Assembly: GCA_000687655.1 (NCBI GenBank)
Contig: JHWR01000001.1
Span: forward strand, 1 to 64,000
Direction of reading: 5' to 3'
Origin: Lachnospiraceae bacterium YSB2008
GTDB lineage: Bacteria > Bacillota > Clostridia > Lachnospirales > Lachnospiraceae
Length of the DNA: 64,000 bases
Positions within the stretch are counted from its first letter, which is position 1, and the number at the start of each line of letters is the position of its first letter. A model generated the notes under the pieces. That model worked only from the letters and a program-made list of their open reading frames with translations, did not search any database and was not told the DNA's origin. Below are positions 1 to 64,000 of the stretch, one piece after another. Made by a program: the position numbers and the translations under genes.

Positions 1-250
1 TAAGGTACTTGACGATGACTGTTACAGAAAGCTTCGGTGGTGCAGTAATAAAACAATGTACATGGTCGCATTCTCCACATTCAAACATTTGAACTGTAAA
101 GCCTTTTTCATCAGCAATCTGCTGTACCAGTTCTTTTAAATATGCTTCAACATCAGCAGTAAGAATCTTTCGACGATATTTGACAGACCATACCACATGG
201 TAATTAATGTTACAGACCGAAGTTCTGTAATGTATTAAATTATTTTCCAT
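1..250 (-). CDS. IS200/IS605-family TnpA (Y1 transposase), 3' part cut by window edge
   Basis: The minus strand reads an open frame from an ATG at 250 to the window edge, 83 codons with no stop. It begins MENNLIHYRTSVCN and contains the typical YHVVWSVKYRRKIL segment and the HUH metal-binding motif as D-H-V-H (His63 and His65). The catalytic tyrosine helix lies beyond the window. HUH single-strand transposases cut and rejoin the ends of IS200/IS605 elements as single-stranded circles. A perfect 10-bp-arm palindrome at 326-346, just upstream of the start, fits the left-end hairpin. The sequence is clearly different from the second TnpA in this window. It cannot be told here whether the element is intact or carries a tnpB. 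Confidence 0.9.
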   Translation of the reverse strand, partial: MENNLIHYRTSVCNINYHVVWSVKYRRKILTADVEAYLKELVQQIADEKGFTVQMFECGECDHVHCFITAPPKLSVTVIVKYL

Positions 251-325
251 ACACATAGTATAACATATTTGACAGATTATTGCATTAACCTTATAGTTCA
301 ATCAGGGATAAAATGACGCTTTCAT

Positions 326-346
326 CTCGGTAATTGAATTACCGAG
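326..346 (-). repeat. Terminal palindrome of the IS200-type element
   Basis: The two arms CTCGGTAATT and AATTACCGAG are perfect inverted repeats around a single G. The palindrome lies 76 bases upstream of the partial tnpA start, where IS200/IS605 elements carry the hairpin that TnpA recognises. The exact end of the element cannot be fixed from one copy. Confidence 0.6.
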
Positions 347-366
347 GATTCCCGTTTAGGTATCCT

Positions 367-400
367 AAAAAAGATGCCATGTTTCACATACACGGCATCT
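367..400 (-). terminator. Rho-independent terminator of hicAB
   Basis: On the minus strand the arms AGATGCC and GGCATCT close a hairpin that is followed directly by a run of T. It sits a few bases after the hicB stop codon, so it ends the hicA-hicB transcript. Confidence 0.75.
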
Positions 401-407
401 GATCTCT

Positions 408-830
408 TTATATTTTTTCGATTATTCCAAGTTTCTCCTTCAGGGCTTCCTGTAAAACACGAGATACATTTATATGTGCTTCATCAGCAGCCTTGTTAAG
501 CCATTCCGGAATACTGACATTACGTCTTACAGCTTTTTTATTCATCATCCGTCTATATGTTGAAAGATCAAAATCAATCAAGGTGATAAATGAATCACCC
601 TCGGTTTCGAACGGACTTTTAGAAATATCTATTGATGACAATTCACTGGCATCAGGGATATCCGAATCTATCTTGTCATACAGCGAACACCCCATATAAT
701 CACGCGCCATATGGATAGCATCTTCAAGGCCATAGCCCTCTGTCATACCATCAAGATCTGGGATATACACCAGATACGTGTCCTTTTCATCATGTGTAGC
801 AGTAAGTACCACTGGATATATCAAAATCAT
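408..830 (-). CDS. hicB: HicB-type antitoxin
   Basis: This 140-residue protein has the two parts usual for long HicB antitoxins. Residues 1-75 form a partial RNase H-like HicB domain (YPVVLTATHDEKDTYLVYIPDLDG...). Residues 98-136 form a basic C-terminal segment (RRNVSIPEWLNKAADE) that reads like a DNA-binding ribbon-helix-helix. HicB binds and neutralises the HicA RNase and usually represses its own promoter through the C-terminal domain. The gene lies 18 bases downstream of hicA in the usual toxin-first order, shares its promoter at 1034-1062, and is followed by a terminator. A GAGG ribosome site precedes the ATG at 830. Assignment is from sequence pattern and gene order. Confidence 0.88.
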   Translation of the reverse strand: MILIYPVVLTATHDEKDTYLVYIPDLDGMTEGYGLEDAIHMARDYMGCSLYDKIDSDIPDASELSSIDISKSPFETEGDSFITLIDFDLSTYRRMMNKKAVRRNVSIPEWLNKAADEAHINVSRVLQEALKEKLGIIEKI

Positions 831-848
831 ATTTATCCTCCTCTCAGA

Positions 849-1019
849 CTACTTTCCCCATTTTTTAATTATGCTCTTCGCAAGCTTTTCATTTATCTCT
901 CTATGTCTTGGAATCTTTTCTTCATCCTTACCTCTTTTATAAATATCATGGTCTCCACCATGTCTTTCAAAAACAAAGCCCATTTTCTCCAGTTTCTTTA
1001 TCAGAATTCGTCTTTTCAA
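849..1019 (-). CDS. hicA: HicA-type mRNA interferase toxin
   Basis: This is a small double-stranded-RNA-binding-fold toxin of 56 residues, length typical of HicA. The hallmark loop is visible as ERHGGDHDIYKRG, where His24 is the expected catalytic histidine, followed by the IPRHREINEKLAKSI segment. HicA cleaves mRNA and is held inactive by HicB. I start the gene at a TTG at 1019 because GGAGGAG lies 7 bases upstream; a longer frame from a TTG at 1034 would begin inside the -10 box and is rejected. The TTG start and the ribosome site close to the predicted transcription start suggest tightly limited toxin translation. Confidence 0.85.
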   Translation of the reverse strand: MKRRILIKKLEKMGFVFERHGGDHDIYKRGKDEEKIPRHREINEKLAKSIIKKWGK

Positions 1020-1033
1020 GTATTTCTCCTCCA

Positions 1034-1062
1034 ATTATACACAATAGATACACAACTATCAA
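1034..1062 (-). promoter_or_regulatory. Sigma-A-type promoter of hicAB
   Basis: Minus strand: -35 TTGATA (1062-1057), 17-base spacer, -10 TATAAT (1039-1034). The predicted start of transcription falls near 1027, inside the hicA ribosome site (1032-1026), so the leader would be almost absent. TACACAA and TTGTGTA half-sites around 1040-1078 could bind the HicB repressor; that is inference. Confidence 0.65.
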
Positions 1063-1319
1063 GTATTTTTGTGTATTGATTGTACAATTCTATAATTAAT
1101 CTAACTGACAATCTATAACACTATGGTAACTCATTTATCTATAATTAATGTGTAAACAATTTATGATTTATGCTACTGTTTGTTGCGCCAATATGTTCAT
1201 ATTTACAAACCAAAATCAACTATTATTGCAAAAGCTAATGTTTCCTTCAATGACATACTGTGATATCATTAACAAAAATAGCGTATCAACCATTAGTTTT
1301 AAATATGAGGAGTCTGCGT

Positions 1320-1832
1320 ATGAAACGTTTTATATCTTTATCATTAATGACTGTGATGCTTCTTACGATGTCTGCATGTGGCGGAAGAAAAATAATAGAG
1401 GATAATACATCCGAAACAACTCCTACCACGACTGAAGCAACAACCGCAGGAAACGTTACAGAGAGCACAACCGCTTCCACCAGTGATGCAGGTGGAACAG
1501 GCGATTTTGCAATTGACAATCCTACCTGGTTCTGGATTAAATGGGACGCTGACGGAGATGGAACCGAAGAAGATGTCGAATTCAGATACCATGACAATGG
1601 TGACGAAGCTCCAAGTGTAATTGAAGTTACTATTTACAAGGGTAATGACCAGATTACCGGATATATGGATCGTGCTTACGGAATAAACAAGATTTACTCC
1701 AAGAAAGGTGATGACGGCCCATACTTATATATCTTCTATGATCAGGGCGATTACTATAACACAGCTCCTGCTGAATGCACATTGGAGCTAAATGGAGATA
1801 AGATAGAAATCACCGAAACTATACAGGAATAA
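1320..1832 (+). CDS. Putative lipoprotein of unknown function
   Basis: This is the only plus-strand gene in the window. The ATG at 1320 has GAGGAG 7 bases upstream. The 170-residue product begins with a lipoprotein signal peptide, MKRFISLSLMTVMLLT then MSAC, so cleavage is expected before the cysteine. A Thr/Ser-rich linker (residues about 32-60) follows, like the linker of the lipoprotein at 29324-29887. A compact acidic domain comes next with DADGDGTEED (a calcium-loop-like Asp/Gly run) and WFWIKWD. The mature protein would be tethered to the outer face of the membrane. I do not recognise the domain. The gene converges with bioB. Confidence 0.8.
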   Translation: MKRFISLSLMTVMLLTMSACGGRKIIEDNTSETTPTTTEATTAGNVTESTTASTSDAGGTGDFAIDNPTWFWIKWDADGDGTEEDVEFRYHDNGDEAPSVIEVTIYKGNDQITGYMDRAYGINKIYSKKGDDGPYLYIFYDQGDYYNTAPAECTLELNGDKIEITETIQE

Positions 1833-1922
1833 GAATCCAGGCTGCCGGTTGACAGTTTTTTCAACTCTGTAGTATATCATAGGTAAAGGCATTTTTGAAT
1901 TATATATATTTTTTACCATCTT

Positions 1923-2882
1923 TTATACTATTTTTCTGCCCAGAGCCTTGAGCATATCGCGGTCACTCTGGATTGTTGAACCTGAAGTTGTCAGCATATT
2001 TCCTGTTATAGTCGCGCTTGCACCACCTGTAAATGCCGCGATTCCATTTCCAGTTATCAGTTTCCTTCCTGCACCAAGCCGTATGTTACTCTTCGGATTG
2101 ATATATCTGAAGATAGCTACTGTCCTGAGGATTTCTTCTTCCGTAAGGGTCGGAAGGTTTTCCAGCGGTGTATGAGGGATAGGGATGAGCGAATTGATTG
2201 GGATTGACCCGATACCCAGTTCCGAAAGTTCGAGTGCCATATCGATTCGGTCGTCCATGGTTTCACCCATTCCGATGATGCCACCTGAGCAGACGCTAAG
2301 CCCTGAAGCCTGTGCTCTCTTTATATTAGCAATCTTATCGTCAAATGTGTGAGTAGTGCATATATGTTTGAAAAATCTCCGCGATGTTTCGATGTTATTG
2401 TGATAGCTTCTGACTCCTGCCTCATAGAGCCTGTCGAATTGTTCCTGTGTCAGAAATCCAAGCGAGGCACAAAGTGATATCTTGAGATTATTTCTAAGTT
2501 TTTTATATATTTCAATCAATTTTTCAAAGTCTTCCTTAGATGGGCTGTGTCCAGATATAACTATGGCAAATCTATCCACGCCCTCTTCTTCATTAGATTT
2601 AGCTTCCGTATATATCCTGTCGTAATCCATAAGACCATATACTTCGCACTCTGTGTGGTTGTGAGCAGACTGGGCGCAGAACTTGCAGTTCTCACCACAA
2701 TTGCCACTCTTTCCAGCAATTATAGTACATAGATCAACTCTTTCACCTACCAGCTCCTTGCGTATTTTGTCCGCACCTTCTGTCAGTTCATCAAGTGGGC
2801 ATTCTTTAAGGAAGCTTAGGTCATCCTCTCTTCCAAGTCTTCTTCCATCTATTATTTCATTAGTAAGATTCTGAATATTCAT
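1923..2882 (-). CDS. bioB: Biotin synthase (radical SAM)
   Basis: BioB inserts sulfur into dethiobiotin to form biotin, using a radical-SAM [4Fe-4S] cluster and a sacrificial iron-sulfur cluster. The 319-residue length is usual. The radical-SAM motif is C62-GEN-C66-KF-C69, followed by AQSAHNHTE. Further BioB signatures are YHNNIETS, the NSLIPIPHTPLENLP loop, NIRLGAGR and the C-terminal GNMLTTSGSTIQSD. No other biotin gene is near, so the cell may import dethiobiotin or keep the rest of the pathway elsewhere. A possible weak promoter lies at 2892-2921. No BirA operator was recognised upstream. Confidence 0.93.
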   Translation of the reverse strand: MNIQNLTNEIIDGRRLGREDDLSFLKECPLDELTEGADKIRKELVGERVDLCTIIAGKSGNCGENCKFCAQSAHNHTECEVYGLMDYDRIYTEAKSNEEEGVDRFAIVISGHSPSKEDFEKLIEIYKKLRNNLKISLCASLGFLTQEQFDRLYEAGVRSYHNNIETSRRFFKHICTTHTFDDKIANIKRAQASGLSVCSGGIIGMGETMDDRIDMALELSELGIGSIPINSLIPIPHTPLENLPTLTEEEILRTVAIFRYINPKSNIRLGAGRKLITGNGIAAFTGGASATITGNMLTTSGSTIQSDRDMLKALGRKIV

Positions 2883-2891
2883 TTTCCCCTC

Positions 2892-2921
2892 GCTATATCG
2901 TTTTTATATTAGACTTGCCAA
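2892..2921 (-). promoter_or_regulatory. Possible bioB promoter
   Basis: Minus strand: -35 TTGGCA (2921-2916), 18-base spacer and -10 TATAGC (2897-2892), ten bases before the bioB ATG at 2882. The leader would be very short, which lowers confidence. Confidence 0.3.
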
Positions 2922-2963
2922 TTATTTTTTAGGACATAGTAGGTTATAGCAGAGGCAAAACAA

Positions 2964-2997
2964 AATGTCAACCCACCACTATATGCAGGTTGACATT
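2964..2997. repeat. Intergenic inverted repeat between leuS and bioB
   Basis: The perfect 10-base arms AATGTCAACC and GGTTGACATT enclose a 14-base loop. A T-rich stretch follows on the plus strand and an AC-rich stretch on the minus strand. It may be a second terminator behind leuS or an operator near bioB; the sequence alone does not decide. Confidence 0.5.
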
Positions 2998-3045
2998 TAT
3001 ATTTTTATCATAATTCTTGGCGAAATCAATGGGATTAGGTATAGT

Positions 3046-3089
3046 CAAAACGAGCTGGACAACGGTAATCTTACCGCCATACAGCTCGT
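3046..3089 (-). terminator. Terminator of leuS
   Basis: Minus strand: outer arms ACGAGCTG and CAGCTCGT enclose an inner hairpin CGGTAA-GA-TTACCG, followed by TTTTG. It starts 40 bases after the leuS stop codon. Confidence 0.65.
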
Positions 3090-3128
3090 CAATTATCTTA
3101 GGATATCTTATTTACAGAAACCTGCGCA

Positions 3129-5567
3129 CTATCTGGCTACGATATTAACTATCTTACCAGGTACATATATCTCTTTTACTACAGTCTTTCCATCAAGACG
3201 GCTTCCGAGTGCTTCCTTTGCAGCAGCAAAGATATCTTCCTTTGAAGCATCTGCAGGAACTTCTATAGTAAGTCTTGTCTTTCCGCTCTCCTGAACAGGA
3301 AGTGTTATCGTATCCTGAACAAGCTTATCAGCATCATATGTTGGCCAAGCCTCGTGGAATACTGTCTCAGTACCACCGAGAACCTCCCAGAGTTCTTCAC
3401 CGATATGAGGAGCAAATGGAGCGAGCAGCTTAACATATGTCTTAAGAGTTTCAATATCTACTCCGCTGTTCTTTGTCATATCAACAAGCTTGTTATTGTA
3501 TTCCATGAATGCAGAAATAACAGTATTAAGACTGAAGTTTGTAAGTCTCTCAGTAACATCCTTAACAAGACCATGTCTGATTCTGAGAAGCTCAGGAGTC
3601 TCTGCTACAGGTGATGCTGCATTCTTCTCTACATTATCCATTACCATGGTATAGAATCTCTTAAGATATCTTGAGATACCGTCTATACCTGCATCATCCC
3701 AGATAGAATCAAGTTCAGGCGGACCTACGAAAAGCTCATAGAGACGAAGTGTATCGCAGCCATAGTTCTCAACTATATCATCAGGAGAAACTATGTTTCC
3801 AAGTGACTTACTCATCTTGGTAGGCTTTCCTGTAACCTTATCACGTCCGCAGATCATACCCTGATTGAAGAGCTTGGTAAATGGCTCGTCAAATCCTACT
3901 ACACCGATATCATATAAAAACTTAGTATAGAATCTTGAATACAGAAGGTGAAGAACTGCATGCTCTACACCACCGATATACATATCTACAGGAAGATACT
4001 TATCAGCCTTTGCTCTGTCTACAAGTGCCTCAGTATTCTTATTATCAACATAACGGAGGAAATACCATGATGATCCTGCCCACTGAGGCATGGTATTTGT
4101 TTCTCTCTTAGCCGGCTTGCCGCAGCATGGACATGTGGTATTTACCCATGACTCAATACCTGCAAGTGGTGACTCACCTGTACCTGTTGGCTCGTACTTC
4201 TCAACCTCAGGAAGAAGCAATGGAAGCTGATCTTCAGGAACCGGAACTGCGCCACAGTCCGGGCAGTGAATGATCGGTATCGGCTCACCCCAGTATCTCT
4301 GACGGCTGAATACCCAGTCACGGAGCTTATAATTCGTAGTAGCCTTACCATAGCCCTTCTCTTCTATCATATGAGGAGCTTCTTTCTTAAGAACTGAGCT
4401 CTCCATACCATTCCAGTCACCGGAATTGATCATAAGACCTGCAGCCTCTGTATAAGCCTCCTGCATATCTTCTATCTCCACACCATCCTTAGCAATAACC
4501 TGGATGATCGGAATATCAAACTTCTTTGCAAATTCAAAGTCTCTCTGGTCATGAGCAGGAACACACATGATAGCTCCTGTACCATAATCAGCAAGTACGT
4601 AGTCAGAAAGCCAGATTGGAATCTTTGCACCGTTAAGAGGATTTATCGCATAGCTTCCTGTGAATACACCTGTCTTATCCTTATCAGCCATACGGTCTAT
4701 GGATGACTTAAGAGATGTCTGATATATATATTCATCTACAGCAGCCTTTGTCTCAGGAGTTGTAAGTCCTGCAGCCTGCTTGCTCTCAGGAGCAAGGACC
4801 ATAAATGTAGCGCCGTAAAGAGTATCAGGTCTTGTTGTATAGACAGTGATATATTCATCCTTTCCGTCTATCTTGAAGCTAACCTCTGCACCGGTAGACT
4901 TTCCTATCCACTCAGTCTGCATTTTCTTAACTTTGAGCGGCCAGTCAAGCTTATCAAGATCTGCAAGAAGTCTCTCAGCATATGCAGTAATCTTCAGCAT
5001 CCACTGACGAAGATTCTTCTTAGTAACATCAGCACCGCATCTCTCACACTTGCCATCAACAACTTCCTCATTTGCAAGACCGGTCTTGCATGAAGGACAC
5101 CAGTTGATAGGCATTTCCTTCTCATATGCAAGTCCCTTCTTGAACATCTGAACAAATATCCACTGAGTCCATTTATAGAACTCAGGATCTGTTGTATTCA
5201 CTTCCATATCCCAGTCATATATAGCTGCTATCTGCTTAATCTGCTCTTTGATATTAGCTACATTTGATGCTGTTGAAATGGATGGATGAATACCATATTT
5301 GATAGCATAATTCTCAGCAGGAAGTCCAAACGCATCCCATCCCATAGGATGAATAACATACTTCCCTTGCATAAGCTGATAACGGCTCCATACATCAGAG
5401 ATAACATATCCTCTCCAATGTCCGACATGCAGTCCATTTCCTGACGGATATGGGAACATATCCAGACAGTAATACTTAGGTTTCTTACCGTCATTAACAT
5501 TTATAGGATTATCATCCCATTTCTTTGTCCATTTTGCCTCGATCAGTTTATGGTTATAATTAGCCAT
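3129..5567 (-). CDS. leuS: Leucine-tRNA ligase
   Basis: LeuRS charges tRNA-Leu with leucine in the cytoplasm. The 812-residue protein shows the class I signatures: YPSGNGLHVGHWRGY (HIGH motif as HVGH, near residue 45) and KPTKMSKSLGN (KMSKS). It also has the Cys4 zinc-type knots WCPSCKTGLANEEV..CERCG and CPDCG..CPCCG. The CP1 editing domain includes TTRPDTLYGATFMVLAPE and the Asp-bearing GTGAIMCVPAHDQRDFEFA. Length and motif order are those of bacterial LeuRS. A GGAGG site precedes the ATG. Only 62 bases separate it from the upstream gene, with no room for a T-box leader, so it is probably cotranscribed with the CbiET-like gene or has a minimal promoter. Confidence 0.98.
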   Translation of the reverse strand: MANYNHKLIEAKWTKKWDDNPINVNDGKKPKYYCLDMFPYPSGNGLHVGHWRGYVISDVWSRYQLMQGKYVIHPMGWDAFGLPAENYAIKYGIHPSISTASNVANIKEQIKQIAAIYDWDMEVNTTDPEFYKWTQWIFVQMFKKGLAYEKEMPINWCPSCKTGLANEEVVDGKCERCGADVTKKNLRQWMLKITAYAERLLADLDKLDWPLKVKKMQTEWIGKSTGAEVSFKIDGKDEYITVYTTRPDTLYGATFMVLAPESKQAAGLTTPETKAAVDEYIYQTSLKSSIDRMADKDKTGVFTGSYAINPLNGAKIPIWLSDYVLADYGTGAIMCVPAHDQRDFEFAKKFDIPIIQVIAKDGVEIEDMQEAYTEAAGLMINSGDWNGMESSVLKKEAPHMIEEKGYGKATTNYKLRDWVFSRQRYWGEPIPIIHCPDCGAVPVPEDQLPLLLPEVEKYEPTGTGESPLAGIESWVNTTCPCCGKPAKRETNTMPQWAGSSWYFLRYVDNKNTEALVDRAKADKYLPVDMYIGGVEHAVLHLLYSRFYTKFLYDIGVVGFDEPFTKLFNQGMICGRDKVTGKPTKMSKSLGNIVSPDDIVENYGCDTLRLYELFVGPPELDSIWDDAGIDGISRYLKRFYTMVMDNVEKNAASPVAETPELLRIRHGLVKDVTERLTNFSLNTVISAFMEYNNKLVDMTKNSGVDIETLKTYVKLLAPFAPHIGEELWEVLGGTETVFHEAWPTYDADKLVQDTITLPVQESGKTRLTIEVPADASKEDIFAAAKEALGSRLDGKTVVKEIYVPGKIVNIVAR

Positions 5568-5629
5568 TTAACGTTTCCTCCAAGTTTACATAATCTATCT
5601 CAGCATGTCATGCATGCAGGATTTACAAA

Positions 5630-6535
5630 CTAAATCTCACCGGTTATAAGCCATGGTGAAGGCTGTGATACGAATACACTGTTCTTATCAGTCTTGCTGA
5701 CAGTAATCTGTGTAACTTCCATATTCTTGATATTGTGTCTCTCAAAGATATCCTTTATTCCTGAGAGAATATCAAGTTCGAGAGTGTATATAACGAACTG
5801 CATCTTAGGATTCTTTGTGAGCAGTCTCTCGATATCCTTCTCAAGATACTTTGTTGCAACTATAAATGCAAGTCTTGGAACAGGAATATCTGCAAGTGAT
5901 TCAGGTGAAAGATCAGGTATGATCTTTACATTGTACATACCGAACTTCGATACATTTTCTTCCATGGAACGCTTATCCTGCTCATCAGGCTCAACTGCAA
6001 TGATAGTTCCTTCACTTGCTATGAAAGCAGATTCGATAACTATACTCTCTCCGCTTACTATAGCTATTACGTCGTGAGAATCAACATTAAGCATGCTCAT
6101 GATAACCGCACGGATTTCATTTCCAACATACTTAACAGTACCCTTGCTGAAGAATTCGTTCTTCATACCTATACGATATGATTCACGTGTATTCTCGTTC
6201 TTAATGAATATTACTGAAGGAACCGAAAGCTTCTTGTTAACAAAATCAATAAGCTTAGCCTGCTTAACATTATCGTTAGGAATAAGTCCCTCCGCAAACC
6301 AAACATCGTAATCTCCGAAGCCCTTCTCCCAGAGTTCATAGAAGAGATTCTCATGAGTTGAATCAGCAAATATCATTACTCTCTTATGTGTTTCTATAGT
6401 CGGAACTACATTCTTCTGCTTACCGCAGATATTGATCAGCTTGATCTTCTCCGGACTTGTATTCATCAGATCCGAAAAATGTGCCGTCCACTGAAGCATC
6501 TCTTTATTATTATATGCTGTTCTCTTCTCTGCCAT
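5630..6535 (-). CDS. Degenerate CbiE/CbiT-like (precorrin methylase-fold) protein
   Basis: The 301-residue product resembles the cobalamin enzyme pair CbiE-CbiT in layout. The first half has RVMIFADSTHENLFYELWEKGFGDYDVW, recalling the CbiE end that reads ...LRERGFGDSR. The second half follows CbiT: a Rossmann-like strand, GTIIAVEPDEQDKRSMEENV (the CbiT AIE-x-D loop), FGMYNVKIIPD, then VTQITVSKTDKNSVF and PSPWLITGEI, matching the CbiT tail. The glycine-rich SAM loop (usually DIGAGTGS) appears as IVSGESIVIES, so SAM binding and catalysis are doubtful. No cobalamin genes are near; it sits between an AI-2E exporter and leuS. My reading is a repurposed or regulatory methylase fold. Function unknown. 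Confidence 0.6.
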   Translation of the reverse strand: MAEKRTAYNNKEMLQWTAHFSDLMNTSPEKIKLINICGKQKNVVPTIETHKRVMIFADSTHENLFYELWEKGFGDYDVWFAEGLIPNDNVKQAKLIDFVNKKLSVPSVIFIKNENTRESYRIGMKNEFFSKGTVKYVGNEIRAVIMSMLNVDSHDVIAIVSGESIVIESAFIASEGTIIAVEPDEQDKRSMEENVSKFGMYNVKIIPDLSPESLADIPVPRLAFIVATKYLEKDIERLLTKNPKMQFVIYTLELDILSGIKDIFERHNIKNMEVTQITVSKTDKNSVFVSQPSPWLITGEI

Positions 6536-6546
6536 AACTATCCCCC

Positions 6547-8106
6547 CTATTTGTCATCCTTCTTATCTATCTGCTTTATATCATTTTTTCCGATTTTTTT
6601 CTGACCTGCGTTCTTATCGTTCAGCTTCTTCTGATCTTTATTCTTATCATTCAGCTTTTTCTGATCTTTATTATTATCTTCGAGGGCTTTAGTGCTGACC
6701 TGATCATCATTTTCTACTTCAGCCTTCTCATCTTCCGTTTCAGTCTCAGATGAATCCTTTTTACTGTCATGATCGATCAGATGGTGCAGATTCTCGAGAG
6801 ACCTTTCTGCAAATTCATTTACCTTCTTATTCTTGAACTCCTTAGGCTTCTTCTTTATGACAGGAAATTCATTTATCGGTTCCCCATCATCATCAAACCT
6901 GTATAGTTCCGAATAAAACTCGGTATCATCATTCATACCTCTCTGCTTCAGCTTACCGCGAAGTATGATCGTAATAAGCGTATATATACATGCAAATACC
7001 GGAACACCAAGGAGCATTCCCATAAATCCAAACAGATTTCCGCCAACAATGATTGCAAAAAGTACCCAGAATCCTGTAAGTCCGGTAGAATCTCCGAGTA
7101 TCATAGGTCCAATGATATTACCATCAATCTGCTGAAGGATTATTGCAAATATAACAAATACAACTGCCATCTTCGGGTCATCTACAAGTATAAGCAGGGT
7201 ACTTGGAATTAATCCTATAAATGGACCGAAATAAGGAACTACGTTAGTGACGCCGACTATAACGCTGACCAACGCTGCATATGGCATATCTACAAGATTA
7301 CAGAAGATTGCACAGATAAGTCCGATTATAACGGAATCAATAATCTTACCATTGATGAATCCACCAAATACAGAATTCATATATGCAAATCCATCGATAA
7401 CCTTATTGCCTTTATCTTTGTCAAATATACTGTAGATCAACTTCTTACACTGACCTGCCATATGTTCCTTTGTACCAAGAACATATACCGCTGCAACCAG
7501 GCCGACAAAGAAATCAATAACAAAATTAATACCACCCATAATACCTGATGACACCACACTGATGACAGTATCAATATTCGGGAGCAGTTTATCCTTGATG
7601 ATATCCATAAATGAAGTCTGAAAACCATTCAGATAATTAAGTACCAGACTCTCAATCTCAGAATTATTCTTGAGGAGATTCTCAGCCCATTTTGATACAA
7701 CATCCACATAAGTCGGTATGCTGTCATAGAGCTTCAATATACTGTCTTTAAGAGCCGGAACAACAATTGCTATAAGTGCTGTAATTATTGCAACAAATGT
7801 AATAAGCGTGAAAATTACTGCAGTAGTATTGGCAGCCTTCTTTACTGATTTCTCACTAAACTTATCTGATATCTTTTTAAAGCACCAGACAAATAACCTC
7901 TTCCACATATTCATGACAGGATTAAGAAGAAATGCCATAACAAGTCCAAGTATTATCGGGAACATTGCATTTATCATTTTTCCGATAAGCTTAAGGATTA
8001 ATCCGATCTTGCCTAACAGAAAAGCAAAAAGAACCGCTATACAAAATGTAATAGCGCCCATTGCTATCTTTTTTAAATCTTCTTTTGTAAAACCATGCTT
8101 AGACAT
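6547..8106 (-). CDS. AI-2E family transporter (PerM/TqsA-like membrane protein)
   Basis: This 519-residue protein has about eight membrane segments in the AI-2E family order: one near residues 15-35, a pair at 36-65, one at 97-120, then a central soluble stretch and a C-terminal set from about 200 to 370. Family landmarks are NVVPYFGPFIGLIPS, the QQIDGNIIGPMILGDSTGLTGFWV motif and GNLFGFMGMLLGVPVFA. Members export autoinducer-2 or act as ion/H+ antiporters; the substrate cannot be read here. The tail after residue 400 is hydrophilic, with acidic runs and three similar KDQKKLNDKN-like units, an addition beyond the core domain. It may be cotranscribed with the HAD gene upstream and the CbiET-like gene 11 bases downstream. 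Confidence 0.9.
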   Translation of the reverse strand: MSKHGFTKEDLKKIAMGAITFCIAVLFAFLLGKIGLILKLIGKMINAMFPIILGLVMAFLLNPVMNMWKRLFVWCFKKISDKFSEKSVKKAANTTAVIFTLITFVAIITALIAIVVPALKDSILKLYDSIPTYVDVVSKWAENLLKNNSEIESLVLNYLNGFQTSFMDIIKDKLLPNIDTVISVVSSGIMGGINFVIDFFVGLVAAVYVLGTKEHMAGQCKKLIYSIFDKDKGNKVIDGFAYMNSVFGGFINGKIIDSVIIGLICAIFCNLVDMPYAALVSVIVGVTNVVPYFGPFIGLIPSTLLILVDDPKMAVVFVIFAIILQQIDGNIIGPMILGDSTGLTGFWVLFAIIVGGNLFGFMGMLLGVPVFACIYTLITIILRGKLKQRGMNDDTEFYSELYRFDDDGEPINEFPVIKKKPKEFKNKKVNEFAERSLENLHHLIDHDSKKDSSETETEDEKAEVENDDQVSTKALEDNNKDQKKLNDKNKDQKKLNDKNAGQKKIGKNDIKQIDKKDDK

Positions 8107-8142
8107 ATATTTCCTCGGTTCTGATTCTGGTACATTGTTTTC

Positions 8143-8817
8143 TTATTCAAATACATCCAGGTTGTCATTAAGCTCTGTATAATCCTTTATACAGGCAATA
8201 ACCCCGGGCTTATTCTTAAGCTCATCCGCTCCGCTGTCGCCCGTAACAGCTATAATGTGCCTTACTCCTGCATTCCATGCAGCAGTGACACCTATTTCTG
8301 AATCTTCGAAAACTGCGATATTCTCAGCTTTCATTCCGATTTTATCTATAGCAGCCAGATACATATCCGGATGAGGTTTGAGCGGTATATTGCCGGATGC
8401 GATAACAACCTTCTCCCACTGAAACCATCTGCCAAGACTGTATTCTTCAAAATAATAATTCATGTTTTCGAGATTCGCAGTCGTAGCTATGTTGACCGGA
8501 ATCCTTGAGAGCACAAGGAAATTAAGAAAGCTTTCCAACCCTTCGGCAAGAGGCGGCCTATCCTTCATAAGAAGGCTTCTGTAGACTCTCTCTTTCTCGT
8601 CGGTAAACTGTGTGATCATATCAGGTAATAATTCATACCCCGTGAAATGCTCCAGAATATCCTTTGCCCCATGACCTGTAATGTACTTTTCTACATCCAG
8701 GTCAGTAATCTCCTGCATGGTAAGTTCTTCAATGAAAGTCTTCCATGCCTCAAGATGATATCTGCCATCAAAGAGCATCGTTCCATTTAAATCGAAGATT
8801 ATTCCTATCTTGTCCAT
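8143..8817 (-). CDS. HAD-superfamily hydrolase with DxNGT active-site motif
   Basis: The 224-residue protein has the beta-phosphoglucomutase-like HAD layout: motif I near the start, a helical cap (residues 15-85), motif II IATTAN, motif III lysine in PLKPHPDMYLAAI, and motif IV as FEDSEIGVTAAWNAG. Motif I reads F-D9-L-N11-G-T13: the nucleophile Asp9 is kept, but the second Asp, the general acid/base of phosphatases, is Asn. Such DxNGT proteins form a HAD subgroup; a mutase, a slow phosphatase or a non-enzymatic role are all possible. An RBS of GGGGG type precedes the ATG. The substrate is not predictable. Confidence 0.85.
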   Translation of the reverse strand: MDKIGIIFDLNGTMLFDGRYHLEAWKTFIEELTMQEITDLDVEKYITGHGAKDILEHFTGYELLPDMITQFTDEKERVYRSLLMKDRPPLAEGLESFLNFLVLSRIPVNIATTANLENMNYYFEEYSLGRWFQWEKVVIASGNIPLKPHPDMYLAAIDKIGMKAENIAVFEDSEIGVTAAWNAGVRHIIAVTGDSGADELKNKPGVIACIKDYTELNDNLDVFE

Positions 8818-8853
8818 TCATGCCCCCTGTGGCTGTTATAATTCCAATCATGG

Positions 8854-8897
8854 GTAAAAGGAGTCATATGGAAAGGTACCCTTTTGACTCCTTTTAC
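8854..8897 (-). terminator. Strong hairpin after the SPFH gene
   Basis: Perfect 13-base arms, GTAAAAGGAGTCA against TGACTCCTTTTAC, enclose an 18-base loop with a further small palindrome. It lies 27 bases after the stop of the SPFH gene. No clear T run follows on the minus strand, so it may stall transcription or protect the 3' end rather than act as a textbook terminator. Confidence 0.6.
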
Positions 8898-8923
8898 AAA
8901 CATGATTTATATATAGTTCAGTA

Positions 8924-9931
8924 TTAACCGAGCTGTGTGCCACAGTTACCGCAGAACTTAGCACCGTTTGTAGGTGTTCCGCAGTTAGGACAGAACTTAG
9001 GTATAGCGCCGCCTGCTGCAGGTGCTGCTTGTGGTGCAGCCTGCTGTGGAGCTGCCTGCTGAGGTGCTGCCTGCTGCTGATTCATACCCATTCCCATGTT
9101 ATTCATCATCTGATTGGCCATGGTCATGCCCATCATCATCTCAGCCATGTTACCCATGGTAGAATTGCCGCCAACCTTACCTTCTGCTATAGCATCTGTC
9201 ATAGTAAGTGTCTGATATGTATTTACATCACCAACGAAGCTCTGTGCTGCAACCTGGTTAATCTTAGCCTGAATCTCAGGTGGATATGTGAAGCTTGATA
9301 CAGCAAATGTAGGTACATTAATACCCTTCTGTGAAAGCTGCATATCAAGATCTGTTCTGATACCGTCAGAAATCTGAGTAGCATTTGCCTGAAGGTTGAA
9401 CATATCCTTTCCTTCAGTTGATATCCACTTCATAAGAAGCTGATCTAACTGACCGATGATAAGTTCACGAACATCATCAACATAATACTCATTCTTAACG
9501 CCTGCAAGCTTATCAATAAGAGTAGTATAATCACCAATCTTAACTGTAGCTGTTCCGTTTGCTCTTACAGGAATTCCGCCAGGAACCTTCTCTGAAGGAA
9601 GAAGTATCTGGTTCTTTGTTCCCCACTTGATGAGGAATTCCTTAGTATTAACGAAGAGAACCTCGGCTCTCATACCACTGTTAAATCCAAACTTAAATCC
9701 CTTAAGTGTTGAAAGAAGCGGAATGATCTGTGACTCGATATCGTAATCACCTTCCTGCTCGAAGATACCTTCTATCTTGCCCTGGTTAAGGAATATAGCA
9801 TCCTGGCCCGGCTTAAGGATAAGTCTTGAGCCCTTCTTGATCTCTCTCTGACTCCATTTCCAGAAGATCATGTCCTCGCGCCACTCTTCCCACTCAACAA
9901 CGCTTAGAAATTGGTCTTTGATGAATCCCAT
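8924..9931 (-). CDS. SPFH-domain protein with C-terminal zinc ribbon (YdjI-like)
   Basis: This 335-residue protein has an N-terminal SPFH/band-7-like region of the virion-core-protein/YdjI class (residues about 25-245; note WEEWREDMIFWKW and FGFNSGMRAEVLFVNTKEF). A Met/Asn-rich stretch and a QQAAP repeat (about 290-310) follow, then a zinc ribbon with CPNCG and CGNCG at the C-terminus. In Bacillus the relative YdjI is encoded with a PspA homologue and recruits it to membrane stress sites. Here the gene overlaps the short PspA gene just upstream by 28 bases, strong evidence for translational coupling and shared work at the membrane. A hairpin follows the gene. Confidence 0.85.
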   Translation of the reverse strand: MGFIKDQFLSVVEWEEWREDMIFWKWSQREIKKGSRLILKPGQDAIFLNQGKIEGIFEQEGDYDIESQIIPLLSTLKGFKFGFNSGMRAEVLFVNTKEFLIKWGTKNQILLPSEKVPGGIPVRANGTATVKIGDYTTLIDKLAGVKNEYYVDDVRELIIGQLDQLLMKWISTEGKDMFNLQANATQISDGIRTDLDMQLSQKGINVPTFAVSSFTYPPEIQAKINQVAAQSFVGDVNTYQTLTMTDAIAEGKVGGNSTMGNMAEMMMGMTMANQMMNNMGMGMNQQQAAPQQAAPQQAAPQAAPAAGGAIPKFCPNCGTPTNGAKFCGNCGTQLG

Positions 9932-10392
9932 AAATTTGCACCCTCCTTGGCTCTCGCCTGATATAGTTTGTCTTTAATCTCATATGCTTTTGCTTCAAGC
10001 TTAGCGATGTCGCTCATCAGCTTATCGAGCATAGCATTTAGTTTCTCATTATCTGCTACGTCTCTTTCGTAGTTTGTCTCCAGAGAAGGAAGCTTAAGAC
10101 AAAGTTCTTCTCTTCTCTTCGTGAAATAATCAATAAGCTCGGGACGGCCTTCATTTTCTGCCTTTTTTATATATTCATCCAGCTTATCTCTCTCAAGCTT
10201 AATATCTGTTATTTTACGCATGAGTCTGACTTCAGCTGCAAGAAGTGTTGCTTTTTCAGTCCTTGCAGCATCATAATCCTTCTTCAGATTACGAAGCATT
10301 GTATTCACGTCTTTTTCGACATTCTTCGAATCAGCAAGTCTTGCATTTATATTGGCAGACATTATGTCGTAATATCTATCAAATACCCCCAT
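9904..10392 (-). CDS. Short PspA/IM30-family protein
   Basis: The 162-residue product begins MGVFDRYYDIMSANINARL, the PspA/Vipp1 membrane-binding start, and continues as an almost unbroken alpha-helical coiled coil (residues 20-150). It is shorter than usual PspA (about 220) and lacks the last helices. PspA proteins are bacterial ESCRT-III relatives that coat and repair stressed membrane. I start at the ATG at 10392, which has GGGGGTG 6 bases upstream, rather than the GTG at 10401 that lies inside that ribosome site. It is coupled by overlap to the SPFH gene and has a likely promoter at 10451-10479. A second, full-length PspA lies at 32748-33467. Confidence 0.82.
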   Translation of the reverse strand: MGVFDRYYDIMSANINARLADSKNVEKDVNTMLRNLKKDYDAARTEKATLLAAEVRLMRKITDIKLERDKLDEYIKKAENEGRPELIDYFTKRREELCLKLPSLETNYERDVADNEKLNAMLDKLMSDIAKLEAKAYEIKDKLYQARAKEGANLWDSSKTNF

Positions 10393-10450
10393 ATATATCA
10401 CCCCCGTATAAGCCGGTAACGATTAGTCATCATTAACAACATACACGAAT

Positions 10451-10479
10451 ATTTTACTACAAAATCAGTATATGCACAA
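10451..10479 (-). promoter_or_regulatory. Likely promoter of the pspA-SPFH pair
   Basis: Minus strand: -35 TTGTGC (10479-10474), 17-base spacer, -10 TAAAAT (10456-10451), about 60 bases before the PspA start at 10392. Spacing is ideal; both boxes deviate from consensus. Confidence 0.5.
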
Positions 10480-10520
10480 GGAAATATCATACTTATAGAG
10501 GTCGTCTGCAATCGATGTTA

Positions 10521-11759
10521 CTAAAGTTCTGTCCAGTCGATTCTGTTAGTCAGTTCAGGATCAAGTGCCGGTCCGGATACTCCAAATGTATCACCGTAAC
10601 GATTCTGATATACATGATCTGCGACAACGCTCACCTCAACCGGTCTGCCATCCAGTCCTGTGTATGTATTTACACCACGTATAGCCTCAGAATAATTCGC
10701 ACTTATACGTGAATCTGAAGCCATCTTCTTATCCCATGAATCCATAATTCCTGCAGACATCTCTGCGGAATTCCTTGCCAGAGTCTGCTGAAGATTTCTC
10801 TGCGACTGCATCAGGTTTATCTGCGCCTGCTGAGCCTGAGCTGCATATCCCTGAGCCTCCATGAGGCGGCGTCTGTACATCTGTTCTACAAGATTGTTAT
10901 ATTCCTGTTCCAGTTTCTCATCAGGCATCAATGTGCTGACAAATCCAAGAAAAGCACCAGCACCTTCGCCCTCTCTGTCCTTCGGTATAACGGCTATATA
11001 GCTTCTTTCACAACCCCACTGTATAACATCAACCTGCCTCCCATATTCTGCGGCATGTCCAAAAGGTATCGGTCCATTTGTCTGTCGCTGCTGCTGAGGC
11101 GGAGTCTGCTGCGCCCCCATACCAAAAAGACTTCCGAACGCGCCAAACGGATTCATCATGTTTTGTATTCTCTGAGCACCGCCAAGAGCATCATACACTT
11201 CAAGTCCCTGGTAATCCATACCTGCAAGAACAGTTATCTCTTTACCATTCTTAACACCTCTGTACTTGACCATCATTCCCTTACATATAGAATTGGCGAT
11301 TTCCATCTGTACATTTATATTTATAGCGTGAGATCTGAAATAAGACGTAAGTTTAGCAAGCGCTGCTCTCGGCTCCTTACCGAAGCGGCTTGGAAGCAAA
11401 GCCTTGGCTACAGGTTTAAGTCCGGTCCCCGCAAAATTAGCCGCAAACTGACTGAGATAAGCATATGGGTCGATAAAGTCTCTCAGACTGGACTTTATTA
11501 CTCCCGGCATCTTCTGAACAGTATCCCTCACCATAGGAATCCTGTAATCCTCAAACATCTCTCTGGAATTAGACACAAGAATAATCTTTCCATCAGGGCT
11601 TACCCCTGCCATACTTACGGTCATCGGAACAGCGTCAGACTGCCACTTCTGGATAATAGAACCTGAAGTTACGTAGTCCTTAGGAAGATACGCCGATCCA
11701 AGGCGAATTTTTTCAGGCGATATAAAAGATTTGCGTTCAGCATTGATATCATTCCCCAT
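10521..11759 (-). CDS. Conserved-looking protein of unknown function in the SPFH/PspA cluster
   Basis: The 412-residue product is soluble, with no signal peptide or membrane segment. I start at the ATG at 11759, preceded by AGGAGG; an earlier in-frame ATG at 11795 has no such site. Residues 1-75 include SPEKIRLGSAYLPKDYV and VSMAGVSPDGKIILVSN. A flexible Pro/Gln stretch (TPPQQQRQ) lies near residue 225. Residues about 285-355 are a long Gln/Ala helix likely to form a coiled coil, and the tail reads DHVYQNRYGDTFGVSGP. The gene overlaps the upstream hydrolase by 11 bases and lies 128 bases before the PspA/SPFH pair, so a role in the same membrane system is a reasonable inference. I do not recognise the family. 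Confidence 0.8.
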   Translation of the reverse strand: MGNDINAERKSFISPEKIRLGSAYLPKDYVTSGSIIQKWQSDAVPMTVSMAGVSPDGKIILVSNSREMFEDYRIPMVRDTVQKMPGVIKSSLRDFIDPYAYLSQFAANFAGTGLKPVAKALLPSRFGKEPRAALAKLTSYFRSHAININVQMEIANSICKGMMVKYRGVKNGKEITVLAGMDYQGLEVYDALGGAQRIQNMMNPFGAFGSLFGMGAQQTPPQQQRQTNGPIPFGHAAEYGRQVDVIQWGCERSYIAVIPKDREGEGAGAFLGFVSTLMPDEKLEQEYNNLVEQMYRRRLMEAQGYAAQAQQAQINLMQSQRNLQQTLARNSAEMSAGIMDSWDKKMASDSRISANYSEAIRGVNTYTGLDGRPVEVSVVADHVYQNRYGDTFGVSGPALDPELTNRIDWTEL

Positions 11760-12642
11760 ACAAATACCTCCTAAAAAAAGCGCATTCATCGTCATTACAT
11801 ATTATAGCATATTCAGAACGTATATTCAGATGAAAAACATGACCTAGTTCATTAAACTCATCTCCATAAAAATGATATTCATGCGGTATGTTATTCTCAA
11901 TAAGTTTCTCGATCAAAAGAGGTACCTGTTTCGCCAGAAAATCACCTGTACAGGTCATAAGATATACAGCAGGAAATCCCGGTCTTATGCCTGCTGTTAC
12001 ATCAATAAGTTTCATCTCCTCTTCTGTCCCTTTATCCGGAAGGAGTTCTTCCATTACAAGCGTATTCTGATCATAAGGATCTTCTGATTTTTCAAGCTTA
12101 TACGCTCCACAATTTAAAGCAACTGCCTTTGGCATATATATTTCTTCAGTATCAAATCCAAACTTCACCCTGAACGATTCATTTGCGCAAAGATTGCAAT
12201 AGAGTCCCAGTATATGGGCACCGGCCGAATCACCAACCGCAAATACATTGTTCATATCAATATGGTACTCAGCTGCATTCTTTTTCAGCCATGAAAAAAC
12301 AAGCGCTGTATCCTCGAGGCATGCAGGGAACTTGAATTCCGGAGCCAATCTGTACGTGAAATTCACAACAGCAAAGCCTCGTTTTGCAAGATCCATGCAA
12401 TAGTATTGGTAAAGCTCCTTGTCTCCATAAACCCATGCACCGCCATGTACGCTGACAATAACAGGAAGTACATCATTGCCTGTTCCTGCAGGTCTGTAAA
12501 CATCAAGCAGCTGCCATTTCAAATCTGTTCCATAGCATATATCGTTATATCGTACTATCCCATCAGGAGTCACAAGTCCTGCATCTCTCTTTGCATCTGC
12601 CGCCCCAAATGACGACCTTATTGTATCACTGATGTATGACAT
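11749..12642 (-). CDS. Alpha/beta hydrolase, hormone-sensitive-lipase type
   Basis: This 297-residue cytoplasmic esterase-like enzyme has the HSL oxyanion motif VHGGAWVYGDKELY, the nucleophile elbow GDSAGAH and a C-terminal histidine in LGHVFH. The acidic residue is probably the Asp of TCTGDFL. The family hydrolyses short acyl esters; the substrate is unknown. It overlaps the next gene by 11 bases and so belongs to the SPFH/PspA neighbourhood. The IS605-type element starts about 55 bases upstream of its ATG, so its native promoter region has been trimmed or replaced. Confidence 0.9.
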   Translation of the reverse strand: MSYISDTIRSSFGAADAKRDAGLVTPDGIVRYNDICYGTDLKWQLLDVYRPAGTGNDVLPVIVSVHGGAWVYGDKELYQYYCMDLAKRGFAVVNFTYRLAPEFKFPACLEDTALVFSWLKKNAAEYHIDMNNVFAVGDSAGAHILGLYCNLCANESFRVKFGFDTEEIYMPKAVALNCGAYKLEKSEDPYDQNTLVMEELLPDKGTEEEMKLIDVTAGIRPGFPAVYLMTCTGDFLAKQVPLLIEKLIENNIPHEYHFYGDEFNELGHVFHLNIRSEYAIICNDDECAFFRRYLYGE

Positions 12643-12696
12643 AAATGTATCGCCCCCATTTGCTATACTTCAATTACAACAATATCACAGTCATTT

Positions 12697-12880
12697 ACTT
12701 AAGTGAAACCTCACACGACTGAAGTCGCGTGCTTCCCATAAATGTATTTCTACACGTAGTCTCTTTAGAAGACGGGAACTACATTACTACAGATACAACC
12801 CAAACTCAGATACTTATGCCACAATAGACATAAGCTCCGCATTCAGGTTAATTAGTGTAGATAATGTGCAGGTGCTTCTC
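12697..12880 (-). ncRNA. Predicted omega/reRNA guide of TnpB
   Basis: TnpB nucleases use a guide RNA made from the 3' end of tnpB through the right end of the element. In this position the minus strand holds the end of tnpB, a GTAGT...ACTAC pairing and the right-end hairpin. The guide would be the chromosomal sequence just outside the right end, below about 12697. Predicted from family knowledge and position; limits are approximate. Confidence 0.4.
12712..12731 (-). repeat. Right-end hairpin of the IS605-type element
   Basis: Arms CACACGACT and AGTCGCGTG pair at 8 of 9 positions around a GA loop. It lies about 80 bases after the tnpB stop, as expected for the right-end structure bound by TnpA. 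Confidence 0.7.
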
Positions 12881-14154
12881 CTAGTGACCTGAGGTACTTT
12901 TGCCTCAAGTTCCAACCTCTCCTTCGCAGGCAAGGATTTTAATATTTCTCGTACATAATATCTGCTTCCTATGTTATAAGATGCAGATAGATCTGAGTTA
13001 TATACTTTTCCATTTGAAAATCTGCAAAGACTATAGCATTTAAGATCCGCCTCTTTGCCACGAAGAACTCTTCCGCTTCCATCGAATGCCAGTCTGCTCG
13101 TTCCCCATGCACATATATGACTTATTCGCATTCCATGTCTGTGTGCTTTATTCTCTAACATTGACTGCACATACTGACTTCGCCACATATGCAGCCTTTG
13201 CTTCTTTGAGCCACGTTTCTTTCCATTACGATCTAAATGTTCAAAAACGATTGTATCAGCATTATAAAGAACTGCAGTTTCTATAATAAAAGCTGCTGTC
13301 TTAACTGCTATATCTTTGTTGATTCCTTTTGCTCTGGCCCATAGCTTCGGAGTTCTTCGATTACCTTTTTGCTGTGCCTTTTTTATCTTGTTTATTGAAT
13401 GATTCAGAGAGTCGTATTCTTTGGGAAGTTTTAGAAAATGCCTTCCTATGACCGTGCCATCTGACTTCATTATTGATACGGTAGCAGCGCTGTTAATTCC
13501 AAGATCTACTGCTACTATAGTCTGTTCAAATACTCCAGTGTCTGTTAATTCAGTTCTTTCCTCAAAAGGAAAATCCAGAAACCATTTAGAACCACGTTTT
13601 TGAAGTGTCGGGGCACATTTCTTTCTAGATTTACATCTGCGATTGATATAATCCACGTCTGATTTACGAAGCTGAACGTATATCCAATCCCAGGTATTTC
13701 TGATATAAACCTTTATCTTTGCCTCATAAGTCCCCGTTTCTTCGTACATGACTGTTTTATAAAGACATGGGTATATATAGCCCGCTTTAGGATAAGATGG
13801 CTTTCTTCCTCGTGTCTTTATATCAGAGTTTTCCCAGTTATAAAGATTACTCTTATACGACGAAACTTTTCCTATGGCTTCGTTGATAGCTCCACGTCTC
13901 AGATAACTCGGAAACTTGTAGAATCTTTTGTCAAAGGATATATACCTTACATCAGGATTATCTGCCGTTTTGTGACAAAGACGTTCGATATACTGCTGTT
14001 GTTTCAGATTACCTTTTATAGAGGAAATGTCATTCCACTCTTTTAAGCATACATCGATAAGGAAGTCTACAACTTCACGATAAATATGTATCGTATCTTT
14101 GAAGATATGATTATAATGTTTAATCTTTACACTATATGTGGAAAATATCTTCAC
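12814..14154 (-). CDS. tnpB: TnpB RNA-guided nuclease with reduced zinc finger
   Basis: TnpB is the RNA-guided DNA endonuclease of IS605 elements and an ancestor of Cas12; it cuts the empty donor site and so helps the element persist. The 446-residue protein has a complete RuvC triad by position: Asp217 in VAVDLGINSAAT, Glu305 in IVFEHLDRNG and Asp388 in YNSDLSASYNIG. The usual CxxC...CxxC zinc finger before the third Asp is incomplete: Cys373 and Cys377 remain (KCYSLC), but the first pair is replaced by ICAWGTSRLAFDGSG. This matches a TnpB subgroup seen in clostridia, so the protein may still be active. The right-end hairpin and predicted guide RNA follow. Confidence 0.93.
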   Translation of the reverse strand: MKIFSTYSVKIKHYNHIFKDTIHIYREVVDFLIDVCLKEWNDISSIKGNLKQQQYIERLCHKTADNPDVRYISFDKRFYKFPSYLRRGAINEAIGKVSSYKSNLYNWENSDIKTRGRKPSYPKAGYIYPCLYKTVMYEETGTYEAKIKVYIRNTWDWIYVQLRKSDVDYINRRCKSRKKCAPTLQKRGSKWFLDFPFEERTELTDTGVFEQTIVAVDLGINSAATVSIMKSDGTVIGRHFLKLPKEYDSLNHSINKIKKAQQKGNRRTPKLWARAKGINKDIAVKTAAFIIETAVLYNADTIVFEHLDRNGKKRGSKKQRLHMWRSQYVQSMLENKAHRHGMRISHICAWGTSRLAFDGSGRVLRGKEADLKCYSLCRFSNGKVYNSDLSASYNIGSRYYVREILKSLPAKERLELEAKVPQVTRRSTCTLSTLINLNAELMSIVA

Positions 14155-14184
14155 TTCGTATACCTCCCTACTTAGCTACCAAAA

Positions 14185-14613
14185 TCACTTTGTCTTCTGG
14201 TTATCTATATATTTTTTTGCTTGTTCAAGCGTCCTGTCACTTACTGTAGCAACAAAATATGATGGGTTCCAAAGATGTCCACCCCAGAGTTTTTTCTTTA
14301 GCTCCGGATGTGCCAGGAATAACCATCTTGCCGTATTGCCCTTTAATATTTTAATTGCGTCCGACAAACGCAGCTGTGGTTTACAGTCCACAAGAAGATG
14401 TATATGATCCGGCATTATCTCCATTGCAATAGGTACCATATCTAAAGATTTAAGTGTTTCAAGAAGATAATTTCTGACATCCTTCTCTATTTCACCTACA
14501 AATATGGGTTTTCTATACTTTGTAACCCATACGATATGATACTGCAAAGAGTATATATATCCTCGACCATGTGTAACATCTTTAGGCATTGAGAAATACA
14601 CTGTTTTATCCAT
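14185..14613 (-). CDS. tnpA: TnpA, Y1 HUH transposase of the IS605-type element
   Basis: The 142-residue protein is full length and looks active. The HUH motif is His70-Ile-His72 in MPDHIHLLVD, and the nucleophile is Tyr135 in KKYIDNQ, with Gln139 four residues on as in IS608 TnpA. YHIVWVTKYRKPIF is the family core strand and LWGGHLWNPSYFVATV precedes the catalytic helix. It excises and inserts the element as single-stranded DNA. The start ATG at 14613 has no clear Shine-Dalgarno, and a TATAAT lies only a few bases upstream, so translation may be leaderless. tnpB starts 30 bases downstream. Confidence 0.95.
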   Translation of the reverse strand: MDKTVYFSMPKDVTHGRGYIYSLQYHIVWVTKYRKPIFVGEIEKDVRNYLLETLKSLDMVPIAMEIMPDHIHLLVDCKPQLRLSDAIKILKGNTARWLFLAHPELKKKLWGGHLWNPSYFVATVSDRTLEQAKKYIDNQKTK

Positions 14614-14654
14614 ATTTAATTATACCATATGATTATACTTTTTACAAGAAAAAT

Positions 14655-14694
14655 GCCGCCTAACTCACGACTAAAGTCACAAGTGTGCGGCGGC
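14655..14694 (-). repeat. Left-end hairpin of the IS605-type element
   Basis: Outer arms GCCGCC and GGCGGC enclose an inner imperfect hairpin (CTTGTGACT against AGTCGTGAG with G-T pairs, TT loop). It sits about 40 bases upstream of the tnpA start, directly at the predicted junction with host DNA. Confidence 0.7.
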
Positions 14695-14915
14695 TAGTTA
14701 TCAAATGTAAGAGGAAACATCTCTATTTCTATGTATCTTCCGGTAAGTTTTGTTACCAGTTCCCCACTTAACAGATACGAGTTGGAACCCGTAATAAATA
14801 TAGAATACTCCTCCTCTTCACGAAATGCATTTAGTACTTCTTCAAATCCCTCAACGTTTTGAATCTCATCTATAAAAATATACCGCGTTAACGTCGTGTT
14901 AAATTCATTTTGCAA
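14694..14915 (-). pseudogene. AAA ATPase (DUF4143/AAA_14-type) fragment cut by the IS605-type element
   Basis: A 73-codon frame encodes the middle of an AAA_14-class ATPase: the Walker B strand RYIFIDEIQNVEGFEEVLNA, then the sensor-1 strand IFITGSNSYLLSGELVTKLTGR and IEIEMFPLTF. The Walker A part is missing at the 5' side, where the frame runs into the end of the histidine kinase gene and has only a TTG as first codon. The 3' side ends at a TAG formed at the element junction. No other part of the gene lies on the far side of the element, so this is a remnant left after deletion and insertion. Confidence 0.85.
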
Positions 14916-16185
14916 GGGGAATCATAAGTATTACTTCGAAGCCCTCTTTTTCAGAAATACAGATTAGACATCCCTGCATTTTCTTCATAAGCTCACTGGA
15001 TATATAGAGCCCCAGACCGCTTCCCTCTTTTCCGGCAGTATTCTTCTTGCCTCTATAGAATTTATTTGTAAGAAAGTCTATCTCATCCGGATCCACGCCT
15101 TCTCCATAATCCTTTATCTTCATCTCAATAAAATCACCGCTGAACTTATAGCTTATATCAATCTTCGTATTGGCATATTTATATGAGTTATTGATTATAT
15201 TTCCAATCACCTGGGATATACGATTCTTATCTACCTTTATAATACAGCCAGGTATCTCACCAGCTGTTACTTTATTATGAATATCATGTTCTTCTACAAG
15301 TGCTCTGAGAATATCTGAAGTCTCTTCGGTAGGATTCACATTCATCTCTCCCAGATCATCAAGTGCCGAGGACAGTAGATCACTTAGAAGCGTATTAATC
15401 TCTTCTGTTTTCTGTTCTATGTTCTCGATCTTCGCCTTCGCATATTCATCCTGAACCTTTACAGAAAGGACTGCGCATATGGCTCTTATTCCCGTAACCG
15501 GAGTTTTGAGATCGTGGCTGAGAGATGCAACCAGTTCCTTCTCCTTCATCTTAAGCTCAGCCTCTCTCTGCTTCGATGCCCTGAGTTCTTCTCTCATTAT
15601 GTCAAAGCTCTCCGTGAAAGCCCCGAAAATATTGTTCTGATCCATAATAAGAGGTTCATCCAGCCTTCCCTGAGCAATAAAACCCGCAAACTCTTTCATA
15701 CGGTTGAAAGGCAGTATAACAGTTCGATTAATATAATAGAGAAATATTATATAAGAGCTTAACATCACAAGAATAATGAGAATCGTCGCCAGAATAAGTC
15801 TGTGAATAATTCTGCTGATAGCCACCTTCGATGGGTTCGGAAAGATCACGGTACCTAAAAACTCTTCACCATCATTTACCGGCATAGTGATCATTCCCTC
15901 ACTTACCGCATCAAGAGGAACCTTAATACCTTCAAAGACTTTATCTGATGATGAGTACAGCTGTTCATTTCCATCTCCCAGTACAAGGAAATCCATATCA
16001 AACTCGTGCCTGCTTAAATCTTCCGGTTTTCCCCAATTCTCCTTAACAGTCTGTACAACTGCGTTCAGCTGAATAGTATCAATCTGAACATAATGAGTCG
16101 ATCCCGCCACCATAATCAGTAGCGAGACCGACGCAATAATAAGTATTGTTAAATATATAAAAAAGCGTTTAAATCCCTTTATCAT
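14905..16185 (-). CDS. Sensor histidine kinase (HAMP, HisKA, HATPase)
   Basis: The 426-residue membrane kinase has TM1 at residues 8-27, an extracellular sensor of about 100 residues, TM2 near 132-155, a HAMP linker to about 205, and an H-box SLSHDLKTPVTGIRA with the phospho-accepting His. The ATP-binding boxes follow: N-box IGNIINNSYKYA, G1 KDYGEGVD and G2 GKEGSGLGLYI. Its start overlaps the regulator stop by 4 bases (ATGA), so the two proteins are made together and form a two-component system. The operon also encodes an ABC transporter and a serine hydrolase. The last bases of the gene overlap the truncated ATPase fragment, but the kinase C-terminus looks natural. Confidence 0.95.
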   Translation of the reverse strand: MIKGFKRFFIYLTILIIASVSLLIMVAGSTHYVQIDTIQLNAVVQTVKENWGKPEDLSRHEFDMDFLVLGDGNEQLYSSSDKVFEGIKVPLDAVSEGMITMPVNDGEEFLGTVIFPNPSKVAISRIIHRLILATILIILVMLSSYIIFLYYINRTVILPFNRMKEFAGFIAQGRLDEPLIMDQNNIFGAFTESFDIMREELRASKQREAELKMKEKELVASLSHDLKTPVTGIRAICAVLSVKVQDEYAKAKIENIEQKTEEINTLLSDLLSSALDDLGEMNVNPTEETSDILRALVEEHDIHNKVTAGEIPGCIIKVDKNRISQVIGNIINNSYKYANTKIDISYKFSGDFIEMKIKDYGEGVDPDEIDFLTNKFYRGKKNTAGKEGSGLGLYISSELMKKMQGCLICISEKEGFEVILMIPLAK

Positions 16186-16931
16186 TCAATTATATACCCC
16201 ACACCCCAGATAGTTTTCAGTATCTTCGGATTGTCCGGATCCTCCTCCATCTTCATCCTGATACGCCTGGCATGTACCGGCAGTGTACCTTCTCCGATAA
16301 ACTCATCCTCCCAGGCACATTTAAGGAGCTCTTCCTTAGTGACAACTCTTCCTCTGTTATTCAGAATATATAGAAGCATGTTGTATTCCCTGATTTTCAG
16401 GTCTATCTCTTCTCCATTCTTAATCAGCTTATGTGTTAGTGTATCAAGGAAAATGTTATTAATAATCAGCATTCTTCCATTTTGGTTAGCTGAGTCAGAT
16501 GGAACCGCATCACTATCTGATGCCGTCCCTGCATTATCCTTTGCAGCATTTGCCATACTTACAGCCTTCTCATAACGTCCCAGCACAGCCTTGACCTTTG
16601 CAAGAAGTATACTCATAGTGAAAGGTTTACTGATATAATCATCACCACCTATGTTAAGAGCAGTAAGAATATCATCATCACTCTTTCTGGCACTGATAAA
16701 CAGAATCGGCATATCAAATTCCTGACGGATTTTCTTACAAAGTTCAAATCCGGATCTGTCTCCAAGATTGATATCAAGCAGCACCAGTGAGGTTTCATTT
16801 TCCTCAAGGAAATGGGTAGCTTCCTCATAGCTTGTGACAAATGCAGTTGATATATCAAATATATTAAAGTATTCAGCTGTATTTTCGGCGATAGTTATAT
16901 CATCGTCAACAATTAAACATTTATATTCCAT
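16182..16931 (-). CDS. OmpR/PhoB-family response regulator
   Basis: Residues 1-115 form a receiver domain with the acidic pocket DDD at 9-11, the phospho-acceptor Asp53 in LVLLDINLGDRSGF and the Lys of ISKPF. Residues about 150-247 form the winged-helix DNA-binding domain (LDTLTHKLIKNGEEIDLKI, ending TIWGVGYIIE). The linker between them is unusually long and Ser/Asp/Ala-rich (about residues 122-148). It is coupled to the kinase by a 4-base overlap and lies 11 bases downstream of the serine hydrolase. A direct repeat of CTGTAAGAA upstream of the operon (22287-22306) is the kind of site this regulator class binds. Confidence 0.96.
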   Translation of the reverse strand: MEYKCLIVDDDITIAENTAEYFNIFDISTAFVTSYEEATHFLEENETSLVLLDINLGDRSGFELCKKIRQEFDMPILFISARKSDDDILTALNIGGDDYISKPFTMSILLAKVKAVLGRYEKAVSMANAAKDNAGTASDSDAVPSDSANQNGRMLIINNIFLDTLTHKLIKNGEEIDLKIREYNMLLYILNNRGRVVTKEELLKCAWEDEFIGEGTLPVHARRIRMKMEEDPDNPKILKTIWGVGYIIE

Positions 16932-16942
16932 GGAATCCTCTT

Positions 16943-18862
16943 TTATCTTCCGATATTAATGGTCGAACCATTCTCTCCTATGAATACTATCATACCATAT
17001 TCAGGTAGTGGAACGCTATTCCCATATCCAGTCATTAAACTGGAATATTTAATATTCATATACTTGTCATATACATAAACTGATGCATTTTCCGGTATAT
17101 CCAGCTTAATGGTCTCATTCTGTACTCCATCAATTCGGAACCAACTTGCTTCGCCGGACTTAAGTTCTACACTCTTCACATCATCAGTGAACACTGGTAT
17201 GTTTTTCTCAGAGATACATTTCCAGCCATAGTCATCAAGACATAAATACTCTTTTCCATCTATCTCTTCCATCCGAAGATCACTCAGATCTCTGGATATA
17301 GATCCAGGCATAACGATGTCTATATTTGCATGATTTTCATCCTGCATTACATAGCCATTCACAAAACCGTGAGCTTCCTCACTTGTCCTAAGAGTAATAT
17401 GATTATTCTGAGTATAATTAACATCCGAAGCTGAGCCCGAAACAAGGTAGTATGTAACGCCACTACGTTCATCCCATGCACTCTGTACACTACTCAGAAC
17501 TTCAGCAGCCCTATTCTTTTCCGGCACCTTATAAAGGCTATAGCTTCCATAAGAATCCATCAGGTAAACCTGTCCATTTATTTCCTCGAAGCTATAAGCT
17601 TTCATAGGCTGAGCTACGATTGCATTACCGGATGCCACATCACCACTCATTTTAACAAATGTGTTGTCCTTAGTACACATGAACTGCTCTTCAAATTCCT
17701 GCTCACCGGTAACAGAAACAACTCTCATATACTGCTTATCAGGAAAGCTTATACTAAGTGTCAGACTTGTATTAGCGTATAATCCTTCATATTTTAGTAT
17801 TTTTTCCGGTACTTCACTAAGGAGTTCCGGCTTTTCTTCCTCAGGATGTTCTATGCTGATTCCCTGTTCTGAAAGCGCCTCATCCATAATTGCCAGAGCC
17901 ATCTTCTCATTTATATCACTACCACCCCCAGAAGAAAGAACCGCTACACTTATTTCGTCATCTGGAGCTACCACCAGGCTGGCATGTTGAAAATCCGTAT
18001 CTCCACCTTTTGAAAGAACTGTAACACCAGCTTTTTTATAGTCTTCCTTTTCTACCTCATCCCAACCGAGACCAAAGTTTTCTGTAGAGACGCCAATCTT
18101 ATTATTTTTTGACATTTCTTTCTTTGCTTCTTCAGAAAGCAGCACATCGTTACCTGTGAAAAATGCAGAACCAAAGACTGCGACATCCTCGGCATTTGAT
18201 ACAACACCTCCCGCACCAATTGCAGAAACATACTCGGGTTCAAGCTTTACATTTCCATTTATATATATTGGAGCCTGCCTGTCCATATCCATATCCCATA
18301 CACTTCCTGTATTTGAAACAGAAAGAGGCATGCAGATATTTTCTTCCATATACTCTGTAAAGGTCTTATCGCTTACTCGTTCTACTATGATTTCAAGTAG
18401 TGTAAAGCCGTCATTACAGTAGCAGTTAAATGTACCAGGATCAGCTTTTAAGTGTTCCCCCGAAATATTCTTTAAAAATGTATCGTGGTATTTCTCACTC
18501 TTTTCACCTAAGAGAAAGATTCCGCCATATTGTGTTCCCATAAGACCGGAAGTATGATTCATCAGCATTCGTACAGTAATATCTTTATATCTCTCATCTG
18601 CCAGTTTGAAATCATTTATATAATCTGTCACAGGTGCATCAAGATCAATCTTTCCCTGATCAACCAGCTGCATTACAGCTGCCGTTACATACATTTTGCT
18701 GACAGAACCGATATTTAATATATAGTCACTTGAATCTGTGCCTGAGGCTGCACTTGAAGCCGCATTTACAACATTACCACTTAGCGGTATTGTAAGAGAA
18801 AGTGGCATTGTAATAGCGAGCCCCATCATTATTCCTGCAAACTTTTTCTTTATATTCATCAT
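16943..18862 (-). CDS. Secreted serine hydrolase, class C beta-lactamase/DD-peptidase fold
   Basis: The 639-residue protein begins with a signal peptide (KKKFAGIMMGLAITMPLSL; probable cleavage after VNA). The catalytic SxxK is in NIGSVSKMYVTAAVMQL, the YxN motif is FNCYCNDGFTLLE, and the third box reads LSKGGDTDFQ. The domain enters SVSK almost at once after the signal, so the usual N-terminal strands of about 40 residues are missing. Residues from about 340 are two beta-rich regions without a named domain. I take the ATG at 18862 (GAGG 9 bases upstream) over a TTG at 18877. It may act on peptidoglycan or on a peptide; its place between an ABC transporter and a two-component system suggests a cell-envelope defence role. 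Confidence 0.85.
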   Translation of the reverse strand: MMNIKKKFAGIMMGLAITMPLSLTIPLSGNVVNAASSAASGTDSSDYILNIGSVSKMYVTAAVMQLVDQGKIDLDAPVTDYINDFKLADERYKDITVRMLMNHTSGLMGTQYGGIFLLGEKSEKYHDTFLKNISGEHLKADPGTFNCYCNDGFTLLEIIVERVSDKTFTEYMEENICMPLSVSNTGSVWDMDMDRQAPIYINGNVKLEPEYVSAIGAGGVVSNAEDVAVFGSAFFTGNDVLLSEEAKKEMSKNNKIGVSTENFGLGWDEVEKEDYKKAGVTVLSKGGDTDFQHASLVVAPDDEISVAVLSSGGGSDINEKMALAIMDEALSEQGISIEHPEEEKPELLSEVPEKILKYEGLYANTSLTLSISFPDKQYMRVVSVTGEQEFEEQFMCTKDNTFVKMSGDVASGNAIVAQPMKAYSFEEINGQVYLMDSYGSYSLYKVPEKNRAAEVLSSVQSAWDERSGVTYYLVSGSASDVNYTQNNHITLRTSEEAHGFVNGYVMQDENHANIDIVMPGSISRDLSDLRMEEIDGKEYLCLDDYGWKCISEKNIPVFTDDVKSVELKSGEASWFRIDGVQNETIKLDIPENASVYVYDKYMNIKYSSLMTGYGNSVPLPEYGMIVFIGENGSTINIGR

Positions 18863-18898
18863 ATTTTCTTTCCTCAAATTCTTTAAAGGTTCTTATTA

Positions 18899-21379
18899 CT
18901 ATTCTGATATCAATTCATATACTGAAATCCTCTTTATTCTTCTGGCGCTTATATATGCACAGATAAAGCAATAAAGAAGAATCGCTATGTCCACAAGTAT
19001 TATTGAAAATGCTGATACTATAATCTTGCAGACATACGCATTTACAACCTGCATCAGAAGTATTGATAGTGCTGTTCCAAGGATAACTGCCAGAACTGAA
19101 ACCGGCATGATTCTAAATGCCAGCTGGAACTTAAGTTCTCTTGATGTGTATCCGAGTCCCTTCATTATGCCCAGTTCTCTATACTGTTTTCTGATTGTAG
19201 AAGCCATCAGAATTGAGAGAATCAGGATTACAACAATTGCTGATACAAGCATCATTGCTACCGCAATACCTGCAAATGAAACTAGCAGCATATCTGCTAT
19301 TTCTTCATTTTCTTCTCTTTCGAAGGTCAGAGTCTTTATCTTCATAAGGGATGTGCTTCCGGTAATCGTTTCATCTCCCACACGGATAGCATATTCCATA
19401 TAACTTACACCGTGCTTTGTCATAGCTTCTGCCATCTTTTTATCAGCTATGGCTCTGATTCTTTCTTCCAGATTTTCACCATTTACCTCGGCATCCTTAT
19501 AATCTGCTATTTCTTTTCCATAACGATTTCTCAGAATATCCGCAAATTCCTTCTTGTCTACACCTTCATTCAGGTAGATATCAAAGGTTGATGGTATATA
19601 TGCCGGATACATAAGCTTAAATCCATCTGTAGTAAGATAAGCAGTCACGGGATCCACCGCTGAGTTAACTGTTCCAGTTACGACGTAGTCTTTCTTTACC
19701 TTTCCATACTCCAGGGTAATAGTATTTCCTACTACAGCCCCCACCCGTTTCTGCGACTGAACTGTAAGACACACTTCATTTTCATGCTCAGGAAGCCTTC
19801 CTTCTGTGAGGATAATTGTTGATGTTTTTGAGTAATCATCATAGACCTCAAGACTAAAAGCCAAGTCATCATCATTTATCTTTACTCCAAGACCGGTTGC
19901 AGGTGTCAGAACCTGTCTTATCTCAGTCATTCCCTCCAGTTCTGCAGCAAAACTTGCAGGGTCAATATCGCCAACAGCTTCAATTCTGATATCACACAGT
20001 TCATGTCCACAGACAGAACCAAGTATTCTGTCAGGACTAGCGAAGAAGGTTCCCAGAATAAATCCCAACAAGGTCAGTACTGTACAAGCCATGATACATA
20101 CAGTCAGTCCCACATGATTTGCTGCATTCTGGAAGAGTTCTTTTACAGCAAGTCTGATATGAACACTGCCCTTTGTCTTATCCAGCGGAAGGATTGTCTT
20201 CTTAAAACTATGTATTTCAATACCCTTACGAAATGCCATAACCGGAGGATATTTCCTTACAGAAATTGCTCTCGTGAGTGCTATAAGACCTACAAAGATA
20301 AGTATTGCTAATATACAAATTATAACTGGAACAACAGGAACTGAAACGGGACCGCCATAGGAAACGCTGGAAGCCGCATTCTTCAGAAGACCTTTTGCCA
20401 TAAGGTTGGCAGGTACAATTCCGATTGCCGCACTGACCAGTGCAATTAGCATATACTCTGCAATATAAGAAAATGCTATCTCTTTCGATGTATATCCCAT
20501 TGCTTCCAGCACTCCGATGGATACAATCTGCTCCTGTATATCACTTACTATACGGAACCTGATTATTATCATAATAGCTATTACTATTACCGCGGACATG
20601 ATCATTATGACAATACTGAGAAGAGACATATTAATGCCATTATCAGAAACCGTTTCCTCATATGTAGATGTAGATATGGCTCCTGAAAGATCATTTATCG
20701 AAGCCTCCTCCGCGAAGGCTTTGAACTCCCTTAGCAGTGATTTGTTATCAACTCCGTCAGCCGTGTTAATGCCGATCATTTCGAAGCGATTGTTCATGGA
20801 GTTTTCCAGATATGTGAAATCATCCTCGCTGACCACAGCCTTAGTTCCATAACCCCAGATACCGGTTTCGTAAAATCCTGCAATAGTAAATGTAAATTCC
20901 TTGTTGTCCCAGAGAATTGTAAATTCATCCCCTTCTGATACTTCATATTTTTCTCTGTTAGCAGAGGCAAGTACAATTGGATGCTTGGCCGAATTAAAAT
21001 CAGCATCTGTTTTGAAGCTCTCCATTCGGCGTTCACCGCTTTCCGGTACAAATGTTATATCAGCCAGGAGATCACCTTCATCCTTAGTCCTTACTTTGAT
21101 ATTGTCTGAAACAAAACCGGTATGGTTGAAGCTTTTTACCTGTTCGTTTTCTTTAAGGAATTCCAGATAGATATCTGAATAATTATCCTGCTTGATATAT
21201 ACAAAGTCTTTGAAGCATCCACTCTCTTCTACCATTTTCGGTGTGATCTGTTTGATACCTAATACTGATGAAACAGATGCTGCAAGAAGGATAATGCCAA
21301 ATGTGATCAGAATCATAAACAGGATTGATTCTTTCCTATGTTTCTTTATATTTGCAAATGATAGTCTTAGTATTTTCAT
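18899..21379 (-). CDS. ABC transporter permease, FtsX/MacB type
   Basis: The 826-residue membrane protein has an N-terminal TM helix (ILFMILITFGIILLAASVS), a large extracellular domain, an FtsX block of helices (about residues 255-385), a second TM near 420-445, a second extracellular domain, and a final FtsX block (about 700-820). The core of each half is the IxxLGYTSKEI and LGYTSRELKFQ type coupling helix. This duplicated form is typical of permeases that remove peptides from the envelope. The start is the ATG at 21379 with AAAGGAG 5 bases upstream. The partner ATPase lies 54 bases upstream. Confidence 0.93.
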   Translation of the reverse strand: MKILRLSFANIKKHRKESILFMILITFGIILLAASVSSVLGIKQITPKMVEESGCFKDFVYIKQDNYSDIYLEFLKENEQVKSFNHTGFVSDNIKVRTKDEGDLLADITFVPESGERRMESFKTDADFNSAKHPIVLASANREKYEVSEGDEFTILWDNKEFTFTIAGFYETGIWGYGTKAVVSEDDFTYLENSMNNRFEMIGINTADGVDNKSLLREFKAFAEEASINDLSGAISTSTYEETVSDNGINMSLLSIVIMIMSAVIVIAIMIIIRFRIVSDIQEQIVSIGVLEAMGYTSKEIAFSYIAEYMLIALVSAAIGIVPANLMAKGLLKNAASSVSYGGPVSVPVVPVIICILAILIFVGLIALTRAISVRKYPPVMAFRKGIEIHSFKKTILPLDKTKGSVHIRLAVKELFQNAANHVGLTVCIMACTVLTLLGFILGTFFASPDRILGSVCGHELCDIRIEAVGDIDPASFAAELEGMTEIRQVLTPATGLGVKINDDDLAFSLEVYDDYSKTSTIILTEGRLPEHENEVCLTVQSQKRVGAVVGNTITLEYGKVKKDYVVTGTVNSAVDPVTAYLTTDGFKLMYPAYIPSTFDIYLNEGVDKKEFADILRNRYGKEIADYKDAEVNGENLEERIRAIADKKMAEAMTKHGVSYMEYAIRVGDETITGSTSLMKIKTLTFEREENEEIADMLLVSFAGIAVAMMLVSAIVVILILSILMASTIRKQYRELGIMKGLGYTSRELKFQLAFRIMPVSVLAVILGTALSILLMQVVNAYVCKIIVSAFSIILVDIAILLYCFICAYISARRIKRISVYELISE

Positions 21380-21433
21380 ATTTTCTCCTTTGGGGATCAT
21401 CCAGCTTAACGATCCCAGCTTCTAAGTCGTGGT

Positions 21434-22192
21434 CTACCAACCCATCCCGTCCAGAAATTCCTGAAGACCTGCGCGACGCTGCTTCATATCATCTGTTCCG
21501 TAATCTGCCATTCTGTATTCTCCTACTATTCCACCATCTCTCAGATATATCACTCTGGAACCTCGAAGCGCAGTCTTTATATCATGTGTTACCATTACAA
21601 TACTCTGCCCTTTCTTGTTAAGTCCTGTAAACACATTCAGCACATCCTGACCTGAGGATGAATTAAGTGCTCCGGTAGGTTCATCAGCGAAGAGGATTTT
21701 GGGATCATTTATCACAGCCCTTACTATACCTACTCTTTGGCATTCACCACCGGATAACTGATTGGGATATTTCTTCCACATATCTTCAGCTATTCCTACC
21801 TGCTTCAGAAGAGTTTTCACACGCTCCACCAGCTCCGGCGAATTCTTCTGTACTACGAGAGCACCTGTCATTATATTGTCGAATACATTCATATTATCTA
21901 ACAGATATATACTCTGGAATACGAAACCTGCATGATTTCTTCGGAATATAGCAAGCTGGTCATTACTGTAACCTGATATTTCATCATTTCCAAAGAAAAC
22001 CTTTCCCATGGACGGCTTATCCATTCCGGATAGCGCATATAACAGTGTACTTTTACCGGATCCTGATGATCCCATTATGACAGTAAAATCTCCCTCCATA
22101 ATCTCAAGATCCATATTCTTAATAACATGCTGCTGAAGTCCCGCATTTGAAAATGATTTACAAAGCTTCTCAGTTCGTAATACTATATCCAT
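21434..22192 (-). CDS. ABC transporter ATP-binding protein (MacB/LolD type)
   Basis: The 252-residue ATPase has Walker A GSSGSGKSTLLYALSG, the Q-loop FVFQSIYLLDNM, signature LSGGECQRVGIVRA, Walker B ILFADEPTGAL and the switch histidine in MVTHDIKTAL. The ECQRV signature and size are those of ATPases pairing with FtsX-type permeases. It opens the five-gene operon whose promoter lies at 22278-22306. In relatives such as BceA the transporter also signals to the operon's histidine kinase; this kinase has its own extracellular domain, so that link is only a possibility. Confidence 0.96.
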   Translation of the reverse strand: MDIVLRTEKLCKSFSNAGLQQHVIKNMDLEIMEGDFTVIMGSSGSGKSTLLYALSGMDKPSMGKVFFGNDEISGYSNDQLAIFRRNHAGFVFQSIYLLDNMNVFDNIMTGALVVQKNSPELVERVKTLLKQVGIAEDMWKKYPNQLSGGECQRVGIVRAVINDPKILFADEPTGALNSSSGQDVLNVFTGLNKKGQSIVMVTHDIKTALRGSRVIYLRDGGIVGEYRMADYGTDDMKQRRAGLQEFLDGMGW

Positions 22193-22277
22193 ATATTTCC
22201 CCTCCTAATGACTGCTTACTTTATCTATCTTATGAACCTACTATAACAGTTTTAATTCCAAACATCTTTACACAAGT

Positions 22278-22306
22278 ATTATATGATTCTTACAGATTTC
22301 TTACAG
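22278..22306 (-). promoter_or_regulatory. Regulated promoter of the ABC/serine hydrolase/two-component operon
   Basis: Minus strand: two exact copies of CTGTAAGAA (22306-22298 and 22295-22287), 11 bases apart, directly upstream of a TATAAT -10 box (22283-22278). The -35 position is poor (CTGTAA). Direct repeats one helical turn apart beside a weak -35 are typical of OmpR-class activator sites, so autoregulation by the operon's own regulator is likely. Confidence 0.6.
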
Positions 22307-22322
22307 GAGTTATATAGCAAAT

Positions 22323-22349
22323 AAAAAAGAGTGCCGCTTGAGACACTCT
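22323..22349 (-). terminator. Terminator upstream of the ABC operon
   Basis: Minus strand: AGAGTG and CACTCT arms with a 10-base loop, followed by TTTTTT. It stops readthrough from the hypothetical gene at 22638-23207 just before the ABC operon promoter. Confidence 0.7.
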
Positions 22350-22637
22350 CCGATTCTATACTTCTTTGTTTTCATCCATTTATTTCCCCTATATAACAGT
22401 GTATCCAATTCCGGTTTTCCGTTCTATTGATTCAATACATCTTTGCATTCATTAGGATAACTACAAAGCACGCTATCCAAATATTTAATCCCACAGAAAT
22501 ATTTACATATCGAAGTGTCTTTTACAGCACATTTATCTAAGCTTGCATAGATTATTTATATTCATTTCATATCGCCGAATTAGTTAGATGGTCAAATAAA
22601 CTATAAGATCAATTTTAATCCTCATCATTCCATGGAT

Positions 22638-23207
22638 TTACTCAAAATTATAAAATTCTTCATCCCCCATAACAGTTACCGAACCATCTTCAGCAAATAC
22701 TATATGAATATCACCTTCAATATCAAGACTTATATGATACAACGAATATGTTGTTTTTCCGTCTCTGGTTACGGATATAAACCTGATTTCCAACTCATTC
22801 ATTAAGTCTTCCTTTGAAATCATTTCGCCGGAATTGGTTTTAATGAGTCCGTTTTCATCTGCATAATAATTGGCCACCGCCAGCTTTACTCTGATATCGG
22901 TTCCATATCTGTCCTCAAACAATCTTGTCAGACGATCAAGACAAAGCGACGCCTCTGTTGTTTCCGATGTATTACAATCTATATAACAACCAACAGGAAT
23001 GTATGATAAACGCCCTTCTTCATCTTCCGGCATATCATACCAGTTTATATCCGCCTCATATCCTACTTCATTTGGATAATTAATATATGTAAATGTAGCA
23101 AAATGTGTCTCGATGCAGATTCTATCCTGCATTTGCATAGGTGAATCGTTTTTATTCCCACCGTTATCTTTTACATCTTTTTTTAATAGCTTGCTGAATA
23201 ATGACAT
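22638..23207 (-). CDS. Hypothetical cytoplasmic protein
   Basis: The 189-residue product has a basic, amphipathic start (MSLFSKLLKKDVKDN) and then an acidic alpha/beta domain rich in aromatic residues, for example FATFTYINYPNEVGYEADINWYD and RFISVTRDGKTTYSLYHISLDIEGDIHIVF. There is no signal peptide or membrane segment. GGAGGAG precedes the ATG. It stands alone between two terminators. I do not recognise the family; the Glu/Asp-rich face and short strands recall immunity or DUF2262-like proteins, but that is a guess. Confidence 0.75.
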   Translation of the reverse strand: MSLFSKLLKKDVKDNGGNKNDSPMQMQDRICIETHFATFTYINYPNEVGYEADINWYDMPEDEEGRLSYIPVGCYIDCNTSETTEASLCLDRLTRLFEDRYGTDIRVKLAVANYYADENGLIKTNSGEMISKEDLMNELEIRFISVTRDGKTTYSLYHISLDIEGDIHIVFAEDGSVTVMGDEEFYNFE

Positions 23208-23317
23208 ATTTGAATTCTCCTCCTACTACTTCTAATCTATGTTCTGATTGTCCCGGGCAAAGCATGACAAACGGGGTTCAAATAACCTTCACCCGAAACA
23301 CATGAATCATCAATTAA

Positions 23318-23351
23318 AGAGCAGACCTCCGAACGTCCGGAAGTCTGCTCT
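23318..23351 (-). terminator. Terminator of the pot operon
   Basis: Minus strand: arms AGAGCAGAC and GTCTGCTCT, extended by further pairing after one mismatch, then TTTAATT. It starts 13 bases after the potCD stop codon. Confidence 0.8.
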
Positions 23352-23363
23352 CCATTTACAATT

Positions 23364-25178
23364 CTAATATGCTTTTACCTTAGTCCACATATCTGCAAAA
23401 TACTGCTTAACCTTAAGGTCTTGATATCTGAACACTTCATTGTTCTTTTTACCGAATTCAGGAGTAAATGCATTGATGCCCTCATAGTCACCCTCAGCCA
23501 TATCATCTACTACCTGCTTAACAGATGAAGTATATCCAACATATTCGGTATTTCTGTAAGCAATATCATACGAAAGTATGAAATCTATATACTCGTGTGC
23601 GAGCTCCGTATCCGTACAATCATTCGTTATGACCATAGCGTCGCACCATTCATTTGTACCCTCATCCGGCTCAAAGTAGTCCAGATCTTCGTTCTCGGAC
23701 ATTATCAGGGCACCGTCACCGGAATAAACAACTGCAATGCTCTTATTACCGGATATCATATTGTCTATGACATCATCACCGGCATATACTACATCCATAG
23801 TATCTCTTTGATCTATGAGCCAGTTATATGCCTCGTCTATTTCATCAAAGTTCTCAGTATTCATCGAATAGCCAAGAGCCTTAAGGGCTATCATGAAGGA
23901 ATCTCTTTCAGAATCATACATATAAAGGTCACCTTTATACTTAGGATTTCTAAGAAGCTCCCAACCATCTTCCAGGTCTTCCTCATCTACAACATCTCTG
24001 TTATAAAGGATTCCTACTGTTCCATAGAAATAAGGTACAGAATATTTATTCTCCGGATCATACTGGAAGCCCATGCATTCCGGATTTATACCATCTTTAT
24101 TACTGATCTTCGACCAATCAATCTCCTGAAGATAATCCTCTCTTATGAGTCTCTCTATCATATAATCAGAAGGAACAAGAATGTCATATTCAGCCCCACT
24201 CATGATCTTGGTATACATCGTTTCATTTGAATCAAATGTCTCGTAAATTACATTACAATTATACTTCTCTTCAAAATCATCCAGCACGGACATATCTATA
24301 TATTCGCCTGCGCTGAAAACCCTTATTGTACGCTTGCTGCTCTTCACGCCTGTAAAAATTGTCACACCTATAAGAACTGCCATGAACACTGCCATGAGTT
24401 TCTTCATGGTATTCTTCACCATATCCGGAATGAACTTAGATACTATAAGCGCAAGCGCTATGACAAGGATAACTATGGTAGAAAGCGCATTGATTGTAGG
24501 ATTCGTACGTTTCGTCATGTTATAGACTATGATGGAAATATTCTGCACACCACGTCCCGTAACAAAGTATGATATTACGAAATCATCGAATGACATTGTA
24601 AATGCAAGGAGTATTCCGGCATATATTCCATCCTTCAGCATAGGTATTATGACCTTTGTCAGCGCCTCGAAAGGAGTTGCTCCAAGATCAAGTGCTGCAT
24701 CAGCAACTGCAGGATCAAGGTTCCTTACTTTAGGATATACGCTTGTCAGTACAAAAGGTGTACAGAACGCAACATGCGCCAAAAGCATGGTCAGATATCC
24801 CTTTTCTACCATTATTGATGAGAAGAATATCATGAGTCCTATAGCAGTTACTATATCAGGAAGCATGATAGGAATATCATTGAAATTCTTGATAACACTC
24901 TTCAGAACCTTCTTCGACTTGGAAAGGCCTATAGCTGTAAGAGTTCCCATGACAGTTGATATGATAGTCGCAAAAAGAGCTATCGAAACCGAAACATATA
25001 CCGCCTTGATTATGGAACTGTCTGTTATAAGCTTCTGGTACCACTGCAGTGAGAATCCCGTGAAGTTCGTAAGTGACTTTGAGCTGTTAAATGAATAGAT
25101 CATCATAACAACTATCGGGAAATAAAAGAAGATGAAGCAGAGTGTTATGTAAACTATTGAGATGACTTTCTTCTTCAT
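23364..25178 (-). CDS. potCD: PotC-PotD fusion: polyamine ABC permease joined to its binding protein
   Basis: One 604-residue chain holds two transporter parts. Residues 1-260 are the PotC permease: about six TM helices and the EAA loop ADAALDLGATPFEALTKVIIP. Residues about 265-290 are a TM anchor (MKKLMAVFMAVLIGVTIFTGV). Residues 290-604 are a spermidine/putrescine-binding PotD domain (RVFSAGEYIDMSVLDDFEEK, YDILVPSDYMIERL, VPYFYGTVGILYNRD). The binding domain is thus tethered outside the membrane next to the channel. Such fusions are known in some Gram-positive bacteria. The start overlaps the potB stop by one base (TGATG). A terminator follows. Confidence 0.95.
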   Translation of the reverse strand: MKKKVISIVYITLCFIFFYFPIVVMMIYSFNSSKSLTNFTGFSLQWYQKLITDSSIIKAVYVSVSIALFATIISTVMGTLTAIGLSKSKKVLKSVIKNFNDIPIMLPDIVTAIGLMIFFSSIMVEKGYLTMLLAHVAFCTPFVLTSVYPKVRNLDPAVADAALDLGATPFEALTKVIIPMLKDGIYAGILLAFTMSFDDFVISYFVTGRGVQNISIIVYNMTKRTNPTINALSTIVILVIALALIVSKFIPDMVKNTMKKLMAVFMAVLIGVTIFTGVKSSKRTIRVFSAGEYIDMSVLDDFEEKYNCNVIYETFDSNETMYTKIMSGAEYDILVPSDYMIERLIREDYLQEIDWSKISNKDGINPECMGFQYDPENKYSVPYFYGTVGILYNRDVVDEEDLEDGWELLRNPKYKGDLYMYDSERDSFMIALKALGYSMNTENFDEIDEAYNWLIDQRDTMDVVYAGDDVIDNMISGNKSIAVVYSGDGALIMSENEDLDYFEPDEGTNEWCDAMVITNDCTDTELAHEYIDFILSYDIAYRNTEYVGYTSSVKQVVDDMAEGDYEGINAFTPEFGKKNNEVFRYQDLKVKQYFADMWTKVKAY

Positions 25179-26002
25179 CAGTCTTCCTCCTTTTCCTTAT
25201 CGAATCTTCGCATAAGAAGGAGTCCGATCATAATGATTATTGTAAGTATTATGGATATGGCACTTCCGAAATTCCAGTTTCCGACAGAAATGAACTGATT
25301 CTCAATAAGGTTACCGATAAGTGTGTACTGTCCTCCTCCAAGAAGCTTCGGAATAACGAAGGTTGAAATGGACAGAAGGAAAGTCATCATGACTCCATTT
25401 ATAACTCCCGGAATTGACATCTTGAAGATTACTTCAAGAAATGTCTGAACCTTATTTGCACCGAGGTCATGCGATGCCTCAATAAGTGAAGGATCTATCT
25501 TCCTTATAGACGTATGGATAGGAATAACCATAAACGGAAGCATATCGCTGACAAGGCCGAGTATTACCGCAAGATCAGTATACATGAATGTCTCAGGGCT
25601 ATGTCCCATTGCGATAAGGAGCTTGTTGATCAGTCCATTATCAGACAGAATGCTTATCCATGCATAAGTACGGAGAAGCGTATTGATCCACATAGGAATA
25701 GTTACAAACAGTATAAGAAGATTCTGTACTCTGTCATTGAAAATACTGATAAGGTAAGCAAGTGGATACCCGACAACAAAACAGATAAGTACAGAAATAA
25801 AGCCCAGTGTAAATGACTTCTTCAGGACTTCAAGATATATAGGTTCGCCGATCTTCTTAAAATTCTCAAGAGTGAACTGTATGTTCACAAGGTGATTGCC
25901 TCCGGTCGTGAAGGCATAAAGAACAATCATAAGAAGCGGCACTATGACGATAATAACAGACCATATAAGATACGGTCTTATAAGCTTTGTAAAATGTCTC
26001 AT
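25178..26002 (-). CDS. potB: Polyamine ABC transporter permease PotB
   Basis: The 274-residue permease has about six TM helices and the EAA loop EASHDLGANKVQTFLEVIFKMSIPG that docks to the ATPase. I start at the ATG at 26002, four bases after the potA stop codon; the longer frame would lie inside potA. It pairs with the permease half of PotCD to carry spermidine or putrescine inward, powered by PotA. Order potA-potB-potCD with near-zero spacing shows one operon. Confidence 0.95.
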   Translation of the reverse strand: MRHFTKLIRPYLIWSVIIVIVPLLMIVLYAFTTGGNHLVNIQFTLENFKKIGEPIYLEVLKKSFTLGFISVLICFVVGYPLAYLISIFNDRVQNLLILFVTIPMWINTLLRTYAWISILSDNGLINKLLIAMGHSPETFMYTDLAVILGLVSDMLPFMVIPIHTSIRKIDPSLIEASHDLGANKVQTFLEVIFKMSIPGVINGVMMTFLLSISTFVIPKLLGGGQYTLIGNLIENQFISVGNWNFGSAISIILTIIIMIGLLLMRRFDKEKEED

Positions 26003-26006
26003 TTTT

Positions 26007-27053
26007 TTAATCCCAATCCATACGATACATAACGTGAATATCATCCGGTTCAAATGTAAGTCCTACAGAAAGACCCGGTTCATAATAATCTGTAGTGTGG
26101 ATGAGATAATCTCTTTTGTCAGTTCCTACAACAATCTCATGATGAACGCCACGGAAAACAACTGACTTAACAGTACCTGTCAACTTAGCCTTCTTAGCCT
26201 TCACAATCTCGATGTCCTCAGGTCGGATAACCACCTCAACCTCTTCATTGTCCTTGAAGCCTTTATCGACACATTCAAAATCAAATCCATCGAAGTTTAC
26301 AAGAAGATCCTTCTTCATAACAGCAGGAATAATATTAGACTCTCCGATGAATCCGGCAACAAAACGGTTCTCCGGCTCGTTATAGATATCCTCCGGGCTC
26401 CCTACCTGCTGAATGATACCTTCATTCATAACAACTACAGTATCAGACATTGAAAGAGCTTCTTCCTGATCATGTGTTACAAATATAAATGTAATGCCTA
26501 CTTCTTTTTGTATCCTCTTAAGTTCTGTCTGCATGCCTTTTCTAAGCTTGGCATCCAGAGCTCCAAGAGGCTCATCAAGAAGGAGAACCTTCGGTTCATT
26601 TACAAGCGCACGGGCTATGGCAACTCTCTGCTGCTGCCCTCCTGAAAGACTTGTCACATCTCTCTTCTCATATCCCGCAAGTCCTACCAGATCAAGCATC
26701 TCTGTTACCTTATGCTGAATAAGTGACTTATCCATCTTTTTCATCTTAAGTCCAAAGGCAACATTGTCAAAGACATTAAGAAATGGAAAAAGCGCATACT
26801 TCTGAAATACTGTATTTACTTCTCTCTTGTATGAAGGAACCTTTGATATATCAACTCCTCCAAAAAGCACCTCTCCTGAAGATGGTTCCTCAAATCCTGC
26901 TATGATACGCAGTGTAGTGGTCTTACCACATCCTGATGGTCCGAGCAGGGTCAGGAATTCATTTTCGTGGATTGTCAGGTCTATACCCTTCAGAACCTGG
27001 AGTTCACCAAAGTTCTTCGTAAGACCTTTCAGTTCAATGATCGCGTTTTCCAA
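26007..27053 (-). CDS. potA: Polyamine ABC transporter ATPase PotA
   Basis: The 348-residue ATPase has Walker [15 protein letters not shown], signature [15 protein letters not shown], Walker [18 protein letters not shown], the switch motif [10 protein letters not shown], and a C-terminal TOBE/MOP regulatory domain from about residue 240 ([11 protein letters not shown]). The start is a TTG at 27053 with AGGAG 9 bases upstream; no better start is near. It energises PotB-PotCD. First gene of the pot operon, 39 bases downstream of a small membrane-protein gene. Confidence 0.95.
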
Positions 27054-27092
27054 ATCTTTTGTCTCCTATAAATAATTATTAATAATGATGTA

Positions 27093-27506
27093 TTATTTGA
27101 ACATCTCAGCAAACTTTGCAAGTGGTTCAACTGCAGCAGCGAGATCCTCTATACCCTGATTAAGTGTATCAAAATCAATACCGTTGATACTTTCCATAGC
27201 TTTTCCTACTGATTCTGTATTCTCTACTACAAGAGAATCAACATCAGATACCATGGTATCAATATTACTGATAGTGGACTGTGTATCAGCAACAAGTGTC
27301 TGTGTCTCTGTAATTGTAGCCTGAACCTGATCTATAGTTGATGTAACCTTCGGAACTATAATGCAGAGAGCTATAGCAACAGCTACGAATATTCCGAGTG
27401 TTGCAAACGCTGTAATCCTCTGTCCAAGAGCATCTTTTCTCTGGCTTTTAACAAGTTCAACCAACAGTTCATGATCATCCATACCTTTTAATTTTTCGTC
27501 ACCCAT
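27093..27506 (-). CDS. Small membrane-anchored coiled-coil protein
   Basis: The 137-residue protein has a short acidic start (MGDEKLKGMDDHELLVELVKS), one TM helix at about residues 32-53 (ITAFATLGIFVAVAIALCIIV), and a heptad-patterned tail (TSTIDQVQATITETQTLV...) likely to form a long coiled coil. I start at the ATG at 27506, with GGAGG 8 bases upstream. It lies directly before potA and may be cotranscribed. The layout recalls MCP-like or spectrin-like linkers with no signalling end. Function unknown. Confidence 0.78.
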   Translation of the reverse strand: MGDEKLKGMDDHELLVELVKSQRKDALGQRITAFATLGIFVAVAIALCIIVPKVTSTIDQVQATITETQTLVADTQSTISNIDTMVSDVDSLVVENTESVGKAMESINGIDFDTLNQGIEDLAAAVEPLAKFAEMFK

Positions 27507-27551
27507 AATGAATACCTCCATTTAATAATAATAAGTAAATAACCACTATGA

Positions 27552-27580
27552 ATGATAATATATTTTCAAGATATACTCAA
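27552..27580 (-). promoter_or_regulatory. Possible promoter of the coiled-coil/pot operon
   Basis: Minus strand: -35 TTGAGT (27580-27575), 17-base spacer, -10 TATCAT (27557-27552), about 45 bases before the ATG at 27506. Confidence 0.42.
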
Positions 27581-27585
27581 CCTAT

Positions 27586-27999
27586 TTAAAGCGAAAAACT
27601 ATGTGGCAAAAGATCGCCAAACTGCATTATTTCATAATCTTCTTCGGATGAGGCAACTATTACAGGAATATCATTTGACTCAGCAAACTCTGATATTACC
27701 TGTCTGCATATACCACATGGATAAGGAAGATTTTCTCTATCCCCACCTACGACTGCGATAGCTTTAATAACCCTGTATCCTTCACTGACCATTTTGAATA
27801 TAGCCGTTCTTTCCGCACAGTTAGTTGCACCATATGAAGCATTTTCAATGTTGCAGCCGGTAAAAAGCTTTTCCTCTCCGGAATTTGAATCTACAGCCAG
27901 CACAGCCGCTCCGACCTTATAATCTGAATACACAGCATACGCATTTTCTCTTGCTGTAAATGCACTTTTGATCAAATTCAGCATAATATCCTTTTCCAT
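27586..27999 (-). CDS. cdd: Cytidine deaminase
   Basis: Cdd deaminates cytidine and deoxycytidine to uridine and deoxyuridine in pyrimidine salvage. The 137-residue length is typical of the tetrameric form. Zinc is bound by Cys61, Cys95 and Cys98, with the proton-shuttle Glu63, seen as NCAERTA and LPYPCGICRQ. FTGCNIENASYGATN is the substrate loop. The ATG at 27999 has GGAGGGG upstream; an earlier in-frame ATG at 28029 falls in the tRNA-operon terminator. It fits with the pyrimidine phosphorylase and pyr genes further on. Confidence 0.95.
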   Translation of the reverse strand: MEKDIMLNLIKSAFTARENAYAVYSDYKVGAAVLAVDSNSGEEKLFTGCNIENASYGATNCAERTAIFKMVSEGYRVIKAIAVVGGDRENLPYPCGICRQVISEFAESNDIPVIVASSEEDYEIMQFGDLLPHSFSL

Positions 28000-28011
28000 A
28001 ATATCCCCTCC

Positions 28012-28046
28012 AAAAAAAGGCTTATCCACATACGTGGATAAGCCTT
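28012..28046 (-). terminator. Terminator of the tRNA array
   Basis: Perfect 13-base arms (AAGGCTTATCCAC and its complement) with a 4-base loop, followed on the minus strand by seven T. It ends the tRNA transcript after tRNA-Leu and lies just before cdd. Confidence 0.9.
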
Positions 28047-28053
28047 ATATAAG

Positions 28054-28136
28054 TGCGGATAACAGGAGTTGAACCTGCACGGGAGTACCCCACTAGAACC
28101 TAAATCTAGCGCGTCTGCCAATTCCGCCATATCCGC
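28054..28136 (-). tRNA. tRNA-Leu (anticodon TAG)
   Basis: Class II tRNA of 83 bases with a long variable arm. The acceptor GCGGATA pairs with TATCCGC, with discriminator A. The anticodon stem CTAGA encloses a loop TTTAGGT. No CCA is encoded. Confidence 0.95.
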
Positions 28137-28214
28137 GTATAAAAATCTTTTATAGTTTTATGTGTAAATTTCGAGTAAAAAAATAAGTGAGCAGTACTCC
28201 TGCTCACATCTTAG

Positions 28215-28287
28215 TGAACCACGCGGGAATCGAACCCGCGACAACTTGATTAAAAGTCAAGTGCTCTACCGACTGAGCTAGTGGTCC
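28215..28287 (-). tRNA. tRNA-Lys (anticodon TTT)
   Basis: Cloverleaf of 73 bases: acceptor GGACCAC with GTGGTTC (one G-T pair), D-arm AGCTCAG, anticodon loop CTTTTAA, discriminator A. No CCA is encoded. Confidence 0.95.
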
Positions 28288-28294
28288 AGAATAT

Positions 28295-28366
28295 CTGGGC
28301 TAGTTGGATTCGAACCAACGAATGCAGGAGTCAAAGTCCTGTGCCTTACCGCTTGGCTATAGCCCA
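28295..28366 (-). tRNA. tRNA-Gln (anticodon TTG)
   Basis: Cloverleaf of 72 bases with 5' T as usual for tRNA-Gln: acceptor TGGGCTA with TAGCCCA, anticodon loop CTTTGAC, T-loop TTCGAAT, discriminator G. No CCA is encoded. Confidence 0.95.
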
Positions 28367-28412
28367 TTGTTGCTAAAGCCAGGCTTCTACAGGCTTTGAC
28401 TTTGCAAAGCAG

Positions 28413-28487
<75 letters not shown>

Positions 28488-28499
28488 ATAATAAATAAG

Positions 28500-28698
28500 T
28501 CCCCATAAGGGACTAATTGGCACCAACCCCGCATTAGGCATCGGAACTGTTTTGCGGTGCCATATGTGCTGCGCGATCCTGCCCATTTGGCACCAACCCC
28601 GCTTCGCGGTGTTGATTCTGCTAAGCAGAATGTCTGCGCTTCGCGCAGGTGTCCTCGCTGCGCTCGGATCCTCGATGCACTTCGTGCATCGGGACTAT
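28500..28698. repeat. Hairpin-rich spacer with a 16-base direct repeat inside the tRNA array
   Basis: This 199-base spacer between tRNA-His and tRNA-Arg carries TTGGCACCAACCCCGC twice (28517-28532, 28587-28602). It also packs several short palindromes: AGTCCC/GGGACT, ATTCTGCTAAGCAGAAT, GCGCTTCGCGC and TGCACTTCGTGCA. It is much more G+C-rich than other spacers here. There is no open frame of note. It may hold processing or RNA-stability elements, or be a decayed repeat. Confidence 0.6.
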
Positions 28699-28772
<74 letters not shown>

Positions 28773-28778
28773 AAGAAA

Positions 28779-28849
28779 AGCGGGTGATGGGAATCGAACC
28801 CACGTATCTAGCTTGGAAGGCTAGTGTTCTACCATTGAACTACACCCGC
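28779..28849 (-). tRNA. tRNA-Gly (anticodon TCC)
   Basis: Cloverleaf of 71 bases: acceptor GCGGGTG with CACCCGC, anticodon loop CTTCCAA, discriminator T. No CCA is encoded. Confidence 0.95.
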
Positions 28850-28873
28850 AAATTAATGCTAAAATGTATCGGA

Positions 28874-28949
28874 GTCGGGGTGACAGGATTCGAACCTGCG
28901 ACCTCCTGATCCCAAATCAGGCGCTCTAGCCAAGCTGAGCCACACCCCG
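28874..28949 (-). tRNA. tRNA-Pro (anticodon TGG)
   Basis: Cloverleaf of 76 bases: acceptor CGGGGTG with CACCCCG, anticodon loop TTTGGGA, T-loop TTCGAAT, discriminator A. First tRNA after the promoter at 28999-29027. No CCA is encoded. Confidence 0.95.
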
Positions 28950-28998
28950 ATGTCGGTCTCTCACTTTCAGGCTAAAGCCTTTTCGTAAAGCAAGAGTT

Positions 28999-29027
28999 AT
29001 TATACATAAACACTGTTTCAGTGTCAA
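28999..29027 (-). promoter_or_regulatory. Consensus promoter of the seven-tRNA unit
   Basis: Minus strand: exact consensus -35 TTGACA (29027-29022), 17-base spacer, exact -10 TATAAT (29004-28999). It lies between tRNA-Met and tRNA-Pro and drives Pro, Gly, Arg, His, Gln, Lys and Leu. Confidence 0.9.
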
Positions 29028-29062
29028 TGATTTTGAAGCATATAATTATTAATTATATGGAA

Positions 29063-29136
29063 TAGCGGGAGGGGGATTTGAACCCTCGACACCGCGGGTA
29101 TGAACCGCGTGCTCTAGCCAACTGAGCTATCCCGCC
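29063..29136 (-). tRNA. Elongator tRNA-Met (anticodon CAT)
   Basis: Cloverleaf of 74 bases: acceptor GGCGGGA with TCCCGCT (a G-T end pair), anticodon stem CGCGG with loop TTCATAC. It lacks the unpaired 1-72 C and the three G-C pairs of initiator tRNA, so it is the elongator form; a CAT-type tRNA-Ile is less likely but not excluded. No CCA is encoded. Confidence 0.9.
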
Positions 29137-29161
29137 ATAAGCGCTCTTTTAAGAAATTGGA

Positions 29162-29234
29162 TGGGGCCTACAGGGCTCGAACCTGTGACCCTCTGCTTGT
29201 AAGGCAGATGCTCTCCCAGCTGAGCTAAGACCCC
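29162..29234 (-). tRNA. tRNA-Val (anticodon TAC)
   Basis: Cloverleaf of 73 bases: acceptor GGGGTCT with AGGCCCC, D-arm AGCTCAGCTGGGAGAGC, anticodon loop CTTACAA, discriminator A. No CCA is encoded. Confidence 0.95.
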
Positions 29235-29257
29235 TTACTCTCAAAAGCACAAGCGCT

Positions 29258-29286
29258 ATTATAAAAAAACTTACATTAAAAGTCAA
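29258..29286 (-). promoter_or_regulatory. Near-consensus promoter of tRNA-Val/tRNA-Met
   Basis: Minus strand: -35 TTGACT (29286-29281), 17-base spacer with a T run, -10 TATAAT (29263-29258). Confidence 0.88.
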
Positions 29287-29323
29287 GCAGTTTTTTTAAC
29301 TAATTAATCCTTTATTTTTTGAC

Positions 29324-29887
29324 TTACTCAACCTCTGCTGCAACTGCCTTAAGAACCTCTGAATCCAGTCCATATGTATCAGATTCATCGCCCTGTCCTC
29401 TTACAAGAATTGAATAGCTGAAGTTATTTGTAACCCAGATAGCTTTCATGGTTCTTCCATCTTCATTTCCGTAGCAGTCAATCTCATAATCACCAACAGT
29501 TTCCTTCCAGCTGAACTTATATTCATTATAATCTCCGGAAACATCTGTCGTATCCTGCTTAAGGCCCTTGCGAACAGTCAGCTCAGCAGCTCCTATATAT
29601 CCATCAGCTTCAGCGATACCCTTCATGTATCTGAAGCCATCCCATCCGATCTGTCCGCTGCTTGTCTCTGTACCTGCTGCAGGAACATTAAAATATCCTA
29701 CTTCTGCACCTTCTGCAGCATCACTTGATGATGCAACATCAGACCAGGGATTTGCCAGACCAACCTCAGATGTCACTTCTTCAACTGTAGTAGCTTCGGT
29801 TGTTGTATCAGTCTTAGCTCCGCCACATGCTGTTACACCAAGAACCATAGCTGCTGTAATCATTGTTACCAAAATCTTCTTTTTCAT
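29324..29887 (-). CDS. Putative lipoprotein of unknown function
   Basis: The ATG at 29887 has AAGGAG upstream. The 187-residue product begins KKKILVTMITAAMVLG then VTAC, a clear lipobox. A Thr/Glu-rich linker follows (TTTEATTVEEV), similar to the linker of the lipoprotein at 1320-1832. The folded part (about 55-187) contains GWDGFRYMKGIAEADGYIG and KAIWVTNNFSYSILVRG. It resembles small surface lipoproteins common in Lachnospiraceae, with no domain I can name. It has its own promoter and stands alone. Confidence 0.82.
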   Translation of the reverse strand: MKKKILVTMITAAMVLGVTACGGAKTDTTTEATTVEEVTSEVGLANPWSDVASSSDAAEGAEVGYFNVPAAGTETSSGQIGWDGFRYMKGIAEADGYIGAAELTVRKGLKQDTTDVSGDYNEYKFSWKETVGDYEIDCYGNEDGRTMKAIWVTNNFSYSILVRGQGDESDTYGLDSEVLKAVAAEVE

Positions 29888-29940
29888 TTTGTCAATCTCC
29901 TTACAGTTCAATAATCAAAGTATCATTTTGAATCCAGAAG

Positions 29941-29969
29941 AGTATACACCTGACTCCATATATCATCAA
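29941..29969 (-). promoter_or_regulatory. Promoter of the lipoprotein gene
   Basis: Minus strand: -35 TTGATG (29969-29964), 17-base spacer, -10 TATACT (29946-29941), about 50 bases before the ATG at 29887. Confidence 0.6.
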
Positions 29970-29997
29970 CACAATATTTGTATAAAGATATAATCAT

Positions 29998-30037
29998 AAA
30001 AAGAGTGCCACGCCGAATAGTTCAAACATAGCACTCT
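29998..30037 (-). terminator. Terminator of the small acidic membrane protein
   Basis: Minus strand: AGAGTGC and GCACTCT arms around a 22-base loop, followed by TTTTT, about 40 bases after the stop codon at 30078. Confidence 0.7.
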
Positions 30038-30077
30038 CTCTTATGAAAGGAGTATCGTTAAATTTTATATTACAATA

Positions 30078-30320
30078 CTACTCTGCAGCTACCTCAGGAG
30101 TAACATCCTCAGCGATATCTGCATCATCTTCAAAGAAGTCATCATCAAAATCATCATCGAACTCATCAAAATCATCGAGATAATCCGGTGTAAGATACTT
30201 ATAAACTGCAAGTGCGATACCAGCAATTATAGCGATAATACCAACGATGATTGAAATAGTGATTATGGCATTCTTTGCTGCATTGATAGGATTCTCCTCA
30301 ACAACAAGTTCTTTCTTCAT
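30078..30320 (-). CDS. Small membrane protein with Asp/Phe-rich tail
   Basis: The 80-residue protein has one TM helix (about residues 16-40, IITISIIVGIIAIIAGIALAVY) after a short N-terminus, then an extremely acidic tail (FDEFDDDFDDDFFEDDADI). I start at the ATG at 30320 with AAAGGTGG upstream. The tail may bind cations or a basic partner such as a ribosome, DNA or cationic peptide. No family recognised, though similar small proteins occur in Lachnospiraceae. Confidence 0.75.
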   Translation of the reverse strand: MKKELVVEENPINAAKNAIITISIIVGIIAIIAGIALAVYKYLTPDYLDDFDEFDDDFDDDFFEDDADIAEDVTPEVAAE

Positions 30321-30431
30321 TCGTAAGTCCACCTTTCATATATCATATAGTATATTTAGTATAGCACATCACAAGATGTACTGCCACCCTAAATTGATTA
30401 AAATTATGTTACTTTTCTCTTTCTTTTTTCT

Positions 30432-32747
30432 TTAAACCTTCTTCAGCTTGGCCAGTGATGCAAACATCCTCTTTTCGCCTACTCTGCTGAAATCAACAGT
30501 AACCTCATATTCATTTCCGGTCTTCACAAGTTCTTTGACTACACCGTTTCCAAACTTGATATGACGTACAGTATCACCAACAGCATAATCAACAGAAAAT
30601 CCACCGGCAGATGATGTCCCTGAACTGCCAGTCTCCTTCTTGACCGTATTTACTGTCTTATACGGATTAACACCCTTGAAACCGCTGTTTCCTGATCCAT
30701 ATGACTTTGTTTTACCCGAAGCCCCGGCCGAACTGCCACCATATACATATCCGCCACCATAACTGTCGAAACTGTCACGTTTACTGTAACCGTCACCATA
30801 TGCACTGCTTCGTCTTCTTGGCGACTCATCTCTGGTTTCAAGCAGTTCCTCAGGAATCTCCTCTATAAACCTGGATGCCTCAGTAAATGTACGAGTTCCG
30901 TTCAGCATTCTGGATCCGGCGGAACTTAAATACAGTTCCTTCATGGCTCTGGTAATTCCTACGTAGCAGAGTCTTCGTTCTTCCTCAACAGCATCAGGGT
31001 CATCTGAATCAATAGCCATTCCGCTCGGGAAAAGCCTCTCTTCCATTCCCACTATGAAGAGATATGGGAATTCAAGTCCTTTTGCACTGTGAAGAGTCAT
31101 GAGCGATACATGTCCGTTTTCAGTATCAACATCATCAGAGTCGGTATCAGCGACGAGCGCAACCTCTTCGAGAAGTCCGGTAAGAGTCGGTTCTTCAGCG
31201 CCCTGTTCATATTGCACAATCTTATTTCTGAATTCATTCAGGTTTTCAATTCTGCCCTTTGCCTCATCAGTACCTTCAAGTATCAGTTCATTTTTATACC
31301 CTGTCTTTTCCAGTATCTGATCAAAAAGCTCCGTCATACCATCTTCGATATAAGTCCTCTTGAATCCTCTGATAAGATTCATGAAATCATGTATCTTTGC
31401 AGCAGCTCTTGAGAGTTCAGGAATACTGTCAACCTCATGCATAGCATCGTACATGGACATATCATTATGTGCCGCAAACTGAGATATGCGTTCAACAGTT
31501 GTATCGCCTATTCCGCGTCGCGGTACATTTATGATTCTCTTAAGCGAACTTCCGTCAGCAGAATTGTCTACTATCTTAAGGTAACAAAGAATATCCTTAA
31601 TTTCCTTACGGGCATAGAAATTCTGTCCCCCGTAGATTTTATAAGGGATATTCGTCATGATCATTTTTTCTTCAAGAACACGAGACTGATTGTTAGTTCG
31701 GTAGAGTATTGCCATGTCCGACAGTGGAATGCCGTTAACGTTCAGAGACATAATCTTGTCCATGACCTTCTCTGCCTCGATAAACTCATTCTCATATCGG
31801 GTGTAGACTACTCTTGTTCCGTCTCCCTTTTCAGTCCAGAGATGCTTCTCTTTTCGTCCTTTATTATTCTTTATAACTGCATTTGCAGCATTCAGAATAT
31901 TTGAAGTAGAACGATAGTTCTGCTCAAGCTTAATAACCTTTGCGTTCGGATATACGCTCTCAAAATCAAGTATATTGCTGATATCAGCGCCTCTGAATTT
32001 ATAAATGGACTGATCGTCGTCACCTACTACGCAGAGATTCTTATACTTATCAGCCAGCATCTTCACAAGAATAAACTGCGTATGATTTGTATCCTGATAC
32101 TCATCTACCATTATATATCTGAAACGTTCCTGGTAAATCTCAAGAACGTCAGGATTTCGTTCAAAAAGCTGTATGGTCTTTACAATAAGGTCATCAAAGT
32201 CAAGCGCATTATTCTTTATCATACGCTTCTGATACTCACGATAAATCTTTGCAAGATTTGTACTTCGGAAATCCGACGCACATCTTTCCATATCATCCGG
32301 GCTCTGGTACTCTTCCTTTGCCTTTGATATGAAAGCTATCACACCCTTTTCAGGATAAAGCTTTGTATCGAGTCCCAGACTTCTGGTTGCTTCTCTTACA
32401 ACTGTTTTCTGATCGTCTGTATCATATATGGAGAAATTATTACTTCCACCAAGTCTCTCGTAGAATCTTCTGAGTATTCTCACGCACATCGAGTGAAATG
32501 TACTGACCCATACACTTTCAGAACCGTATCCTACAAGCCTGTCCACCCTTTCACGCATCTCGTTTGCAGCCTTATTTGTAAATGTAATGGCCAGTATGTT
32601 GTACGGGTTAACATTACATTCATCTATGAGATAAGCTATTCGATGGGTTATGACTCTGGTTTTACCGGAGCCCGCTCCGGCAAGTAAAAGAAGAGGCCCA
32701 TCCACATAGGAGCAGGCCTCTTCTTGCCTTTCATTTAATCCCTGCAT
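30432..32747 (-). CDS. pcrA: ATP-dependent DNA helicase PcrA/UvrD
   Basis: PcrA is the superfamily 1 3'-5' helicase used in nucleotide excision repair, plasmid replication and clearing RecA or stalled polymerase. The 771-residue protein has motif I LLAGAGSGKTRVITHRIAYL, motif Ia AITFTNKAANEMRERV, motif II VDEYQDTNHTQ, motif III GDDDQSIYKFRGA, motif IV EQNYRST, motif V VSLMTLHSAKGLEF and motif VI EERRLCYVGITRA. The C-terminal tail is Gly/Ser-rich and ends in a Tudor-like domain (DYAVGDTVRHIKFGNGVV) that binds RNA polymerase in relatives. Its ATG follows the PspA stop codon directly, with no spacing, suggesting coupled translation. Confidence 0.98.
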   Translation of the reverse strand: MQGLNERQEEACSYVDGPLLLLAGAGSGKTRVITHRIAYLIDECNVNPYNILAITFTNKAANEMRERVDRLVGYGSESVWVSTFHSMCVRILRRFYERLGGSNNFSIYDTDDQKTVVREATRSLGLDTKLYPEKGVIAFISKAKEEYQSPDDMERCASDFRSTNLAKIYREYQKRMIKNNALDFDDLIVKTIQLFERNPDVLEIYQERFRYIMVDEYQDTNHTQFILVKMLADKYKNLCVVGDDDQSIYKFRGADISNILDFESVYPNAKVIKLEQNYRSTSNILNAANAVIKNNKGRKEKHLWTEKGDGTRVVYTRYENEFIEAEKVMDKIMSLNVNGIPLSDMAILYRTNNQSRVLEEKMIMTNIPYKIYGGQNFYARKEIKDILCYLKIVDNSADGSSLKRIINVPRRGIGDTTVERISQFAAHNDMSMYDAMHEVDSIPELSRAAAKIHDFMNLIRGFKRTYIEDGMTELFDQILEKTGYKNELILEGTDEAKGRIENLNEFRNKIVQYEQGAEEPTLTGLLEEVALVADTDSDDVDTENGHVSLMTLHSAKGLEFPYLFIVGMEERLFPSGMAIDSDDPDAVEEERRLCYVGITRAMKELYLSSAGSRMLNGTRTFTEASRFIEEIPEELLETRDESPRRRSSAYGDGYSKRDSFDSYGGGYVYGGSSAGASGKTKSYGSGNSGFKGVNPYKTVNTVKKETGSSGTSSAGGFSVDYAVGDTVRHIKFGNGVVKELVKTGNEYEVTVDFSRVGEKRMFASLAKLKKV

Positions 32748-33467
32748 TTACTGCTCAACAGGTCCGTCTGCAGCACCACCGTCTGCAGCAGCAACTCCGA
32801 GTTTAGACTTAAGAGCTGCAAGCTCATCCTGAACGGCTGCATCAGGAGAAGCTTCATACTTCTGAGCAAGATCATCAATCTGATTGCCCGGTCCATTTGA
32901 AATAAGATCTGTTGTTGCATTTGCTATATCAAGCATAGCATCAGCCTTAGCTTCCATTCTCTCGAATGCAGCAATGCTGGATGTAGAATCAACGCTTGAA
33001 GTCATATCGTTGATCTTCTGCTGAGCCTTAGCAACTCTGATCTTAGCCTTAATTGCATCTCTTCTTGAATCAAGTTCATTTATATCAGAAACAAGCTTGT
33101 CGTGCATCTGTCTCATCTTCATAGCATTTGCTGCAGATACATCATAAGCCTGCTGTAAGCTCTGCTGCTTTGTTGTAAGTCTTGCCTTCTCCTGAAGGAA
33201 CTTAGCTGCATCTGCATCATTTCCTGATACAACAGCCTTCTCAGCATAAGCCTGCATCTTAGCGATCTCTTCTGTACACTCATCGAGATCTCTCTTTGCT
33301 CTCTTCTCATCTGCCATAACAGCAGCTGTCTCTTCCTTAACCTTAGCAAGGTCTCTGGTAAGATTACGCATTGTCTGGTCGATCATCTTCTCAGGATCTT
33401 CTGCTTTGTCAAGAAGAGCATTGATGTTAGATGCCATAATGTCTTTGAATCTTGATAAAATCCCCAT
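32748..33467 (-). CDS. PspA/IM30-family membrane-stress protein
   Basis: The 239-residue protein starts MGILSRFKDIMASNINALLDKAEDPEKM, the usual PspA/IM30 start, and is helical throughout with ESCRT-III-like heptads (residues 25-215). The tail is acidic and Ala-rich. PspA binds stressed inner membrane and limits proton leak. It is full length, unlike the short homologue at 9904-10392. A near-consensus promoter lies at 33523-33551. Its stop codon abuts the pcrA start. Confidence 0.95.
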   Translation of the reverse strand: MGILSRFKDIMASNINALLDKAEDPEKMIDQTMRNLTRDLAKVKEETAAVMADEKRAKRDLDECTEEIAKMQAYAEKAVVSGNDADAAKFLQEKARLTTKQQSLQQAYDVSAANAMKMRQMHDKLVSDINELDSRRDAIKAKIRVAKAQQKINDMTSSVDSTSSIAAFERMEAKADAMLDIANATTDLISNGPGNQIDDLAQKYEASPDAAVQDELAALKSKLGVAAADGGAADGPVEQ

Positions 33468-33522
33468 ATTTGTTACTCCTCCTTATAATGTGTGAGTTTG
33501 TTGCCTTGTTCAATCGTTTCTA

Positions 33523-33551
33523 ATTATAAACCAGCTACTACTTTCTTTCAA
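33523..33551 (-). promoter_or_regulatory. Promoter of pspA-pcrA
   Basis: Minus strand: -35 TTGAAA (33551-33546), 17-base spacer, -10 TATAAT (33528-33523). Confidence 0.7.
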
Positions 33552-33583
33552 GAACCAAATGTCCGTCTCCGGACTTCAGAATC

Positions 33584-34930
33584 TTAAGATATTCTTTTTA
33601 TTATAGGCTCACGTGTCACCGGTTTTTCTAAAGAAATTGTGTATGCTGACTTAACAAGCCCGGCTGCCTCTTCTGCTTTCTCCTTATTATTTGCATATAT
33701 GACAGCTATAGGTTCATCCTTTGATATAGTTTCACCGATTCTCTTTCTTATCTCTATTCCAACCACAGGATCAATAACATCATCCAGTTTCTCACGGCCA
33801 CCACCAAGTGCTGTTACAGCAAGGCCGATTTTCTCGGTATCACATGCTGATATATAAACTCCGTTTATATTATCATCTGACATGACACATCCTTCTTTGT
33901 CGGTACTGTCCGTCAAATAAACATCCACTTTATACTTTGCCTCTCCAAGAAGGCTTAAGTCTTCAGTAATATCCGGATTACCACCCTGTGCACTGACAAA
34001 ATCACGGAACTTTTGGAGTGCAGCTCCATCTTTTATGACTCTCTCAACATCGGCAGAAGCTTTTTCAGAATCAGATACTCCTGCCACTTTCAGCATTTCA
34101 ACTGCAAGGGCTTTGCTGACTTCCGTAAGTCTCTCTTCTCCTCTGCCTTTCAGTACCTCTATAGCTTCCATAACTTCCAGTGTATTACCGACATAACGTC
34201 CAAGTGGTTCATTCATATCAGTTATCAGAGCAACCGTCTTTCTGCCCGCATTATTACCTATATCCACCATAACCTTCGCTAGCTTCTCAGAGGAATCCTC
34301 ATCTTTCATGAACGCTCCATTTCCGGTCTTAACATCAAGGACTATGCCGTCCGCACCGGCTGCAAGCTTTTTACTCATGATACTGGAGGCTATCAGCGAA
34401 TAATTCTCTACGGTTCCGGTCACATCACGCAATGCATAGAGAATCTTATCAGCCGGAGCAAGGCTCTTAGTCTGACTTATATCAGAAAAACCGACGGTAT
34501 TAACTGTGTTTATGAATTCTTCTTCGCTGAGATCCGAACGAAATCCCGGAATGCTTTCCAGTTTATCAACTGTACCTCCGGTATGTCCTAGTCCTCGTCC
34601 GCTCATCTTTGCTGTATGTACTCCGAGAGCTGCAAGTATAGGTCCGATAATAAGTGTTGTCTTGTCTCCGACCCCACCGGTAGAATGCTTATCTATAACA
34701 GTGCCATTTATGGCAGACAGATCAAGCATATCTCCGCTCTCAGCCATTGCTATCGTGAGAAATGTAGTTTCTTCTATATCCATCCCATTCAGATATATGG
34801 CCATAAGAAGTGAAGAAGCCTGATAATCAGGTATGCTTCCATCAGTAACCCCTTTCACAAAGAATTCTATCTCATCCTTCGTGAGTTTACCCCCATCTCT
34901 CTTCTTTTTGATAATATCAATTATATGCAT
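33584..34930 (-). CDS. pdp: Pyrimidine-nucleoside phosphorylase
   Basis: This enzyme phosphorolyses uridine, deoxyuridine and thymidine to base plus (deoxy)ribose-1-phosphate. The 448-residue length is normal. The family signature is SGRGLGHTGGTVDKLESIPG; phosphate-binding DKHSTGGVGDKT and the substrate loop KKLAAGADGIVLDVKTGNGAFMK are also clear. It lies 30 bases downstream of the M29-type aminopeptidase, in a run that starts with the pyr genes. Weak hairpins but no clear terminator follow; the pspA promoter begins just downstream. Confidence 0.97.
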   Translation of the reverse strand: MHIIDIIKKKRDGGKLTKDEIEFFVKGVTDGSIPDYQASSLLMAIYLNGMDIEETTFLTIAMAESGDMLDLSAINGTVIDKHSTGGVGDKTTLIIGPILAALGVHTAKMSGRGLGHTGGTVDKLESIPGFRSDLSEEEFINTVNTVGFSDISQTKSLAPADKILYALRDVTGTVENYSLIASSIMSKKLAAGADGIVLDVKTGNGAFMKDEDSSEKLAKVMVDIGNNAGRKTVALITDMNEPLGRYVGNTLEVMEAIEVLKGRGEERLTEVSKALAVEMLKVAGVSDSEKASADVERVIKDGAALQKFRDFVSAQGGNPDITEDLSLLGEAKYKVDVYLTDSTDKEGCVMSDDNINGVYISACDTEKIGLAVTALGGGREKLDDVIDPVVGIEIRKRIGETISKDEPIAVIYANNKEKAEEAAGLVKSAYTISLEKPVTREPIIKRIS

Positions 34931-34960
34931 GCCGTTTCCCCCAAAAACAACGGATCGTTT

Positions 34961-37030
34961 CTACGAACCAAAACCTTCATTTAACCCTTCGGTGCCCGGG
35001 AGTACAAATCTTCCGTCCCGAATTATGTCAACCTCTGTTCCATCCTCATTAACCGCATAAAGCCGTCCAAGCTCATCAAACGGAATAGTAATATCTGTAT
35101 GGCAGTTGAAATAAGCTTTCTCCGGCTCAGTATCACGAAGCAGTGAAAAGTCATTCTCCCTCGAGATTATCTCCTTGCCATTCGGATTATAAACCTTCGT
35201 GTCCTCAGCATGGCTGTAGCAGGTATCTCCGACTGCAAAATGCGGTCCGGTCTTCTCTATTATGAGTATCGGAAGCTTACGCATAATGTCATACTTCCTT
35301 CCCATCTCATAAGCATAAGTATTCGTTCCTATAGCAAACTCCCCGAGAGGAAGTGTACTGTGATTGAAGAGTATGTTGTCATCTATAAAGCCCTTGTTCT
35401 TCTCTTCTTCGTCAAAATTACTGCAGGTATATGACTCGACCATTCCATCTTTAAAAGTCATAATGAGATCTTTGAACTGCAATCCATTTATATATACACT
35501 GCTGACATGAAGCGTTCCTCCCGTCCCCTTCAGAACCGGTGAAGTAAACACTTCTCCAAGCGGAATATTCACATCAGCTACGCAGTTCTCAAACTGAGTC
35601 TCTTCATCCGGATTCTCCAGGCGGTGCATGATAACCTTCATATCTGTTTTATTTCCATGGGTTCCTTCGACCTTTACATATGATGCACGGTCAAATGTAT
35701 CGATTATTGTCTGTTGCAGACCCACATATTTATCATTCGGCAACGTGTTTATCTTCACGGTATCGCGGAAGATTTCATTAAAGTCATCTCCGATATCAGG
35801 AACAGGAAATGAAATGATAGTGAAGCTGTAGCTGTCACCCGGCAGATACTCTTCCCTAAGAAGTCCCATACTGCTCGTAAGTTCAGTACTGAGCTTTTTC
35901 TGTTCATCCGTGTATTTACATGCTGTATCCTTGCTGACGGGTTCAAAATCCTCTTCGCCAAATGTCTCGATAACTGCAGGTCCACCATAAACAGACATAT
36001 AATCTGCGTATTCCTCATATGCAGCACGTGCCGCTGATATCTTACGTTCCATATACTTACGATCAAGGAAAAGGCTGTCGTCCATCCGATGATCATATTC
36101 AAACTGGCGGAATACCGAAAGGTTCTCACAGCCCTGTTTAGTTATTCCGTGACGGACCACACGACCTACAGCATAACGAGAAAGAATTGCCTTAAGACCC
36201 ATATCTTTAAACTGCTTCACAGCCGCTCTGACCAGTCTCTCCTGTCCAATAAAGAATCTGATACTTACAGTCTCCCTGCTGTCGAAATCCACATTCATGC
36301 TTGTGAACCCCCGCCTCATTCCCTGCGTAAAGGTTGAGGCCATGCTCTCTATCTCTTCATCAGAAAGAGTATTCATGAACTCTGCAAGCTCCAGCTCGCT
36401 GTAGCTTATATTCTCTCCGTACCTGTAAAGATATGACGTGTCACTGAGATCAGCATTCATGACTATGTCATATATCAGCCCTGTCTCAGGAACAAACATT
36501 TCTCTTGTTCTGTCCATAAGGAAATATTCAGCATAATCAAAGGCATAGAAATACACTGCATCCCTGACTGACTTAAGAAGTGGTGATGCATCCATAAGAA
36601 AGAGGTTATATATTTCAAGAAACAGTTCAAGAAGTATAGTCACAGCCTCGTCCTTCCCATCATATATAAGCTGGGGAAGGTTGTGAAGTTCTGCAGTAAG
36701 AAAGCATATATAAGGTGTAAATGTACCGAATACAATATCTGCATGATCAGGATTTGCAAACGAATTGAAATATGGTGCATCTATAATGAATCCATCACCA
36801 TAATCCTCACTGAGTCCAAAAAACAGTTTTTCATTCAGCTCTTCAAGTTCCAGTTCACCGCTATACACTCCATCTTTGCCAAGCTTCTCACGTACATCTA
36901 AAACAAATTCAATGTATTCCGCTGCAATTACAAAAAAATCACAGTACCTCGGATTCGGCATAGTATCATTTTTAATCTCCGCAATCCTGGCCTGTGATAA
37001 AAGAAGTCTTTCATTTATATCATTCATCAT
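34961..37030 (-). CDS. M29-type metallo-aminopeptidase with long N-terminal extension
   Basis: M29 aminopeptidases remove N-terminal amino acids from peptides, using two metal ions. The C-terminal part (about residues 390-650) shows the family pattern: EGTHGNKTDMKV, the first metal Glu in NIPLGEVFTSP, the second in LPLGEFAIGTN, and the H-x-D-type cluster EKTGPHFAVGDTCYSHAED. The protein is 689 residues, about 280 more than typical M29 enzymes. The N-terminal 340 residues are helical and not recognised. GGAG lies 10 bases before the first ATG. It follows the DUF6142-like gene by 45 bases and precedes pdp, with no terminator seen. Confidence 0.85.
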   Translation of the reverse strand: MMNDINERLLLSQARIAEIKNDTMPNPRYCDFFVIAAEYIEFVLDVREKLGKDGVYSGELELEELNEKLFFGLSEDYGDGFIIDAPYFNSFANPDHADIVFGTFTPYICFLTAELHNLPQLIYDGKDEAVTILLELFLEIYNLFLMDASPLLKSVRDAVYFYAFDYAEYFLMDRTREMFVPETGLIYDIVMNADLSDTSYLYRYGENISYSELELAEFMNTLSDEEIESMASTFTQGMRRGFTSMNVDFDSRETVSIRFFIGQERLVRAAVKQFKDMGLKAILSRYAVGRVVRHGITKQGCENLSVFRQFEYDHRMDDSLFLDRKYMERKISAARAAYEEYADYMSVYGGPAVIETFGEEDFEPVSKDTACKYTDEQKKLSTELTSSMGLLREEYLPGDSYSFTIISFPVPDIGDDFNEIFRDTVKINTLPNDKYVGLQQTIIDTFDRASYVKVEGTHGNKTDMKVIMHRLENPDEETQFENCVADVNIPLGEVFTSPVLKGTGGTLHVSSVYINGLQFKDLIMTFKDGMVESYTCSNFDEEEKNKGFIDDNILFNHSTLPLGEFAIGTNTYAYEMGRKYDIMRKLPILIIEKTGPHFAVGDTCYSHAEDTKVYNPNGKEIISRENDFSLLRDTEPEKAYFNCHTDITIPFDELGRLYAVNEDGTEVDIIRDGRFVLPGTEGLNEGFGS

Positions 37031-37075
37031 GCTTTAGTTTCTCCTGTTTAATAATGCTCCTGTCCGGCAAACATG

Positions 37076-37402
37076 TCATAATATCATCAAAATTACAAGC
37101 AGTATCAGCACTGCTGTGTTCATCTCAATAGCATATCTCTTTCCATTATTACTTCCACTGACATCACGGAATGCAATAAATCCGAAGATTATCCCTGTCA
37201 CAGAAAGTACCATGGATATGCCAAGAAGCATGCCTACGTAATCACCTGCATTTCCTTTCTTAGCAATACCAATGATTACAGATACCAAAAGAAATGCAGC
37301 TGCGATAACTCCTGCCACAAATGATATCTTCGTATCCTGTGACAGAAGCTCGTCTGCAAATCTGTATCTTATAAGCTTTTTACTCTTATCTTTACGTTTC
37401 AT
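37076..37402 (-). CDS. Small membrane protein, DUF6142-like
   Basis: The 108-residue product has a basic start (MKRKDKSKKLIRYRFADELLSQDTK) and three TM helices (about residues 27-46, 56-78 and 92-108), ending at a hydrophobic C-terminus. Size and layout match the Lachnospiraceae DUF6142 group; I give that name from memory of the pattern. Its ATG lies 2 bases after the pyrD stop, so it is certainly in the pyr operon. It could be a small transport or regulatory partner, but no function is known. Confidence 0.75.
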   Translation of the reverse strand: MKRKDKSKKLIRYRFADELLSQDTKISFVAGVIAAAFLLVSVIIGIAKKGNAGDYVGMLLGISMVLSVTGIIFGFIAFRDVSGSNNGKRYAIEMNTAVLILLVILMIL

Positions 37403-37404
37403 TT

Positions 37405-38310
37405 TTACAATACAACTCCACGTATCTCATCAAGAGAGCTTATACCGTGGCTGTCCATATACTTCTCTATTCCATCAATAATCTTAATGCTTGCTTCAGG
37501 GTCATGGAAGTTAGCTGTTCCTACAGAAACTGCTGTAGCTCCCGCCATAATGAACTCAACTGCATCTTCCCATGTTGCGATTCCGCCCATTCCGATGACA
37601 GGTATCTTAACCGCCTTACATACCTCATATACCATTCTCACAGCGATTGGTTTGATACAAGGTCCTGAAACACCACCTGTCCTGTTGGCCAGTGCAAATG
37701 TCTTTCTTTCTATATCTATCTTCATTCCGGTTATCGTATTAATAAGTGAAAGAACATCTGCTCCTGCACTTTCAGCCGCAATTGCCATCTCCGAAATACT
37801 CGTTACATTTGGTGAAAGCTTCATGATTATCGGCTGCTTAGCACGATTTTTAACTTCTTCGGTTATATGAGCCAGCGCCTTTGGATCCTGTCCGAAGGCA
37901 ATACCGCCCTCTTTGACATTCGGACACGATACATTGATCTCCAGCATATCTACATCCGTATCAGCAAGTCTCTCAACCACTTCGATGTAGTCAGACTCAC
38001 TCTTACCGCATACATTTACTATGATCCTGGTATCTTTACCATAAAGGAATTCAAGATCTCTTTTGATAAATGTATCGATACCCGGATTCTGAAGACCTAT
38101 GGCATTCATCATGCCGCTCTTCACTTCCGCAACTCTCGGCACAGGATTACCTGCCCACGGTACATTTGCAACTCCCTTTGTAGTTACAGCGCCAAGCCTG
38201 GACACATCTATCATCTCGTCATATTCCATACCCGAACCAAAGGTCCCTGATGCGACTGTAACAGGATTCTTCCATTCTACGCCTGCTATATTAATACTTA
38301 AATCTGCCAT
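37405..38310 (-). CDS. pyrD: Dihydroorotate dehydrogenase B, catalytic subunit
   Basis: PyrD oxidises dihydroorotate to orotate with FMN. The 301-residue enzyme is class 1B, which uses PyrK to pass electrons to NAD. The class 1B active-site Cys is in EINVSCPNVKEGG, substrate contacts appear in NAIGLQNPG and NTITGMKIDI, and the FMN-phosphate site in VIGMGGIATWEDAVEFIMAGA. It lies 47 bases downstream of pyrK, in the unit pyrF-pyrK-pyrD. Confidence 0.98.
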   Translation of the reverse strand: MADLSINIAGVEWKNPVTVASGTFGSGMEYDEMIDVSRLGAVTTKGVANVPWAGNPVPRVAEVKSGMMNAIGLQNPGIDTFIKRDLEFLYGKDTRIIVNVCGKSESDYIEVVERLADTDVDMLEINVSCPNVKEGGIAFGQDPKALAHITEEVKNRAKQPIIMKLSPNVTSISEMAIAAESAGADVLSLINTITGMKIDIERKTFALANRTGGVSGPCIKPIAVRMVYEVCKAVKIPVIGMGGIATWEDAVEFIMAGATAVSVGTANFHDPEASIKIIDGIEKYMDSHGISSLDEIRGVVL

Positions 38311-38357
38311 GTTTTTACTCTTTCACGTAACAAAGTTTATATTTTCAAATATAGTTC

Positions 38358-39140
38358 CTAAAGCACAACCTCGTCAGCTGTAAACACAGGTCCGTCAACG
38401 CAGACCCTCTTATTATGAACCTTTGAATGATCATCTACATCCTTACTCTCACATACACAGGCAAGGCATGCTCCGACTCCACAGGCCATACGTTCTTCAA
38501 GGCTTAGATATGCCTTTATATCTCTTGCCTCAGCAAAGTTCTTAACTGCACGGAGCATAGGTTTAGGACCACATGCATATATCACATCAGCTACAAGATT
38601 CTCTGCTTCAGCAAGCTGAACTGCATTACCCTTCATACCTATGGTTCCCATGTCACTTGAGATATGAACTGTTGCTATATCGGAAAACTCATCAAGAAGG
38701 AAGCTTTCATCTCTGAATCCAAGAACCACATGAAGATTCTCCCTGGACATTCCATTTTCATGAAGTGCTTTTGCCAGTTTGACCATAGGAGGTATACCGA
38801 TACCGCCTCCAAATAGTATTGCAGAATTCCCCTCAAGAGTATATCCGTTTCCTATCGGTCCCAGAACCCTGACAGTATCGCCCTGTTTCAGCTCACTGAA
38901 CTCTTTCGTTCCGGCACCAACGACTCTGTATACCAGTCTGAGTGTTCCGGCAGACTTGTCAGTGTCGCATATACTGATAGGACGAGGAAGCATCCTGTCA
39001 GCCGAATTCGAATAAACAGATACGAACTGCCCCGGAACGGCAGTACTGACTATATCCTTTGCATCGAGCAACAGACTGAAGACATCACTTGCCAGTTTAT
39101 CTGTGCTCACAACCTTACATTCTCTTATAACCTTTGCCAT
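38358..39140 (-). CDS. pyrK: Dihydroorotate dehydrogenase B, electron transfer subunit
   Basis: PyrK carries FAD and a [2Fe-2S] cluster and moves electrons from PyrD to NAD+. The 260-residue protein has the FAD-binding LPRPISICDTD, the NAD domain start AILFGGGIGIPPMVKLAKAL, and the cluster cysteines in MACGVGACLACVCES and RVCVDGPVF. It starts 4 bases after the pyrF stop codon, so it is in the same operon. Confidence 0.97.
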   Translation of the reverse strand: MAKVIRECKVVSTDKLASDVFSLLLDAKDIVSTAVPGQFVSVYSNSADRMLPRPISICDTDKSAGTLRLVYRVVGAGTKEFSELKQGDTVRVLGPIGNGYTLEGNSAILFGGGIGIPPMVKLAKALHENGMSRENLHVVLGFRDESFLLDEFSDIATVHISSDMGTIGMKGNAVQLAEAENLVADVIYACGPKPMLRAVKNFAEARDIKAYLSLEERMACGVGACLACVCESKDVDDHSKVHNKRVCVDGPVFTADEVVL

Positions 39141-39144
39141 TTTA

Positions 39145-40065
39145 TCACCTTATAGCCCCATTAATATCTTCGATCATATCGATTACTGCCGCTCTCGAGG
39201 CATCTGCATATCCTGTCTCACCGAAGCTCGCATACTTCTCCTGCTTATAAGCAGCTATTATACCTCTGGAAGAATTGACTATTGCGCCAAGTCCGTCACT
39301 ATTGAAGAAGTGAGTGAGATCCTTACCCTTACCACCCTGAGCACCATAGCCCGGAACAAGGATATATGCCTTAGGCATGATATCACGAAGTATCTTGCCC
39401 ATCTCAGGATAAGTAGCACCAACTACTGCACCGACGTTACTGTAATTTCCGTCCATACTGTCAGCGCCCCACTTATCAACCATCTCACCTACTATCTCAT
39501 AAAGCGGCTTTCCATCAACCTCACGATCCTGGAATTCACCGGAAGAAGGATTGGACGTCTTAACCAGAACAAAGATGCCCTTATCACATTCGTTGCAGAC
39601 ATCTATGAAAGGCTTAACGCCATCTGAACCAAGATAAGGATTAACAGTAACTATATCCTCGTCAAATGGAGCGACAACTGTTCCTCCTATATCAACCTTT
39701 CCTATATGACCTACTGCATAAGCAGTGGATGTTGAACCTATGTCACCCCTCTTGATATCACCGATAACAACAAGCCCTTTCTCTTTACAAAGATCTACGG
39801 TCTTCTTGAAAGCTATAAGCCCCGGAATACCGAAATTCTCATACATAGCTATCTGAGGCTTAACTGCAGGTATAAGGTCATAGGTTGCCTCAACAATTCC
39901 TTTATTATATTCAAAAATTGCATCACCTATTGCTTCAAGTGTCTTTCCCTTTTCTGAATAAGCCTTCTCTAATATAAATGAAGGTATGAATGAAAGCTGT
40001 GGATCAAGCCCAACTACAACAGGTGCCTGTTTCTTTACTATTCCATCTATGAGTTTACTTATCAC
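39145..40065 (-). CDS. pyrF: Orotidine 5'-phosphate decarboxylase
   Basis: PyrF removes CO2 from OMP to make UMP, the last step of the pathway. This is the longer type (306 residues) with the catalytic Asp-Lys-Asp pattern in VIGDIKRGDIGSTSTAYA, and the phosphate loop LVPGYGAQGG. The start is GTG at 40065, with AGGAGG 8 bases upstream. It opens the pyr operon, which has a promoter at 40150-40178 and a structured leader at 40085-40149. No other pyr genes (pyrB, pyrC, carAB) are in the window. Confidence 0.97.
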   Translation of the reverse strand: MISKLIDGIVKKQAPVVVGLDPQLSFIPSFILEKAYSEKGKTLEAIGDAIFEYNKGIVEATYDLIPAVKPQIAMYENFGIPGLIAFKKTVDLCKEKGLVVIGDIKRGDIGSTSTAYAVGHIGKVDIGGTVVAPFDEDIVTVNPYLGSDGVKPFIDVCNECDKGIFVLVKTSNPSSGEFQDREVDGKPLYEIVGEMVDKWGADSMDGNYSNVGAVVGATYPEMGKILRDIMPKAYILVPGYGAQGGKGKDLTHFFNSDGLGAIVNSSRGIIAAYKQEKYASFGETGYADASRAAVIDMIEDINGAIR

Positions 40066-40084
40066 TATGATTTCCTCCTTATTC

Positions 40085-40110
40085 TTGTGTAATTATTCTT
40101 CATTACACAA
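40085..40110 (-). promoter_or_regulatory. Leader hairpin next to the pyrF ribosome site
   Basis: Perfect 9-base arms TTGTGTAAT and ATTACACAA with an 8-base loop, ending six bases before the AGGAGG of pyrF. Position suggests control of ribosome access. No PyrR-binding consensus was seen. Confidence 0.5.
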
Positions 40111-40113
40111 CAA

Positions 40114-40149
40114 AGTAACTGTCCACGTTCTGACACATGAACAGTTACT
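40114..40149 (-). promoter_or_regulatory. Inverted repeat at the pyrF transcription start
   Basis: The 9-base arms AGTAACTGT and ACAGTTACT are 18 bases apart. One arm lies directly after the -10 box, so transcription starts within it. It could be a repressor operator or a 5' stem-loop on the mRNA. Confidence 0.55.
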
Positions 40150-40178
40150 ATTATATATACATTTCAGCAACTTGGCAA
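40150..40178 (-). promoter_or_regulatory. Promoter of the pyrF-pyrK-pyrD operon
   Basis: Minus strand: -35 TTGCCA (40178-40173), 17-base spacer, -10 TATAAT (40155-40150), about 85 bases before the GTG start of pyrF. Confidence 0.75.
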
Positions 40179-40240
40179 TGACAAGAGTTACCCCTGCACC
40201 CTTTCAATACCACGCCTGAAAAACTATAATGTCACATTCA

Positions 40241-40999
40241 TCAGTTAATAATCTCACCAATTCCGATAAGATATTCTCTGAGGCGTTTCATCCCGGAATC
40301 TGATATTCTGATACTCATATCAAAGTTTCTTATCTCAAGTTCTCTTTCCTTCTTTCTGACACTTGATATCCGAGAAAAACTCACATAGTCACTTCTGTTA
40401 CAAAGCAGAAAATATCTCCCAAGATCCTCATCAGATACAGGAAACTCATTCCTGTACAGTTCAATCTCATCTTTCTCGGTATAAATGATGCAATACTTCC
40501 TGTGTATCTCCAACCAGATAATATCTCCGATACGAAACATATTCACTCTGCCCCTGTGATTCGTAACATACATTTTATTCACAATCGGGCTGTTCAAATA
40601 CTGAGTCCTGAATTTCATATACACATCGGACAAAGTCATTCTTAGCATATTATCCTTTGAGGATGAATCTAAGATTCTGAAACATCCAAAGTGATTGTAT
40701 GCTATATACTCCGTATCCATATCATAGGAAACAAAGATGATATCAGAAAATCTGTATCTCCTAATACTCCTAAGCACGGATGCCATTTCATAACCCGACG
40801 CCCTTTTCCCCTCATCGCTCATAAGGCTCGTGGATATAATAAAAAAGCAGATATCATACTCAAACAGCAATGTATTAAATCTTTCTTTTGAGCGTCCAAT
40901 AAGCACATGAATATTATCTGATATTCTCTTGACCATACTGACGATCTTTTTTATTGACTCCTCACGATCTTCATACAACAAAACATTAATACTCATCAT
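40241..40999 (-). CDS. LytTR-type transcription regulator with degenerate receiver
   Basis: The 252-residue protein has a receiver-like N-terminal domain (1-120) and a LytTR DNA-binding domain (about 150-248) with FRIGDIIWLEIHRKYCIIYTE and FLLCNRSDYVSFSRISSV. In the receiver, the acidic start is weak (LLYEDREESI), and the strand that should hold the phospho-acceptor reads DICFFIISTSLMSD, with no Asp at the usual place (normally FLDIxM). It probably responds by a signal other than phosphate, or is constitutive. No sensor kinase gene is adjacent. GGGGGG precedes tandem ATGs. Confidence 0.85.
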   Translation of the reverse strand: MMSINVLLYEDREESIKKIVSMVKRISDNIHVLIGRSKERFNTLLFEYDICFFIISTSLMSDEGKRASGYEMASVLRSIRRYRFSDIIFVSYDMDTEYIAYNHFGCFRILDSSSKDNMLRMTLSDVYMKFRTQYLNSPIVNKMYVTNHRGRVNMFRIGDIIWLEIHRKYCIIYTEKDEIELYRNEFPVSDEDLGRYFLLCNRSDYVSFSRISSVRKKERELEIRNFDMSIRISDSGMKRLREYLIGIGEIIN

Positions 41000-41015
41000 T
41001 TACCCCCCTGATTAC

Positions 41016-41058
41016 GAAAAAAAACAGCACAAGGAATCCTCAGGATTCCTCATGCTGT
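41016..41058 (-). terminator. Terminator of the penicillin-binding protein gene
   Basis: Minus strand: ACAGCA and TGCTGT outer arms and an AGGAATCC/GGATTCCT inner stem, followed by eight T. Located 16 bases after the stop codon. Confidence 0.9.
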
Positions 41059-41073
41059 ATCTGCATCTCTAAA

Positions 41074-43923
41074 TTAATTTCCCTCAGGCGGTGGATCCGT
41101 CGGTGCATCCGTCGGTGCCTCAGTTGGTGCCTCCGTCGGCTGCTCCGTCGGTGGCGGTGGTGGAGCCGGCTGCTGCCCATTAGCGACAAATGTTGCTGAA
41201 ATAGTATGATCCATACTTACTTCATTGAATGTAAATGAACTCACTGCTCCAACATCCGTTCCATCAACGTATACAACTGATATACTGTAACCCGCATTAG
41301 GAGTGATATTAACTGTAAATGACTCGCCTTCTTTTATTTCAGTGGTTGGCGTAATACTTCCTCCCTCTCCGGCGCTTGTGCTAATCTTGTAGCCTGCTGA
41401 TTCCGGATGAAGATGACATGTTGTATTCATTATCGAGCTGTCATATGGGAATGTAGCTCCGACGAGAACAAAGTTACCATTTTCGTCATACTCAACAAGG
41501 AATGAACCGACATTCTCACAATTCTCTGTAGCGCACTCATATGAATCCAGACATATTCTGAGAGTAATATGTCCTGAACAAGCTTTGGAAGGTATAAAGT
41601 CCTTATCACACCAGTCATAATTGGTCTGACATCCGCTACCCGGTTTAAGATTTGAAATCTTACAGATGTTAGTCTTTACAAGTCCTTCCGGAACTTCCCA
41701 GTTTTTGCTCGTATCGTACTGCTTAAGTTCTATGATCTGGCTCATTACCTGTGACCACATCTCTTTGTGGGTATTGATACTTCCCATATTCTCAGGGCTG
41801 TCAAAGCCTCTCCAGATAGAACATGTAAGATATGGTGTATATCCACAGAACCAGAGGTCATAGTTATGGGTTGTTGTACCTGTCTTACCTGCAACAGGCA
41901 TATTGGTTCCTTTAAGTCTTGCAGGAGTACCTGTACCGGATGAGATAACATCCTTCATAGCGTCAGTAAGCTGATATGCTGTAGTTGCACGTATGACACG
42001 CTTCTCTCTTCCGCCGGTTGTTGTATTATCTATAACCGTATTACCATCATGGTCAACGACCTTTGAATAGTAAACCGGCTTAATATAAACTCCGTTATTT
42101 GCTATTGCTGCATAAGCAGCTGTAATCTCAAGATTGGTAACACCGTTAGTAAGACCACCGAGCGCCATAGCCTGGTTTATATCTGACAGAACAAGTCCGT
42201 CACTTGTTACCTGTTTATCTACCAGAGTTGTAAATCCAAGCTTCTGAAGATAATCAAATGAAACCTCAGGCGTTACTTCAGTTATGGATTTAACAGCAAC
42301 GATATTCATGGAATTCTTGATTGCTTCTCTGATGCTACCGTAACCACGATATCCTGAATACCAGTTCTTTACATCTCGTCCATTTGCATATTTATAAGGT
42401 TCATCTGTGAATCCGCAAGCAAGGCATCCACCGGTATCGATGTATGGCAGGAATGCTGCCAGAGTCTTGAAACATGAACCCGGCTGTCTCATGGCACGTG
42501 TTGCTCGGCAGAAGCCAAGGTTATCTGTCTTTTCACCACGTCCGCCTACGATAGCCTTAATGTAACCGGTACTCTGATCTATGATCGTCATAGATGACTG
42601 AGGCTGATAAGTACATTTGAAATTCTCATCAAGATACTTATAACCTGTCTGCTGTATCATTGCATCACGGAATTTTGTTGCCGCATCTCTGGCTTCCTGT
42701 TCCGTTGCAAAGTATTCATCAAACTTAGTATCACCCTGCTCATGGAAATAAGTAAGAACATGATGTGTTCCGTAGTTCACATTCTTTCCATCATTATCAA
42801 CAAGTGTAAGCTGATAATCGAGCATGAGCGAAGTCTTCGGATAGTACTGTGGATCATTCAGAACAGTATCTGCTATCTTCTGCATGTCATCATCCTGAAC
42901 TGAATAAATACTGTAACCACCGGTGTATACTTCGTTGAAGGCTTCTTCTTTGGTCATGTCATACATTTCCATAAAGTCGCCTGCAAGAGCACGCAGAAGT
43001 GCATCATCATAATATGAATTGATTACCTTCTTGGTCTCTTCTTTATTCTCATGAACACGCTTAATGGTGTCGTAGATTGTATCCTCTTTGGCTGCCTTTG
43101 CTTCTGCTTCCGTAATGAATCCAAGCTCAACCATCTTATCGAGACATTTCGTACGTCTCTTTACATTTTTCTCAGGATATAATACAGGATTATAACTGTA
43201 TGGATTCTGAGTAATAGATGCAATTACCGAAGCTTCTGATACGGTAAGATCCTTGGCGGACTTATCGAAGTACATCTGTGCAGCTGCCTCAACTCCGTTA
43301 ACACCCTGTCCAAGATAAATAGTGTTCAGATAATACTCAAGTATCTGTTCCTTGCTGTAAATCTTTTCAAGCTCTATAGCAAGATACTGCTCCTGAACCT
43401 TACGCTCTATAGAATCCAGAGTTGTTTCATTAAGACCTACATTGAATACCTGGTTCTTAATGAGCTGCTGTGTTATAGTACTTGCACCCTGATGAGTATT
43501 TCTGTTTTTAACATCCTCATAGAAAGCACGTCCTATACCTCTGATATCTATTCCGTTATGAGTCCAGAATCTCTCGTCCTCTATAGCAACGAATGCATCC
43601 TTGGCAGGCTGCGATATCTCGTCATAGTATACATAGATTCTGTTCGAATTAGCTGTGGAAAGTGACAGTTTTTCGTGGCCATCCTGATCATAAATGACCG
43701 ACTTAAAGCCCTTCGGTTTGATATTGATAGTAGAGATATCCGGCGCATCATCAAGAATGCCCTTAAACATACCGAAACCGGCTCCTGCAAGAACTACGAT
43801 CACAAAAAGAATTGCAACCAGAACCATCTTGAATCCGCTTACAAGTCCTCTTCTCTCATACTTCTGTGTCTTGCCCTGAAGTTTTCCCTGCTTCTTCTTA
43901 ACACTTTGCTTACTGAAATACAA
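41074..43923 (-). CDS. Class A penicillin-binding protein (transglycosylase/transpeptidase)
   Basis: This bifunctional cell wall enzyme has a short cytoplasmic start, TM anchor (about residues 30-52), glycosyltransferase 51 domain (AIEDERFWTHNGIDIRGIGRAF, with GASTITQQLIKN), and a transpeptidase with SxxK as QPGSCFKTLAAF, SxN as IKNSMNIVAVKS and KTG as VAGKTGTTTHN. After the core a beta domain (about 850-920, TSAGEGGSITPTTEIKEGES) resembles InlB-type repeats and may bind wall polymer. A Pro-rich tail with EAPTEAPT repeats ends the 949-residue chain. The start is TTG at 43923 with AGGAGG 7 bases upstream. Promoter at 43989-44017. Confidence 0.97.
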   Translation of the reverse strand: MYFSKQSVKKKQGKLQGKTQKYERRGLVSGFKMVLVAILFVIVVLAGAGFGMFKGILDDAPDISTINIKPKGFKSVIYDQDGHEKLSLSTANSNRIYVYYDEISQPAKDAFVAIEDERFWTHNGIDIRGIGRAFYEDVKNRNTHQGASTITQQLIKNQVFNVGLNETTLDSIERKVQEQYLAIELEKIYSKEQILEYYLNTIYLGQGVNGVEAAAQMYFDKSAKDLTVSEASVIASITQNPYSYNPVLYPEKNVKRRTKCLDKMVELGFITEAEAKAAKEDTIYDTIKRVHENKEETKKVINSYYDDALLRALAGDFMEMYDMTKEEAFNEVYTGGYSIYSVQDDDMQKIADTVLNDPQYYPKTSLMLDYQLTLVDNDGKNVNYGTHHVLTYFHEQGDTKFDEYFATEQEARDAATKFRDAMIQQTGYKYLDENFKCTYQPQSSMTIIDQSTGYIKAIVGGRGEKTDNLGFCRATRAMRQPGSCFKTLAAFLPYIDTGGCLACGFTDEPYKYANGRDVKNWYSGYRGYGSIREAIKNSMNIVAVKSITEVTPEVSFDYLQKLGFTTLVDKQVTSDGLVLSDINQAMALGGLTNGVTNLEITAAYAAIANNGVYIKPVYYSKVVDHDGNTVIDNTTTGGREKRVIRATTAYQLTDAMKDVISSGTGTPARLKGTNMPVAGKTGTTTHNYDLWFCGYTPYLTCSIWRGFDSPENMGSINTHKEMWSQVMSQIIELKQYDTSKNWEVPEGLVKTNICKISNLKPGSGCQTNYDWCDKDFIPSKACSGHITLRICLDSYECATENCENVGSFLVEYDENGNFVLVGATFPYDSSIMNTTCHLHPESAGYKISTSAGEGGSITPTTEIKEGESFTVNITPNAGYSISVVYVDGTDVGAVSSFTFNEVSMDHTISATFVANGQQPAPPPPPTEQPTEAPTEAPTDAPTDPPPEGN

Positions 43924-43988
43924 TTTGCTGCCTCCTGATTGGCTGAGTATTAGTCAAAACAATAAACCTAGTCTTATAACAATCTGAT

Positions 43989-44017
43989 ATTATATCATTG
44001 TACTTACTATTATTCAA
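43989..44017 (-). promoter_or_regulatory. Promoter of the penicillin-binding protein gene
   Basis: Minus strand: -35 TTGAAT (44017-44012), 17-base spacer, -10 TATAAT (43994-43989). Confidence 0.72.
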
Positions 44018-44070
44018 CCCATGGTATACCACTTTACCTAAAATTAATAAATAACACAAAATATCCTATA

Positions 44071-44122
44071 GAAAAAAAGCAGAGACGGTTCTAAATGCTT
44101 CTTAATCATTTAAAACCGTCTC
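44071..44122 (-). terminator. Terminator of glutamine synthetase
   Basis: Minus strand: GAGACGGTT and AACCGTCTC arms with inner AAATG/CATTT pairing, followed by TGC and seven T. It begins nine bases after the stop codon at 44131. Confidence 0.92.
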
Positions 44123-44130
44123 ATTGATTT

Positions 44131-46230
44131 TTAGTATACAGAGAACAGAAGCTGTTCGTAATTAGGATATGGAAGTATATCCTCAGGGAGGAGCTTCTCT
44201 GTCTCGTCAGCTATCTTTCTGATATCACGCATATCTACAAGTATGATATCCTTATATGCTTCAGCCTTCTTCTGGAAGTCCTTAATCTTCTCAACAGCAA
44301 CTATATCTTCATCAAGTTTCTTGGTGATCCTGTAAATATCATCGTAATTCTTTGCAATGATTCCAAGAACCTCTGTCTCACCTTCGCTGGCATAACCAAG
44401 TATTTCTTTCTTATGCTTGATAGACTCTGCAAGTCTGTTAGTGAACTTTGTTATTGAAGGAAGGAAATCATGCCTTACCATACTTGAAAGAGTAAGTCCT
44501 TCTATATGAATAGTCTTGCAGTAATTCTCGAGAAGTATCTCGTATCTTGAAAGAACCTCTGACTCTGTAAATATTCCATGTTTCTTGAAAAGCTCGATAT
44601 TCTTCTCTGACTTAAAGTAAGGAAGTGCATCCGGTGTTGTAGGAAGATTCAGAAGTCCGCGTTTTGCTGCTTCTTCAACCCATTCCTCAGTATATCCGTC
44701 GCCATTAAAGATAACTCGCTTATGCTCTGAAATAGTCTTCTTGATAAGTTCATTTACCTTCTCATCCATTTCCTCTTCAGGAACATCCTTAAGTTCCTCA
44801 TAGAAATCTGAAAGCACATCGGCAACTGCTGTATTTAATATGATGTTCGGAGTTGCAACAGATGCACCTGAACCAAGCGATCTGAACTCGAACTTATTTC
44901 CTGTAAATGCAAAAGGTGATGTTCTGTTTCTGTCAGTTGTATCCTTCCTGAAATGAGGAAGTACGCTGGCACCTGTTTCCATCTGAACAGCCTTATGCTG
45001 CTTGAAATAAGTATCATTTTCAATAGAATCAAGAATAGCTGAAAGCTCATCTCCAAGGAAAATTGAAATAATAGCAGGCGGTGCCTCGTCAGCACCAAGT
45101 CTGTGATCATTTCCTGCACTTGCAGCTGATATTCTCATAAGGTCTGCATGCTCATCCACCGCTCTTATAACAGCAGCAAGGAAAAGCAGAAACTGATTAT
45201 TCTCTGCAGGTGTCTTGCCCGGATCAAGCAGATTCTGACCCTTATCAGTGATCAGCGACCAGTTATTGTGCTTACCCGATCCATTTATACCCTCAAATGG
45301 TTTCTCATGCAGAAGGCATGTAAGGTTATGCTTATCTGCAACCTTCTTCATTATTTCCATGGTGAGCTGGTTGTGGTCAACAGCCACGTTAGTTGTATCA
45401 AAAACAGGAGCAAGCTCGTGCTGTGACGGTGCAACCTCATTATGCTTCGTCTTTGCCGGAACTCCAAGCTTCCAGAGTTCCTCATCAAGCTCATGCATGA
45501 ATGCAGAAACCCTTGGCTTAAGAACACCGAAATAATGATCCTCCATCTCCTGACCCTTAGGAGGCATAGCTCCAAGAAGAGTTCTTCCTGTAAAGATGAG
45601 ATCCTTTCTCTTTCTGTAATAATCTTTATCTACAAGGAAATATTCCTGCTCAGCACCTACAGTTGTATGAACATTCTTCACATCATTCACACCAAGGAGT
45701 CCGAGAATCTTCGCAGCCTCTCTGGAAATAGCTTCCATAGAACGAAGAAGCGGTGTCTTCTTATCAAGAGCTTCTCCTGTATATGAACAGAAAGCTGTAG
45801 GTATGAAGAGAGTCTGATCCTTGATAAATGCCGGCGATGTCGGATCCCATGCTGTATATCCTCTTGCTTCAAATGTAGCGCGAAGACCGCCTGATGGGAA
45901 ACTTGACGCATCCGGTTCGCCCTTAATGAGCATCTTACCTGAAAAGTCCATGATAACCTGTCCATCACCTGTCGGTGTTACGAAGCTGTCATGCTTTTCA
46001 GCCGTATATCCTGTCATAGGCTGGAACCAATGTGTGAAATGTGTCGCTCCGTTATCAACTGCCCATTCCTTCATGGCAACTGCAACAGCATTTGCAACAT
46101 CCAGCTCTAAGTGAGTATTGTTCTCAATGGTTCTCTTAAGAGCCTTATAAATGTCCTTCGGAAGTTTCTTCCTCATGACAGTATCATTAAATACCAGACT
46201 TCCATAAATCTCAGGAATATTTTTTTCCAT
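44131..46230 (-). CDS. glnN: Glutamine synthetase type III
   Basis: GSIII makes glutamine from glutamate, ammonia and ATP as a dodecamer. The 699-residue length marks type III (types I and II are about 350-470). N-terminal domain features include THFTHWFQPMTGYTAEKHDSF and FPSGGLRATFEARGYTAWDPTSPAF. The active-site strand is TVGAEQEYFLVD, metal and glutamate contacts lie in KTKHNEVAPSQHELAPVFD, and the ammonium/ATP regions in EGINGSGKHNNWS and FRKDTTDRNRTSPFAFTG. It has a strong terminator and a complex upstream region at 46292-46348. Confidence 0.97.
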   Translation of the reverse strand: MEKNIPEIYGSLVFNDTVMRKKLPKDIYKALKRTIENNTHLELDVANAVAVAMKEWAVDNGATHFTHWFQPMTGYTAEKHDSFVTPTGDGQVIMDFSGKMLIKGEPDASSFPSGGLRATFEARGYTAWDPTSPAFIKDQTLFIPTAFCSYTGEALDKKTPLLRSMEAISREAAKILGLLGVNDVKNVHTTVGAEQEYFLVDKDYYRKRKDLIFTGRTLLGAMPPKGQEMEDHYFGVLKPRVSAFMHELDEELWKLGVPAKTKHNEVAPSQHELAPVFDTTNVAVDHNQLTMEIMKKVADKHNLTCLLHEKPFEGINGSGKHNNWSLITDKGQNLLDPGKTPAENNQFLLFLAAVIRAVDEHADLMRISAASAGNDHRLGADEAPPAIISIFLGDELSAILDSIENDTYFKQHKAVQMETGASVLPHFRKDTTDRNRTSPFAFTGNKFEFRSLGSGASVATPNIILNTAVADVLSDFYEELKDVPEEEMDEKVNELIKKTISEHKRVIFNGDGYTEEWVEEAAKRGLLNLPTTPDALPYFKSEKNIELFKKHGIFTESEVLSRYEILLENYCKTIHIEGLTLSSMVRHDFLPSITKFTNRLAESIKHKKEILGYASEGETEVLGIIAKNYDDIYRITKKLDEDIVAVEKIKDFQKKAEAYKDIILVDMRDIRKIADETEKLLPEDILPYPNYEQLLFSVY

Positions 46231-46291
46231 AATTTTAACCTACCTGCACAATCTAAAAATCAATGAGTTACACATGGAATATATAAAAAAG

Positions 46292-46348
46292 TTAAGAGTA
46301 TTATATCCCATAGAAGTAATATAATACTCTTAAACTTAATAATGTCAA
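46292..46348 (-). promoter_or_regulatory. rlmH terminator-like inverted repeat overlapping a glnN promoter
   Basis: The 14-base perfect arms TTAAGAGTATTATA and TATAATACTCTTAA (46292-46333) with a 14-base loop are followed on the minus strand by CTTTTTT, as for a terminator 45 bases after rlmH. The same stretch holds -35 TTGACA (46348-46343) and, after 16 bases, -10 TATTAT (46326-46321) pointing to glnN. The repeat may thus terminate rlmH and also act as an operator for glnN. Confidence 0.55.
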
Positions 46349-46377
46349 GTTTTTTACCAATTGTAAACCAAATCCAT

Positions 46378-46857
46378 TTATTTATGATAAGGCTCATTCT
46401 TCATAATTCTGAAAGATCTGTAAATCTGTTCAAGAAGAATAACTCTCATAAGCTGGTGAGGGAATGTCATCCTTCCAAATGAAAGACTGTACTCTGCTCT
46501 CTTCATGACTGATTCATGAAGTCCCAGTGAACCACCTATGACAAATACTATATGGCTCCTTCCGGATATTCCCAGTTCCTCAATATGCTTTGACAGTTCC
46601 ACACTCGAGAGTTCTTTTCCCTCAATCGCCAGAGCTATCACATAAGCATCTTCCGGAATATGCTGAAGGAGTCTCTCCGCTTCCTTCTTCTTAACTGCAT
46701 CCTCTTCAACCGGACTCATATTCTCCCCGGTCTTCTCATCCTGAACCTCAACCACATCAAGCTTGCAATATCTCGAGAGCCGCTTACTGTATTCATCTAT
46801 CATTTCCCTAAATGATTTTTCTTTCACTTTTCCAACACAGCTTATAGTAACTCTCAT
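46378..46857 (-). CDS. rlmH: 23S rRNA (pseudouridine1915-N3)-methyltransferase RlmH
   Basis: RlmH methylates pseudouridine 1915 in helix 69 of 23S rRNA, using SAM in a SPOUT trefoil-knot fold. The 159-residue length is normal. Motifs are [18 protein letters not shown], the knot [17 protein letters not shown], and the C-terminal [20 protein letters not shown] with the invariant YHK end. I start at the ATG at 46857 with GGAG 6 bases upstream. The hydrolase gene upstream ends 15 bases before this start. Confidence 0.97.
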
Positions 46858-46872
46858 ACAAAACTCCAAAAA

Positions 46873-47802
46873 CTATAAAAGATTCAGCATCCAATCTCTG
46901 AGGAATGCATAAACATCCTCACGATTGATCTCATTCAGTATCTCATGCCTTGCCTCAGGAAACAGCTTACATTCAACATTCATCTTTCCGGTCTTAACAA
47001 CCTCATTATAGAATTCTTTAACGCCCTTTCCGAGATTTCCAACCGGATCCATATCACCGGATGCGATGAGAAGCGGAACCTTTCTTGGTATCTTTGCAAT
47101 ATTCTTCTTATCACATACAAAATCAACTGTAGAGACAAGTGCTTCATATCCATTTAAAGTAAATGTAAATGTACATTTCGGATCCGAATAATACTTCTTG
47201 GTTATCTCAGGATCTCTGGTTATCCATCCTCTTTCCGGGTCAATACCATTAAGGTCATAAAGCTTATAAGGAGAAGTATACATGAGTTCACGTACGAAAT
47301 CACTTCTGTATCTGGAACCATACTTCTTTGTAAGTGCTCTGATAACCATAAGTCCTGCTTTGGTAGTAGCTTTACTCTCTGTACCTGTTCCGGTAAGGAT
47401 TATTCCGGTAAGGTCATTTCCGTATACAGTTATATATTTTCTTACAAGATATGAACCCATGCTGTGCCCGAGCAGAAAGTATGGAAGTCCCTCGAACTTC
47501 TTCTTTGCCCCGACATATACTCTTCTGATATCCTCAACGAGCTTGGCAGAGGGATTCACTTCAGCTATATAGCCCCAGTCTTCTTCTGTCTGCACTGACT
47601 CTCCATGTCCCAGATGATCATGTCCGACAACTATGAACCCCTGAGAATTCATGTATTCAGCAAACTCTTCATATCTCTCTATATACTCAACCATTCCATG
47701 CACAATCTGAAGCACAGCCTTTGGCTCACCCTCCGGCAGCCAGGCTACAGCATGGATTGTATTTATCCCGTCACAGGATTTAAAACTCACAACCTTCTTC
47801 AT
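46873..47802 (-). CDS. Alpha/beta hydrolase, lysophospholipase/monoacylglycerol lipase type
   Basis: The 309-residue cytoplasmic hydrolase has the nucleophile elbow LGHSMGSYLV, oxyanion region IVHGMVEYIERYEEFAEYM, Asp in IASGDMDPVGN and His in PEARHEILNEI, the triad order of the PldB/MGLL group. It probably hydrolyses lysophospholipid or monoacylglycerol. It precedes rlmH by 15 bases. A hairpin at 47823-47854 separates it from superoxide dismutase. Confidence 0.92.
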   Translation of the reverse strand: MKKVVSFKSCDGINTIHAVAWLPEGEPKAVLQIVHGMVEYIERYEEFAEYMNSQGFIVVGHDHLGHGESVQTEEDWGYIAEVNPSAKLVEDIRRVYVGAKKKFEGLPYFLLGHSMGSYLVRKYITVYGNDLTGIILTGTGTESKATTKAGLMVIRALTKKYGSRYRSDFVRELMYTSPYKLYDLNGIDPERGWITRDPEITKKYYSDPKCTFTFTLNGYEALVSTVDFVCDKKNIAKIPRKVPLLIASGDMDPVGNLGKGVKEFYNEVVKTGKMNVECKLFPEARHEILNEINREDVYAFLRDWMLNLL

Positions 47803-47822
47803 GAATCTGCCTCCATCTAAAG

Positions 47823-47854
47823 ATGACAGCCTGATAAAAGTATCAGGCCGTCAT
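47823..47854 (-). terminator. Probable terminator of superoxide dismutase
   Basis: Minus strand: ATGAC and GTCAT outer pairing, GCCTGATA/TATCAGGC inner stem with a 4-base loop, then CTTTAG. It starts nine bases after the sod stop. Confidence 0.6.
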
Positions 47855-47863
47855 ATATTGTTA

Positions 47864-48481
47864 CTATCCAACTATTGCTTCATAATTTGCCAGAACCTTG
47901 TTCCAGTCTACTATACTCCAGTACTCTTTGATATAAGCAGGTCTGAGATTCTTATACTTAAGGTAATAAGCATGCTCCCAAACATCAAGTGCGAGTATAG
48001 GTATGAAATCAGTTCCTTCACTTATAGGATTGTCCTGGTTTGGAGAAGCAGACAGCATAAGCTCTCCCGCTTTATTAGCTGAAAGAAATGCCCAGCCTGA
48101 ACCAAACTGTCCTGCAGCTGCAGCAGACATCTTCTCTACAAATGCATCGAAGCTTCCGAATGTTTCATCAATCTTTTCAGCAAGTTTTCCTACAGGAGTT
48201 CTTGGACCATCAGGTGAAAATGCTGCAAAATAAAGATTGTGGTTATAATAACCGCCGCCGTTATTTCTTATACCCTTTCTGAGAGTCTCATCCTCTATCT
48301 TATCGAGAGAACCGAGCAGCTCAACTATATCCATGTCAGCTACTCCTGCCTTCTCTGCAAGAGTGTTGAGTGTATTGGTGTAATTTGCATGATGCTTGCC
48401 ATAATGAGTCTCTACTGTGAGAGTATCGATCACCGGTTCCAATGCATCCATCCCATACTCAAGTTTTACCTGTTCAAACAT
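47864..48481 (-). CDS. sodA: Iron/manganese superoxide dismutase
   Basis: Sod converts superoxide to oxygen and hydrogen peroxide. The 205-residue protein has metal ligands in THYGKHHANYTNTL (first His), GYYNHNLYFAAFSP (second His) and LDVWEHAYYLKYKN (Asp and third His). Length is usual for the Fe/Mn family; whether it uses Fe or Mn cannot be read by eye. For a gut anaerobe it is an oxygen-defence gene. AGGAGG precedes the ATG by 9 bases. It is followed by a hairpin. Confidence 0.97.
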   Translation of the reverse strand: MFEQVKLEYGMDALEPVIDTLTVETHYGKHHANYTNTLNTLAEKAGVADMDIVELLGSLDKIEDETLRKGIRNNGGGYYNHNLYFAAFSPDGPRTPVGKLAEKIDETFGSFDAFVEKMSAAAAGQFGSGWAFLSANKAGELMLSASPNQDNPISEGTDFIPILALDVWEHAYYLKYKNLRPAYIKEYWSIVDWNKVLANYEAIVG

Positions 48482-48514
48482 AATAACGTACCTCCTATTT
48501 AATATAATCCCCTT

Positions 48515-50287
48515 TTATGCTACAACTGTTCTGTTTCTTCCTGCTTCTTTTGCAGAGTACAGAGCATTATCAACCTTAGTATAATTCTCCTGACGGTTAC
48601 CCTTACCATCAGAACATATCATTCCGATACTGACCGTAATCCTTTCAACATCAGGGAACACATGCTCTTCAACCTTCTTTCGAAGAGACTCAGCGAAGTT
48701 ATAACCTGCCTCCTCATCGATATCCGGTATGATAGCTACGAATTCCTCGCCGCCCCATCTTCCTACATTTCCATTGCGAAGCTTAACCGTTTCATCAAGT
48801 ATTCCTGCAAACTCCACCAGGACTTCATCTCCGACTCTGTGTCCAAATGTGTCGTTGACGTCCTTGAAATGATCTATATCCATCATCATGAGTACTGCAG
48901 TTGAATTCTTATGAGAAGCATTGTTCAGCCTTGCATTTATAACTTCTTCTATCTTACGTCTGTTGAATATAGATGTAAGATCGTCATAATCAGCCATACG
49001 TCGAAGTCTTCTGTTAAGCTCACTCATCTGATCGAATGCTTTCTGAAGTTCAGACGTCGTAGATGAAACAAGCTTGGTAAGTCTCTTCAGAAGCGAAGCC
49101 TGACCTTTAAGAACTGAATCATCAACTATAGGGTAGTTTGTAATCTTGCCCTTCTTATCGCCTTCTCTCATTCCTACTGAAAGCATGGTGATATTGTATT
49201 CATAGAGCTTTCCATTTTCAGGATTTCTCTTAACTTCACCCCATGTATAGAATCCGGCTGTCTCCGCAATCTCCTGGAAAGGCCTGACCTCTATCTCAGC
49301 GAAGCTCTCCCAGAACGACTTTCTTACGGAACATGAATATAGAAGCACAACCTCAGGTTCAAAATCCGCCATGGCTATGAGTCTGTGATTAACCATATCC
49401 ACTATGGAATCCGGATTACCGTATGAAAGATATATATCCATTCCTTCCTGAACATATCCGGCCAGGAGAAGTGTTCCGTCGTCTTCTACAGTTATGGTAT
49501 GACGAAGAAGTTCCTCATTATCCATACTCGCATCGAGCGGAAACTCGAAGGTTTCTTCTGCGAAATTATCACCGGCACCTATATGAAGATATTTATCATA
49601 TACCTCTATAGCAGGCTTTCCGTTTATTTCCATCAGCCTGTTTCCGTCTGCCTTTGTTATCTTGAAAGGCCTACCAAGTTTCTCCCAGCCCGCCGACTTC
49701 TCAACATCAACATGAAGGTTCTTTCCGGAATAAACTATGGCATAAACCGCATCGAAATCAATTCCGTCATAATTGAAAATGAAATGCTCACTCTTATCCA
49801 GGCTGTGACCACCGGAGTATCCGCCAAACACAGATACTTCGTTAGGAAGGGCTTCGAGTTCATTCAGAAATGCCGCTGTATTGAATTCCGTTCCCGGCAT
49901 AAGAAGCTCTACCGACTGAACATTCTCAATGCCCGAGACTTCCTTAACTATCATCTCACCGGTGTTCTTCTCATTGTCCTTGACATCTATATATCTGAGA
50001 ACACGAGCTTCTGATTGTTTAAACAGCATGAGCGTTGCAACCATACCTTTAGGCGGAATCTCATCTTCGATTATCTCTCCTGCAGAGAGAGTTCCAACCA
50101 TAGGAATGCCCGGAAGTTCATCAATAAGCATCCTCAAATACGAACGTATTTCACTTGCATCTTCAATGCCGCTGTATACATGGAGCAGCTTGCTCTTATA
50201 CTTTCCCCTGGCAAGCTCTCTCTTCGCCTTCTCGATATCTTTTTTAAATTCCGTATGATTATAAATATTGATCAGTATCTGTTTCAT
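48515..50287 (-). CDS. FIST-domain sensor diguanylate cyclase (GGDEF)
   Basis: The 590-residue soluble protein has an N-terminal FIST domain (about residues 20-230), a FIST-C domain (about 235-375, with TAGFYTWGEV), a helical linker and a GGDEF domain (about 425-590). The active site is intact as RWGGEEFVAIIPD, and YDDLTSIFNRRKIEEV begins the domain. FIST domains bind small ligands, perhaps amino acids, and control the output. This one would make cyclic-di-GMP on a cytoplasmic signal. I start at the ATG at 50287 with GGGGG upstream rather than the GTG at 50302. It is last in the GGDEF-EAL/GH3/clostripain cluster. Confidence 0.95.
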   Translation of the reverse strand: MKQILINIYNHTEFKKDIEKAKRELARGKYKSKLLHVYSGIEDASEIRSYLRMLIDELPGIPMVGTLSAGEIIEDEIPPKGMVATLMLFKQSEARVLRYIDVKDNEKNTGEMIVKEVSGIENVQSVELLMPGTEFNTAAFLNELEALPNEVSVFGGYSGGHSLDKSEHFIFNYDGIDFDAVYAIVYSGKNLHVDVEKSAGWEKLGRPFKITKADGNRLMEINGKPAIEVYDKYLHIGAGDNFAEETFEFPLDASMDNEELLRHTITVEDDGTLLLAGYVQEGMDIYLSYGNPDSIVDMVNHRLIAMADFEPEVVLLYSCSVRKSFWESFAEIEVRPFQEIAETAGFYTWGEVKRNPENGKLYEYNITMLSVGMREGDKKGKITNYPIVDDSVLKGQASLLKRLTKLVSSTTSELQKAFDQMSELNRRLRRMADYDDLTSIFNRRKIEEVINARLNNASHKNSTAVLMMMDIDHFKDVNDTFGHRVGDEVLVEFAGILDETVKLRNGNVGRWGGEEFVAIIPDIDEEAGYNFAESLRKKVEEHVFPDVERITVSIGMICSDGKGNRQENYTKVDNALYSAKEAGRNRTVVA

Positions 50288-50316
50288 ACGCTGAGCCCCC
50301 ACAACTCTCGATTCAT

Positions 50317-52710
50317 TTACTTATCGATAGCTTCTGTCCAGTACTCCTGATTATAAATATCAGTGAATCTGTATGTTATCTTAATCGGACCTGTTCCTAC
50401 GTCAGTATTACTGATAAGAATATCCGGTTCATATATTACAGGCTCGCCGAGCTTATAGGTATCCTGGTAAACTCCCTCATATGAGTAGAAGTCACACAGG
50501 AACTGTATACTTGTTCCCTCAGGAATCTCTGTTATTGTCTTTCCTTCTATAGGGTTCTCATCATCAGTACAGAAAGGAGCTGCTCCTGCTATATATCCAT
50601 GTGGATGAGCATTATCGAATACAAGTATTATATTCACTCTCTCATCATCTATCATGGCAGGAACTCGACCTGTGATTGTATAATTCTCACCATCATCCTC
50701 TGTTGATTCTCTGTAGTAAGCAACAGGCTGACTGTCTATAGCAAGCCAGGTTCTGTCTGTTGATGCGACAAGCTTACCGTCCTCAACATCATATACATTA
50801 TCGAGACCCATATCTACATAGCCTTCTCCGTCATCATAGAACATGTTCATATCTATAGCATGAACAAGATCCCACTGAGCATCAGGAAGTGAAAGCAGAT
50901 ACTTGTCTCCATCCTGCTCCCACTTAAGGTTTGTAGTATCAAAATAATTAGCTGAAATATAGTCCGCTGCAGCTTCATTTGAAACATCACTGTCACTCAT
51001 GAATCCGATGTTATCAGAATCAAGTCCGTCTATAGGAGTGCTTCTTCCACCTGTAAGGAAGGAACCAAGAAGCTGACCTATCATATCGGAATCTCCGCCT
51101 GAAGATGTTCCGCCAAATGAACCGCCAAGAAGTGATGAAAGTGGTGTTCCTGTACCACCTGCAGATACCTGACCTGCTGTCTCAAGCTTAGCAAAGCCCT
51201 TGATAGCCTTGGTATACTCAGGATCCATTCCTATATCATCATAAGTCTTGCTTACTGTATCAACATATGAAGCCCTCTTGTAAGGGAAGTATATTGATAC
51301 ACCGTAAGCCTTAGTCATCGATGCTGATGTACGGTTATACTTAACTGCTCCTGTAAGAGCTTCTGCAAGAGCCTTTCCTTCATCATTTCCGACATTATTA
51401 GCAAGATCAACAAGGTCAACCTGATCGATCTTTGAGCTTGTAGCAAATTCTCTGGTCAGATATCTTGCATTTGAAACATCCTTGTAATCATTTGAAGATA
51501 TCTTGTTGTTGATAGACTTTGAGAATGCTGTAAGCTTGGATGGAACAGTATTTGAGAATTCAGCCAGATCTATGATTGAAAGAGTTGTCTTCTGTCCGCC
51601 GCACTTACGGTTACATTCATTTACGAAACCATCTATGATATTCTTGCCTATCTCTGTAGTAGGCATGGATGTATTCTCAGAAAGCTTATTCAGCCAGTCT
51701 GTGTAATACCAGCCTATTCCCGGCTCAGTCTCTTCTGATGCTATCATGTAATCTGCATGCTTATCCATCATAAGGGCTGTCTCTGCAGTAGCCATAAGAC
51801 ATGCATCAAATCCTACGAAGTCAAATGTAACGCCGCCGGCTGTAAGAGCCTTATTGATGTTACTGAGATTCATTGAACCACTGGTCTTATACTTCTCATC
51901 ATAACCATATCCACTTACTGATCCGCCGCCGTGATCCCAGAGTATGAGTTCATATCTGTCAGCCGGATAATTCGAAGCGCCCCACTTAATGAAGCTTGAA
52001 AGTGTATTTGGGTCAGTCATAGGCTTAGCACCGTCGTCAGCAACAAGCTGCTTGATACCGCCCTTCTGAACCTTATATATCTGATTTACCTTATTTGAGA
52101 TACCGTTTGTCTTCCAGCCGTTACATCCACCTGTGTAAACAATGATATTGATCTTGTCACTGAGGTTTGAAGCTGCCATCTCACCAAGGTCATTTGAAGC
52201 CATACCATGCTTTGACTCAAGATCTGTACCACACATATATACAAGTATGGTTATAGTATCCTGACCGCCGCCTACTATGGCAGTTCTCTTTGCACGAGAG
52301 CCCTCTGCTACAGAAGTATCAAGCTGAACGTTTGAATTATCTGTATATGGAGCAGTTGTCTGTCCACCATTGTTTCCACCAAGGTCACTTATGAAGTCAT
52401 ATCCTGATCCTGTTCCGCCGGTATTACCGGTGCCGCTCACTCCTGATCCGTCATAGCCACCGCTGTTACCGCCCAGACCGCCTTTGAGAAGGAAGAATAT
52501 GATTATGATCACGATTATGAGACCGCTTCCGCCGCCTGCTGCTGCACGCTTAACTCCACCGCCGCTGCTGCTTCCGCCTGATGGTCTTCCCGCGTAACCA
52601 TTGCTGCTTCCTACCGGACCGCCGCCTATGCCACTGCCCTGCTTATGTACGCCTTTGCTTCCCTGTGTTACATACTTGTCTCTGCTTCTTGGTGCATTCG
52701 GTGCTCCCAT
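50317..52710 (-). CDS. Membrane-anchored clostripain-family (C11) cysteine peptidase
   Basis: The 797-residue protein has a Gly/Ser-rich start, a TM helix (about residues 61-78, GLIIVIIIIFFLLKGG), a Gly-rich linker, and a C11 peptidase domain (about 145-500). The catalytic His is in LILWDHGGGSVSGYG and the Cys in VGFDACLMATAETAL. A beta-rich C-terminal domain (about 560-797) is acidic. Clostripains cut after Arg and are usually secreted or surface-bound. It lies between the GH3 gene (14 bases upstream) and the FIST-GGDEF gene (29 bases downstream), so is probably cotranscribed. Confidence 0.93.
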   Translation of the reverse strand: MGAPNAPRSRDKYVTQGSKGVHKQGSGIGGGPVGSSNGYAGRPSGGSSSGGGVKRAAAGGGSGLIIVIIIIFFLLKGGLGGNSGGYDGSGVSGTGNTGGTGSGYDFISDLGGNNGGQTTAPYTDNSNVQLDTSVAEGSRAKRTAIVGGGQDTITILVYMCGTDLESKHGMASNDLGEMAASNLSDKINIIVYTGGCNGWKTNGISNKVNQIYKVQKGGIKQLVADDGAKPMTDPNTLSSFIKWGASNYPADRYELILWDHGGGSVSGYGYDEKYKTSGSMNLSNINKALTAGGVTFDFVGFDACLMATAETALMMDKHADYMIASEETEPGIGWYYTDWLNKLSENTSMPTTEIGKNIIDGFVNECNRKCGGQKTTLSIIDLAEFSNTVPSKLTAFSKSINNKISSNDYKDVSNARYLTREFATSSKIDQVDLVDLANNVGNDEGKALAEALTGAVKYNRTSASMTKAYGVSIYFPYKRASYVDTVSKTYDDIGMDPEYTKAIKGFAKLETAGQVSAGGTGTPLSSLLGGSFGGTSSGGDSDMIGQLLGSFLTGGRSTPIDGLDSDNIGFMSDSDVSNEAAADYISANYFDTTNLKWEQDGDKYLLSLPDAQWDLVHAIDMNMFYDDGEGYVDMGLDNVYDVEDGKLVASTDRTWLAIDSQPVAYYRESTEDDGENYTITGRVPAMIDDERVNIILVFDNAHPHGYIAGAAPFCTDDENPIEGKTITEIPEGTSIQFLCDFYSYEGVYQDTYKLGEPVIYEPDILISNTDVGTGPIKITYRFTDIYNQEYWTEAIDK

Positions 52711-52724
52711 TCTGTCACCTCCAT

Positions 52725-54092
52725 CTAACTCTTAAGCTTAAGCTTTGCTTCTATGATTCTTCTTACAGAATCGTCTATCCTGTCTTCAGATATCTTTCCG
52801 TCTTTGACCGCCTGTATGACTCCGTCTGCTGCAGCCTTAACATCAGGCGGATCAAGTATCATATCATTACCTGCCTGTACTGCAAGAACTGCAGCATCTC
52901 CGGCAGAGTATTCATTTGTTATTGCCTTCATAACCATGGAATCGGTTATGATAATTCCTTCATACTCCAGATCGTTCCTGAGTATATCGGTAACAACCTT
53001 CTTGGATAATGAGCATGGTTTCTTATCTCCGGTAACTGATGGAAGAGATATATGAGCTACCATTATGAACTCCACGCCCTTTTCATTTGCACTCATGTAA
53101 GGGATGAGTTCGGATTTCTTAAGATCATCATAGGTCTTATCTACATCAGCATAGCCATTATGTGTATCTCCGGATACAGCTCCGTGTCCCGGGAAGTGTT
53201 TATATACACTCAGTATTCCATGTGAATGGAGTCCGTCGGAATATGCTCCTGCAAACTCTGTAACCTTCTTCGGATCGTCCCCGAAGGAACGGTCACCTAT
53301 AATGGTGCTGTTAGGATTTGTAAGAACATCTGCAACCGGTGCGAGATCAACATTGAACCCCAGCTCCTTAAGATAGGTTCCTATGGTATCACCCGCCTTA
53401 TAGGCCTCATCCTTGTCTTTGATATCCTTCATAGGACCTACGTTATCGATACCAAACTCTCCGGTATTTGCTATCCTGGCAACCTTTCCGCCCTCTTCAT
53501 CTACCGAGAGAAAGAGGGGTAAGCCTTCTACTTCCTTTGCAAATTTCTGAGTATTAGAAAGCATCTCCTTTGTCTGCTCGGCATTTATAAGGCTTCTGCC
53601 CATATAGAGTATGCCGCCTACAGGCTTCTCTGTAAGGGCCTGCTTGGTCGCATCACCTGCAACAGTCGCAACGCTTACGCCCGTAAGAGTTTCAGGAGTG
53701 ACCATGAACATCTGATATACCTTCTGTTCAAGAGACATATCCGCAAGAATCTTGTCTGCTTCACTGTCAGATCCCTTGTCAGTCTTATCGTCCTTTTCGG
53801 TAGAACCTTCTTCTTTAGTCTTATCGCCCGGAAGCACTATCTCATCATCATTCATGAATTTGGTAGTTGCTTCAGTCGAGGCCACCTCGCTCGCATCCGT
53901 ATCCGAACCGGGATCCATATTTTCTCTGCTGTTCTGATTTTCTATGCCCATCTTTTCTCTGTCAGAAACTGATGTAATACTCTTATTTTTGGAGCTTAGA
54001 AAAACCGTAAGCAGCAGAGCTACTACTGAAAAACATATGATTATGATATTTCTTGTCAGAACTCTTCTGTTTGTTTTTTTCTTCTTTGCCAT
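52725..54092 (-). CDS. GH3-family beta-N-acetylhexosaminidase (NagZ-like), membrane anchored
   Basis: The 455-residue protein has a TM or signal anchor (about residues 13-32, NIIIICFSVVALLLTVFLSS), an acidic linker rich in Asp, Ser and Thr, then a GH3 catalytic domain (about 115-450). Family features are LPLFLSVDEEGGKVARI, the His-containing KHFPGHGAVSGDTHNGY with the DTH acid/base pair, and the nucleophile Asp in IITDSMVM. NagZ removes N-acetylglucosamine from muropeptides; here the enzyme faces outside. Closely linked to the GGDEF-EAL gene 38 bases upstream and the protease gene downstream. Confidence 0.93.
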   Translation of the reverse strand: MAKKKKTNRRVLTRNIIIICFSVVALLLTVFLSSKNKSITSVSDREKMGIENQNSRENMDPGSDTDASEVASTEATTKFMNDDEIVLPGDKTKEEGSTEKDDKTDKGSDSEADKILADMSLEQKVYQMFMVTPETLTGVSVATVAGDATKQALTEKPVGGILYMGRSLINAEQTKEMLSNTQKFAKEVEGLPLFLSVDEEGGKVARIANTGEFGIDNVGPMKDIKDKDEAYKAGDTIGTYLKELGFNVDLAPVADVLTNPNSTIIGDRSFGDDPKKVTEFAGAYSDGLHSHGILSVYKHFPGHGAVSGDTHNGYADVDKTYDDLKKSELIPYMSANEKGVEFIMVAHISLPSVTGDKKPCSLSKKVVTDILRNDLEYEGIIITDSMVMKAITNEYSAGDAAVLAVQAGNDMILDPPDVKAAADGVIQAVKDGKISEDRIDDSVRRIIEAKLKLKS

Positions 54093-54130
54093 TCTTGGTG
54101 CCCTGATAGGTCAGTAATCTATGGTTACTT

Positions 54131-56695
54131 TTATCTGTAAATGAAGTCATCAAGCTTTCTTTCGAACTCATCGACAGGAAGCGGTTTATCGAAATAATAT
54201 CCCTGTGCAAATTCGCACGCATTGTCCTTAAGTATGCTGAGCTGTTCTTCAGTCTCTACACCTTCAACTATACATTCAAGGCCTATACTCTGCGCCATCG
54301 CTACAACATACTTGAACATGAGCTTCTTCTCATCTGCAAGAAGATCTCCCGGAACAGGAAGGAAGCTCTTGTCGATCTTAAGAACATTCCATGGTATATC
54401 ACGAATAAGATTCAGTGATGAATAACCTATACCGAAGTCATCGACTGCGGTCATGATTCCATTTTCCTGAAGTCCTCTTACTATCCTCTTCAGATCATTG
54501 AACTCAACATCCGTCGTTGTCTCAGTAAGCTCTATCTCGATGAATTCGTGTGGAACCTTATACTTATCTATCGTTTCAAGTATGTGTTCAAGCAGGCCCA
54601 CATCTGCAAGATGTCTTCTTGAGAAGTTTACAGATACTCTGACCACTCTCTTACCCGCATCTATCCATCTTCTTATATCTCTGCATACATGCTCGAGCAT
54701 ATAGAAATCAAGCTCACATATCTCCTGATTCTTTTCAAGCATCGGTATGAACTCAGCCGGCATGATGAGTCTTTCATCATGTATCCAGCGGCAGAGTGCC
54801 TCTGCTCCGGAGAGTGAATTGTCATGCACGGAAATCTTCGGCTGATAGTATATAACGAATTCTTCATTCGCAATAGCTTCGCTGAAGGTTCCGGATACCA
54901 TAAGCTCCTGACGCTTATTCATAAGCATATGGTCATCGAAGTATATGATATCTCTCGTTCCATTTGACCTTGCAACATTGAGCGCTGTTGCAATTCTGTC
55001 CATGATATCCGAATGATTCTTGAAACTGTTTTCCTCAGGAATCTCGAAAACTCCTACATTAGCCGATACATTTACCCTGGAACCTGACAGTTCATCATAT
55101 AAAACAGATGCGCCGCTGAGTATTTCAAGTATGTCGTCAGCCTTTTCCTTATTTACAAACAGAACAAAGTTATCACCACCAACACGGGCAACGACTTCAT
55201 CCCTGGTCAGTTTTTCATCTATCATGTGAACATAGTTTTTCATAACCAGAGTTCCGGTATTTCTGCCGAGCTGCTGATTGATAACAGAGAACTTTTTCAG
55301 ATTAAAGAACATCGCTGTATAATCACCGGCCTTCTTTTCCTGAACCACTCTGTTAACATAGCTGATGAAGTATTTAATGTTGTGGATCTGAAGCTCATTA
55401 TCGTAGAACTTCATTCTTTCAGCCAGCTTCATAAGTCGGCTTCTGCCGTTCATAACATATATTATACGAATGAGATATTCTATTATATCCTTCTCATCAT
55501 CATTCCAGTCAGTCTCATCCTTCTTCTGATAAGCTGTATAGTATGCCACATTATAGCCTCTGGTAACATATCTGTTCTGTATTGTCCTTGACTGATCTTC
55601 GTCACCATCAACATAAAGGACAGCTGTACTTCCATTTCCTTTATGCTCTTCTTCAGCATTATCATAAAATGAAGTATCAAACTTAGCTATTCTCAGAGCC
55701 TTACAGATATCATCAAGAACTCCGTCATTTAACGGTCTGTCACTCAGCGGAAGTGCATCAAGTTTAAAGAACAGTACCCTTGCCATATCAAGAAGCTCTT
55801 CTCTGCTCTTTATCTCTGCTTCTTTCCTCTCAACCTTCTTCATGAACTTATCATGATGGCGTTTCTTCATTTCGTACATCCTGCTGTCGCCTTCATGTAT
55901 AAGTTCATCTATATTAATCTCTGTCCCTCTTCTCCTTGCGAGTCCCACGCTTATGGAAAGAGTCATATTGTCATCACTGAAGAGCGCTTCGACTTCCCTC
56001 GAAAAATCCTCTATCTTATAGTTCAGGAATTCCTCATCCAGCTCTTCATCTATAAGAACTGCAAACTCATCTCCGCCAAGTCTTACAACCTTATAATCCG
56101 GAAATGCATTTTTAATTATTTCAGCTGTTTCCTTTAATATCTCATCACCACGTGAATGGCCGTAATTATCATTTATATACTTGAAACCATCCAGATCGAG
56201 GTACATGAACGACCACAGATTGTTGGAATGATTCTGAAGGTATTCATACAGAAATCTTCTGTTATAGAGACCCGTAAGACTGTCAGTATTTGCCAGCATA
56301 TAGAGATTCTTCTCATAGCTTCTCTGATTGGTAGTATCACGGAAGAGAGCTATATAACCGGCTATGGTTTCCTGATCATCATAGACCTCTTGTATAGTCA
56401 GATAGAATGTCCTGCTGCTGCCTTTTCTGTATCTGAACTCCTGAGATACCGAATGTCTCTCTCTGTCTATATCAGAATTTGTTATAGGCTCCAGATATTC
56501 ATCCTTCCATTTCTTAAAGTTAAATGAATAGTTGTCCCCGTCTATCCCTGTAAGCTTATGAAAGAATTCATTTGCCTTCATAAGTCGCCAGTCAGCATCA
56601 GTAATTACCATGGGAAATGGAACGTTCTCCACGAGTATTCCCGACTCATCACATAGCTTTTCAAGTGCTGTTATGTCATATTTGATATCCAGCAT
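54131..56695 (-). CDS. PAS-GGDEF-GGDEF-EAL cyclic-di-GMP regulator
   Basis: The 854-residue protein lacks clear TM helices. It has an N-terminal PAS domain (about 20-125), a first GGDEF with intact RLGGDEFAVLID (about 130-290), a linker, a second GGDEF-like domain with the altered RVGGDNFVLFVN (about 430-590), and an EAL phosphodiesterase domain (about 600-845) with intact GAEALCRW, DDFGIGYSSLNLI and EGVETEEQ. It could both make and break cyclic-di-GMP; the second GGDEF is likely a regulatory pseudo-domain. GAGG lies upstream of the ATG. First gene of the cluster with GH3, clostripain and FIST-GGDEF. Confidence 0.95.
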   Translation of the reverse strand: MLDIKYDITALEKLCDESGILVENVPFPMVITDADWRLMKANEFFHKLTGIDGDNYSFNFKKWKDEYLEPITNSDIDRERHSVSQEFRYRKGSSRTFYLTIQEVYDDQETIAGYIALFRDTTNQRSYEKNLYMLANTDSLTGLYNRRFLYEYLQNHSNNLWSFMYLDLDGFKYINDNYGHSRGDEILKETAEIIKNAFPDYKVVRLGGDEFAVLIDEELDEEFLNYKIEDFSREVEALFSDDNMTLSISVGLARRRGTEINIDELIHEGDSRMYEMKKRHHDKFMKKVERKEAEIKSREELLDMARVLFFKLDALPLSDRPLNDGVLDDICKALRIAKFDTSFYDNAEEEHKGNGSTAVLYVDGDEDQSRTIQNRYVTRGYNVAYYTAYQKKDETDWNDDEKDIIEYLIRIIYVMNGRSRLMKLAERMKFYDNELQIHNIKYFISYVNRVVQEKKAGDYTAMFFNLKKFSVINQQLGRNTGTLVMKNYVHMIDEKLTRDEVVARVGGDNFVLFVNKEKADDILEILSGASVLYDELSGSRVNVSANVGVFEIPEENSFKNHSDIMDRIATALNVARSNGTRDIIYFDDHMLMNKRQELMVSGTFSEAIANEEFVIYYQPKISVHDNSLSGAEALCRWIHDERLIMPAEFIPMLEKNQEICELDFYMLEHVCRDIRRWIDAGKRVVRVSVNFSRRHLADVGLLEHILETIDKYKVPHEFIEIELTETTTDVEFNDLKRIVRGLQENGIMTAVDDFGIGYSSLNLIRDIPWNVLKIDKSFLPVPGDLLADEKKLMFKYVVAMAQSIGLECIVEGVETEEQLSILKDNACEFAQGYYFDKPLPVDEFERKLDDFIYR

Positions 56696-56791
56696 ATCCC
56701 CACCTCAATAATGTTTCAAAACACGAAAATCACAGAGTACATTTTCACTCTGCATACATAGAAACATTTTATCACAAACAAAGTTCATTTT

Positions 56792-57718
56792 CTATAAAGA
56801 AAACTGATCAAAGAAGCTTTCTTCACTGCCGCTTCCAACATGTTCTCTCATGAAGTACGCCTTCATTTCAGGCGCCTTATCACCCATACTTAGAAGAGCA
56901 TCATCGAAGTTTTTGTCATTAATGGCACCTATGGCAAGAAACAGCTTATAATACTCCGGAATATGATTCTTCTCATTTAGTAGAACCTCCCATGCTTCAG
57001 AGGATTCAGAACCAACAGTATGTGACTTTATATAGTCTGTCATCGCTGTTCTAAGGCTGTCTGATATTCCGAAATCATGTATCAGTCTCATAAATGATAC
57101 TCTCGACTTCTCTCTTCTTCTCTCCGCCACGAAGCTCTCTATAGTGCAGTCGATGTCCTCCTCGCCGCAGAGTATCATCTCGGTATGTCCTTCTTCATCA
57201 GCTTCCTTCAGAATATCCATAAGAGCCATATCAAGTCTTCTGAACCAGTCTTTAGAACCCGCCTCTTTAAAATCAAGGAGATATTCCACGTTCTTCATAC
57301 GTGATACCTCCGCAAGAAGAACAGCTGTATCCTCTTTCTCTTTGTCAGTCATGGAGACTTCTGTATCTTCCTCGCCGGGTCTTGGTATGAGTTCTATCCT
57401 TCGCAGCTTCTCATCCCCTGTAAAGACTCCTCTGCCAAGCTTGATACCCTTCCTCGGAAGTTCCAGCGTATCAAGGTTCTGACAGTGAGCAAACGCCCAG
57501 TCAGATAGCTTTCTTATCGTATCCGGAAGTACAAGTTTTCTGAGTGCCTTGGAATTTAGGAACGCCTTCTTGCTTATCTTTCTTACAGGATACTCTTCTA
57601 TATGATCCGGGATTATAAGCTCTGTATCTCTCCCGCTGTATGAGGTGATGCTTACCTTATCATCCTTAATCCTGTAATATATAGTTCCCTTTTCAGTTTC
57701 TATACTTTTATCAAACAT
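56792..57718 (-). CDS. Leucine-rich-repeat protein of BspA type, cytoplasmic
   Basis: The 308-residue protein has BspA-type leucine-rich repeats at about residues 20-125 (ELIIPDHIEEYPVRKISKKA, ALRKLVLPDTIRKLSDWAF, NLDTLELPRKGIKLGRGVF). The C-terminal half (130-308) is helical and ends with SGSEESFFDQFSL. No signal peptide is present, unlike most surface BspA proteins, so it acts inside the cell. It lies 63 bases downstream of the MoxR and VWA pair and may work with them as a client or adaptor. No precise function known. Confidence 0.85.
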   Translation of the reverse strand: MFDKSIETEKGTIYYRIKDDKVSITSYSGRDTELIIPDHIEEYPVRKISKKAFLNSKALRKLVLPDTIRKLSDWAFAHCQNLDTLELPRKGIKLGRGVFTGDEKLRRIELIPRPGEEDTEVSMTDKEKEDTAVLLAEVSRMKNVEYLLDFKEAGSKDWFRRLDMALMDILKEADEEGHTEMILCGEEDIDCTIESFVAERRREKSRVSFMRLIHDFGISDSLRTAMTDYIKSHTVGSESSEAWEVLLNEKNHIPEYYKLFLAIGAINDKNFDDALLSMGDKAPEMKAYFMREHVGSGSEESFFDQFSL

Positions 57719-57781
57719 ATGCTATATTCCAATCAATTATTACCCGGTACAATCTGGTTTACATAAATCTTCCGACAGCAA

Positions 57782-59284
57782 TCATATATCAAGTGCAAGT
57801 ATCTCGTCACGCAGTGCATTTTTACGTTCACTGAGCATAAGCTTCTTGCTTGCCTCTTCATATTCCTGCGAACCAAACTGAGATATGAATCTTGCTCCTG
57901 TATCACTTACAGTAAGCTCCGTAACAAATATCAGAAGCTCCTCCGCATCTCCGAAGACCTCTTCGATGAAAGCAAATACATTTTTCAGTCTTTCTTTCTT
58001 CTTTTCCGCATCATCCTTAAGTCCGGCGACATTATTATCAAAAGCTTCTTTAACTTTTGTGAACGCTTCATTTCCGTTCATTTCACTTACATCAGGTATA
58101 TCATCATAGAATGAAATGACCATGCGGTCGCGTTTTTTATCCTTCTCAGAAAGAGTATTTGCCGCCTTAAGTTTCTCCATTCTCTGCTTAGCCGCATCAC
58201 GTCCTTTAAGAAGAACCTCAGACATCTCTTTACCCGAATACTCTTCGGACATAGTCTTGACCTTCTTAAGTACAGGCATAACAGCAGCAAGCGTATCAGC
58301 AAACAGCAGAGTTTCTGACATATCGGCCATTATCCTGTCAGTCAGGATTCCAAGAACAGAAAGCTTCTCGTCAAAGCCTGCCTTTGCCGCCCTTTTCTTA
58401 GCAGTCTCAGGAATATTTCCGGCAAGGATATCATCTATACGATAATCCTTCCTGTACTTCCTGTACATATCATAATATGCCGTGAATTCTCTGACTATCT
58501 TGTCATTTCTTATATACTGCTCGACAAGCTCTTCCGTAACCTTTTTATCCTTCTCTTCATAGATGGTTATGATACGTGCCAGATCTTCCCAGCCTCTTGC
58601 GGTAACGTATGAACGTCCTTTGACAGTCATTTCCATATGATAGAAATAATCCTTATGTATCTCAAGGAAGCCCGTGATAGCCGGATGAACCTTATATTCC
58701 TTGGCATACTGCTTCCATGCCTCATAGTCAGCCTCAACTGAAATAACCTTCAGTCTGTCCATGGTCACGACATCAAACTCTCTGACATTCTTATTATATT
58801 CCGGCGGATTTCCCGCAGTAACAACAACCCATCCGTCCGGAACCTTATGACGTCCGAAAACCTTATACTGAAGGAACTGAAGCATGGAAGGAGCGAGAGT
58901 CTCAGAAACACAGTTGATCTCATCCAGGAAGAGTATTCCTTCCTTAACACCCGAATTCTTCATAACATCATAGATAGATGCGATGATTTCACTCATGGTA
59001 TAAAGAGTCACATCATACTTAAGCCCTTCATATTCTTCATGGCTTATAAATGGAAGGCCCAGTGCTGACTGTCTCGTATGGTGTGTCATGGAATATGATA
59101 CCAGCGCTATCCCGAGTTCAGATGCTATCTGCTCCATGATGGCAGTCTTTCCTATACCCGGTGCTCCGAGCAGGAATACAGGCCTCTGATTCTGAATCGG
59201 AATCTTATAATCTCCATATTCATCCTTTGCCAGATATATCTCAACATCATTTTTAATGAATTCTTTTGCATCTCTTATGTTCAT
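57782..59284 (-). CDS. MoxR-family AAA+ ATPase
   Basis: The 500-residue ATPase has Walker A FLLGAPGIGKTAIMEQI, Walker B GILFLDEINCVSETL, sensor-1 WVVVTAGNPPEYN and a MoxR-type helical extension (about 250-500). MoxR ATPases act as chaperones that remodel or load cofactors on partners, often with a VWA protein. The partner is likely the VWA gene 21 bases upstream at 59306-60670. The C-terminal part has a long coiled-coil-like stretch (about 370-460) beyond the usual MoxR core. Confidence 0.93.
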   Translation of the reverse strand: MNIRDAKEFIKNDVEIYLAKDEYGDYKIPIQNQRPVFLLGAPGIGKTAIMEQIASELGIALVSYSMTHHTRQSALGLPFISHEEYEGLKYDVTLYTMSEIIASIYDVMKNSGVKEGILFLDEINCVSETLAPSMLQFLQYKVFGRHKVPDGWVVVTAGNPPEYNKNVREFDVVTMDRLKVISVEADYEAWKQYAKEYKVHPAITGFLEIHKDYFYHMEMTVKGRSYVTARGWEDLARIITIYEEKDKKVTEELVEQYIRNDKIVREFTAYYDMYRKYRKDYRIDDILAGNIPETAKKRAAKAGFDEKLSVLGILTDRIMADMSETLLFADTLAAVMPVLKKVKTMSEEYSGKEMSEVLLKGRDAAKQRMEKLKAANTLSEKDKKRDRMVISFYDDIPDVSEMNGNEAFTKVKEAFDNNVAGLKDDAEKKKERLKNVFAFIEEVFGDAEELLIFVTELTVSDTGARFISQFGSQEYEEASKKLMLSERKNALRDEILALDI

Positions 59285-59305
59285 ATGTAATCCCCTTATC
59301 CCAAA

Positions 59306-60670
59306 TCAATTTTCAGTTACGGCTTCGTTTGAATCAGTCGATTCAGCTTCATTTTCAAGTTCTTCAGTAGGTATTACAACCTTGTATGCCCAAACAGGTA
59401 TATCAGGTGCATATTCATCCTCTTTCACAAAGGCAAACATAACGGAATAGTCCGGCATCTTAGGCGGATATATTCCATATCCATCCGTGAAATATATAAG
59501 TCCCTTAAGGTCATCGAATTCGCCATTTGCAAGGAGCTCATTTACATATTCGAATACCGGTCTGAAGTCTGTCACTCCCATACCGCGGACCTTTATGTTT
59601 TCCGCAAACGCTTCGAGTTCTGAACTGTCTTTGATCTTTATATCGCTTCTGACCTCGTGATCACATTGAATAATATGTATATTCACTTTACTGAAGAAGT
59701 TTTCATTCTCAGTAAGGAGGTCATAAGTCTTTCGGAGAAATGCCCTGACAAGGCTTCCCTTCGTCGAGGCCGACGTATCTATAGCGATAACAAAATCTCT
59801 GAGTTTCTTGTCTTCTTTATATTCGAGAGGTTCGACAAGCGGCATATTTCCAAAGGTATCCATGCCATAGGTGTAATAGATATAATCAAACTCGTCATCA
59901 TTTATCTGCATATCCTCACCGGTCGCCATGAATCGTCTGAGGAGTGCAGCATAATCATATCTTTCTCTGGTGGCATCGGTAAGGCTCATCTCGAGTTCAC
60001 CTGCTTCCTTACCTTCGCCGGAGAAGTTCTTGATATCAGTCTTGACCCTTTCGCTTATCTTCTGCCACTTCTCCATGATGATACTGATTTCCTTCTTAGG
60101 GCGGAAATAGATATGCTCATCCTTATGAAACATCCTGAACCACTCTATCTTACCCGACTCGGACAGTCCATTTACCTTTAAGTCAGTATAAACCTTCTCA
60201 GCCGTTATACCCTTAAGCCTCCTTCTGAGAACATTCAGGGTATCCGTACTCATATCATCATTTTCAAGAAGAAACTCCGGTTTACCAAGAGACATTATGA
60301 TGGATTCAACTGCAACATCGGTAGCAAGGTCCCAATATACAGTCTCCATTTTTGCATATTCAAATGGATGGAAAAATACAAGATGAAGCATCAGATGAAG
60401 GAATGTCCTCGCCACACGGTTCGGCTCATCCCTGTAAGTCGTGAGAACCCATATCGGGTCATAATAAAGATACTCCCCGTCCGTAGCCATACCCCCGCCT
60501 ACGGTACTCCCCTTCTCCTTTATGTCATACTTCGGAATCATTTTAAGCGCAGAAAGAGACGTATCAAGGAACCTGAGATTCATAGCAATAGTATCCCTTG
60601 CTATGGTCATGACCTTCTCCGCCAGATCCTCTATATGCTTTTTTTCTTCCTTCTCGTTTCTTGTGCCCAT
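59306..60670 (-). CDS. VWA-like protein (DUF2201 + VWA), partner of MoxR
   Basis: The 454-residue protein has an N-terminal DUF2201-type metallopeptidase-like region (about 20-270) and a C-terminal von Willebrand A domain (about 290-440). The VWA MIDAS motif is VIAIDTSASTKGS (DxSxS), and IYFTDGYGIYPP holds a later site. The DUF2201 part has LHLMLHLVFFHPFEYA, of the HxxxH type. VWA-like and MoxR genes side by side are a known pair (compare RavA-ViaA). It heads this run, with the AAA+ and LRR genes downstream. Confidence 0.9.
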   Translation of the reverse strand: MGTRNEKEEKKHIEDLAEKVMTIARDTIAMNLRFLDTSLSALKMIPKYDIKEKGSTVGGGMATDGEYLYYDPIWVLTTYRDEPNRVARTFLHLMLHLVFFHPFEYAKMETVYWDLATDVAVESIIMSLGKPEFLLENDDMSTDTLNVLRRRLKGITAEKVYTDLKVNGLSESGKIEWFRMFHKDEHIYFRPKKEISIIMEKWQKISERVKTDIKNFSGEGKEAGELEMSLTDATRERYDYAALLRRFMATGEDMQINDDEFDYIYYTYGMDTFGNMPLVEPLEYKEDKKLRDFVIAIDTSASTKGSLVRAFLRKTYDLLTENENFFSKVNIHIIQCDHEVRSDIKIKDSSELEAFAENIKVRGMGVTDFRPVFEYVNELLANGEFDDLKGLIYFTDGYGIYPPKMPDYSVMFAFVKEDEYAPDIPVWAYKVVIPTEELENEAESTDSNEAVTEN

Positions 60671-60703
60671 ATTATCTTATAACCCATGTAACCAACACAC
60701 CAA

Positions 60704-61735
60704 TTACGAATTAATGAACTCCTCTATCTCCTCCCACGCTGCAGTTGATTCAGGAAAAAGATGCAGTCCTTTCTGGAAATCATGGAACATACCCGGATAA
60801 GTATGCTGTATGACTTTGACACCCGCCTGCTCCATTTTCTCTGCAACCAGAAGTGTATCTGACAGTAGAACTTCTAACTCACCGACCTGCATAAGTGTTT
60901 CAGGGAATCCCTTAAAATCACCAAAAAGAGGTGATATATAAGGATTCATAGCATCAGCATCACCTATATAGGTTGTCGCATATTCCGGTATCTCCATAGT
61001 ATTACCGAATACCGGATCAGTATCAAAATTCTTATCATAGGACTCACCGCTCGAGGTAAGATCCGTCCATGCTGACATGGTTATGATCTTATCCGGAAGT
61101 CTTAAGCCATTATCACGAAGATACAGAACAAGTGCTAAAGTAAGTCCGCCCCCCGCGGAATCACCTACGACTATTATCCTTTCATAACCCTGTTCAAGTA
61201 TCCACTTATAGCCCGCTTCAGCATCCAGTAGTGCAGCCGGAAATGGATCGTCCGGTGTTACTCTGTAGTCAAGTGAAAGAACATCTGCATGGTCAGATAT
61301 TTCCGAATAAAGCACCGCCATACTGCGGTATGCATTCTCAAGTCTTCCAACATATCCACCGCCGTGGAGCTGGTATATTACCGTCTTCTTTTTTACTGAA
61401 TCATCTGTCTTCTCTTCAGCATCCGGCTTTTTATCAACCGGTTCTTCAGCATTAACAGCATCCGGATCAATACTGCCATCGGCAACTGCAGATACACCTT
61501 CCGAATTCTCAGAAATCTTTAATCCATTGACCGGAGTGTAAGTGAGCAGCTCCATATAACAGTGCTCACAGCGGAAACGCTCGTTAGTATAGTCATCGGG
61601 ACATTTCCAATCACGTTCATGCTCTGATCGGAAGGTATGAAGAGCTGTCGGCGTGATACCCGGAAGATGATTCATGACGGAAACTATCTTTCGAACTCTC
61701 TTGCCTCTTATACTGACTGATTCATTTGGTTTCAT
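60704..61735 (-). CDS. Alpha/beta hydrolase (HSL-like) with acidic insert
   Basis: The 343-residue hydrolase has the HSL motif YQLHGGGYVGRLENAY, the nucleophile elbow VVGDSAGGGLTLALVL, and the His in YPGMFHDFQKGL. Asp or Glu in QVGELEVLLSDT is a likely third residue. An acidic, Asp/Glu/Lys-rich insert (about residues 78-120) interrupts the N-terminal part, unusual for the family. Its start overlaps the upstream stop by 4 bases, so it is translationally coupled to the zinc-ribbon membrane protein. Substrate unknown. Confidence 0.9.
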   Translation of the reverse strand: MKPNESVSIRGKRVRKIVSVMNHLPGITPTALHTFRSEHERDWKCPDDYTNERFRCEHCYMELLTYTPVNGLKISENSEGVSAVADGSIDPDAVNAEEPVDKKPDAEEKTDDSVKKKTVIYQLHGGGYVGRLENAYRSMAVLYSEISDHADVLSLDYRVTPDDPFPAALLDAEAGYKWILEQGYERIIVVGDSAGGGLTLALVLYLRDNGLRLPDKIITMSAWTDLTSSGESYDKNFDTDPVFGNTMEIPEYATTYIGDADAMNPYISPLFGDFKGFPETLMQVGELEVLLSDTLLVAEKMEQAGVKVIQHTYPGMFHDFQKGLHLFPESTAAWEEIEEFINS

Positions 61736-62427
61736 ACATGAAGCCTCCTTCTCATCTCTCCGCCAAACTGCTTCGCACCGAATATTACCGTTCCGAGAAG
61801 ATACAGTCCGGTCACTCCAACACAGATGATAGGAAGTATCTTATGAGGAAGTCCACCTATCAAATGTATCGCCAGTATGATCACACTGCAGATAGTAAAG
61901 AATATCAGAAGAACTGAATAACTGTACCAGTTTTCGATATAGATCAGCATGAATACAAAAACTATTGCATTGCCGAGAAGTATAAGTCCCGGTATCGCCC
62001 ATGAGATAGCCCAGCCCCTGTAACCTGTATAGAAGTCTATAGCTATAAGAAGTATGGTTGTAAGAATTATAGTAAGGCCTATCTTCTTGGCTATTCCGGA
62101 GTCATGTCTTATCCAGTAGATCATGGAAAAATAGAAATAAAAGGCAGAAAATCCCGCTATGGCAGACCACATGAATTCCGGTGTAACTATATAATTGATA
62201 AGAATAGCAACGATCTCACTTACTATGATGGCAAAAAGTATTATCCTCATCATGAGACTGATCTTCTTTTCACGGGATCTGACATCCGGATATCCTGACA
62301 TACTTTCCCTGAAAAGTCCCAGAGTCTCCTTATCCTCTTCCCCGACAGAGTCAATGATCTTGTGGCAGAGAGGACAGGCATCGCTGTCGTCATATATTAA
62401 TATGTTGCAGTTAGTACATTTATTCAT
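61732..62427 (-). CDS. Zinc-ribbon membrane protein, DUF6320-like
   Basis: The 231-residue protein has an N-terminal zinc ribbon (Cys4, Cys7, Cys18, Cys21: KCTNC and ACPLC) and about six to seven TM helices from residue 60 onward, spaced closely with short loops. This fits the DUF6320 group. It overlaps the acyltransferase-like gene upstream by 8 bases and the hydrolase downstream by 4 bases, so the three proteins are made together. A role in lipid or wax-ester handling is inference. Confidence 0.82.
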   Translation of the reverse strand: MNKCTNCNILIYDDSDACPLCHKIIDSVGEEDKETLGLFRESMSGYPDVRSREKKISLMMRIILFAIIVSEIVAILINYIVTPEFMWSAIAGFSAFYFYFSMIYWIRHDSGIAKKIGLTIILTTILLIAIDFYTGYRGWAISWAIPGLILLGNAIVFVFMLIYIENWYSYSVLLIFFTICSVIILAIHLIGGLPHKILPIICVGVTGLYLLGTVIFGAKQFGGEMRRRLHV

Positions 62428-63700
62428 ATATCTCGTTCGTCTGTATTGCTACAGGGACGCCCTCCTTGGTTAATGTCTGGAAGAATCTCCTCTGTATGGA
62501 TGTATCAGTAAGTATGGAGCTGAATGTGATATTCAGAACCCCGTCATAAGAGCAGACGCTGGCTTTGATATTCTGTCCTTCTGACATGGACAAAAGGCAC
62601 GAGAAGCCTTTCACGTACTGTTTATAAGGTTCTCTTATCACTATATTTCCTATATTCGTAAGTGTAGTCGTATTCGAATGACTCGAAGCCGCATACACCT
62701 GCTTAATTGCAAGATTCTTAATGAAGAGTGGTATGACACGGAGAGTCATATTCATTTCATTTGAAACATTATAAGAAATGATATCATCGAGATTCTCTTT
62801 GGTCATCTGCCTGTCAAGGCTTTCACAAACTATACTGAGCACTTCTTCGAAGCTGTAATCATCTATCTCAGGTCTGAACTCAGCGGCAAGAATTGCAAAG
62901 AAATTCTTCATTGTATGAGAATCATAGTAAGGTCTGAGATTGACCGGAACGCCACATGAAATCGCGTCCTCAGACGGATGCCCTCCCAGGTACTCTTTAT
63001 ATATCGAGTATACATAGACACCGGTCAGAAACTTATTGATAGTAACTCCGTATCTCTTGCAGGCCGCCTTAAGCTCAGCTATAGGCATAAACCCATGTAT
63101 AACTCCTACTTCATCGCCCGGGAATGACTCGCCCGTGACGATAACCGCCTTCTCGTGCTTATACTTCTTCCTGTCCTTGCCCGGCTTTTTGTAATTCTTG
63201 ATATAGCTGTCCTCTTTGTCAAGAAACACATCATTTGATATTTTATCCGGCTCATCAGCCAGTTCTTCACTGTACTTAAGCCTGAGGTACTGATATACAA
63301 GTTCTTTGAGAAAAACAACTCCACCGAAACCATCTGTCAGAGCATGAAAAACTTCAAGATTTATCCTCTTCTCATAGTAAGTTACCCTGAACATGAAATG
63401 ATTATTTCTGCTCTTATTTATATAAGCTCCCGGGAAAGAATACTCTTCCCTTATAAGAGGCGCTTTTCTCTTATTCTCCTCAAAGTAATACCAGAAGAGA
63501 CCTGCTCTGAGCCTCATCCTGAATACATCAAAGCTCGGAAGAATCCTGTCCAGGGCCTCCTGGAGCAAATCCCTGTCAATATCCTCTGACAGCTCAGCAG
63601 ATATTCTATATACATTTGTCATTGTCTGCGTTGCTATAACCGGGAACAGAAGCGCTGTATTATCCAGCTTATCCCACGCAACCTTATCGTTTCTACCCAT
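62420..63700 (-). CDS. Acyltransferase of the condensation/alcohol-acetyltransferase superfamily
   Basis: The 426-residue protein reads as a CoA-dependent acyltransferase: the HxxxDG motif is VFHALTDGFGG (His119, Asp123), and the later strand has SNTTTLTNIGNIV, in the position of the DFGWG region. Such proteins join acyl groups to alcohols, amines or peptides. I take the ATG at 63700, with AGGA upstream. Overlap with the zinc-ribbon membrane gene shows a fixed unit of acyltransferase, membrane protein and esterase. Substrate unknown. Confidence 0.85.
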   Translation of the reverse strand: MGRNDKVAWDKLDNTALLFPVIATQTMTNVYRISAELSEDIDRDLLQEALDRILPSFDVFRMRLRAGLFWYYFEENKRKAPLIREEYSFPGAYINKSRNNHFMFRVTYYEKRINLEVFHALTDGFGGVVFLKELVYQYLRLKYSEELADEPDKISNDVFLDKEDSYIKNYKKPGKDRKKYKHEKAVIVTGESFPGDEVGVIHGFMPIAELKAACKRYGVTINKFLTGVYVYSIYKEYLGGHPSEDAISCGVPVNLRPYYDSHTMKNFFAILAAEFRPEIDDYSFEEVLSIVCESLDRQMTKENLDDIISYNVSNEMNMTLRVIPLFIKNLAIKQVYAASSHSNTTTLTNIGNIVIREPYKQYVKGFSCLLSMSEGQNIKASVCSYDGVLNITFSSILTDTSIQRRFFQTLTKEGVPVAIQTNEIYE

Positions 63701-63720
63701 AACCAAAATCCTAATTATAT

Positions 63721-63750
63721 ATTAGGGCAGCATATTAATGCTGCCCTAAT
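63721..63750 (-). terminator. Perfect palindrome after the aminotransferase gene
   Basis: Perfect 13-base arms ATTAGGGCAGCAT and ATGCTGCCCTAAT with a 4-base ATTA loop. It lies 18 bases after the aminotransferase stop and just before the acyltransferase gene. No long T run follows, but the position and strength suggest a terminator. Confidence 0.7.
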
Positions 63751-63768
63751 CAAATTGCTAAAGAGTTT

Positions 63769-64000
63769 TTCAGTCCTTCATTTCTTTATATATCTTCTCA
63801 GCACTGACAAGTCTTACACAAAGAGTGAAAAGCTCTGCTGCAATCCTGAGATCATCAAGTGTAGGATATGTAGGTGCTATACGGATATTTGAATCCTGAG
63901 GATCATTTCCATATGGCCATGTTGCTCCGGCACCTGTCATAACAACACCTGCCTTCTTTGCTGCCTGAACTATATCTTTTGCACAGCCCGGAAGTGCATC
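63769..64000 (-). CDS. PLP-dependent aminotransferase, C-terminal end (5' part beyond the window)
   Basis: The minus strand reads 76 codons to a TGA at 63769-63771 with no start inside the window. The sequence contains GCAKDIVQAAKKAGVVMTGAG, then ATWPYGNDPQDSNIRIAPTYP and LDDLRIAAELFTLCVRL. The PYGxDPxDxNIRIAPTxP motif matches the C-terminus of a class I/II fold aminotransferase group found in clostridia and actinobacteria. The Arg of NIRIAP binds the substrate carboxylate. The amino-acid specificity cannot be judged from this part. Confidence 0.88.

Follow-up and report, generated by a model that had tools for sequence, protein, structure and literature searches.

Four neighbouring genes of Lachnospiraceae bacterium YSB2008, probably a rumen-type member of its family, encode a predicted cyclic-di-GMP (c-di-GMP) phosphodiesterase with PAS, two GGDEF and EAL domains (PDE), a glycoside hydrolase of family GH3, a peptidase of family C11 and a FIST-GGDEF cyclase. 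We propose, with a probability of about one half, that they belong to a lineage-specific operon of the order PDE, lectin (absent from this species), GH3, C11, FIST cyclase and superoxide dismutase, which couples surface enzymes to c-di-GMP by co-expression. Such an operon would co-produce a phosphodiesterase, a diguanylate cyclase and two outward-facing, membrane-anchored enzymes: a NagZ-like hexosaminidase, whose targets would be GlcNAc sugars of the wall or elsewhere, and a protease of clostripain type, which would cleave surface or nearby proteins. The PAS and FIST domains would sense intracellular cues and shift c-di-GMP, whose effect would most likely be remote, for instance via a riboswitch before a pilin-like gene.

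Gene layout and transcription signals

The genes, domains, residues, hydrophobic segments and riboswitch sites described here were computed from the window, that is, the whole 64-kb stretch of DNA under analysis, and from related genomes. The four genes lie where the preliminary description had placed them (Table 1), and its gaps of 38, 14 and 29 bases are correct if FIST-GGDEF starts at 50287, as an alignment of 13 orthologues suggests; an alternative GTG start 15 bases upstream would give 595 aa. The row probably extends into a superoxide dismutase gene on the same strand, 33 bases past FIST-GGDEF, which has no counterpart at the corresponding spot in two close species (G023 and G012).

Table 1. 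Features of the gene row, listed in transcription order (positions in the window)
Feature	Position	Strand	Remarks
Extended -10-like motif TGTGATAAAAT	56766..56776	minus	before PDE; by eye
PDE, PAS-GGDEF-GGDEF-EAL	56695-54131	minus	854 aa; first gene
GH3	54092-52725	minus	455 aa; second gene
Peptidase C11	52710-50317	minus	797 aa; third gene
FIST-FIST_C-GGDEF	50287-48515	minus	590 aa from conserved ATG; fourth gene
Fe/Mn superoxide dismutase	47864..48481	minus	domain match; likely last gene of transcription unit
Candidate terminator, 14-pair hairpin	47823..47854	minus	after dismutase gene; 64-base fold, -21.7 kcal/mol; poor T tract

From the common strand and the short spacing we infer one transcript. 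The operon reading is further supported by Shine-Dalgarno-like sequences before the C11 and dismutase genes, by the hairpin after the dismutase gene, which is not among the sites of the terminator scan, and by the -10-like motif, since a TGnTAnAAT-like motif also precedes PDE in G023 and G012 and is thus seen, by eye, in all three species. It is weakened by the number of promoter-like matches, which barely rises above that of shuffled sequences (49 vs 39.4, sd 6.3).

Domains and predicted activities

The first GGDEF domain of PDE reads GGDEF, and the second is degenerate (GGDNF). The EAL domain (204.5 bits) carries E632, A633, L634, N690, E722, D752, D753, K773, E811 and Q831, which we take to be the catalytic residues, invariant in the three aligned rows; by domain and residues the protein is a predicted EAL phosphodiesterase. 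In the LapD/LapG system, a c-di-GMP protein is linked to an extracytoplasmic cysteine protease. A LapD-like receptor was considered for PDE and ruled out, as hydropathy gives no membrane segment, the active site is intact and the NCBIfam LapD model scores 119 bits, below its cut-off of 1020; the protease, too, is of another family, C11.

In the FIST protein, the GGEEF motif is invariant in 13 of 13 rows, so that the GG(D/E)EF signature of diguanylate cyclases is present both there and in the first GGDEF domain of PDE. Neither an RxxD inhibitory site (by eye) nor a membrane segment (by hydropathy) was seen in the FIST protein. The view that one enzyme senses through PAS and the other through FIST stood in part: both architectures were recovered, FIST-FIST_C-GGDEF and PAS-GGDEF-GGDEF-EAL, the latter with a sub-threshold PAS match (PAS_8, 21.0 bits vs cut-off 21.8; PAS_9, 21.4 vs 27). 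The FIST domain is shared with NosP heme/NO sensors, whose genes often accompany those for a kinase and a c-di-GMP-type regulator, according to PMC12570481; here, in contrast, one protein combines FIST with GGDEF, and the NosP NCBIfam model scores 44.9 bits, far under its cut-off of 450.

The GH3 protein (Pfam GH3, 266 bits) is a predicted NagZ-like beta-N-acetylhexosaminidase. It retains KHFPGHG-x4-D-x-H and TDSM in 6 of 6 rows, the former fitting KH(F/I)PGHG-x4-D-x-H, presumably the motif of NagZ-type GH3 enzymes, and its best solved relative by sequence is the GH3 beta-N-acetylglucosaminidase 6k5j (E 2e-61); the NCBIfam model PRK05337 gives 173 bits, below its cut-off of 207. The GH3 domain and the His/Asp motif are common to this protein and to beta-N-acetylglucosaminidases and NagZ (6k5j, YbbD 3bmx), from which it differs by an N-terminal membrane segment (residues ~16-34, hydropathy) and by a lectin partner gene in its relatives. 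This TPM/C-type-lectin gene lies between PDE and GH3 in G023 and G012, in each case with an 8-base overlap with GH3. Each of the 10 best-scoring lectin matches is directly upstream of a GH3 gene, and the recurring module is the lectin-GH3 pair. The window species lacks GH3's usual lectin, which weakens the operon reading.

The C11 protein belongs to its family by Pfam score (PF03415, 154.4 bits vs cut-off 25.8) and by a His/Cys dyad (H260 and C304) that all 36 rows share, and lies outside clostripain sensu stricto (TIGR02806, 35.6 bits vs cut-off 550). Clostripain-family enzymes perform Arg/Lys-directed proteolysis after an activation cleavage. The protein comprises a conserved N-terminal tail, one membrane segment (~57-75, hydropathy), a caspase-like domain (~150-440) and a C-terminal beta domain. 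Its structure model (mean pLDDT 78.1) matches 6n9j in Foldseek with E 4.4e-17; no match below E 0.001 is specific to the C-terminal domain, since all 10 matches within this limit are C11 entries. The N-terminal motif was found in no other protein among ORFs picked from the 80 C11 loci listed by single-sequence searches, which may miss genes. By deposited names, C11 is a large anchored family common to Clostridia and Treponema. The earlier placement of GH3 and C11 at the surface is borne out to the extent that each has a membrane segment by hydropathy.

Conservation of the row in the genus

The preliminary description tied the unit to genes that stay together in related genomes. All four do so in one of 60 other genus genomes (G023) and three in one more (G012), which largely goes against the description on this point; the counts are lower bounds, as many of these genomes are drafts on short contigs. 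FIST-GGDEF is the gene absent from the G012 row. An orthologue of it is present in 13 other genomes of the genus and lies at a different site in 12 of them. Outside G023 and G012, C11 is found at other sites, with no conserved neighbour in 78 usable of 80 loci among the matches listed, which include genus members and are not an outside control; each of the two commonest neighbour families within 4 genes, apparently ABC and response-regulator proteins of a generic kind, occurs at 10 of 78 loci. The row as a unit is young and unstable. The scattered FIST-GGDEF and the changing C11 neighbours weaken the operon reading, which is supported by the order PDE, GH3, C11, kept with the added lectin gene in G023 and G012, and by the retained catalytic residues.

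The row occupies one intergenic spot between LRR/MoxR/VWA genes and hydrolase/RlmH, and it is possible, though less likely than not, that abundant or mobile genes have piled up there by chance, with at most a shared promoter and no joint function. The 2.69-Mb genome holds 32 GGDEF matches in 30 ORFs, which are generally clustered: 8 pairs lie within 8.2 kb against 2.66 expected if evenly spread, so such proximity of two GGDEF genes is nothing unusual in it. The lack of conserved C11 neighbours, the varying contents of the spot in the three close species (dismutase only in the window species) and a single c-di-GMP gene in 531 kb of 38 GH3-centred loci (by profiles that may miss genes; L159 and L160 rest on 38% matches; L146 and L153 are from one genome) argue the same way. 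Against a chance stack stand the PDE, GH3, C11 order in three species, with GH3 57-58% identical to the window's, FIST-GGDEF in place in two of them at 62% identity, and a C11 gene and a GH3 relative 4.8-7.5 kb apart in G002, G010, G018 and G036.

Outputs of c-di-GMP and the surface enzymes

For the suggestion that c-di-GMP controls the surface enzymes or surface remodelling, no direct sign was found. No c-di-GMP riboswitch was detected in the row at gathering score (64-kb window, all Rfam families) or at E<=1 within the 12 kb searched, so that no gene of the row has one in its leader, and PilZ has no match in the genome at E 0.001. The class II search covered the 64-kb window, and the genome carries two class I riboswitches (RF01051), both outside the row. 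One of these precedes a gene whose product has the N_methyl motif of type IV pilins, and the same order recurs in G023 and G012 (gene judged by eye). This supports the operon reading with a remote signal output, which is weakened by the marginal N_methyl match (21.7 bits vs cut-off 21.2).

These absences count against direct control, in which c-di-GMP turnover by the unit would set how abundant or how active the surface enzymes are, and hence adhesion or wall remodelling; we consider it unlikely. A precedent comes from C. difficile, where, according to PMC6366702, c-di-GMP raises surface proteins released by the protease ZmpI/PPEP-1. In that Clostridia species, c-di-GMP and a protease jointly determine what remains on the surface, as they would here under direct control; PPEP-1, however, is a zinc protease, and the adhesins there are under class II riboswitches, whereas the row here has a C11 cysteine protease, no riboswitch and no adhesin gene.

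Direct control also draws on a multi-pass membrane EAL protein whose gene and that of C11 lie head to head in 12 other genomes of the genus. This arrangement holds for 12 of 12 orthologues of at least 50% identity, and the 11 that were aligned have intact catalytic residues. The flanks of 48 C11 loci of the genus hold 10 c-di-GMP genes at 0-1 kb (88.0 kb in total) and 2 at 3-8 kb (326.2 kb in total), by three-round profiles built from these loci, which may miss genes and did miss the EAL gene of L290. In L218, L219, L237 and G333, C11 has other EAL or GGDEF genes next to it. However, most of this density comes from the group of 12 genomes. There the EAL-C11 pair sits in wider synteny, and in 4 of 12 an additional called ORF of 302-350 aa separates the two genes; the pair could thus have persisted without being selected for, and a selected linkage was given less weight. 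Moreover, a 41-42% relative of the EAL protein occurs in G041, G047 and G017 without any C11 match, and, G023 aside, 3 of 78 usable loci among the matches listed have an EAL/GGDEF-type neighbour within ~300 bases of C11.

The repeated presence of different c-di-GMP enzymes beside C11 (soluble PDE with FIST cyclase, head-to-head EAL protein in 12 relatives, four other loci) also raises the idea, which we regard as very improbable, that in rumen-type Clostridia this C11 family is a surface protease gated by c-di-GMP. It would then be a functional equivalent of LapD/LapG in Gram-positive bacteria, and its conserved N-terminal tail would be the cytoplasmic contact for the signal.

For now, the row amounts to known families in a local arrangement, and its comparison shows that lectin and hexosaminidase genes recur as a pair and that anchored C11 proteins form a large family. 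Among the matches listed, no literature on c-di-GMP outputs in rumen-type Lachnospiraceae was found by title. If the row acts as one unit, as in the operon proposed here, c-di-GMP turnover would be tied to surface proteolysis and wall-sugar trimming in these bacteria.

Organization of the gene row

The preliminary description of a minus-strand row encoding a PAS-GGDEF-GGDEF-EAL protein (PDE), a GH3 enzyme, a peptidase C11 and a FIST-GGDEF cyclase was right in its genes, domains and intergenic gaps (38, 14 and 29 bases), PAS alone falling below its Pfam cut-off. The next gene, 33 bases after FIST-GGDEF, encodes a superoxide dismutase and is followed 3' by a 14-pair hairpin, the 64-base stretch folding at -21.7 kcal/mol. 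An extended -10-like motif precedes the PDE gene, with similar motifs seen by eye in two relatives. Consensus scans, which are weak evidence, returned 49 promoter-like sites versus 39.4 in shuffles and 16 terminator-like sites versus 8.0. A weak terminator-like site falls between the LRR and PDE genes; the post-dismutase hairpin is absent from the 16.

Features of the row and other loci (G, compared genome; C, contig; L, locus taken out around a match, with coordinates within the locus; other positions are in the window)
Feature	Position	Strand	Remark
PAS-GGDEF-GGDEF-EAL (PDE)	56695-54131	-	first in transcription order
GH3	54092-52725	-	second
Peptidase C11	52710-50317	-	third
FIST-FIST_C-GGDEF	50287 or 50302 to 48515	-	fourth
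C11 N-terminal tail	52603-52692		residues 7-36
Nine tRNA genes	28054-29234	-	clustered
Second FIST-GGDEF paralogue	L162:9054-10826		window genome, contig C3
FtsH/FIST-GGDEF fusion	L101:5310-9374		G037
C11 paralogue and GGDEF-EAL gene	G008:C12:1136-4718; G059:C196:19628-23525
RF01051 before HTH ORF	L255:5778-8648		window genome, contig C6
Riboswitch and pilin-like gene, three species	L256:6460-7850		Pfam
	L257:5446-6788; L260:5835-7226		by eye
C11 in records named Spirochaetota	L178, L180, L182, L185, L187, L188, L203, L208, L223, L235, L240, L247, L250

GH3 and C11 each possess a single strong hydrophobic segment near the N terminus (Kyte-Doolittle 2.77 for GH3, 2.60 for C11) with more K+R than D+E on its N side; PDE and FIST-GGDEF have no segment reaching 1.6 on this scale. 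In alignments read against the catalytic residues of these enzyme families, PDE retains its EAL residues and first GGDEF and has GGDNF in place of its second in all three aligned rows; the FIST protein retains GGEEF, GH3 its His/Asp motif and C11 its His/Cys pair. The C11 model (mean pLDDT 78.1) matched 10 PDB entries below E 0.001, all of them C11 entries. Ahead of its membrane segment, C11 carries a conserved tail: 30 of 36 aligned rows reach residue 10, R10 and G31 are identical in 30/30, and mean pLDDT is 93 for residues 11-20 and 87 for residues 21-30.

Elsewhere in the window, tRNA genes are clustered, and short ORFs at 2-301 and 14185-14613 resemble IS200/IS605-type transposases.

Distribution of the row and its neighbors

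Among the 60 other genomes of the genus sample (61 with the window genome, completeness 58-100%), FIST-GGDEF orthologues of at least 48% identity occur in 13 and C11 of at least 55% identity in 47. The expectation that the four genes stay together in relatives was largely not borne out: the full row is found in G023 only, and in G012 PDE, GH3 and C11 are together with FIST-GGDEF on another contig. Since a tree of 14 FIST-GGDEF orthologues, rooted with two paralogues as outgroup, groups the window and G023 sequences with those of G058 and G034, and the G012 sequence with those of G030, G039 and G045, the cyclase may not share the descent of the row.

A second FIST-GGDEF paralogue in the window genome, 32% identical to the first, belongs to a group common in the genus. 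In three genomes (L100, L104 and L105; Pfam on L100 only), an FtsH-like gene is immediately followed by the FIST-GGDEF orthologue. In a fourth, G037, FtsH and FIST-GGDEF are fused in frame (1354 aa; AAA, M41, FIST and GGDEF domains), which could be genuine or an assembly error.

In G023 and G012, one extra gene between PDE and GH3, overlapping GH3 by 8 bases, encodes a membrane segment, TPM and C-type lectin domains over cut-off and a zinc-ribbon match below it. The window genome yielded no counterpart of this gene, its best match being a zinc-ribbon stretch (E 8.4e-4). All 10 genus lectin matches with E below 1e-12 are directly upstream of a GH3 relative. Four further proteins (L141, L143, L145, L149) include three with a VWA domain (L143, L145, L149) and three with Lectin_C over cut-off (L141, truncated by a contig end, L143 and L145). 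GH3 surroundings elsewhere differ, comprising MatE, aminotransferase, IspD-like, epimerase, YceG and FHA genes in L126, GH94 and dehydrogenase genes in L152, and a tRNA synthetase gene in L150; 38 GH3-centred loci contain one c-di-GMP gene in 531 kb.

Peptidase C11 and cyclic-di-GMP genes

Around C11 in 48 genus loci, the flanks at 0-1 kb (88.0 kb in total) hold 10 c-di-GMP genes and those at 3-8 kb (326.2 kb) hold 2. Most of this excess comes from 12 other genomes, in which C11 is arranged head to head with an EAL protein that has 5-7 hydrophobic segments; segments and EAL residues were read in 11 of the 12 proteins, and the residues are intact. All orthologues of this EAL protein of at least 50% identity (12/12) are in this pair, and the next matches, at 41-42% (G041, G047, G017), come from genomes without a C11 match. 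In 4/12 genomes, an extra ORF (302-350 aa) is predicted between these genes, and in four (G002, G010, G018, G036) C11 and a GH3 relative are 4.8-7.5 kb apart. The persistence of the pair is by itself insufficient proof of selection, because the region beside it is widely shared (lipoprotein-like gene in 10/12 loci, response-regulator-like and kinase-like genes in 9/12 each).

In L218 and L219, C11 is head to head with a different EAL protein (24% identity to the G010 one), and a GGDEF gene lies 24 bases downstream of C11 in L237. In G333, an EAL protein is encoded within ~100 bases upstream of C11 on the same strand, the sole such case in a by-eye comparison of the EAL matches listed, all relatives of one EAL protein, with 52 C11 genomes. 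In two genomes, a second C11 paralogue (34% identical) and a GGDEF-EAL gene are ~1 kb apart (match to match).

The genome-contig scan yielded at least 578 C11 relatives, of which 80 loci were taken for study; the row is present, whole or mostly, in two (L175, L176), and no conserved C11 neighbors were found in the 78 usable loci. Anchored C11 proteins >50% identical to that of the window occur in 13 records named Spirochaetota, which a branch with support 98 sets apart, amid Bacillota, in a FastTree tree of 79 rows. Transfer between phyla is possible; the bins may contain stray contigs.

Cyclic-di-GMP output and possible joint function

The class I c-di-GMP riboswitch (RF01051) was detected in 53/61 genus genomes (E 0.001); for class II, the search covered the 64-kb window and gave no site there. 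One of two RF01051 sites in the window genome precedes an HTH ORF and a helicase-like gene row, which would be an unusual regulon. The other precedes a gene with a type IV pilin N_methyl motif, an order that recurs in G023 and G012 (gene judged by eye). PilZ had no matches in the window genome. None of the riboswitch and PilZ results concerns the row directly.

According to article excerpts, PPEP-1 of C. difficile releases c-di-GMP-regulated surface proteins (PMC6366702), and the FIST domain of NosP, a protein often encoded beside a kinase and a c-di-GMP-type regulator, binds heme and senses NO (PMC12570481). Among the entries listed from open-licence literature on clostripain/c-di-GMP, FIST/GGDEF and Lachnospiraceae/rumen c-di-GMP, none was seen to describe the row, and the titles and abstracts found for clostripain/c-di-GMP contained neither term.

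Direct c-di-GMP control of the GH3 and C11 surface enzymes is no more than a possibility. As a unit, the four genes form a recent and shifting arrangement, and a joint function of its genes is plausible.
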